Virus record (IMG/VR): IMGVR_UViG_3300021375_000119
Span: 1-28,857 of that record
From: a virus
Reading direction: 5' to 3' (one strand)
DNA length: 28,857 nt
Shown: in pieces, positions 1 through 28,857 of the stretch
Position numbering within the stretch: the stretch's first letter is position 1
Layout: every line of letters begins with the position of its first letter
The notes under the pieces: model-generated
Told to the model about the DNA's origin: nothing
What the model saw: only the letters and a program-made list of their open reading frames with translations
Databases searched by the model: none
Position numbers and translations under genes: made by a program

Positions 1-630
1 GTTGTGTTTGATAGTGGTTACAAATATATGTATGACAGATATTCTGATGTATATAGATATGTACCATTGAACGGAGACACAGCAGGTTTAGCCGCAAGAA
101 CTGACCTTATTGCAGACGCTTGGTTTTCACCAGCAGGCTTCAATAGAGGTATTGTTAGAGGCGCAGTTAAACTAGCTTTCAATCCAACTAAAACTCAAAG
201 AGACGAACTATACAGAGCAAGAGTTAATCCTATTGCAACGTTCCCTGGACAAGGTACGGTTCTTTTCGGAGATAAAACTGGATTATCCGCTCCAAGTGCT
301 TTTGATAGAATCAACGTAAGAAGATTGTTTATCACTTTAGAGAAGGCGATTGCGACTGCTTCTAAATTCCAACTTTTTGAATTCAATGATGAATTTACAA
401 GAGCGAACTTTAGAAACATTGTAGAACCTTTTTTAAGAGAAGTACAAGGTAGAAGAGGTATCACAGACTTTTTAGTAGTATGTGATGAAACTAATAACAC
501 AGGTGAAGTAGTTGATAGAAATGAATTTATAGCAGAGATTTTTGTAAAACCTGCTAGAAGCATTAACTTCATTACTTTACAATTCATAGCAACAAGAACC
601 GGCGTTTCGTTTGACGAAGTAGCAGGTTAG
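1..630 (+). CDS. 18: Tail sheath protein gp18, C-terminal part (5' end outside window)
   Basis: The reading frame is open from the first base, so this is the 3' portion of a longer gene; the ATG at position 4 is internal. The visible ~209 residues match the conserved C-terminal domain of T4-type contractile sheath proteins: an Asp-Ala-Trp-Phe-Ser-Pro-Ala-Gly-Phe-Asn-Arg-Gly segment, a central FDRINVRRLF stretch, and a final beta-rich part ending in FITLQFIATRTGVSF. Sheath subunits polymerise around the tail tube and contract to drive the tube through the envelope. The tail tube gene follows after 17 nt with a GAGGAG ribosome site, the same 18-19 order as T4. Identity is strong; only the start is missing. 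Confidence 0.93.
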   Translation, partial: VVFDSGYKYMYDRYSDVYRYVPLNGDTAGLAARTDLIADAWFSPAGFNRGIVRGAVKLAFNPTKTQRDELYRARVNPIATFPGQGTVLFGDKTGLSAPSAFDRINVRRLFITLEKAIATASKFQLFEFNDEFTRANFRNIVEPFLREVQGRRGITDFLVVCDETNNTGEVVDRNEFIAEIFVKPARSINFITLQFIATRTGVSFDEVAG

Positions 631-647
631 TAGAGGAGAAATAAAAA

Positions 648-1175
648 ATGGCAAACATTAATGACTTCAAAGCTAAACTTGCAGGCGGCGGCGCAAGAGC
701 CAATCAGTTTAAGGTAACAATGCCTTTTCCTGGTTACGCACAAGTTGGTGGAGAAATAGAAGACCTAGCATTCTTATGTCGTTCAACAACATTACCAGGT
801 ATGACTGTACCTAGTTTTAATGTTCCTTTCAGAGGAAGAGCAATTAAGATAGCTGGAGATAGAACAATTGAAGATTGGTCTGTGACTGCTTATAACGATA
901 CAGATTTCAAATTAAGAAACGCATTTGAAAGATGGTCAAACGGTATTAACAATATGACAGATAGTGAAGGCTTGACAAATCCAGCGGATTATCAAGTTGA
1001 CGCATTTGTTGACCAATTAGATAGAAACGGTGCAACTATTAAGTCATACACTTTAAGAGGTGTATTTCCTACTACGATTGCTCCGATTGAGTTGAGTTAT
1101 GATGAAGCTACAGCGATTGAAGAATTTGCTGTGACTTTGGCGTACCAATACTTTGAAACAAACACTACTACGTAA
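648..1175 (+). CDS. 19: Tail tube protein gp19
   Basis: This 175-aa protein is close in length to T4 gp19 (163 aa) and carries the family pattern: an N-terminal FKAKLAGGGARANQFKV segment, a LAFLCRSTTLPGMTVP motif, and a C-terminal beta strand region (AIEEFAVTLAYQYFE). Tube monomers stack as hexamers to form the DNA-conducting inner tube. The start is set by a GAGGAG ribosome site about 8 nt upstream. It lies between sheath and portal genes, as in T4-like phages. It is followed by a GC-rich hairpin and a late promoter, so it is probably the last gene of the sheath-tube transcript. Confidence 0.93.
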   Translation: MANINDFKAKLAGGGARANQFKVTMPFPGYAQVGGEIEDLAFLCRSTTLPGMTVPSFNVPFRGRAIKIAGDRTIEDWSVTAYNDTDFKLRNAFERWSNGINNMTDSEGLTNPADYQVDAFVDQLDRNGATIKSYTLRGVFPTTIAPIELSYDEATAIEEFAVTLAYQYFETNTTT

Positions 1176-1187
1176 TACTAGTATATT

Positions 1188-1215
1188 AGGAGGGCGGACT
1201 AAAAATCGCCCTCTT
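1188..1215 (+). terminator. Hairpin after tail tube gene
   Basis: A 9-bp stem (AGGAGGGCG at 1188-1196 with CGCCCTCTT at 1207-1215, one G-T pair) encloses a 10-nt loop. It is followed by AAAAC rather than a long T-run, so termination may be partial. It sits 13 nt after the gp19 stop and 8 nt before a late promoter box, and separates the tail transcript from the head-gene transcript. Confidence 0.6.
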
Positions 1216-1223
1216 AAAACTAT

Positions 1224-1231
1224 TATAAATA
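1224..1231 (+). promoter_or_regulatory. T4-type late promoter box TATAAATA (portal gene)
   Basis: An exact match to the T4 late promoter consensus, recognised by RNA polymerase carrying gp55 and activated by the gp45 clamp. It lies 27 nt upstream of the gp20 start, leaving room for a short leader with an AAAGGA ribosome site at 1245-1250. Confidence 0.75.
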
Positions 1232-1258
1232 TAGTAGTATAAACAAAGGAATAATATT

Positions 1259-2767
1259 ATGGCAGATTTATTTGGATTTTCTATCACAAGGCAAAAGAAG
1301 CCACAGGATCCAAAACAAAGCTTTACAACACCACAAGCGGATGACGGAACTCAAACCGTAGCAGCTGGTGGTTATTTTGGTCAGTACCTGGATATGGACG
1401 GTACTGCTAAAAATGAGCAGGATTTAATTAGAAGATATAGAGAAATTGCATTACACCCCGAATGTGATATGGCAATTGAAGACATTATCAATGAAGCTAT
1501 TGTTGCTAATGAACTTAAAGACGCAGTTAAATTGGATTTAAGTGAAGTTAAATACGGGAATGAAATCAAGAAAAAAATAGATACGGAATTTCACGAAGTT
1601 TTAAGGTTGATGAACTTTAATACTAGAGGTCACGACATCTTTAGAAGATGGTATGTTGATGGTAGAGTTTACTATCACAAAGTAATTGATAGAGACGCTC
1701 CTATTAAAGGTATTACAGAGTTAAGATATATTGACCCACGAAAGATTAAAAAGATTAGAGAGATTAGGAAGAAACGTCCAGACGGTCCCACACCTTACGG
1801 ATTGACTGTTGTTGATGAGTTTGAAGAATACTACATCTACAATGAAAAGGGTGTTTCTAACACTACTTCAGGTGGTATAAAAATTGCAAATGACACAATC
1901 GCATTTTGTCCGTCAGGAATAATTGACCAAAACAAAAACTTGGTATTATCTTATTTACATAAGGCAATCAAACCTACTAATCAATTAAGAATGATTGAAG
2001 ACGCTTCTGTTATTTACAGAATCGCAAGAGCACCTGAAAGAAGAATATTTAAGATTGATGTAGGTAATTTACCTAAAGCAAAAGCTGAACAATATCTACG
2101 TGATGTTATGGCAAGATACAGAAATAAACTTGTTTATGACGCACAAACAGGTGAAATCAGAGACGACAGAAACTATATGTCAATGTTGGAAGATTTCTGG
2201 TTGCCGAGTAGAGAAGGTGGTAGAGGTACACAGATTGATACTTTACCAGGTGGGCAGAATTTAGGTGAAACTGCTGACATAGAATATTTTAGAGCGAAAC
2301 TATATCGTTCTTTAAATGTACCTGTAAGTAGATTAGAGTCTTCTTCAGGATTTAATATGGGTCGTTCAACTGAAATTACAAGAGACGAACTAAAGTTTAC
2401 AAAATTTGTACAAAGATTAAGAAAGAAATTTACTGAACTCTTTAACGATATTTTAAGAACTCAATTAGTTTTAAAAGGTGTAATTGCTGAACAAGAATGG
2501 ATGGATTTACGAGATAACATCCAATACAACTTCTTACAAGATGGTCATTTTGCAGAATTAAAAGAGTCAGAAATGTTAATGGAAAGATTGAGACTGGCTG
2601 ATACTATGCGAGACTATGTTGGTAAGTATTATTCGGTTGAGTTTATCAGAAAGAATGTTTTAAGACAAACAGACAGAGAGATAGAAGCAATTGACAAACA
2701 AATTAAAAAAGAAATTGATGACGGTATTATTGCAATGCCCGATACATCAAATAATGGAGAACTATAA
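1259..2767 (+). CDS. 20: Portal vertex protein gp20
   Basis: The 502-aa product is similar in length to T4 gp20 (524 aa) and has portal-family blocks: LIRRYREIALHPECDMAIED near residues 56-75, ELRYIDPRKIKKIREI around 153-168, QLRMIEDASVIYRIARAPER around 242-261, and VPVSRLESSSGFNMGRSTEI around 356-375. Twelve copies form the ring through which DNA enters and leaves the capsid and on which the prohead assembles. It has its own late promoter and AAAGGA ribosome site. Its TAA stop overlaps the next ATG by one base (TAATG), so translation of the prohead core gene is probably coupled to it. Confidence 0.97.
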   Translation: MADLFGFSITRQKKPQDPKQSFTTPQADDGTQTVAAGGYFGQYLDMDGTAKNEQDLIRRYREIALHPECDMAIEDIINEAIVANELKDAVKLDLSEVKYGNEIKKKIDTEFHEVLRLMNFNTRGHDIFRRWYVDGRVYYHKVIDRDAPIKGITELRYIDPRKIKKIREIRKKRPDGPTPYGLTVVDEFEEYYIYNEKGVSNTTSGGIKIANDTIAFCPSGIIDQNKNLVLSYLHKAIKPTNQLRMIEDASVIYRIARAPERRIFKIDVGNLPKAKAEQYLRDVMARYRNKLVYDAQTGEIRDDRNYMSMLEDFWLPSREGGRGTQIDTLPGGQNLGETADIEYFRAKLYRSLNVPVSRLESSSGFNMGRSTEITRDELKFTKFVQRLRKKFTELFNDILRTQLVLKGVIAEQEWMDLRDNIQYNFLQDGHFAELKESEMLMERLRLADTMRDYVGKYYSVEFIRKNVLRQTDREIEAIDKQIKKEIDDGIIAMPDTSNNGEL

Positions 2768-3093
2768 TGACAAATAAAATACAAGATTTTGTGGACAAGT
2801 TAGCTAATGGCGATAATGCAGGTGCTGGTGAGGCATTTAAAGACGCATTAAGAGACAAAGTTGCTACATCACTTGATACACAAAGACAAGACATAGCTAG
2901 TAAAATATTTAATGGAGTACCTGAAGCAGAACCTCATAGCGACCCTAAACCGGCCGTGACTGAGCCTAGTGATGAAACTGGTCAAATGATGGACACACAA
3001 GGTAATGAGATTACTTTTGAACCAAATGGTAATGAACAACCTACACCTGAATCAGAGGTTCCAAGTGCAGAGAGTCAGCCAGTTAATCAATAA
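2767..3093 (+). CDS. 67: Prohead core protein, gp67-like
   Basis: A 108-aa acidic protein immediately after portal, the position of gene 67 in T4. The first ~50 residues are helical with the pattern (IQDFVDKLANGD, EAFKDALRDKVATSL) typical of gp67-like N-termini. The second half is a low-complexity, Pro/Glu/Ser-rich acidic tail. T4 gp67 (80 aa, also acidic) is part of the internal prohead scaffold and is processed by the gp21 protease. Identification rests on position, acidity and the N-terminal pattern. The start overlaps the gp20 stop (TAATG). The 3' end overlaps the next gene by 29 nt in the +1 frame. Confidence 0.62.
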   Translation: MTNKIQDFVDKLANGDNAGAGEAFKDALRDKVATSLDTQRQDIASKIFNGVPEAEPHSDPKPAVTEPSDETGQMMDTQGNEITFEPNGNEQPTPESEVPSAESQPVNQ

Positions 3094-3292
3094 AGCACCT
3101 GTTGATACAGTTGCTTACAATGAATTGCCACCACGTCAAAAAGATGTGGTGAATGATTTTTATAACCAAGTTGATTATGATACAGATGATGTTGTCAAGG
3201 AAGTTGAAACAACAATTGATAACGTTGCTGTTAAGCACAAAGTAAATACAGATGTAATTTATGATTACATTGATAAGGAATTAGGAGTATAA
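3065..3292 (+). CDS. Small prohead-core-like protein (gp68 position), GTG start
   Basis: I place the start at GTG 3065 because it has an AGAGG ribosome site (3054-3058) with a 6-nt gap, whereas the in-frame ATGs at 3005, 3026 and 3032 lack one. This gives a 75-aa mostly helical, acidic protein (LPPRQKDVVNDFYNQVDYDT, then VVKEVETTIDNVAVKHKV, ending YDYIDKELGV). It lies where T4 has gene 68, a prohead core protein, but T4 gp68 is longer (141 aa) and I see no firm sequence signature. It overlaps the preceding gene by 29 nt in another frame. A +1 frameshift joining the two frames is an alternative reading. Confidence 0.6.
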   Translation: MQRVSQLINKAPVDTVAYNELPPRQKDVVNDFYNQVDYDTDDVVKEVETTIDNVAVKHKVNTDVIYDYIDKELGV

Positions 3293-3293
3293 G

Positions 3294-3530
3294 ATGGCGT
3301 GGGTTACAGTACCAGGTTCAAACAGTTTATGGCAATATGAAAATTCTGCTACGGCAGCTAATACATATCCAGATTCGGCTGACGGTGCAAACTCAACTGT
3401 ATCAGGTGGTGTAAGAACACACACAAGACCAGGAACTAACGCTGTCACAAAAGTTTATATGAGAACAAGAAAGACCGGTGAAACAGTAGAACGTGGTGAA
3501 CTTTCTAAAACTTATTATGATGGACAGTAA
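3294..3530 (+). CDS. Unrecognised small protein in head module
   Basis: A 78-aa protein I do not recognise. It begins MAWVTVPGSNSLWQYENSAT, is rich in Thr, Ser, Asn and Gly, and has a basic segment (KVYMRTRKTGETVERGELSK) followed by a C-terminal YYDGQ. No membrane segment or signal peptide is visible. A GGAG ribosome site lies just upstream, one base after the previous stop codon, and the TAA stop overlaps the next ATG (TAATG). Its place between prohead core and protease genes suggests a small virion or assembly protein expressed late; that is inference from position only. Confidence 0.75.
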   Translation: MAWVTVPGSNSLWQYENSATAANTYPDSADGANSTVSGGVRTHTRPGTNAVTKVYMRTRKTGETVERGELSKTYYDGQ

Positions 3531-3919
3531 TGACAGTTTCTTGGTTTAAGAATGATATAAAGTCTGATTCGATTGTACATACAGTAGATGATAATTTTAA
3601 AGTTATCACAAATGTAAAAGGCAATCAAAATGAAGAAATGGTTGTAGTTGATGTTTCAAAATTAAAAAACGCAACAAGTCAACCTAAAATTAGTATTGCA
3701 GGAATTAACTTTGAAGTATTTGGAACAGGTGAATTAAAATTATTATTAGGAGAAACTGAAATGGTTACTATCAAAGGTAGAGGAAATTATGGGTTAAAAC
3801 CAACTGAAAAAAAGTTGGTCAATAATGCAGAGGAAAATGTAAAAATAAAATCTGATTCTAATGTACCTAAATTTAATGTTAGTTTAGAGTGTCACAAAGA
3901 ATCAGGATTTGAGGTATAA
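3530..3919 (+). CDS. Unrecognised beta-rich protein in head module
   Basis: A 129-aa protein without a family signature that I recognise. Alternating hydrophobic/polar stretches (EEMVVVDVSKL, KISIAGINFEVFGTGELKLLL, MVTIKGRGNYGL) suggest a beta-sandwich. No signal peptide, membrane helix or catalytic motif is visible. The start codon overlaps the previous stop (TAATG) and the next gene begins 2 nt after its stop, so it belongs to a translationally linked block of three. A capsid decoration or other minor virion protein is a reasonable guess but unsupported by sequence. Confidence 0.78.
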   Translation: MTVSWFKNDIKSDSIVHTVDDNFKVITNVKGNQNEEMVVVDVSKLKNATSQPKISIAGINFEVFGTGELKLLLGETEMVTIKGRGNYGLKPTEKKLVNNAEENVKIKSDSNVPKFNVSLECHKESGFEV

Positions 3920-3921
3920 AA

Positions 3922-4314
3922 ATGGCAGATACGGTAACAACAAAAACAATTACAGATACGCAAGGTGTAAAATACGTTGCGAAACTAACAAACTTTTCAG
4001 ACGGCACAGGCGAGAGTTTAGTTAAAAAAATTGACGCTTCAGAATTAACTTTTATGACCGAAGATGGTGCTAGAAAGATTGCCAAGATATGGTATTCTAT
4101 CAATGTATCTGATACTAAATCGGCAGTTGAATTAGTATGGGACGGAGAAACTAATTCTACAGCAGCCATTTTAAGTGGAAACGGTTATTGGGATTTGAGA
4201 ACAGCAGGTAATGAGATTATCAATGACTCTACAACACCTACTGGAGACTTACTATTATCAACTAAAAATTTCGCTATAGGTGACAACTATACGATTATTG
4301 TTGAGTTTAGGTAA
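3922..4314 (+). CDS. Unrecognised beta-rich protein, possible minor virion protein
   Basis: A 130-aa protein with many beta-prone segments (TKTITDTQGVKYVAKLTNFS, KIWYSINVSD, AVELVWDGE, NYTIIVEFR at the C-terminus). It is similar in size and fold prediction to the preceding gene and may be its functional partner. No motif identifies it. Only 2 nt separate the two genes. The gene ends just before the late promoter at 4322, so this closes the 20-67-68-small-gene transcript. Phage proteins with this look are often surface-exposed, but that remains inference. Confidence 0.78.
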   Translation: MADTVTTKTITDTQGVKYVAKLTNFSDGTGESLVKKIDASELTFMTEDGARKIAKIWYSINVSDTKSAVELVWDGETNSTAAILSGNGYWDLRTAGNEIINDSTTPTGDLLLSTKNFAIGDNYTIIVEFR

Positions 4315-4321
4315 AATTCCT

Positions 4322-4329
4322 TATAAATA
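4322..4329 (+). promoter_or_regulatory. T4-type late promoter box TATAAATA (prohead protease gene)
   Basis: Exact consensus late box 21 nt upstream of the gp21 start, inside a 36-nt gap between genes. A purine-rich GAGAGAGA ribosome site follows. Confidence 0.75.
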
Positions 4330-4350
4330 TATAACAAAGAGAGAGATTAA

Positions 4351-4995
4351 ATGAAACTAATATCGGAAGAAATTTCTTCAGCAGAATATATTGTAGAAGA
4401 AACAAACGGAAAAAAAGATTACAAGATACGTGGTGTATTTTTGCAGTCTGATATTAAGAATAGAAACGGTAGAATTTATGAGAATGCTATCCTTTCTAAT
4501 GAAGTTAATCGTTATAACAGAGAATTTATCCAGAAAAATCGTGCATTTGGTGAGTTAGGACATCCTGACGGACCAACAGTCAATTTAGAGAGAGTGTCAC
4601 ATATGATTACTGCTCTAACTCCAGACGGCAAGAATTTTATGGGTGAAGCCAAGATTATGAACACACCTTACGGTAAGATTGTAAAAGGTCTTATTGATGA
4701 AGGCGCTCAATTAGGAGTATCTTCAAGAGGTATGGGTTCCTTGGTGACTAAAGGCGGTGCTAATTATGTGGGTAAAGACTTCTATTTAGCAACGGCGGCT
4801 GACATTGTTGCAGACCCCAGCGCTCCAGACGCTTTCGTAGAAGGCATTATGGAGAATAAAGAGTGGATATGGGACAACGGTCAGATTAAAGCACAAGATA
4901 TTGAAGAATATAAGAAGTATATTGAGAAGGCAAAATCAATCCAATTAGCAGAAGCTAAGGCGGAAGTGTTTAAAACCTTTCTTAAAAAGCTTTAA
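4351..4995 (+). CDS. 21: Prohead core protease gp21
   Basis: A 214-aa protein matching T4 gp21 (212 aa), a serine protease that matures the prohead by cutting scaffold and shell proteins after Glu. Family landmarks visible here: NRNGRIYENAIL (residues 37-48), GELGHPDG with the likely catalytic His71, GVSSRGMGSL with the nucleophile serine (Ser124 or Ser125), and DIVADPSAPDAFV around Asp155. Late promoter upstream; scaffold and major capsid genes, its substrates, follow directly. Assignment of the exact catalytic residues is by family pattern, not alignment. Confidence 0.93.
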   Translation: MKLISEEISSAEYIVEETNGKKDYKIRGVFLQSDIKNRNGRIYENAILSNEVNRYNREFIQKNRAFGELGHPDGPTVNLERVSHMITALTPDGKNFMGEAKIMNTPYGKIVKGLIDEGAQLGVSSRGMGSLVTKGGANYVGKDFYLATAADIVADPSAPDAFVEGIMENKEWIWDNGQIKAQDIEEYKKYIEKAKSIQLAEAKAEVFKTFLKKL

Positions 4996-4998
4996 TAT

Positions 4999-5006
4999 TA
5001 TAAATA
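4999..5006 (+). promoter_or_regulatory. T4-type late promoter box TATAAATA (scaffold and capsid genes)
   Basis: Exact late consensus 58 nt upstream of the scaffold start. It begins only 4 nt after the protease stop codon and leaves a leader of about 50 nt that contains a perfect palindrome. Confidence 0.75.
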
Positions 5007-5018
5007 TCTACTAGAGAA

Positions 5019-5038
5019 TAAAATAAACGTTTATTTTA
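5019..5038. repeat. Perfect 20-nt palindrome in the scaffold-gene leader
   Basis: TAAAATAAAC is followed directly by its reverse complement GTTTATTTTA. It lies between the late promoter at 4999 and the ribosome site of gene 22 (AAGGAG at 5050-5055). It could be a protein-binding site on DNA or a weak RNA hairpin in the leader. AT-rich composition makes partial palindromes common, but a perfect 20-mer is less so. Confidence 0.6.
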
Positions 5039-5064
5039 CAATTAAGAATAAGGAGATTTCTAAA

Positions 5065-6234
5065 ATGGCCGAGACAGAAAACAAGTCAGAAGCGTTGGAA
5101 AAATCAGCGGTTGCTGAAGCGAGTGTAAATACACAAGCTGACGCTCCGAAAAAGAATGCTGTAGCGGCTGAACCTTCAAAACTATCTAATAGTGCTGAAG
5201 ATTTAGGTCCAGCGGTTGTTAAACCAACAGACAGCAATCCTGACGCAACAAAGAAAACTAAACAAGTTTCTGGTGACCCTCAACAAAAAAGTCAAGGTAG
5301 TGCAGACGCAATGCCAAAACTTAAAGAAGAGGAAGTAGAAGCTGAAGGTTCAGAAATCAAAGAAGGCGAAATGCCTAAAGCAGCTTTAGACGCTCTTGCT
5401 AAGTCGAAAGACAAAAAAGAAAAGTCTGAGGAAGCTGACGCTAAAGACAAAGAGAAGAAAGACGAAACAATGATGAAGGCTTCTTATAAAAAAGAAGAGA
5501 TTGATGTTTCAGACCACGTTGAAGCTCTTGTTAACGGCGAAAATGATTTATCTGAAGATTTTAAAAACAAAGCTGCAACTATTTTTGAAACAGCAATCAA
5601 GTCAAAAGTGACTGAAATTGCAGAATCAATGGAAGCAGATTACAACACGAAATTAGAGCAAGAAAGTGTAAAAGCAAAAGATGAGTTAACTGAAAAAGTT
5701 GATTCGTACTTGTCTTACGTTGTTGAAGAGTGGATGAAAGAAAACGAAATCGCTCTTGAACGAGGTATTAAAGGCGAGATTGCTGAAGACTTTATCTCTG
5801 GTCTTAAAAAACTTTTCGCTGAACATTATATTGATGTTCCAGATGAGAAGTATGATGTTTTAGAAGCGCAAGCAGCTAAAATTGAGACTTTAGAGTCAAA
5901 GTTAAACGAGCAAATTGAAAAGAATGTAGAGTTAAAATCTGAAAATGCAGATAAGACTAGAGGCGAATTAATGTCTGAAGTTTCATCTGATTTAGCTGAC
6001 ACTCAAAAAGAAAAATTTGCTAAACTTGCCGAAGAAATTGAATACTCAACAGCAGAAGATTTTAAGAAGAAGTGTGAAACTATTAAAGAATCATACTTTG
6101 GACAAAAAGCAAAAGCTGATGAGAGTTTAGATGATGTGGCGGCTGGCGATGAACTTTCTAACGAAGATTTATCGAAAGCTATGGCTGCTTATACTGCCGC
6201 TATTAGCAAAACAAAAGATATTAAAATATCTTAA
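5065..6234 (+). CDS. 22: Prohead scaffold protein gp22
   Basis: A 389-aa, highly charged (Lys/Glu/Ala-rich) protein between protease and capsid genes. The first ~150 residues are low-complexity, with many KKE and KSK runs. From about residue 155 it follows the gp22 core pattern: VSDHVEALVNGENDLSEDFK, KNKAATIFETAIKSKVTEI, then long coiled-coil segments (EAQAAKIETLESKLNEQIEK) and LADTQKEKFAKLAEEIEYS near 315-335. T4 gp22 is 269 aa, so the disordered N-terminal region is an extension. The scaffold fills the prohead and is digested by gp21. Late promoter and palindrome upstream. Confidence 0.92.
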   Translation: MAETENKSEALEKSAVAEASVNTQADAPKKNAVAAEPSKLSNSAEDLGPAVVKPTDSNPDATKKTKQVSGDPQQKSQGSADAMPKLKEEEVEAEGSEIKEGEMPKAALDALAKSKDKKEKSEEADAKDKEKKDETMMKASYKKEEIDVSDHVEALVNGENDLSEDFKNKAATIFETAIKSKVTEIAESMEADYNTKLEQESVKAKDELTEKVDSYLSYVVEEWMKENEIALERGIKGEIAEDFISGLKKLFAEHYIDVPDEKYDVLEAQAAKIETLESKLNEQIEKNVELKSENADKTRGELMSEVSSDLADTQKEKFAKLAEEIEYSTAEDFKKKCETIKESYFGQKAKADESLDDVAAGDELSNEDLSKAMAAYTAAISKTKDIKIS

Positions 6235-6257
6235 TCAAGGAAAAGGGAGAAAAAATA

Positions 6258-7595
6258 ATGTACTTATCCGAAACTCACGAAAAAAAATGGCAGCCAGTCC
6301 TTGAGCATCCTGATTTACCAAAAATCACGGATTCTTATAGACGTGCCGTCACCTCTGTTATCTTGGAAAACCAAGAAAGAGCTGCTAAGGAAGACAATGC
6401 GTTCTTATCTGAAGCTGCACCAACGAACTCAACAGGTTCAGCAGTATCTAACTGGGATCCAATCCTAATTAGTTTAGTAAGAAGAGCAATGCCTAACCTT
6501 ATCGCTTACGATATCGCAGGTGTTCAACCTATGACCGGTCCAACTGGTCTTATCTTTGCTATGAGAAGCAGATACACTTCACAAACTGGTCAAGAAGCTA
6601 TGTTTGACGAAGCTGATACTGATTTCTCTGGTAGAAATGCTGCCGGTTCAAGCGTAGATGGTTATTCAACTACTGCTAATGCTGGTACTAATCCAAGTGT
6701 GCTTAACGATGGTTCACCAGGTACTTACACAACAGGTACTGCTATGACTACAGCTGCGGCTGAAGCATTAGGTGACGCTAGCGGAAACGCATTTGCTGAA
6801 ATGGCATTCTCAATTGAGAAATCAACTGTGACTGCTAAATCAAGAGCTCTTAAAGCTGAATACACTATGGAACTTGCTCAAGACTTAAAAGCAATCCACG
6901 GTTTAGACGCTGAAACAGAGTTAGCAAACATCTTATCTGCTGAAATCTTAGCTGAAATCAATAGAGAAGTAGTTAGAACTGTGTACATCAATGCTGAAAA
7001 AGGCGCTGCTGTAAACACTACAACTGCTGGTATCTTTGATTTAGATACTGACTCAAATGGTAGATGGTCTGTTGAGAGATTCAAAGGTCTTATGTTCCAA
7101 TTGGAAAGAGACGCAAACAGAATCGCTCAGAGAACAAGAAGAGGAAAAGGAAATATGATTATCTGTTCTTCAGATGTCGCTTCTGCTCTTCAAATGGCTG
7201 GTGTATTAGACTATACTCCTGCTCTTAACAACAATCTAAACGTTGACGATACTGGTAATACTTTTGCTGGTGTTCTTAACGGAAGATACAAAGTGTACAT
7301 TGACCCGTATAGTGCAAACTCTTCGGCGAAACAATACTACGTAGTTGGTTATAAAGGTACTTCACCTTATGACGCAGGTATGTTCTACTGTCCTTATGTG
7401 CCACTTCAAATGGTTAGAGCAGTTGGTCAGGATACTTTCCAACCGAAAATTGGTTTTAAAACTAGATACGGTCTAGTAGCGAACCCATTTGCCGAAACTG
7501 GTGCAATTTCAGGTGCTGCTACAGCAGTAAATGACGCTGGTTCAGCAAACTCAAACAGATACTACCAAAAAGTACAAGTTGCAAACTTAATGTAA
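6258..7595 (+). CDS. 23: Major capsid protein gp23
   Basis: A 445-aa HK97-fold major capsid protein of the T4 type (T4 gp23 is 521 aa). Recognisable blocks: VSNWDPILISLVRRAMPNLI (residues ~63-82), DIAGVQPMTGPTGLIFAMRS (~86-105), ALKAEYTMELAQDLKAIHGL (~197-216), GNMIICSSDVASAL (~297-310), and VGQDTFQPKIGFKTRYGL near the C-terminus. LSE|A at residues 50-53 fits the gp21 cleavage consensus (hydrophobic-x-Glu before Ala), so maturation after Glu52 is predicted. A GGGAG ribosome site precedes the start, and the gene is followed by the strongest terminator in the window, as expected for a very highly expressed gene. Confidence 0.97.
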   Translation: MYLSETHEKKWQPVLEHPDLPKITDSYRRAVTSVILENQERAAKEDNAFLSEAAPTNSTGSAVSNWDPILISLVRRAMPNLIAYDIAGVQPMTGPTGLIFAMRSRYTSQTGQEAMFDEADTDFSGRNAAGSSVDGYSTTANAGTNPSVLNDGSPGTYTTGTAMTTAAAEALGDASGNAFAEMAFSIEKSTVTAKSRALKAEYTMELAQDLKAIHGLDAETELANILSAEILAEINREVVRTVYINAEKGAAVNTTTAGIFDLDTDSNGRWSVERFKGLMFQLERDANRIAQRTRRGKGNMIICSSDVASALQMAGVLDYTPALNNNLNVDDTGNTFAGVLNGRYKVYIDPYSANSSAKQYYVVGYKGTSPYDAGMFYCPYVPLQMVRAVGQDTFQPKIGFKTRYGLVANPFAETGAISGAATAVNDAGSANSNRYYQKVQVANLM

Positions 7596-7601
7596 TTTTA
7601 C

Positions 7602-7649
7602 TTAAAAGTAGAACTTTTAAAAGGGCGGCTTTATGTCGCCCTTTTTTTT
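7602..7649 (+). terminator. Double hairpin and T-run terminator after the capsid gene
   Basis: First a near-perfect AT hairpin (TTAAAAGT, loop AGA, ACTTTTAA, 7602-7620). Then a GC-rich stem (AAAAGGGCG at 7619-7627 with CGCCCTTTT from 7637) runs into eight Ts. This is the only textbook intrinsic terminator in the window and insulates the capsid gene from downstream genes. The two stems share bases 7619-7620, so they are mutually exclusive at the junction. Confidence 0.88.
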
Positions 7650-7694
7650 GGCCTAAAAAACGCCTAAATAATAATACACTATAAAAAAGGACTT

Positions 7695-8009
7695 ATGGAA
7701 CTAACAAGTATTTTAAAGAAAAATATTGTAATGATACCTGTTGTGGCCTCAATATTGGTTGGGTCATTTACTGGTGTCAAATACGTCATCAACTTAACAA
7801 GTCAAATTAACGACTCTTCATTAGAAATTACAAATCTTAAAAGAGATATTGCATTAGTAGCCGAGAGTAATGCTGACCTAAAAACACGTTTATCCAGAGC
7901 GGAGGGTACGTGGGAAATGGCTGAAAACCTATACAGAGAACTTGCTGAAAAGGTTAGAGACCAAGCCTGGGATATTAAAGACTTAAACAGAGACGTAAAC
8001 GGATATTAA
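7695..8009 (+). CDS. Membrane-anchored coiled-coil protein, unknown
   Basis: A 104-aa protein with one hydrophobic helix at about residues 11-33 (MIPVVASILVGSFTGVKYVI), preceded by lysines, then a heptad-rich coiled coil (SSLEITNLKRDIALVAESNA and onward to residue ~100). The likely topology is N-terminus in the cytoplasm with a periplasmic coiled coil. That shape resembles inner-membrane spanins, and the next gene encodes an exported protein. However, the position after gp23 is not a usual lysis locus and no lysin or holin is nearby. AAAAAAGGA serves as ribosome site; a CTAAATAA element at 7664-7671 may be a degenerate late promoter. Function unknown. Confidence 0.8.
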   Translation: MELTSILKKNIVMIPVVASILVGSFTGVKYVINLTSQINDSSLEITNLKRDIALVAESNADLKTRLSRAEGTWEMAENLYRELAEKVRDQAWDIKDLNRDVNGY

Positions 8010-8010
8010 T

Positions 8011-8574
8011 ATGAAGTATCTAGCTGCCAAAATATGGTGCTTAGCATTACTGGTACTTCTAATCGTATCATTTACAAGTAAAGCAGAAGCAAGAAATGAA
8101 TATCTAAATTCATATTCAAATAGTTGTAGATATGGTGATATGGATGTTCGTATAGAAACGGATAGAGGTGATACTGATTATGTTTATGGTGATAGTGATT
8201 ATGAATCAGAAAATAATAGACTATCGTTTACTTTTAGAAAGTATCTTGGTGTTAGTAAACAAATGTGTGATGAACAAAATGCTATCTTATTAGAGAATGA
8301 AAATTTAAGACAAGAACTAGAACTATTAAAAGTTTGTCAAAAATATGCAGACAGACCTCTTCCACCTCAATTTGCAACAGTAGAAAAACATTGTAAAGGT
8401 TTAAGAGCAACTCCTAAAAGAGTAAAAGAAGAAGAACCAGCTTGGGACCAATCTAAAAAAGAATGGGTAAAAGAAAATCCTGATATACCTATATACAATA
8501 CTGAAAATAAAACGTTAAAAATGCCACCAAAAGATTTCGTGTTACCTGAGCCAGGAACACAGCCTACTAACTAG
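8011..8574 (+). CDS. Exported coiled-coil protein with signal peptide, unknown
   Basis: A 187-aa protein with a classical signal peptide: basic start (MKYLAAK), hydrophobic core (IWCLALLVLLIVSF) and a likely cleavage after AEA near residue 27. The mature part has an acidic Asp/Tyr-rich beta-like segment (LSFTFRKYLGV around residues 70-80), a coiled coil (ILLENENLRQELELLKVCQK), four cysteines after the signal peptide that could pair, and a Pro-rich charged C-terminus. There is no lipobox, so it is not a standard outer-membrane spanin. It starts one base after the preceding membrane coiled-coil gene, so the two are probably co-translated and may interact in the periplasm. Confidence 0.8.
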   Translation: MKYLAAKIWCLALLVLLIVSFTSKAEARNEYLNSYSNSCRYGDMDVRIETDRGDTDYVYGDSDYESENNRLSFTFRKYLGVSKQMCDEQNAILLENENLRQELELLKVCQKYADRPLPPQFATVEKHCKGLRATPKRVKEEEPAWDQSKKEWVKENPDIPIYNTENKTLKMPPKDFVLPEPGTQPTN

Positions 8575-8582
8575 TATAAATA
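8575..8582 (+). promoter_or_regulatory. T4-type late promoter box TATAAATA immediately before the gp3 gene
   Basis: Exact consensus only 5 nt upstream of the ATG at 8588. T4 late transcripts start about 6 nt after this box, so transcription from here would begin at or next to the start codon. No Shine-Dalgarno sequence is visible upstream of that ATG. Confidence 0.6.
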
Positions 8583-8587
8583 GTAGT

Positions 8588-9211
8588 ATGACAACTACAA
8601 ATGCATTATCAAGACAACCAACTAAATTAGACTTAGCGTCTCCGGCGCAGTTTAAATTTAGTATTATCAAACTGCCAAAGGTGGAATATTTCTGTACAGC
8701 AGCTAATATACCTGGAGCTAGTTTATCTTCAATTAAACAAATGACACCACTTGCAGACATACCTATTCCTGGTGAAAAGATAACTTTTGAAAACCTAGAA
8801 TGTACTTTTATGGTTGATGAAAATTTAGAAAATTATAGAGAGATACACGGTTGGTTAATGGGTTTAGGATTTCCAGCTTCAAGAACTCAATTTAGAGATA
8901 TTGTAGCCGCTGGTTCTGATAGATTTCCATTACAAGGTTCTAGTCAAGCAAATACAGACCCCGGTAAGGTAACAGGTGGTCCTGTGCCATTAGGTCCTGT
9001 GTTTTCAGACGCAACCTTAAACGTATTGTCAAGTAAAAATAGACCTAATATTGAAGTGAGATTTAGTGATGTATTTCCGGTATCATTGAGTGGGTTAAGT
9101 TTCAACCAACAAGGTACGGATATTGATTACTTATCAGCTAGTGTTACCTTTCAGTACAAAATATATGAATTCGCTGTAAAAGGTGGCAAGACTTCTACTA
9201 CGGTAACTTAA
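8588..9211 (+). CDS. 3: Tail completion and sheath stabiliser protein, gp3-like
   Basis: A 207-aa protein with the marine T4-like gp3/tail-terminator pattern: FKFSIIKLPKVEYFCTAANI followed by PGASLS, PLADIPIPGEKITFENLECT, then VDENLENYREIHGWLMGLGF. The C-terminal half is beta-rich (SASVTFQYKIYEF). In T4, gp3 (176 aa) caps the finished tube and sheath and forms part of the joint to the head. Position between gene 23 and uvsY agrees with marine T4-like genomes. A tube-like paralogue such as gp54 is the alternative, since these folds resemble each other. The start has no ribosome site and sits just after a late promoter. Confidence 0.72.
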   Translation: MTTTNALSRQPTKLDLASPAQFKFSIIKLPKVEYFCTAANIPGASLSSIKQMTPLADIPIPGEKITFENLECTFMVDENLENYREIHGWLMGLGFPASRTQFRDIVAAGSDRFPLQGSSQANTDPGKVTGGPVPLGPVFSDATLNVLSSKNRPNIEVRFSDVFPVSLSGLSFNQQGTDIDYLSASVTFQYKIYEFAVKGGKTSTTVT

Positions 9212-9218
9212 ACCACGC

Positions 9219-9247
9219 TTTACTTTTTTAATAAATTATGATAGATT
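9219..9247 (+). promoter_or_regulatory. Weak sigma70-like promoter before uvsY
   Basis: TTTACT (9219-9224), 17-nt spacer, TAGATT (9242-9247). Each hexamer matches 4 of 6 consensus positions. It lies in the only gap between the tail gene and the recombination genes, where a switch in expression class is expected. Weak on sequence alone in such AT-rich DNA. Confidence 0.3.
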
Positions 9248-9256
9248 GGATATATT

Positions 9257-9685
9257 ATGGATTTAGAAAAATTACAAGAACAAGTTGATAAAGATTTAAA
9301 ACTAAATGAGACTGAATTAGATTTAGAATCTTTAAAAACTCCTCAATTACACAACCAATATATGAAACACTTAACAAAGTATAAACTTATGTTGAGTAGA
9401 GCCGAGTCTGAACTTCACTCTATCAAAAGAGAAAAGTGGGAGTATTATACAGGTAAATCAGACGCTTCAGTATATGCAGAAAAACCTTTTAACTTTAAAT
9501 TATTGAGACAAGATGTTGACAAGTATCTTGAATCAGATACAGATATTCAACGTGCAAAACAAAAAGTAGATTACTTACAAACTGCCATAGATTTTTTAGA
9601 TAGAACTATTAGACAAATTTCAAATAGAACCTTTACAATAAAAAATGCAATTGAGTGGCGTAAGTTTACATCCGGTGCCATTTAA
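9257..9685 (+). CDS. uvsY: Recombination mediator protein UvsY
   Basis: A 142-aa, almost wholly helical charged protein; T4 UvsY is 137 aa. Typical blocks are MDLEKLQEQVDKDLKLNETE, SIKREKWEYYTGKSDASVY (residues ~55-73), and the C-terminal DRTIRQISNRTFTIKNAIEW ending with KFTSGAI. UvsY loads the UvsX recombinase onto gp32-coated single-stranded DNA. It is directly followed, 2 nt later, by uvsW, the usual pairing. No uvsX or gene 32 lies within this window. Confidence 0.93.
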   Translation: MDLEKLQEQVDKDLKLNETELDLESLKTPQLHNQYMKHLTKYKLMLSRAESELHSIKREKWEYYTGKSDASVYAEKPFNFKLLRQDVDKYLESDTDIQRAKQKVDYLQTAIDFLDRTIRQISNRTFTIKNAIEWRKFTSGAI

Positions 9686-9687
9686 TT

Positions 9688-11178
9688 ATGAAAAACATAA
9701 GATACCTTGTCATTGACAAGAAAGATGACGTTCATCTAAAGATAGACGCTGATGAGGCAATTCGTAGGGACTTGGGTGAATTCTTTACCTTTGAAGTACC
9801 TGGTTTTAAGTTTATGCCACAATATAGGGCTAGACAATGGGACGGTAAAATTAGATTATTTTCCTATCAGACAGGTCAAATATATGCAGGTTTATATCCT
9901 TACATTTTAAAGTGGTGTCAAGACAATGAAGTTGAAGTTGTTGATGGAACAAAAATAACTGATACTAAAGTTGATGAAAAGAGAGTAGATAGTTTTATAC
10001 AAGCATTAGAAATACCTTTTAAGGTTAGAGATTATCAAAAAGAAGCATTTGTTTATGCAACAAGAAAGAATAGAACATTATTGTTGTCACCTACTGCCTC
10101 TGGTAAATCTTTAATTACTTACTTGTTGGTAAGATTCAATATATTAAGATTGAAAGAAAGTAATAAAAAAATATTAATTATCGTACCTACTACCTCTTTG
10201 GTTGAACAACTATTCAAAGATTTTAAAGACTATGGTTGGTCGCCTGAAAGAAACGTACATAAAATATATCAAGGTCACGATAAAGATACTCACAAAAAAG
10301 TTGTAATATCTACTTGGCAATCAATATACAATTTACCCAAAAAATGGTTTCAACAATATGGTATGATTATAGGTGATGAAGCACACTTATTCAAAGCACT
10401 TTCATTAACCAAAATAATGTCTAAACTTGTTAAGTGTCCATATAGAGTTGGTATGACAGGTACTTTAGATGGCTCTAAAACACATAAACTAGTATTAGAA
10501 GGATTGTTTGGTGCTGTAAACAAAGTTATATCTACAAGTGAATTGCAAGAAAAAGGTAAACTTGCAGAGCTTAAAATATATTGTTTAGTATTGCAACACG
10601 GCAAACAAGAAAGAGAATTCATTAAAGATAAAACATATCAAGAAGAAATGGATTTTATTGTAACCAATGAAAAGAGAAACAAGTACATAAGAAACTTGGC
10701 CTCTGGTCTACAAGGTAATACATTATGTTTGTTTCAATATGTAGAAAAACACGGAAAGGACCTTTATGAATCAATCAAACAAAAAGCAAAAGACAAACAG
10801 GTTTTCTATGTTCACGGCGGTGTTGAAACTGAACAAAGAGAACAAATTAGAGAACTTACGGAAAAGTCTGACAACTCTATTATCGTTGCGAGTTATGGGA
10901 CTTTCTCTACCGGCATTAACATTAGGAATTTGCATAACATTATTTTTGCTAGTCCTAGTAAATCCAGGATAAGAAACTTACAATCAATTGGTAGAGGTCT
11001 CCGTTTAAAAGACAATAATACACACGCTACGTTATATGATATTGCAGATGATTTGACACACAATGAGAAAGAGAATTACACTCTGGCTCACTTTAGAGAA
11101 CGGATAAATATATACAGCGGCGAAGACTTTGATTATGAAATACATAACGTGGAGATGAACAATGCACCAACAAGTTAA
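9688..11178 (+). CDS. uvsW: Recombination DNA-RNA helicase UvsW
   Basis: A 496-aa superfamily 2 helicase (T4 UvsW is about 500 aa). An N-terminal substrate-binding region with FKFMPQYRARQWDGKIRLF (residues ~41-59) precedes the helicase core: RDYQ at 114-117, Walker A SPTASGKS at 134-141, DEAH at 230-233, MTGTLDG near 256, and motif VI QSIGRGLRL around 432-440. UvsW unwinds R-loops and branch-migrates forks and Holliday junctions, turning off origin-type replication in favour of recombination-dependent replication. The 3' end overlaps the next gene by 17 nt. Confidence 0.97.
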   Translation: MKNIRYLVIDKKDDVHLKIDADEAIRRDLGEFFTFEVPGFKFMPQYRARQWDGKIRLFSYQTGQIYAGLYPYILKWCQDNEVEVVDGTKITDTKVDEKRVDSFIQALEIPFKVRDYQKEAFVYATRKNRTLLLSPTASGKSLITYLLVRFNILRLKESNKKILIIVPTTSLVEQLFKDFKDYGWSPERNVHKIYQGHDKDTHKKVVISTWQSIYNLPKKWFQQYGMIIGDEAHLFKALSLTKIMSKLVKCPYRVGMTGTLDGSKTHKLVLEGLFGAVNKVISTSELQEKGKLAELKIYCLVLQHGKQEREFIKDKTYQEEMDFIVTNEKRNKYIRNLASGLQGNTLCLFQYVEKHGKDLYESIKQKAKDKQVFYVHGGVETEQREQIRELTEKSDNSIIVASYGTFSTGINIRNLHNIIFASPSKSRIRNLQSIGRGLRLKDNNTHATLYDIADDLTHNEKENYTLAHFRERINIYSGEDFDYEIHNVEMNNAPTS

Positions 11179-11611
11179 AACAAATATAAAGTTAATTAAA
11201 CTGATTAATGGTGATGACATAGTTTGTCATTTACCGGAAAAAGATAATCAGTTACCAGATGATTCGCCTTTATTAAGATTAGAAAAACCATTACAAGTTA
11301 AATATATTCCACAGTTTACACCTCAAGGATTTAAAGATTACATTGCTTTGATTCGTTGGGTAAATTTCTCTCCAGATAATATTATTACTATTCCAAAAGA
11401 TAAGATAATGACCATTGCTGGTGCTACTAAAGAAATGTCTAAACAATATGGTGAAATATCAAGAGAGTATCATACAATACGGCCACCACAACAAGGTACT
11501 GGTGTAAAATCTTATGAAGCTAAAGAATTAACTTCGGAAGACCAAAAGAAAATTAGAGAGATATTTGAAGAATGGGAAGATGATGATGAGTTTGATAAAA
11601 CTATCCATTAA
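11162..11611 (+). CDS. Conserved hypothetical protein, possibly Sm-like fold
   Basis: A 149-aa protein of a type found between uvsW and gene 55 in marine T4-like phages. The pattern IKLIKLINGDDIVCHL, then KPLQVKYIP, YIALIRWVNF and NIITIPKDKIMTI resembles five short strands like an Sm/LSm barrel, with a 'lysine-leucine-(x)-G-(D/E)-(D/E)-(I/V)' first motif. The acidic C-terminus (EEWEDDDEFDKTIH) is disordered. RNA binding or a role in late transcription is possible but not shown. It starts inside uvsW, with GGAG upstream, so translation is coupled. Confidence 0.8.
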   Translation: MHQQVKTNIKLIKLINGDDIVCHLPEKDNQLPDDSPLLRLEKPLQVKYIPQFTPQGFKDYIALIRWVNFSPDNIITIPKDKIMTIAGATKEMSKQYGEISREYHTIRPPQQGTGVKSYEAKELTSEDQKKIREIFEEWEDDDEFDKTIH

Positions 11612-11622
11612 AGGAGGTGTTC

Positions 11623-11676
11623 TTGAAAACGCTACACCGCTCATTATACACAGGAAAAAAACATTGTCAACCTTAA
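11623..11676 (+). CDS. Possible 17-aa leader peptide (TTG start, perfect ribosome site)
   Basis: AAGGAGGTG (11611-11619) is the full complement of the 16S rRNA tail, and a TTG follows GGAGG after 5 nt. The frame reads MKTLHRSLYTGKKHCQP then TAA. GAGGTGT (from 11614) can pair with ACACC and the following CTC (11634-11643), which would fold the ribosome site into a hairpin with the TTG in the loop. It lies between the Sm-like gene and the gp55 promoter. Such a strong ribosome site without a normal gene is the main evidence. It could also be a ribosome-binding decoy. Confidence 0.35.
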   Translation: MKTLHRSLYTGKKHCQP

Positions 11677-11695
11677 TTTGAAATTAATCTTGGCA

Positions 11696-11724
11696 TTGAC
11701 AATTAGATAAAAATAAGATATTAT
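11696..11724 (+). promoter_or_regulatory. Sigma70-type promoter for the gp55-47-46 operon
   Basis: TTGACA (11696-11701, perfect) and TATTAT (11719-11724, 5 of 6) separated by exactly 17 nt. The predicted start is near 11731, giving a ~14-nt leader with TGAGGA ahead of the gene 55 ATG. Host RNA polymerase can therefore make the late sigma factor before late transcription exists. Confidence 0.8.
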
Positions 11725-11744
11725 GAATCTTAAATGAGGATATT

Positions 11745-12278
11745 ATGGCAAGACAAAAATCAAAACCAGAACATTACGTAAATAACAAAGAATTCTTAGC
11801 TGCTATGGTTGAGTATAGAAACTCTGTACTATTGGCTGAAAAGAAGAAACAACCTAAACCACCAGTAACCGATTATATTGGTAGTTGTTTTTTAAAAATA
11901 GCTAATCACTTATCGTATAGACCAAACTTTATTAATTACACATACAGAGACGATATGATTTCTGATGGTATAGAAAACTGTTTACAATACCTAGGCAATT
12001 TTAATCCAGATAAATCTAATAACCCTTTTGCATATTTCACACAAATTATATATTATGCATTTATTCGTAGAATACAAAAAGAAAAGAAACAAACTACAAT
12101 CAAACAAAAGATGATTGCAGAGGGTAATTATGACGATATGACCTTACATCCAGGTGAAGATAGAGATTTTAAAAATCAGTTTAGTGAATATTTAAGAGCT
12201 AATTTACCTAGAGAAGAAACATCCGAAGAAGACAAGAAAGACAAGAAACCTAAAAAAGTAGTTAAGAAAAAGAAATAA
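11745..12278 (+). CDS. 55: Late transcription sigma factor gp55
   Basis: A 177-aa divergent sigma factor (T4 gp55 is 185 aa). The conserved centre is DYIGSCFLKIANHLSYRPNF (residues ~43-62), YRDDMISDGIENCLQYLGNF (~67-86) and NPFAYFTQIIYYAFIRRIQK (~93-112), the region 2-like part that binds core polymerase and the TATAAATA late box. The tail after residue ~150 is a lysine/glutamate-rich run, ending KKVVKKKK. Late transcription also needs the gp45 clamp, encoded at 25.5 kb. The stop overlaps the gp47 start (TAATG). Confidence 0.94.
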   Translation: MARQKSKPEHYVNNKEFLAAMVEYRNSVLLAEKKKQPKPPVTDYIGSCFLKIANHLSYRPNFINYTYRDDMISDGIENCLQYLGNFNPDKSNNPFAYFTQIIYYAFIRRIQKEKKQTTIKQKMIAEGNYDDMTLHPGEDRDFKNQFSEYLRANLPREETSEEDKKDKKPKKVVKKKK

Positions 12279-13324
12279 TGAAGATAGCGATATTAAACGA
12301 TACTCACTTTGGTGTGAGAAACGATAGTCCAGCTTTTATAAAATATCAGAATAGATTTTATGATGAACTATTTTTTCCTTATCTAAAAGAAAATAATATT
12401 AAAACGTTGATACATCTAGGTGATGTGGTAGATAGAAGAAAGTTTATTAACCACAATACAGCACACAATTTCAAAAATCATTTTTGGAATAAACTAGAAC
12501 AAGATGGTATTGATACACATATTATCATTGGCAATCACGACACATATTACAAGAATACAAATGAAGTAAACGCTTTACAGAATTTAGAGATTAATAAAAA
12601 TTCTAAAGTATATACACAAACAACAGAGGTTGAATTTGATAACTTACCTATATTATTCATACCTTGGATTTGTGATGATAATGAAGTAGAATCAGTAGAG
12701 AAAATTAAGAATAGTACCTCACCTATTGCAATGGGTCATTTAGAAGTCAAAGGCTTTGAAATGCACAACGGACATTTTAACGACCACGGACAAGAGAAAT
12801 CTATGTTTAAAAGGTTTGAAAAAGTATTATCAGGACACTTTCACAAGAAGTCAGATGATGGTCAAATATATTATATGGGTACACAATATGAAATGACTTG
12901 GTCGGATTATAATTGTCCAAAAGGATTTCATATATTTGATACAGACACCAGAGACTTGACAAGAGTATCAAATAATATTAAGATGTTTAAGAAAATAATT
13001 TATGATGATAAACAAACTAATTACAATGAATTTGACATTACACCATATGATGAGTGTTTTGTTAAACTAATTATATCTCAAAAAACAGATAGTGATATGT
13101 TTAATAACTTGATGGATAAACTGTACAATCAAATCAATGTACACTCGGTTGACGTTATTGAAGATATGTCAGATGTTAATGTGTCTGTTAAACAGGATAT
13201 AATTGAACAAGGCGAAGATACATTAACATTTTTAGGAAACTATATTGACCAAACCAATACAGACCTAGACAAACAAAAATTAAAAGCTTTTGCAAAAGAG
13301 CTATATAGTGAGGCAAGTGAATGA
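12278..13324 (+). CDS. 47: Recombination endonuclease subunit gp47 (Mre11-like)
   Basis: A 348-aa calcineurin-like phosphoesterase, close to T4 gp47 (339 aa). Metal-binding motifs are visible: NDTHFG (Asp8, His10), GDVVDRR (Asp49), GNHD (Asn86, His87), GHLEV (His154) and SGHFH (His187, His189). With gp46 it forms the phage Mre11-Rad50 complex that resects double-strand ends for recombination and host DNA breakdown. Its partner is normally adjacent; here an oxygenase gene sits between, starting in an ATGA overlap with the gp47 stop. Confidence 0.96.
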   Translation: MKIAILNDTHFGVRNDSPAFIKYQNRFYDELFFPYLKENNIKTLIHLGDVVDRRKFINHNTAHNFKNHFWNKLEQDGIDTHIIIGNHDTYYKNTNEVNALQNLEINKNSKVYTQTTEVEFDNLPILFIPWICDDNEVESVEKIKNSTSPIAMGHLEVKGFEMHNGHFNDHGQEKSMFKRFEKVLSGHFHKKSDDGQIYYMGTQYEMTWSDYNCPKGFHIFDTDTRDLTRVSNNIKMFKKIIYDDKQTNYNEFDITPYDECFVKLIISQKTDSDMFNNLMDKLYNQINVHSVDVIEDMSDVNVSVKQDIIEQGEDTLTFLGNYIDQTNTDLDKQKLKAFAKELYSEASE

Positions 13325-14001
13325 CAGTAGAAGTAAAAAGTAATTTTGGTGCAAATTTTGGTCCGTTTGTATATAATTATACAGCAGACGATAATCTAAT
13401 TAACGGACTATTACAAAGAGCACAACAAAAAACACCAGGTAGTGGTAATAAAGAATTAGCAGGTGTGATAGAAGACCAACGTGGTTATTCTAGTGAAGAC
13501 AAAAAATGGTTTGTAGAGGCATTTCAACCATATGTTTCAGATTACGCTAGAAAAAATTGTGACTTTAGAGGTGGTGATTGGTCAAAAGGTTGGACAGATA
13601 AATTTGAATTGATGAGTTTATGGATTAACTTTATGAAATCAGGAGAATCTAATCCTGTTCATCATCATAGTGGACAAATAACTTGGGTAATTTATTTAGA
13701 AACGCCTGATTTAGAAAAAGAACGAGAAAACTATCAAGGTAGAAGTATAGGACCTGGTGGTATTTGTTTTCATTATGGAGAACCACAATTTCCTGAATGG
13801 GCTTCACATACGTATGGTTATGTTCCTAAAAAAGGTGATATGTGGATTTTTCCAGCATTATTACGACACGAAGTTATTCCTTTCAAATCAGAGGGTACTA
13901 GAATTAGTGTATCAGGTAATTTCTTTTTCAAAAATCCAAATGAAAAATCTGGTATTATCGAAACAGCAATAGACCAAGACGCAAAGCATCCAAGAGCATA
14001 A
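13321..14001 (+). CDS. 2-oxoglutarate-Fe(II) oxygenase-like protein
   Basis: A 226-aa protein with a double-stranded beta-helix oxygenase signature: NPVHHHSGQITWVIYL (candidate metal ligands His114 and His116), GPGGICFHYG, KKGDMWIFPALLRHEV (distal ligand His183) and RISVSGNF (Arg194, likely 2-oxoglutarate contact). This is the arrangement of the 2OG-FeII_Oxy_5 type common in marine phages. The substrate is unknown; protein or nucleic-acid hydroxylation is possible. It is inserted between genes 47 and 46, overlapping 47 by 4 nt and 46 by 1 nt, so it is co-translated with the nuclease complex. Confidence 0.82.
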   Translation: MTVEVKSNFGANFGPFVYNYTADDNLINGLLQRAQQKTPGSGNKELAGVIEDQRGYSSEDKKWFVEAFQPYVSDYARKNCDFRGGDWSKGWTDKFELMSLWINFMKSGESNPVHHHSGQITWVIYLETPDLEKERENYQGRSIGPGGICFHYGEPQFPEWASHTYGYVPKKGDMWIFPALLRHEVIPFKSEGTRISVSGNFFFKNPNEKSGIIETAIDQDAKHPRA

Positions 14002-15716
14002 TGATATTATTTAAAAGACTAACTTATAAAAACTTTTTATCAACTGGTAACGTACCTATCGTTGTCAATCTTGATATGTCTCAAACTACATTAATTGTAG
14101 GAACAAACGGCTCAGGCAAATCTACTTTGCTTGACGCCTTATGTTTTGCCTTGTTTAATAGACCATTTAGAATTATTAAAAAAGAACAAATGGTCAATAC
14201 TATTAACAATGGTGATTGTGTGGTTGAGGTAGACTTTGAGGTTGGTACTAAAAAGTTTAAAGTACGTAGAGGTATCAAACCAAATATATTTGAGATTTTT
14301 TGTGACGGCAAAAAGTTAAATCAAGACGCCAACAATATAGATTATCAAAAGTATCTTGAACAAAATATAATGAAGTTAAACTACCGGTCTTTTATTCAAG
14401 TAGTATTACTAGGCTCATCATCTTACGAACCGTTTATGAAGATGAAACCAAGATACAGACGAGAAGTTGTAGAAGAGATACTTGATATTAGAGTTTTTGG
14501 CCTTATGGACCTAATTTTACGTTCCCAACAGAGCGACCTTCAAAAAAAGTTGACGGAGGTGAGGCACCAATGTGAGTTAATAAAGACCAAGTACGAAACT
14601 GAAGCAAAGTATCTAAAGACGCTGGAGACCAAAGGTAACGACAACCAGGCGGTAGTGCAAAATAGACTAGAAGAAAATAACAAAAATAAGATAGAATATG
14701 AAACAAAACTACAAAAACTGAATGAAGAGATAGCCGTTAGTCAAAATGAACTACAAGGCAAAGAAGAAGTCGAAACTAAACTAAATCAGTTGAATAAACT
14801 AGAAACAAAAATAGAAACAAATATATCTACACACAAGAAAACTTTAGACTTCTTTAAAGATAATGATAACTGTCCTGTTTGTACACAACAGATTGACCAA
14901 GATTTTAAGGGAAAGAAATGCGAAGAAGAACACGGTACAATTTCCAAACTAGAAAGTGGTCTAGTCCAGCTCGTAGAAGAAATATCAAAACACGAACAAA
15001 AAGTATCAGCTTTCTCCAAGGTTTCAAACAAAATCTCCAATATGAATTTGGACTTGGCAAAAATAACATCATCATTAGAAAGTCTGAAATCTCATAGTGA
15101 CCAAATACAATTAGATATTAATAATTTCAATAATAAAGACGTAGATATAGAATCAATTAAACTTGAACTGGAAAAGATGTCAGCAGACCTTGGTGTTGCA
15201 GACGCTAACCTTACAGATGTACAAGAAGAAAAAGGTTATGTAGATGTGTTAAGAGAAATACTAAACGACAAAGGTGCTAAAGCACAAATCATTCGTAAGT
15301 ATGTTCCTATTATGAATAGTCTTATTAACAAATATCTACAAGCAATGGACTTTTATATTTCATTCAACCTAGATGAAGAGTTTAATGAAACAGTTAAATC
15401 AAGATTCAGAGATACCTTTAACTATAATAACTTTAGTGAGGGTGAGAAGATGAGAATAGACTTGGCATTATTATTTACTTGGCGTGACATTGCAAGAATG
15501 AAAAATAGTACAAATACAAATCTACTAATACTAGATGAGATATTTGATTCATCACTAGACGGCCAAGGTATGGATGATTTCTTTAAAATCATTAAACAAT
15601 TTGAAAAAGAAAATATCTTTATTATATCTCACAAAGGTGATATACTATTTGATAAATTTACTAACATAATAAAGTTTGAAAAGATACAAAACTTTACGCA
15701 ACTAGGGACAATATAA
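14001..15716 (+). CDS. 46: Recombination endonuclease subunit gp46 (Rad50-like)
   Basis: A 571-aa SMC-type ATPase (T4 gp46 is 560 aa). Walker A is GTNGSGKST (34-42). A VLLGSSSYEPFMKMKPRYRR segment is at ~135-154. A coiled coil from ~175 is interrupted by the zinc hook CPVC (291-294). The C-terminal lobe has the ABC signature FSEGEKMRIDLALLF and Walker B LLILDEIFD followed by a HK switch-like ISHKGD. With gp47 it processes DNA ends. Bases ~14505-14660, encoding the first coiled-coil arm, are clearly richer in G+C (40-50%) than the flanks, with unusual codons. Confidence 0.97.
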   Translation: MILFKRLTYKNFLSTGNVPIVVNLDMSQTTLIVGTNGSGKSTLLDALCFALFNRPFRIIKKEQMVNTINNGDCVVEVDFEVGTKKFKVRRGIKPNIFEIFCDGKKLNQDANNIDYQKYLEQNIMKLNYRSFIQVVLLGSSSYEPFMKMKPRYRREVVEEILDIRVFGLMDLILRSQQSDLQKKLTEVRHQCELIKTKYETEAKYLKTLETKGNDNQAVVQNRLEENNKNKIEYETKLQKLNEEIAVSQNELQGKEEVETKLNQLNKLETKIETNISTHKKTLDFFKDNDNCPVCTQQIDQDFKGKKCEEEHGTISKLESGLVQLVEEISKHEQKVSAFSKVSNKISNMNLDLAKITSSLESLKSHSDQIQLDINNFNNKDVDIESIKLELEKMSADLGVADANLTDVQEEKGYVDVLREILNDKGAKAQIIRKYVPIMNSLINKYLQAMDFYISFNLDEEFNETVKSRFRDTFNYNNFSEGEKMRIDLALLFTWRDIARMKNSTNTNLLILDEIFDSSLDGQGMDDFFKIIKQFEKENIFIISHKGDILFDKFTNIIKFEKIQNFTQLGTI

Positions 15717-16294
15717 TGGCAGATAAGGAAATAAAACAACTAGGACTAATACCAGCAAACGACATTAGAGTAAACACAGCAATTGCTCCGTTCAAAGATG
15801 AAATGTTAAAAGAACACGGCTTTGAAAGTAGAGCTGAGGTTTCTAAAGCAATGTTTATGTGTATGAAAAAATACGGTGGTGTAGGTCTTACCTGTAATCA
15901 AGCAGGTCTTCCTTTTAGAATGTTTGTAATGGGTAATCATTTATCACTAAACAATGGTGAAAAGTATGCTTGTTGGAATCCTAGAATTGTAGCAACCTCT
16001 GAACAGACATTATTAGGTCAAGAGGGTTGTTTAACATTTCCATACCTATTTTTAAAGATTGATAGACCACGTACTATCAATGTAGAATATGAAGATGATG
16101 ATGGTAAATTAATTAAGAAAGAATTTACAGACCTGTTCTCCCGAATCTATCAACACGAATTTGACCACACAATGGGTATTACATTTGTTGAAAAGGTATC
16201 AAAACTCAAATTTGATATGGCCAGAAAGAAGGCTGAGAAAGCATATAAACGTGACCTCCGAATAGCAGAATTAGAAAAATCTAATAAGGCTTGA
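15716..16294 (+). CDS. def: Peptide deformylase
   Basis: A 192-aa protein with all three deformylase motifs: GVGLTCNQ (55-62), EGCLT (103-107, metal ligand Cys105), and QHEFDH (146-151, ligands His147 and His151, catalytic Glu148). The enzyme removes the formyl group from nascent proteins at the ribosome exit. Compared with host enzymes it has extra N-terminal residues and a basic helical C-terminus (ARKKAEKAYKRDLRIAELEK) that may bind the ribosome. The start overlaps the gp46 stop (TAATG). Marine phage deformylases are well known; the phage bS21 encoded at 22.7 kb is a second ribosome-directed gene. Confidence 0.9.
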   Translation: MADKEIKQLGLIPANDIRVNTAIAPFKDEMLKEHGFESRAEVSKAMFMCMKKYGGVGLTCNQAGLPFRMFVMGNHLSLNNGEKYACWNPRIVATSEQTLLGQEGCLTFPYLFLKIDRPRTINVEYEDDDGKLIKKEFTDLFSRIYQHEFDHTMGITFVEKVSKLKFDMARKKAEKAYKRDLRIAELEKSNKA

Positions 16295-16319
16295 CATTTC
16301 TAATAATTTAATATAGAAT
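16291..16319 (+). promoter_or_regulatory. Sigma70-type promoter for the DruA-like gene
   Basis: TTGACA (16291-16296, perfect), 17-nt spacer, TAGAAT (16314-16319, 5 of 6). The -35 element overlaps the end of the deformylase gene. The predicted start is about 16326, giving a ~23-nt leader with AAAGAGA before ATG 16349. Confidence 0.78.
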
Positions 16320-16348
16320 GAATATATTAATAATTGAGAAAGAGAACT

Positions 16349-17647
16349 ATGGGTTATTCGTGGAAAAAAGGTATGTCTGTTGACGACCAATGGCAAAGTT
16401 GGCAAGATAATACAGACTTATCTAAAATACCAGATATTGATACAGATACATTAAAAGAGACAATCATAAAAGATTTGACCTTTGTATCTGCTATGACAGT
16501 ACAAGAGTATACCCTTTATCAAAAATTTCAAGAAGTAAAATTTAGATACCCTACAACAGAAACAAACAGTTTCTTTGATGATAAACCTGCTATGTTAAGA
16601 CCAGACCAGGCGACTGTTATACAAGAAGTTAAAAACAATTTTTGGTTGCCTGAAGACCCCGAAGAATATTTAGAATTACAACCTGAATTAATATGGACAG
16701 ATGGTGCAGATGTTACCTCACATACAAATGCCAAAGGTTCTGAAATTTGGAATGCATTGAGAACATTTTTATCTACAATGAAAAACAATAGTAATATTGG
16801 TAGAAATCTTAACTTTCTAATTAGAGACAAAGTTACCAAGAAGTATCTTGGTGTCACTTGTATGAGTAGTGACTTTTTAGACCTTACACCTAGAGACAAT
16901 TATATTGGTTGGGAAAGAGAAGCCAAGACACAAAGAATGATTAATCATACTTGTATCGGGTCTACAATTGTACCAATTCAACCTTTAGGGTACAACCTGG
17001 TAGGTGGCAAACTACTGGCACTTTTATGCCTATCAGATACAGTTGAAAAAACCTGGGAACACCAATATAAAGACAAATTAGTAGGTGTAACCACAACAAG
17101 CCTATATGGTAAGACTAAAGTAATACCATTATCACAATATGATAGACTAAAAAACTGGAAGAAAATGGGTTGGACTGCCGGTTCAGTTTCATATGAGCCT
17201 GAAAAAACAACCAATACTATGATACAACAATGGTTAATGAAGAACCACACATATAAATTCTTTGAGTGGTATGTTGCTAAAAAAGATAGTGGTCAACCTC
17301 ATAAAAGAGACCATAGAAATAGAAGTAGAGCATTCACATATAGTAAACTAGGTATTGATAAGAAATTACAAAAGTCTGAACACGCTAGAGGTATCTACTT
17401 TGGTGAATTATATGAAAATACTAATGAATTTTTAAGAGAAGAGATTAAAGAAGATAAATTGATTAGAAAATTTGATAATTCAGTAGAAGCATTGACAGAA
17501 TTATGGAAGACCAAGTATGCCAAGAAGAGATTAAACAGTTTAAAGAAACAAGATAGAGTTTCAAAAGAGACCCATTTCTATGATGATATAATCTATTTGA
17601 ATTGGGAAGAGTGTAAAGCAAAATATCTTGCTGATGTAGGCAGATAA
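16349..17647 (+). CDS. DUF4338/DruA-like protein
   Basis: I use ATG 16349 rather than the upstream TTG because AAAGAGA lies just before it (432 aa). Residues ~145-290 follow the motif order of DUF4338, the family of DruA from the Druantia antiphage system: LNFLIRD, then LGVTCMSSD, RDNYIGW, a NxxxxLxxP-like CIGSTIVPIQPLGYNLVGGK segment, a W-x4-YKDKLVGVTTTSLYG segment (compare W-x3-YG-x3-LLETFVD), and NWKKMGWTAGS. N- and C-terminal regions are unassigned; the C-terminus is basic. The biochemical function of this family is unknown. Recognition is by motif order only, so moderate confidence in the family. It stands alone under its own host-type promoter. Confidence 0.55.
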   Translation: MGYSWKKGMSVDDQWQSWQDNTDLSKIPDIDTDTLKETIIKDLTFVSAMTVQEYTLYQKFQEVKFRYPTTETNSFFDDKPAMLRPDQATVIQEVKNNFWLPEDPEEYLELQPELIWTDGADVTSHTNAKGSEIWNALRTFLSTMKNNSNIGRNLNFLIRDKVTKKYLGVTCMSSDFLDLTPRDNYIGWEREAKTQRMINHTCIGSTIVPIQPLGYNLVGGKLLALLCLSDTVEKTWEHQYKDKLVGVTTTSLYGKTKVIPLSQYDRLKNWKKMGWTAGSVSYEPEKTTNTMIQQWLMKNHTYKFFEWYVAKKDSGQPHKRDHRNRSRAFTYSKLGIDKKLQKSEHARGIYFGELYENTNEFLREEIKEDKLIRKFDNSVEALTELWKTKYAKKRLNSLKKQDRVSKETHFYDDIIYLNWEECKAKYLADVGR

Positions 17648-17671
17648 ATTAACAACTTTCAAAAAAGGGAA

Positions 17672-17679
17672 TATAAATA
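17672..17679 (+). promoter_or_regulatory. Late-promoter-like TATAAATA next to the mazG start
   Basis: An exact consensus box ending 3 nt before the ATG. Transcription from it would start inside the coding sequence, so it may be fortuitous, or drive the downstream overlapping gene. Confidence 0.35.
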
Positions 17680-17682
17680 AAA

Positions 17683-18009
17683 ATGAATTCATTTGACGAA
17701 TATCAAAAATTAGCTAAGTCAACAGCAATTTACGACAAGAAACACGCTGTATTATATCCAGCTCTAGGCCTTGCCGGTGAAGCAGGCGAAGTAGCGAACA
17801 AAGTAAAGAAACTATTAAGAGACGGATATGAGAACAATAAGGATTATCGTGAAGCGTTATCCTCTGAAATTGGCGATTGCCTTTGGTATATCAGTATATT
17901 GGCTGATGATATTGGGTTTAAGCTTTCCGACATTGCTAACAATAATATCGTAAAACTAAAAGACAGACAGGCAAGAGGCGTAATTGGTGGCTCTGGTGAC
18001 AACAGATGA
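17683..18009 (+). CDS. mazG: MazG-like nucleotide pyrophosphohydrolase
   Basis: A 108-aa all-alpha NTP pyrophosphatase. The metal-binding pattern E-x2-E ... E-x2-D is visible as Glu33/Glu36 in GEAGEVANKVKK and Glu62/Asp65 in EIGDCLWYI. Enzymes of this family hydrolyse non-canonical or canonical dNTPs, and in phages are thought to shape the nucleotide pool. The length is that of a single MazG domain. The stop codon overlaps the next start (ATGA). The ribosome site is weak (GGGA about 14 nt upstream). Confidence 0.88.
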   Translation: MNSFDEYQKLAKSTAIYDKKHAVLYPALGLAGEAGEVANKVKKLLRDGYENNKDYREALSSEIGDCLWYISILADDIGFKLSDIANNNIVKLKDRQARGVIGGSGDNR

Positions 18010-18785
18010 AACACAGAGTCGTAATCGCAACAGGTGGATTTGACCCCTTACATTCAGGACATTTAGAATACTTAAAGTGTGCCAAAGCACTAGGTGAGGT
18101 ATTGATTGTAGGTCTGAATTCAGATGAGTGGTTGACTAGAAAAAAAGGTAAATCTTTTTTACCATTCTACGAGAGAAGAGAAGTCTTATTTAATCTAAAA
18201 TCGGTAGACAATGTTATTAATTTTGATGACTATGACGATACGGCTATTGACGCAATTCTAAAAGTAAAGAAGTTTTATCCACTAGCAGATATTATATTTG
18301 CAAATGGTGGAGATAGAAACAATGACAATATACCAGAGATTGAATACTTTAAAAGTGATGATTGGATTAAATTTGAATCTGCTGTAGGTGGTTCTACCAA
18401 ATCTAACTCATCATCTAACATACTTGAAAATTGGGTCACCAGTACAACGGAGAGAGATTGGGGTCACTATAAAGTATTACATAATGATAGTGGCATTGTA
18501 AAAGTAAAAGAGTTAATTGTTGAACCTGGTAAGTCCTTATCAATGCAGAAACATCAAGAAAGAGCTGAACATTGGTTCATTTCAAGTGGTAAGGCTACTG
18601 TTTATACACTTGGTGACGGTGCAGATAAACGAGAAGACTTGCTTGGAACGTTTAAAATGTTTGATAATTTACATATTAACAGAGAACAATGGCATAGACT
18701 TGCAAATGAGACTAGCGAATCGTTGCGAATCGTTGAAATCCAATATGGTTCCAGCACAAGGGAAGACGATATTATACGAAAATAG
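18006..18785 (+). CDS. Nucleotidyltransferase-cupin fusion, sugar-nucleotide type
   Basis: A 259-aa two-domain protein. Residues 1-~140 form a cytidylyltransferase-like domain with GGFDPLHSGHLEYL (HxGH motif) and later GGDRNN and GGSTKSNSSS, like the adenylyltransferase half of heptose synthase HldE/RfaE. Residues ~150-259 match the cupin of type II mannose-6-phosphate isomerases: WGHYKVL, KELIVEPGKSLSMQKHQERA, EHWFISSGKA, and IVEIQYGSSTREDDIIRK. The likely role is making or modifying an activated sugar for surface glycan or another glycoconjugate. Fusion of these two particular domains is unusual. Co-translated with mazG through ATGA. Confidence 0.82.
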   Translation: MKHRVVIATGGFDPLHSGHLEYLKCAKALGEVLIVGLNSDEWLTRKKGKSFLPFYERREVLFNLKSVDNVINFDDYDDTAIDAILKVKKFYPLADIIFANGGDRNNDNIPEIEYFKSDDWIKFESAVGGSTKSNSSSNILENWVTSTTERDWGHYKVLHNDSGIVKVKELIVEPGKSLSMQKHQERAEHWFISSGKATVYTLGDGADKREDLLGTFKMFDNLHINREQWHRLANETSESLRIVEIQYGSSTREDDIIRK

Positions 18786-18817
18786 AACAAAAGTAGAACA
18801 CTATCAAGTCGGTAATC

Positions 18818-18830
18818 GTTACCTGGTAAC
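18818..18830. promoter_or_regulatory. Operator-like inverted repeat upstream of the VWA-gene promoter
   Basis: GTTACC-T-GGTAAC, a perfect 6-bp inverted repeat around one base, 23 nt upstream of the -35 element at 18854. The right half continues as the repeat CCTGGTAACAAAAAAA (18822-18837), which recurs at 21190-21205 upstream of the next gene, where the left arm is degenerate (TTGCC). Confidence 0.5.
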
Positions 18831-18837
18831 AAAAAAA
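18822..18837 (+). repeat. 16-nt direct repeat upstream of the VWA gene (copy 1)
   Basis: CCTGGTAACAAAAAAA, identical to 21190-21205. Both copies lie 15-25 nt upstream of a -35 element, so it is a promoter-associated repeat. Confidence 0.7.
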
Positions 18838-18853
18838 ATAATTAATTTAACGC

Positions 18854-18882
18854 TTGACTTTCATAAAAAACTCCTGTAGGAT
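18854..18882 (+). promoter_or_regulatory. Sigma70-type promoter for the VWA gene
   Basis: TTGACT (18854-18859), 17-nt spacer, TAGGAT (18877-18882). The predicted start near 18889 lies just before ATG 18892 and leaves a short leader to ATG 18910. The -10 hexamer and following ATA are the same as in the next gene's promoter. Confidence 0.72.
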
Positions 18883-18909
18883 ATATACATAATGAAAAAG
18901 GACGACACT

Positions 18910-21171
18910 ATGATAAATCTTGATGTAAAGGGCTACCTAGCCAAACTAATCGCTACAGAGAATATAATAATTCAACACAACAAAGTATCAACTGCCTCTT
19001 TTGATGTAAAAGATAGAGTGCTTACATTGCCTATCTTTAAAGAACAAAGTGGTGATGTATATGATATGTTAATTGCTCACGAATGTGCTCACGCTTTATA
19101 TACACCATATAAAGAATGGGAAGGCATTACTGACCCCGAGTTAAGAGCATATGTAAATGTGTTAGAAGATACAAGAATAGACAAATTAATTCAAGCAAAA
19201 TACCCTGGTATTGTTAAAAACTATATGAATGGTTTTGACATACTTGAAACTAAAAATTTCTTTGGTCTTATGGGTAAAGACATTAATAAAGAACTAATGA
19301 TTATTGACAAAATTAATTTAAGAAGTAAATCTCTTAACAGGCTCCCTTTTGTTTTTGGTGATGTTGATAATAAATGGTTGGCTAAAGTTGATAAGATTGT
19401 TACCTTTGAAGATACAATTACTTTAGCCAAAGAATTACTTAAATTTCAAAAAGACCAAGTAGAGGAACTTAAAAAGTTACCTGACTTTGATAATTTAGAA
19501 ATTGTTAAATCATACAATCTAGGAAAAGATGAGTTTGATTTTGATGATGAAGAAGACATTGAAGAGAATACGGACAGAGGTGATGAAGCTAATGATTTTA
19601 ATAATTTTGGTGATGAGCAAGCTGATGATGAAAAACCAGCAGAGCAAGACGGCGAATCAAATAACGTAGAAGAAGACAAAAAGTCTGATGAGAATGGTAA
19701 AGAAGCTGCTACTCACTATGGTCCTGGTTCAGGTGGTGATAGTGAGTCTGATAAACTATTAAGAGCTGTGACTCAAGATTCATTTGATAATAAAAAAGAA
19801 CAATTGTTAGATGATAAAGTTAAAGGTCTTATATATGGTAATATTCCAGAGCCATCATTTCAAGATGGTTTGACTTCTTATAAAGATTTCTTAAAAGCTT
19901 TTGATAAACTAAAAGTAGAATCTAAAAAATATGGTACAGATGTTGTTAAGTATGATACTTGGTTACAAGAAAAATACAAAAAGTTTCTTAAAGATAACAA
20001 GAAAACTGTTTCATATCTTGTAAAAGAATTTGAAATGAAGAAAGCTGCAACTGCTTATAAGAGAGCAAGTACAGATAAAACTGGTATTATTGACCCATTG
20101 AAATTACCTAATTACAAACATAGTGATGACATCTTTAAAAGATTGACAGTTATTCCTGATGGTAAAAACCACGGTATGATTATGTTGCTTGATTGGTCAG
20201 GTTCTATGAGTGATGTATTGAATCAAACTATACACCAATTAATTAACTTGGTAGAGTTTGTTAGAAGAGTTAATATACCTTTTGAAGTTTACTTCTTTAC
20301 TAGTGAAAGAAAATATGCAAGTGAGCATTCGAATTATGACAAATCATTCAACCATAAAAATGGTGATTGGTATTTTGAAAACTTTAATTTAGTTAATTGT
20401 GCTAGTCACAAAATGACTAAAAGACAATTAGACGCCTCTATGATGTATATGTTTCATATGGGCGAATACTATTCATCTAATTATGGTAGATATAATCCTA
20501 GAATTCCTTATGACTATAAGCCTTCTTGTTATGGTTTACCTAGAGAATTTAATCTTGGTAATACACCTTTGAATGAAGCACTTATATATCTTAATAAGTT
20601 GGTACCAATGTTCAAAAAGAAATATGGTATTGAGATTATGACACTAATCACATTAACAGATGGTGGCGCTAACGGTATTAGAGGTAGAGTTAAAGGTTCA
20701 GAGGGTGATGAATACGGTAGTGATTGGCATAAAACAAAAGTTTATAATATTGGTAAAAAAAGATTGCAACAATCACCTCATTCTGATGGTGAAAATCTAA
20801 CAGCAATGTTATTAAATCATATTAAATCTGAGCACAATGTAAATGTTATTGGTTTCTTTCTTCTAAAAAGAATTAGAAAGTGGGACCTAGAGAGAATGTG
20901 TGCTGGTAAAACATATCTTGATAGAGAAAAAGAATACAATCAGATGAGAAAGCAGATGACAAAAGAAAAAGCAGTTGCTGTTGACAAACCTGGTTATAAC
21001 AAATACTTTATCTTAAATGGTAAAACTATGGATGTTAAAAACTTTTCAATGGCTGACGCTACTGTTAAGAAAGGTACTTCAAGTGAATTAAAAAGAATCT
21101 TTGCTGGTTCTATGAAAGACCGAATCACTTCAAGAGTAGTTTTAAACAAATTCATTCAGGAGGTTGCATAG
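18910..21171 (+). CDS. VWA-domain protein with metallopeptidase-like N-terminus (CobT-like)
   Basis: I prefer ATG 18910 (AAAAGGA, 8-nt gap) to ATG 18892, which lies at the predicted transcript start; this gives 753 aa. Residues 52-90 contain AHECAHALYT with an HExxH zinc motif (His57, Glu58, His61) and NVLEDTRID, a metallopeptidase-like domain. Residues ~205-285 are an Asp/Glu-rich linker. The VWA domain has a full MIDAS start DWSGSMSD (Asp428, Ser430, Ser432) and TDGGANG (Asp584). This layout matches CobT of cobaltochelatase and VWA partners of MoxR ATPases. The CobS/MoxR-like AAA+ gene follows. The function in the phage is unknown; a chaperone or metal-insertion complex is plausible. Confidence 0.85.
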   Translation: MINLDVKGYLAKLIATENIIIQHNKVSTASFDVKDRVLTLPIFKEQSGDVYDMLIAHECAHALYTPYKEWEGITDPELRAYVNVLEDTRIDKLIQAKYPGIVKNYMNGFDILETKNFFGLMGKDINKELMIIDKINLRSKSLNRLPFVFGDVDNKWLAKVDKIVTFEDTITLAKELLKFQKDQVEELKKLPDFDNLEIVKSYNLGKDEFDFDDEEDIEENTDRGDEANDFNNFGDEQADDEKPAEQDGESNNVEEDKKSDENGKEAATHYGPGSGGDSESDKLLRAVTQDSFDNKKEQLLDDKVKGLIYGNIPEPSFQDGLTSYKDFLKAFDKLKVESKKYGTDVVKYDTWLQEKYKKFLKDNKKTVSYLVKEFEMKKAATAYKRASTDKTGIIDPLKLPNYKHSDDIFKRLTVIPDGKNHGMIMLLDWSGSMSDVLNQTIHQLINLVEFVRRVNIPFEVYFFTSERKYASEHSNYDKSFNHKNGDWYFENFNLVNCASHKMTKRQLDASMMYMFHMGEYYSSNYGRYNPRIPYDYKPSCYGLPREFNLGNTPLNEALIYLNKLVPMFKKKYGIEIMTLITLTDGGANGIRGRVKGSEGDEYGSDWHKTKVYNIGKKRLQQSPHSDGENLTAMLLNHIKSEHNVNVIGFFLLKRIRKWDLERMCAGKTYLDREKEYNQMRKQMTKEKAVAVDKPGYNKYFILNGKTMDVKNFSMADATVKKGTSSELKRIFAGSMKDRITSRVVLNKFIQEVA

Positions 21172-21189
21172 ATGGTTCCACAACCATTG

Positions 21190-21205
21190 CCTGGTAACAA
21201 AAAAA
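21190..21205 (+). repeat. 16-nt direct repeat upstream of the AAA+ gene (copy 2)
   Basis: CCTGGTAACAAAAAAA, identical to 18822-18837. It starts 19 nt after the VWA stop codon and ends 7 nt before the -35 hexamer. Confidence 0.7.
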
Positions 21206-21212
21206 TAAAGGG

Positions 21213-21241
21213 TTGCCAAATGCTAATTTCTATGATAGGAT
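21213..21241 (+). promoter_or_regulatory. Sigma70-type promoter for the AAA+ gene
   Basis: TTGCCA (21213-21218), 17-nt spacer, TAGGAT (21236-21241), followed by ATA. Spacing and -10 are the same as in the VWA promoter, so the two genes are probably expressed at the same time from separate promoters. Confidence 0.72.
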
Positions 21242-21284
21242 ATACGTATAATAAATAATGAAAACTGTGAAAGGACATTACACT

Positions 21285-22484
21285 ATGTTAAATACGAAAC
21301 AACAAGAGTTTGTAGACCACGCCGTTAAAAAGTTTGGCACAAACGAATTAACTGTTATGCAACTTAAAGAAGCCAACAAAAAGTTTGGTTGTAAGTATGC
21401 ACCACAATGGTTAATCAAGAACTCTGACTACAAAGTTGGTAAGTCAATGTTCAAACTACCTACTGAAAACGATACAACTGCTGTAAGCAAAGTCGGTGAG
21501 ACCGAGAATGTTTTACCAGTTGAGAAGACTAATACTGAAGCCGCTTATGTTGTTTCATCATTAGTTGGTAACATTGTTCCTAAAAAGGATCCTGTGTTCG
21601 TTTCATTTGGTAATTATCCAGATTTAAAATCAATTGTAAAATCTAATATGTTTTATCCTGTATTCATTACAGGTCTATCTGGTAACGGTAAGACTATGGG
21701 TGTGACCCAAGCTTGTGCCGAATCAAAGAAAGAACTTATTAGAGTTAACATTACTATTGAAACAGATGAAGATGACCTTTTAGGTGGTTACAGACTTAAA
21801 GATGGTCAAACTGTTTGGCAAAATGGTCCTGTTATCGAGGCGATGGAGAGAGGTGCATTATTACTTCTTGATGAGATTGACCTTGCTTCTAACAAGATTA
21901 TGTGTTTACAACCGATACTTGAAGGTTCAGGTGTTTATGTTAAGAAGATTAACAAGTTTGTAAAACCTGCTAATGGTTTCAATGTTGTTGCTACTGCCAA
22001 TACAAAAGGTCAAGGTAGTGATGACGGTAAATTTATAGGTACTAACGTACTTAACGAGGCGTTCTTGGAAAGATTTCCAATTACCTTTGAGCAAAAGTAT
22101 CCTACTGCTAAGATTGAAGAAAAAATCCTAGTTGGTACTCTTGCCAAGTCTGGTAAAAAAGACGCTGACTTTTGTAAGAAGTTGGTAACTTGGGCTGATG
22201 TAATCAGAAAAACCTACTTTGATGGTGGTGTTGATGAGATTATTTCAACGAGAAGATTAGTCCACATTATTCAAGCCTATACAATCTTTAATAGCAAAGT
22301 AAAAGCGATTGAAGTTTGTACGAATAGATTTGATGATGATACAAAGAATTCGTTTATGGAGTTATACACCAAGGTTGACGCTGGCGCTTCTGCTGAGCAG
22401 ATTGCCGAACAGAATCGACAGAGTGAAATAGCTGCTCAAACGGATGAGGACGATAATTCCTCGGATGACGCTGACGTTATCTAA
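21285..22484 (+). CDS. cobS: CobS/MoxR-like AAA+ ATPase
   Basis: I prefer ATG 21285 (AAAGGA upstream, in the same AAGGA...ACACTATG context as the VWA gene) to ATG 21258; 399 aa. A helical N-terminal region (1-~60) precedes the ATPase core: Walker A GLSGNGKT (130-137), DDLLGGYRL (~163-171), Walker B LLLLDEID (192-199), sensor 1 ATANTKGQGSDDGKFIGT (236-253) and arginine region FLERF (260-264). The last ~25 residues are acidic. Marine phages carry related genes annotated cobS, the AAA+ subunit of aerobic cobaltochelatase. No cobN-like gene is in this window. With the VWA protein upstream it most likely forms an ATPase-adaptor complex. Confidence 0.87.
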   Translation: MLNTKQQEFVDHAVKKFGTNELTVMQLKEANKKFGCKYAPQWLIKNSDYKVGKSMFKLPTENDTTAVSKVGETENVLPVEKTNTEAAYVVSSLVGNIVPKKDPVFVSFGNYPDLKSIVKSNMFYPVFITGLSGNGKTMGVTQACAESKKELIRVNITIETDEDDLLGGYRLKDGQTVWQNGPVIEAMERGALLLLDEIDLASNKIMCLQPILEGSGVYVKKINKFVKPANGFNVVATANTKGQGSDDGKFIGTNVLNEAFLERFPITFEQKYPTAKIEEKILVGTLAKSGKKDADFCKKLVTWADVIRKTYFDGGVDEIISTRRLVHIIQAYTIFNSKVKAIEVCTNRFDDDTKNSFMELYTKVDAGASAEQIAEQNRQSEIAAQTDEDDNSSDDADVI

Positions 22485-22493
22485 ATTTATATA

Positions 22494-22540
22494 GTGTAAG
22501 TCCTAGTGGTGAGGTGTAGTGGCCTCACCACGTTTTACAC
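22494..22540 (+). terminator. Long hairpin between the AAA+ and small membrane protein genes
   Basis: An outer stem GTGTAA/TTACAC (22494-22499 with 22535-22540) encloses a GC-rich 9-bp stem GTGGTGAGG/CCTCACCAC (22506-22514 with 22523-22531). No T-run follows. It could be a terminator, attenuator or mRNA-stabilising element. The ribosome site of the next small gene begins directly at its 3' foot. Confidence 0.6.
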
Positions 22541-22550
22541 GGAAAGAATT

Positions 22551-22676
22551 ATGTTTGATATAGAACACGGAATATTATTTTTGTTTATAAGCATACCATT
22601 TACTATTGGTGTCTTATATTTAATACTTAATTGTATTGATTCAAACAATGAAAATGATGATGAGGAGAGGAGGTAA
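22551..22676 (+). CDS. 41-aa single-span membrane peptide, unknown
   Basis: A short open frame starting MFDIEHG, then a hydrophobic segment (ILFLFISIPFTIGVLYLIL, residues ~8-26) long enough to cross a membrane, then an acidic tail ending DDEERR. GGAAAG lies 5 nt upstream of the ATG. The last codons (GAG GAG AGG AGG TAA) double as the strong ribosome site of the bS21 gene, which starts 4 nt later. Translation of the two is therefore probably linked. I do not recognise a family; small phage membrane peptides can act as holins, superinfection-exclusion factors or toxins, none of which is shown here. Confidence 0.6.
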   Translation: MFDIEHGILFLFISIPFTIGVLYLILNCIDSNNENDDEERR

Positions 22677-22680
22677 TAAT

Positions 22681-22884
22681 ATGAGTATAACAGTAGAAGT
22701 TAGAGGCGGAAATCTTGAAAAAGCTATGAGAGTGCTAAAGAAAAAAGTACAAAAAGAAGGCATTGTCAAGGAGTTAAGAGCCAAACAATACTATCAAAAG
22801 CCTTCCGAAATCAAAAGAGAGAAGAAAAAAGAGGGTATCAAGAACTTCAAAAAAAAGATGAAGAAACTTGAACAACAAAGATAG
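22681..22884 (+). CDS. rpsU: Ribosomal protein bS21, phage-encoded
   Basis: A 67-aa basic protein with the bS21 pattern: SITVEVRGGNLEKAMRVLKK (residues 2-21), then VKELRAKQYYQKPSEIKREK (residues ~29-48) and a lysine-rich helix KNFKKKMKKLEQQ at the end. Bacterial bS21 (about 70 aa) sits next to the anti-Shine-Dalgarno end of 16S rRNA on the 30S platform and affects start-site choice. Phage bS21 genes are known in marine phages, including those of SAR11. I start at ATG 22681 behind GGAGAGGAGG; the in-frame ATG at 22636 lies inside the membrane peptide gene. Confidence 0.88.
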   Translation: MSITVEVRGGNLEKAMRVLKKKVQKEGIVKELRAKQYYQKPSEIKREKKKEGIKNFKKKMKKLEQQR

Positions 22885-22908
22885 ATTTCCCGCCTGTGCT
22901 TAAATGAT

Positions 22909-22916
22909 GATAAATA
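22909..22916 (+). promoter_or_regulatory. Possible late promoter variant GATAAATA
   Basis: Seven of eight bases match the late consensus, 25 nt after the bS21 stop. A transcript from here would start around 22922, at the beginning of the structured non-coding region. Confidence 0.35.
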
Positions 22917-22920
22917 TGGT

Positions 22921-23254
22921 GAGTAGGCAATTCATAAGACCTACGGCGTGGAGAGGCGGCCAGAGCCTGTTGAAATAAACGAACTGGTTAGAGTTTGGTG
23001 ATTCTCTATAAAAATCACCACCTAATTCGGGTTCATTGGTCTTGAAGGCTATGCTCGCCACGGTTTTGACCGAAGGAGTTAGTATAATGAGGGTGAGACC
23101 TACCTCAACCCAAATGTATTCAGCAGAGCGAGAGTGAACCTGAATAGTGGATTGTTTCAGCATTTGCGCTTAGTTTCGCACCACTTTAAACAAACAAACT
23201 AAAGCTGCGAGTTAATGTTTTGGTAGTTTTAAACTCAAAAAAGAAAAACTACCA
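22921..23254 (+). ncRNA. Structured, GC-elevated non-coding region; candidate phage RNA
   Basis: The 444 nt between bS21 and the ParB-like gene carry no convincing ORF. G+C is about 52, 38, 50, 43 and 37% in successive 60-nt blocks from 22921, against about 25-32% in neighbouring genes. Helices by eye: GTAGG/CCTAC (22923-22944), TGGTGATT/AATCACCA (22996-23020), CGGT/ACCG (23061-23072), GGGTGAG with CTC and ACCC (23091-23111, one bulge), TATTCAG/CTGAATA (23117-23146), AGTGG..TGCG/CGCA..CCACT (23146-23185), and a 10-bp terminator-like hairpin (23221-23254). A late promoter variant is upstream. I could not match it to RNase P, tmRNA, SRP or a known intron core. The strand is assumed from the flanking genes. 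Confidence 0.6.
23221..23254 (+). terminator. Hairpin before the ParB-like gene
   Basis: TGGTAGTTTT (23221-23230) pairs with AAAACTACCA (23245-23254), a perfect 10-bp stem with a 14-nt A-rich loop, followed by TTATAAATA. It ends the structured region, and the late promoter box starts one base after the stem. Confidence 0.6.
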
Positions 23255-23255
23255 T

Positions 23256-23263
23256 TATAAATA
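23256..23263 (+). promoter_or_regulatory. T4-type late promoter box TATAAATA (ParB-like gene)
   Basis: Exact consensus, 65 nt upstream of the start codon, giving a ~60-nt leader. AAAAGGAAAA before the ATG is the ribosome site. Confidence 0.7.
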
Positions 23264-23328
23264 AAAGTAGAAGTTGGCCAATAGGTTACATTTGGTTCCT
23301 GTGTTGACTTCAAGAAAAGGAAAATAAA

Positions 23329-24312
23329 ATGTTAGATATAACAAAACTAACTAGGGTCAAGATAGTTTCCCCTGGTTCTAAATTTAAAGAAACTAAAGTA
23401 ATTTCAATAGATAAAATATATGTTCCTAAAGACTCAACAGGTCAAACTCTTAACAGAGCAAGGAAGAAATATTTAAATCAAGACCACATTAATAAGTTAT
23501 CAGTATCATTACAAAATGGTATAGACTATTCTAAACCGTGTCCGATTGTAATTAAGAATCTACAATGGAGAAACGGAGAAAATTTTGAATATGAACTTAT
23601 TTGTGGTGCTCATAGATATTCAGCTATGACAGCTGCAAATATTAAAGAATGGATATTTGATGTATATGAGATAGGTGTAAATGATGTTGCTAAAGACTTA
23701 GCAGTATCTTCATTACAAATTAGAGAGAATGACCATCAACCTGAACTAGCAAGTACGGCTGATGATTTATCTAATATTGTTTCTTATTTAATTAGTAAAA
23801 AATTAATTAAGAATACCGAGATTGATATTACAGATTACCTAGAAGCAAATGCTAAAAATCTTCATCACACAACCTTTAAAAAGGTTGTATTGGCTACAGT
23901 TAGAAAGAATGGTGCTTATCAAGACATAAGAACATTCCCAGCAGCTGATTTACCAGGTCATATTCAAAAGAATTCTGATTATGAAATTGGTGGTGTGTAT
24001 GATGATAAGAGAAAAAAATTTGGTTGGAGTGTATTAGAAGGATATGAATTTGAATATTTTACTAACGCTTTAAGAAGATTTGATGAAACTGATAAAGGTT
24101 CATATTTTCTTATGCATACAAAAGCTCCTACTGAAAAAAGAAATCTTAAAACAAGAAGAATATCTATGACCAAATCTCTTGAGCAACTTCAAAGAGGTAT
24201 AGAAAAGGCATATGAATATAAACAGAAACACGGTGAATGGCCGTGGTCAGTTGAGGCTTTTCTAGGACAAGATATTAAAAATAAAGAAAATAATTTCTTG
24301 AAAAAGATATAA
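23329..24312 (+). CDS. ParB-like nuclease-fold protein
   Basis: A 327-aa protein with an N-terminal ParB/sulfiredoxin-like domain: ISIDKIYVPKD (residues ~26-36), NQDHINKLSVSLQNG (~50-64), PIVIKNL, and the hallmark ELICGAHRYSAMTAANI (Gly93, His95, Arg96). Residues ~150-230 look like a helical DNA-binding region. The C-terminal third is unassigned and basic. ParB-fold proteins bind DNA and often CTP, or act as nucleases; phage versions have diverse roles. It has its own late promoter and is followed by a long hairpin. Confidence 0.75.
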   Translation: MLDITKLTRVKIVSPGSKFKETKVISIDKIYVPKDSTGQTLNRARKKYLNQDHINKLSVSLQNGIDYSKPCPIVIKNLQWRNGENFEYELICGAHRYSAMTAANIKEWIFDVYEIGVNDVAKDLAVSSLQIRENDHQPELASTADDLSNIVSYLISKKLIKNTEIDITDYLEANAKNLHHTTFKKVVLATVRKNGAYQDIRTFPAADLPGHIQKNSDYEIGGVYDDKRKKFGWSVLEGYEFEYFTNALRRFDETDKGSYFLMHTKAPTEKRNLKTRRISMTKSLEQLQRGIEKAYEYKQKHGEWPWSVEAFLGQDIKNKENNFLKKI

Positions 24313-24319
24313 AAATTTT

Positions 24320-24355
24320 ATATGGGGGTTGTAATTTTAAAAACAATCCCCATAT
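24320..24355 (+). terminator. Long hairpin after the ParB-like gene
   Basis: ATATGGGGGTTGT (24320-24332) pairs with ACAATCCCCATAT (24343-24355), 13 bp with one G-T pair and a 10-nt loop. There is no T-run after it. Its 3' foot overlaps the late promoter box at 24353-24360. Confidence 0.65.
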
Positions 24356-24360
24356 AAATA
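24353..24360 (+). promoter_or_regulatory. T4-type late promoter box TATAAATA (Hsp20 gene)
   Basis: Exact consensus overlapping the foot of the preceding hairpin. The leader to ATG 24419 contains a 6-bp hairpin TGATAC/GTATCA (24365-24387) and an AAGGAG ribosome site. Confidence 0.7.
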
Positions 24361-24418
24361 ACTATGATACGCTCATAAGAGGTATCAAACATTAACTTGC
24401 TTAACAAAGGAGATTAAA

Positions 24419-24871
24419 ATGACTAATCACAAAGCAATTCATTCAATTTTTACTGGACTAAAACCGTTTACCGTGGGGTTTGACGATATGTTTGAACATT
24501 TAGATACTGTTCACAATCACATTCCACATATGACGGCTAATAACTATCCACCATACAATATCGTAAAGACAGGTTCTTTAACCTACGACATTGAAGTGGC
24601 ATTGGCTGGTTATGGTAAGAAAGATGTATCAGTAAACTATGAGGATAATATCCTTAAAATCGAATCAGTAAAAAGTAAAGACGAAAAAGAAGTTGAAGAC
24701 AATGATGGTGTATTACACAAAGGCATTGCTAAAAGAAACTTTATGAAACACTTTACAATCGCTGATGATGTTGAAGTTAAAGGTGCTGAATTAAAAGACG
24801 GACTTTTGAAAGTATCTTTAGAGAAGATTGTTCCAGACCATAAGAAGGCTAGAACTATCACTATCAAATAA
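24419..24871 (+). CDS. hsp20: Hsp20/IbpA-type small heat shock protein
   Basis: A 150-aa protein with an alpha-crystallin domain from about residue 45: PPYNIVKTGSLTYDIEVALA and GYGKKDVSVNYEDNILKI, then GIAKRNFMKHFTIADDVEVK and the closing motif AELKDGLLKVSLEK, with a C-terminal ARTITIK (I-x-I anchor). The N-terminus has GLKPFTVGFDDMFEHLD, typical of IbpA. Small heat shock proteins hold unfolding proteins in the cytoplasm. They are common in marine T4-like phages and may aid virion protein folding. Late promoter upstream, GC-rich hairpin downstream. Confidence 0.93.
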   Translation: MTNHKAIHSIFTGLKPFTVGFDDMFEHLDTVHNHIPHMTANNYPPYNIVKTGSLTYDIEVALAGYGKKDVSVNYEDNILKIESVKSKDEKEVEDNDGVLHKGIAKRNFMKHFTIADDVEVKGAELKDGLLKVSLEKIVPDHKKARTITIK

Positions 24872-24879
24872 TAATAAAA

Positions 24880-24917
24880 CTAGAGGCGTTCCACTATTGA
24901 CAATGGGACGCCTTTAG
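24880..24917 (+). terminator. Hairpin after hsp20, containing a -35 element
   Basis: CTAGAGGCGTTCC (24880-24892) pairs with GGGACGCCTTTAG (24905-24917), 13 bp with two G-T pairs. The loop contains TTGACA, the -35 of the next promoter, so terminator and promoter are interlaced. Confidence 0.65.
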
Positions 24918-24925
24918 TATATGAT
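24897..24925 (+). promoter_or_regulatory. Sigma70-type promoter for the nuclease-like gene
   Basis: TTGACA (24897-24902, perfect), 17-nt spacer, TATGAT (24920-24925, 5 of 6). It is followed two bases later by a late box, so this gene can be read both early and late. Confidence 0.78.
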
Positions 24926-24926
24926 G

Positions 24927-24934
24927 TATAAATA
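24927..24934 (+). promoter_or_regulatory. T4-type late promoter box TATAAATA (nuclease-like gene)
   Basis: Exact consensus 23 nt upstream of ATG 24958, directly behind the sigma70-type -10 element. AAGGA serves as ribosome site. Confidence 0.7.
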
Positions 24935-24957
24935 ATGATGATAAGGAATTTTATATA

Positions 24958-25395
24958 ATGTGGTCAAATGATGAACAATCTGTTATTACAGAAATCAATA
25001 AACTACCTATATTTGCAAATGATAATTTAAATCTGGTCAGTACAAACTATGCTAGGTTTGACGCTGAAAATGATAATTACATTTGTGAAATCAAAAAAAG
25101 AAATTTTGAAAGTTACCATAAGTATGCAGTAGAGGGTTTGATTCTTGAAAAAAAGAAGTACGAATCACTTTTAGCAAAAGCAACGCCTGGTAAACAAGCA
25201 CTATACGTTAATCTATTTACAGATAACAAAATGGTGATATGGAATTTAACACAACTTACAAACGAAGGCCACGATTTCTCTTGGTTTAACAAGAAAATGA
25301 ATAGAGCCACATTTAGAAGTGTTAATAATAAGACCGATAAAGAAGTTTCTTTATTGAAGATTGAAACCAGCATTGACAATAATGCTAAAGTTTGA
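24958..25395 (+). CDS. PD-(D/E)XK nuclease-like protein
   Basis: A 145-aa protein whose layout fits the restriction-endonuclease fold: an N-terminal helix with Glu12, a strand ending in Asp35 (RFDAENDN), then YICEIKKR with Glu44-x-Lys46 (D-x8-ExK), followed by a long helix (YAVEGLILEKKKYESLLAKA) and strands ALYVNLFT and KMVIWNL. That order is characteristic of the fold, but no closer family is recognised. It could be a nuclease, or a DNA-binding protein that kept the fold. It has tandem early and late promoters. The clamp operon promoter overlaps its last codons. Confidence 0.6.
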   Translation: MWSNDEQSVITEINKLPIFANDNLNLVSTNYARFDAENDNYICEIKKRNFESYHKYAVEGLILEKKKYESLLAKATPGKQALYVNLFTDNKMVIWNLTQLTNEGHDFSWFNKKMNRATFRSVNNKTDKEVSLLKIETSIDNNAKV

Positions 25396-25401
25396 TATAT
25401 T
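25373..25401 (+). promoter_or_regulatory. Sigma70-type promoter for the clamp operon
   Basis: TTGACA (25373-25378, perfect), 17-nt spacer, TATATT (25396-25401, 5 of 6). The predicted start, about 25408, coincides with the 5' end of the tRNA-like element at 25410. Confidence 0.8.
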
Positions 25402-25409
25402 ATAAAAAT

Positions 25410-25483
25410 GCGGATGTCGTATAAAAGTATTATGAGACGTTACCAACGTTTAGAAGTAGGGGCAGTACCTACCATCCGCTCCA
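25410..25483 (+). ncRNA. tRNA-Gly-like cloverleaf with encoded CCA in the gp45 leader
   Basis: Seven-bp acceptor stem GCGGATG/CATCCGC (25410-25416 with 25473-25479), then T73 and CCA. Anticodon stem AGACG/CGTTT (one G-T) has the 7-nt loop TTACCAA: T33 in place and anticodon ACC (Gly, codon GGU). T-stem GTAGG/CCTAC has a 7-nt loop. All spacings are those of a tRNA. Glycyl identity elements G1-C72, C2-G71, U73, C35 and C36 are present. But the T-loop is GGCAGTA, without TTC, and the D-arm region (25419-25434) pairs weakly and lacks GG. It lies between the clamp promoter and the gp45 ribosome site (AGGAG at 25495-25499). Either a decayed tRNA or a tRNA mimic. Confidence 0.65.
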
Positions 25484-25508
25484 TTAATACTATGAGGAGA
25501 ACTACATA

Positions 25509-26171
25509 ATGAACCTAACAAGTGATACGGTTGCCATACTAAAAAACTTTTCTGACATCAATCAGAATATTTTGGTAAAACCAGGCAACAAAATTCAAAC
25601 TATCTCTACGTTGAAAAACATTTTAGCAGAAGCTGAAATTACAGAGAAGTTTGACCAAGAGTTTGCTATCTATGATTTACCTGAATTTTTAAGAGCTGTT
25701 GACTTATTTGATAAGTCAGACCTTAATTTCAATGGTGGTCAGAATTTAGTAATCAAAGACAACAATTCAAAACAATCAATTAAATATTTCTTTGCAGATA
25801 AATCGGTTGTGGTTGCACCAACAAAATCAATTAATATGCCTGATAAGTTTATTACATTTACATTGTCTAAAGACAATCTTGCTAAACTTATGAGAGGTGT
25901 TAATACATTAAATCTACCAGACATTGCAGTAAAAGGTGATGGTAAGACTTTAAGTATTGTTGCAATTGATAAGAAAACACCATCAAACGATTATTCAATT
26001 TCATTAGGAGATACAGACAAAACATTTACTGCCTATTTCAAGACAGAAAATATGAAGATGATTCCTGATGATTATGATGTTGCAATTTCACAACAGAAAA
26101 TAAGCCATTTCATATCAAAAGGCAAACCTATTCAATACTGGATTGCTATTGAACCTGACTCTGAATTTTAG
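25509..26171 (+). CDS. 45: Sliding clamp gp45
   Basis: A 220-aa DNA polymerase clamp subunit (T4 gp45 is 228 aa). Recognisable parts are the N-terminal MNLTSDTVAILKNFSDINQN with ILVKPGNKIQTIS and the C-terminal FTAYFKTENMKMIPDDYDVA with SHFISKGKPIQYWIAIEPD. The trimer encircles DNA, tethers polymerase gp43, and acts as the mobile activator of late promoters with gp55. Clamp loader genes follow. An AGGAG ribosome site is 9 nt before the ATG; the leader carries the tRNA-like element. Confidence 0.95.
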   Translation: MNLTSDTVAILKNFSDINQNILVKPGNKIQTISTLKNILAEAEITEKFDQEFAIYDLPEFLRAVDLFDKSDLNFNGGQNLVIKDNNSKQSIKYFFADKSVVVAPTKSINMPDKFITFTLSKDNLAKLMRGVNTLNLPDIAVKGDGKTLSIVAIDKKTPSNDYSISLGDTDKTFTAYFKTENMKMIPDDYDVAISQQKISHFISKGKPIQYWIAIEPDSEF

Positions 26172-26183
26172 AGGTAGGTATAT

Positions 26184-27128
26184 ATGAATGAATTTTTGTG
26201 GGTTGAAAAATACCGTCCTAAAAAAATACAAGATTGTATTTTACCTGAAGATACTAAAAAAACATTTTCAGAGTTTTTAAAACAAAAAGAAATACCTAAT
26301 CTGTTATTATCTGGTACTGCCGGTACTGGTAAGACTACTGTTGCTCGTGCATTGTGTGAGGAACTTGGTGCAGATTATATTATTATAAACGGTTCAGATG
26401 AAGGCCGACAGATTGATACGCTAAGACATAAGATTAAAAACTTTGCCTCTACTGTATCATTAACTGAACATTCTAATCATAAAGTGGTGATTATTGATGA
26501 GGCAGACTATATGAATGCCGAATCAGTACAACCTGCTTTAAGAAACTTCATTGAGACTTTTCATAATAATTGTAGATTCATATTTACTTGTAATTACAAA
26601 AGTAAAATTTTACCAGCATTACATAGTCGTTGTACCGTAATTGACTTTGCCATTAGGAATGGTCAAAAGGTTAAGACAGCACAGGCGTTGATGAAACGAC
26701 TAGGTAAAATACTTAAAGATGAACAAGTTGAATATGATGAAAAGGTATTAGCTGAACTTATACAAAAACATTATCCTGATTTCAGACGGACTATCAATGA
26801 ACTTCAAAGATATTCTGTACGAGGTAAGATTGATAGTGGTATTCTGTTTAGTTTATCAGAGGCAAATACTAAAGAGTTGGTGACCATTCTTAAAGAGAAA
26901 AGGTTTAATGATATGCGAAAGTGGGTCATTAACAATCTTGATAAAGAACCATCATCTTTGTTTTCAACAATTTACAATCTGTTGTACTCTACGTTAGAAG
27001 GCAATTCTGTACCTCAAGCTGTATTAATTATTGCAGGATATCAATATAAATCTGCTTTTGTTGCTGACCAAGAGATAAATATGGTCGCTTGTTTAACAGA
27101 AATTATGGCAAATTGTAAATTCAAATGA
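26184..27128 (+). CDS. 44: Clamp loader large subunit gp44
   Basis: A 314-aa AAA+ ATPase, length as in T4 gp44 (319 aa). WVEKYRPKKIQDCILPED opens the protein, followed by Walker A GTAGTGKTT (44-52), Walker B VIIDEAD (102-108), sensor 1 FTCNYKSK and the SRC arginine finger (Arg149). With gp62 it opens and loads the gp45 ring. The stop codon overlaps the start of a small gene (ATGA at 27125). Confidence 0.97.
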   Translation: MNEFLWVEKYRPKKIQDCILPEDTKKTFSEFLKQKEIPNLLLSGTAGTGKTTVARALCEELGADYIIINGSDEGRQIDTLRHKIKNFASTVSLTEHSNHKVVIIDEADYMNAESVQPALRNFIETFHNNCRFIFTCNYKSKILPALHSRCTVIDFAIRNGQKVKTAQALMKRLGKILKDEQVEYDEKVLAELIQKHYPDFRRTINELQRYSVRGKIDSGILFSLSEANTKELVTILKEKRFNDMRKWVINNLDKEPSSLFSTIYNLLYSTLEGNSVPQAVLIIAGYQYKSAFVADQEINMVACLTEIMANCKFK

Positions 27129-27280
27129 TAAGAAGTTTAAGAAAATTAATTGTAAAAGTCAGAATGACCTATGCAGACATACGAGGTCACCACGGTAAAA
27201 AGTGGAACTATGAACCTGGCGATTACTATATGGGTAGAGCGAATGTACGAACTAAAAGATTATCTAAAAGCGATAAATGA
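27125..27280 (+). CDS. 51-aa basic protein between clamp loader genes, unknown
   Basis: A short frame starting in an ATGA overlap with the gp44 stop, the same coupling used elsewhere in this genome. The product is basic, with MIRSLRKLIVKVRMTYADIR, a central GHHGKKWNYEPGDYYMGRAN and a RTKRLSKSDK end. The central aromatic/Gly block looks like constrained protein sequence rather than chance. It fills the otherwise empty 114 nt between gp44 and gp62 and overlaps the gp62 start by 38 nt. I do not recognise a family; RNA or DNA binding is possible from its charge. Confidence 0.65.
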   Translation: MIRSLRKLIVKVRMTYADIRGHHGKKWNYEPGDYYMGRANVRTKRLSKSDK

Positions 27281-27638
27281 GACCAAAACACCATTACTAG
27301 ACACAGACGATATAACTTGGGAAAAGAAATTTTCCCCTTTTGTTATTAATAGATGTTTGTCTATGTTCTATGATACAATAATGCACAGCAACGAAATGAA
27401 TGGCTTGCATTTCTTACCAAAACGTATGCAATTTCACTATTTGATAAATAGTATTAGGAAGAAAAAGCGATTTGGTGGGAAGTGGTTATCACAGTCCAAA
27501 CTAAAGAATTTAGACGTTGTAAAAGAGTATTATGGATACAGTAATCAAAAGGCAAAAGAAGCTCTTAACCTACTTTCAGACGACCAAATTGAAGCATTAA
27601 CAATGAGCCTCAATAAGGGTGGGAGAAAAAAAAGATGA
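27243..27638 (+). CDS. 62: Clamp loader small subunit gp62
   Basis: I start at ATG 27243, since family members begin close to the segment MYELKDYLKAINETKTPLLD, while upstream in-frame codons overlap the small gene in another frame; this gives 131 aa. The family pattern is seen in FSPFVINRCLSMFYDTIMHS and FLPKRMQFHYLINSIRKKKR. T4 gp62 is 187 aa, so this is a short form, as in marine relatives. It forms the clamp loader with gp44. The stop overlaps the regA start (ATGA). Confidence 0.88.
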   Translation: MYELKDYLKAINETKTPLLDTDDITWEKKFSPFVINRCLSMFYDTIMHSNEMNGLHFLPKRMQFHYLINSIRKKKRFGGKWLSQSKLKNLDVVKEYYGYSNQKAKEALNLLSDDQIEALTMSLNKGGRKKR

Positions 27639-28087
27639 GTGAAGATACTATTAATTGGTCGCAGGAGCAAATGCTTGAAGTAACCATAAAACAACCTGAC
27701 GATTTTCTAAAGGTCAGAGAAACATTAACAAGAATCGGTGTAGCAAGTAGAAAAGATAAGACGTTATTTCAGTCTTGTCATATCTTACATAAACAAGGCA
27801 AATACTTTATAACACATTTTAAAGAACTGTTTGCTTTAGATGGTAAATCATCTACATTAGTTAACAACGATATTCAAAGAAGAAACACAATTGCATTATT
27901 ATTACAAGACTGGAATTTGATTGATATTGTTGATAAATCAAGAGTAGAAGACAAGGCGCCATTATCTCAAATCAAGGTTTTACCGTTTAAAGAAAAGAGT
28001 GATTGGACATTAAACGCTAAATATAATATAGGTAAGAAACCAACAGATACGGATAAAGATGGCAACAATGCAGGTCAGCAAGTTTAA
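27635..28087 (+). CDS. regA: Translational repressor RegA
   Basis: A 150-aa protein. From Met13 it matches RegA (T4: 122 aa) closely: MLEVTIKQPDDFLKVRETLT, then RIGVASRKDKTLFQSCHILH, FITHFKELFALDG, RRNTIALLLQDWNLIDIV and KVLPFKEKSDWTLNAKYNIG. RegA binds start regions of early mRNAs, in T4 including genes 44, 45 and its own. ATG 27635 overlaps the gp62 stop (ATGA) and has GGGAG; ATG 27671, with AGGAG only 3 nt away, corresponds to the usual family start, so the first 12 residues may not be translated. The C-terminal tail (DTDKDGNNAGQQV) is extra. Confidence 0.93.
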   Translation: MSEDTINWSQEQMLEVTIKQPDDFLKVRETLTRIGVASRKDKTLFQSCHILHKQGKYFITHFKELFALDGKSSTLVNNDIQRRNTIALLLQDWNLIDIVDKSRVEDKAPLSQIKVLPFKEKSDWTLNAKYNIGKKPTDTDKDGNNAGQQV

Positions 28088-28857
28088 AGACTATCTAACA
28101 GAAGCAAAAGAACCAAAAGACTTTTTAAGGTTACTGATTATTACAGATGAACCTGAAGAGGCTAAGACTTTTCATACTGCTGATAGATTAAAAGAAGAAT
28201 GTGATAAGTTAAATTATCCTTATTATCTTTTCAAACTAACTGGTGGTTATACTACGTTAGAAGATGGTATCCGTAAATTTCATAACAAAGACGATAAAAA
28301 AGGTTTTGAAGTTGGTGCTATGACAGTTGCTGTAGTACGTGGTTCTATTACAAGAAAAGATAGTTGGTTAGATTTAGTTTCTATATTAGAAAGAGCTAAT
28401 GCAACACTTGTAAATCCTAGAACTACAATCAATATATGTGCTGACAAGTATAGAACAGCATTAAGACTTGCAGACTATGGTTTAACACAACCTCAAACAA
28501 AATTAATTAGTGACCCCGAAAAATCAAATGAACAAGTTGAAGAATCGGGTATCAAGTTTCCTCTTATAATGAAAACATTAAGAGGTAGTAAAGGTGTTGG
28601 TGTATTATTTGTTGATAGTCCAAAAGGTTTAGATTCAATAGTACAGTTAATTCATAAACAAGATGAAGACGCTGATTTATTAATACAAGAATATATTAAA
28701 ACTGAATATGATGTTAGAGTACATATTTTGGGTGGTAAGTTTTTAGCTGCTATGAAAAGACCAGTTATTGAAGGAGATTTCAGGTCAAATGTATCACAAG
28801 GTTCAGAACCAGAAAATATTAAATTAACAGAATTAGAAATAGAAGAATCATTAAAGG
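28059..28857 (+). CDS. RimK-like ATP-grasp ligase, N-terminal part (runs off the window)
   Basis: The frame is open from ATG 28059 to the end of the window (266 codons seen), overlapping regA by 29 nt. An N-terminal alpha/beta domain (LLIITDEPEEAKTFHTADRL) precedes ATP-grasp motifs like RimK and glutathione synthase: NPRTTINICADKYRTALRLA (residues ~119-138), FPLIMKTLRGSKGVGVLFVD (~168-187), and IQEYIKTEYDVRVHILGGKF (~211-230), then MKRPVIEGDFRSNVSQGS. RimK-type enzymes add glutamate or other amino acids to protein C-termini or small peptides. The target here is unknown. A second in-frame ATG at 28068 is also possible as start. Confidence 0.85.
   Translation, partial: MATMQVSKFKDYLTEAKEPKDFLRLLIITDEPEEAKTFHTADRLKEECDKLNYPYYLFKLTGGYTTLEDGIRKFHNKDDKKGFEVGAMTVAVVRGSITRKDSWLDLVSILERANATLVNPRTTINICADKYRTALRLADYGLTQPQTKLISDPEKSNEQVEESGIKFPLIMKTLRGSKGVGVLFVDSPKGLDSIVQLIHKQDEDADLLIQEYIKTEYDVRVHILGGKFLAAMKRPVIEGDFRSNVSQGSEPENIKLTELEIEESLK

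Follow-up and report, generated by a model that had tools for sequence, protein, structure and literature searches.

A non-coding interval behind a phage bS21 gene

The window, by which we mean the whole 28,857-nt stretch of DNA analysed, is a 28.9-kb virus contig with T4-like late genes. It is part of the genome of a T4-like phage of the Pelagibacter type, which infects SAR11, the most abundant bacteria in the ocean. In it, a phage gene for ribosomal protein bS21 ends at a TAG stop codon (22882-22884) and is followed by 444 nt without a gene (Table 1). The 327-aa gene on the far side has no Pfam match and no PHROG match, and its protein carries a ParB-like GAHR motif, recognised by eye only; in related loci, Hsp20 is often the next gene. 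Other conserved elements lie nearby. Upstream of bS21, a hairpin with an invariant GUAGUG loop and a covarying stem occurs in 51 of 118 loci (about 22505-22530 in the window) and is a candidate bS21 leader element. Hsp20 is itself preceded by a late promoter and then a short conserved hairpin, both in SAR11-type phages (about 24353-24418 in the window) and in cyanophages.

Table 1. Features of the bS21 locus in the window
Feature	Position	Strand	Basis
Phage bS21 gene, 67 aa	22681..22884	+	Pfam PF01165, E 2.2e-16; PHROG 21469 'ribosomal protein S21'
P1 long-range helix, TTTCCCGCC (22886-22894) with GGCGTGGAG (22945-22953)	22886..22953	+	covariation
Late-promoter-like box GATAAATA (T4 late consensus TATAAATA), inside the P1 loop	22909..22916	+	relatives
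P2 hairpin GTAGG-CAATTCATAAGA-CCTAC, conserved loop motif YCRTAAR	22923..22944	+	motif in 128/128 bS21 loci; stem covariation
PKA, H-type pseudoknot AGAG-TTT-GGTGAT-T-CTCT-ATAAAA-ATCACC	22990..23019	+	above-shuffle score
Domain B	23026..23114	+	match to covariance model R1 (1.7e-16; not independent, R1 being built partly from the window itself); covariation
Stem ATTCAG...CTGAAT between domain B and PKC	23118..23145	+	seen directly in the sequence; variants in relatives
PKC, pseudoknot GTGG/CCAC + TTAGTTT/AAACTAA, inner hairpin AGC-ATTTGC-GCT	23147..23205	+	partner swap
PKD, terminal H-type pseudoknot GAGTT / GGTAGTTTT / AAACTC / AAAACTACC	23209..23253	+	partner swap
Unit distinct from the RNA: the next gene's late promoter TATAAATA (23256-23263), then its conserved leader hairpin GAAGTT...GACTTC (23270-23311)	23256..23328	+	alignment with relatives
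Downstream gene, 327 aa, family not assigned	23329..24312	+	ORF

The original prediction placed in this interval a structured non-coding RNA of unknown class, pointing to 444 nt with no coding frame and to a G+C-rich island, and both observations hold. The longest stop-free runs are 41 codons on the plus strand and 89 on the minus strand. Across 102 relatives the longest open runs have medians of 42 (+) and 50 (-), no excess over the 47 and 50.5 of shuffled sequence, and no open frame is kept in relatives on either strand. G+C is 0.430 over 22901-23200 against 0.334 for the whole window, exceeding 98.6% of 300-nt stretches. Rfam 15 gave no match at the gathering threshold anywhere in the window; at E<=10, the best matches in the region had E values of 0.96-9.3, all below gathering scores and none sensible, and ARAGORN found no tRNA or tmRNA gene in the window. 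The fold of the single sequence is modestly better than that of shuffles (z -2.29, 4/100). With a z this weak, the case for RNA structure rests on comparison among relatives.

BLASTN of phage records returned one lengthy match, the cultured SAR11 phage Mosig (78%, 1e-65), which has the same gene order. Loci were gathered by exact-pattern scans of viral contigs and by a scan from the bS21 protein, giving more than 200, a count that includes overlapping records and chance matches. The P2-loop motif YCRTAARNCC lies downstream of bS21 in 128 of 128 distinct phage bS21 loci, many of which were found from the bS21 protein without reference to the RNA. The motif falls within about 100 nt of the bS21 stop in 106 loci and at 350-500 nt, behind an extra ORF of about 105 aa, in 22; from base frequencies, we estimate the chance of meeting it in such a 100-nt stretch at well under 1%. 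With 128/128 loci, the link to bS21 is stronger than originally supposed.

Reduced forms of the RNA are found in cultured phages. HTVC008M has a minimal form with P2, another hairpin that repeats the P2 loop, and PKA. In the methylophage Melnitz, Hsp20 is preceded by a P2-like loop, a stem and an H-type pseudoknot, and no bS21 was detected in this phage by tblastn with the window's bS21. The hypothetical proteins Mosig_00014, Mosig_00015 and Melnitz gene 222 lie inside the RNA (L002:6058-6306; L003:5934-6038) and are probably not genes. The P2 motif is absent from the bS21 loci of PA5oct and SCTP-2. It is also absent upstream of Hsp20 in the cyanophages Syn30, S-RIM44 and P-SSM7 and in one marine single-cell virus, and the RNA upstream of cyanophage Hsp20 was accordingly rejected as a candidate.

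A constant 5' domain followed by exchangeable modules

The 5' domain consists of the long-range helix P1, which encloses an AT-rich box and the P2 hairpin with its 12-nt loop. P1 is 7-9 bp long across relatives, its 5' strand starting just after the bS21 stop codon and its 3' strand following P2. In an alignment of 33 loci, two-sided changes occur at 8 of 9 P1 pairs and at 11 of 14 pairs of P1 and P2 together, where 91.7% of cells are paired compared with 31-55% when the strands are slid. Exchanging partners among 83 distinct P1 pairs lowered the mean score from 19.65 to 15.53 (0/1000 permutations), and 55 different P1 helices are listed among relatives. At helix positions G-U exceeds A-C (113 versus 31 in P1, 151 versus 39 in P1 and P2 combined, 18 versus 0 in domain B), a bias that assigns the RNA to the bS21 (plus) strand. 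Thus 22886-23253 is a structured non-coding RNA of 368 nt on the bS21 strand and a member of a modular family; homologues with covarying helices were found and a coding signal was absent. One might still read the interval as a chance GC-rich spacer or degenerate coding sequence, citing the z of just -2.29 and the 89-codon open run on the minus strand. However, covariation, the strand-specific G-U bias and open runs no longer than those of shuffled sequence all stand against this reading, which comparison with relatives has already refuted and to which we give virtually no weight.

The box had been noticed originally as a late-promoter variant at the start of the region; it is indeed present, but it sits inside the first helix. 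Of 66 distinct relatives in which the RNA directly follows bS21, 64 have a box that departs from TATAAATA by no more than one base (shuffled mean, 2.19 mismatches), at a near-fixed distance before the P2 loop. Where an extra ORF comes after bS21, the box is exactly TATAAATA in 15 of 15 loci. The box resembles the late promoters of T4-like phages and stands at near-fixed spacing 5' of P2, but in most relatives it lies within P1 and is one base off consensus. Because the box is inside P1, a transcript started at the box cannot form P1, which leaves two possibilities, a pair of transcripts or an additional role for the box. In the window, 22909-22944 has the arrangement that marks the family, a P2 with a YCRTAAR loop behind a late-promoter-like box. 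We do not claim that the P2 loop is antisense to 16S rRNA, as the candidate match is short and the R position of the loop varies.

Behind this domain, the window RNA carries three H-type pseudoknots (PKA, PKC and PKD) and the pseudoknot of domain B. An H-type pseudoknot 3' of P2, of which the window, as a family member, has at least one, beats all 12 of its own shuffles in 73 of 99 loci, and was also seen in HTVC008M and Melnitz by inspection. PKA, whose third loop is A-rich, has a mean score of 26.3 against 20.4 for shuffled sequence over 99 loci, with many different S1/S2 pairs. PKC was judged by partner swap, the MAFFT alignment being out of register for S1; random partners did as well in 0/2000 trials for S1, 1/2000 for S2 and 27/2000 for the inner hairpin. 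For PKD, S1 and S2 each gave 0/2000, and this pseudoknot is the probable 3' end of the RNA. The strong hairpin originally noted at the end of the region is real, though it belongs to an H-type pseudoknot.

The modules behind P2 are interchangeable. Where the RNA lies directly behind bS21 and enough sequence is available, domain B and PKC are both missing from 43 loci, PKC alone is present in 11, domain B alone in 8 and both in 40. Past PKD, 23256-23328 is a unit apart from the RNA, comprising a second late promoter and the leader of the next gene; the same unit is found in relatives whose preceding region lacks the window's modules. The original guess of a late RNA of about 330 nt fits, given 368 nt and a box at near-fixed spacing, except that the last 75 nt of the span first reported form this separate unit.

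Domain B in other phage contexts

Domain B measures about 90 nt in the window and 84-130 nt, with up to three hairpins, across relatives. In the window it is built from a closing stem (GGGTT/AACCC), inner hairpins and a hairpin H3 (23089-23106), and GGTC (23038-23041) pairs with GACC in the H3 loop to make a pseudoknot. In relatives this pseudoknot takes the form GGYC with GRCC, and its Y-R pair is, without exception, either T:A (52 distinct sequences) or C:G (15). Two-sided changes occur at 14 of 22 pairs (0/500 shuffles), and 90.7% of cells are paired compared with 33-49% when slid.

The domain also occurs away from bS21. It lies behind an SSB gene (L148) and a lysozyme gene (L103, L247), neighbours whose names come from reading their translations, and directly behind a permuted phage tmRNA (L262:4202-4565), the identity of which does not depend on such reading. 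In another phage type (L249, L251-L259, L264, L266), it closes large GC-rich, RNA-like regions on their 3' side. These regions (L249:780-1420 and similar) are about 500-700 nt long and contain repeated CTGATCCC...GGGATCAG hairpins, with domain B last. The L249 phage contig also carries an Rfam Flavobacterium-1 RNA (RF02976; L249:7588-7705, minus strand). A scan of 84,980 bacterial and archaeal genomes with the domain B core pattern gave 4 chance matches, all rejected by the covariance model. Domain B thus looks like an autonomous module that is phage-specific and mobile. The 3' pseudoknot of the L262 tmRNA has the PKA layout, and its order, tmRNA followed by domain B, parallels that of PKA followed by domain B in the window; this suggests, from one case, that modules are exchanged with an RNA known to act on the ribosome.

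Possible roles of the RNA

Known RNAs resemble this one in part. OLE RNA (RF01071) is a large structured RNA that binds bS21 in a demonstrated complex (PMC12054373). It differs in being about 600 nt long, in occurring in Bacillota and in having the partner proteins OapA-C, whereas the phage RNA is tied to bS21 by genomic linkage alone, and the OLE covariance model had no match in the window region at E<=10. With tmRNA (alpha_tmRNA, RF01849; tmRNA_permuted, RF04321) the window RNA shares several H-type pseudoknots and, in L262, the succession of 3' pseudoknot and domain B. Yet it has neither a tRNA-like end nor a tag reading frame, and the window contains no RF01849 or RF04321 match and no ARAGORN gene. 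GOLLD and ROOL are likewise large, modular, phage-borne non-coding RNAs, but the window RNA is shorter, differs in sequence and architecture, matches neither Rfam model in the window, and has no tRNA genes nearby in the loci checked. The glutamine riboswitch and two-piece tmRNA of Melnitz (PMC9004378) are structured RNAs of a related marine myophage, yet different RNAs. We found no report of the present RNA in the open-access literature, subscription papers and preprints being outside the search. Ornate phage RNAs are known as a genre; what appears new is the present class, as well as its link to a viral ribosomal protein. The novelty applies to the RNA class, and the mechanism remains a proposal.

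The bS21 of HTVC008M enters E. coli ribosomes (PMC6375957), other phages express or transcribe their bS21 late (PMC9723584), and a survey of pelagimyophage genomes took bS21 to need no other viral factor, being in no fixed gene cluster (PMC7029224). We tentatively favour, with somewhat less than even confidence, a late, trans-acting RNA that works with bS21-bearing ribosomes. Late expression is suggested by the late-promoter-like box. The RNA would be made late in two ways: transcription from the box would begin near P2, and read-through out of bS21 would give the transcript that alone can form P1. Phage bS21, also made late, would enter host ribosomes. In a less certain step, the pseudoknot-rich RNA might form a complex with bS21 or with bS21-bearing ribosomes and act in trans, by analogy with OLE RNA binding bS21 or with the pseudoknots of tmRNA travelling through the ribosome. 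The outcome would be to favour phage late translation. A bolder version, which we think rather unlikely, makes the RNA a viral cofactor for a virus-specialised ribosome: the phage would provide bS21 together with an RNA counterpart, rich in pseudoknots and sharing modules with phage tmRNA, and this RNA would join or steer bS21-bearing host ribosomes.

In favour of the trans-acting reading are the covarying helices of P1, P2, domain B, PKC and PKD, the above-shuffle score of PKA, the G-U bias towards the plus strand, the P2 motif behind bS21 in 128 of 128 loci, the order of elements in L262, and the single copy of domain B that R1 finds in the 141-kb Mosig genome. The extra-ORF class with its exact TATAAATA, together with Melnitz, where no bS21 was detected, points to an RNA in its own right and not just a 3' UTR. 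Against this, domain B without bS21 in L148, L103, L262 and the L249 type means that the module is not bS21-specific, P1 cannot belong to the box-started transcript, and no P2 motif accompanies bS21 in PA5oct or SCTP-2. The linkage to bS21 is partly confounded by common descent, and could reflect plain descent in one phage clade. A direct link to the ribosome may exist, but the minimal form in Melnitz and the occurrence of domain B elsewhere weaken the case for it.

The strongest rival is a cis-acting 3' UTR, whose pseudoknots would cap the bS21 mRNA against 3'-to-5' exonucleases and also end transcription. Capping of this kind would explain why modules are interchangeable, and their free swapping, a covarying P1 that starts at the bS21 stop codon, and the presence of domain B behind SSB, lysozyme and a tmRNA as well all agree with it. 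However, in the extra-ORF class the RNA is separated from bS21 and has a TATAAATA to itself, and Melnitz retains the RNA without a detected bS21. Moreover, at most one convincing domain B copy was found per record, where searched, and the loops (YCRTAAR, domain B core) are conserved far beyond the needs of a stability element. On balance we consider this explanation unlikely, if still a serious one. The 128/128 synteny with bS21, a P1 that would form in bS21 read-through RNA only, and the second covarying hairpin upstream of bS21 in 51 of 118 loci could instead indicate autoregulation, with bS21 or another factor binding the RNA in its own mRNA and controlling the output of bS21 or its neighbour, as in a riboswitch or ribosomal-protein feedback. 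Ribosomal-protein leaders, though, are usually found on the 5' side of the gene, the gene that comes next is served by a late promoter of its own, and neither the extreme 3' variability of the RNA nor its presence in Melnitz fits well; we hold this quite improbable.

Domain B or PKC might also be a self-cleaving ribozyme or a processing signal, in which case the whole would be, like GOLLD or ROOL, a structural RNA that is processed or packaged. The compact, highly conserved and pseudoknotted core of domain B, which occurs by itself 3' of various genes and as the last element of large GC-rich RNA-like regions, would suit such a role, but there is no match to any Rfam ribozyme family and no invariant cleavage-like site was identified, making it very unlikely.

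Phage bS21 is common in ocean viruses, and the RNA may help the virus adjust the protein-making machinery of its host late in infection. A conserved non-coding RNA adjoins bS21 at every checked locus of this phage group and is invisible to gene-based surveys. The class is new to Rfam and has up to four pseudoknots, one of them in an autonomous module common to unrelated phages. The cultured phages HTVC008M, Mosig and Melnitz, together with the existing bS21 expression system, make the link between bS21 and the RNA directly testable.
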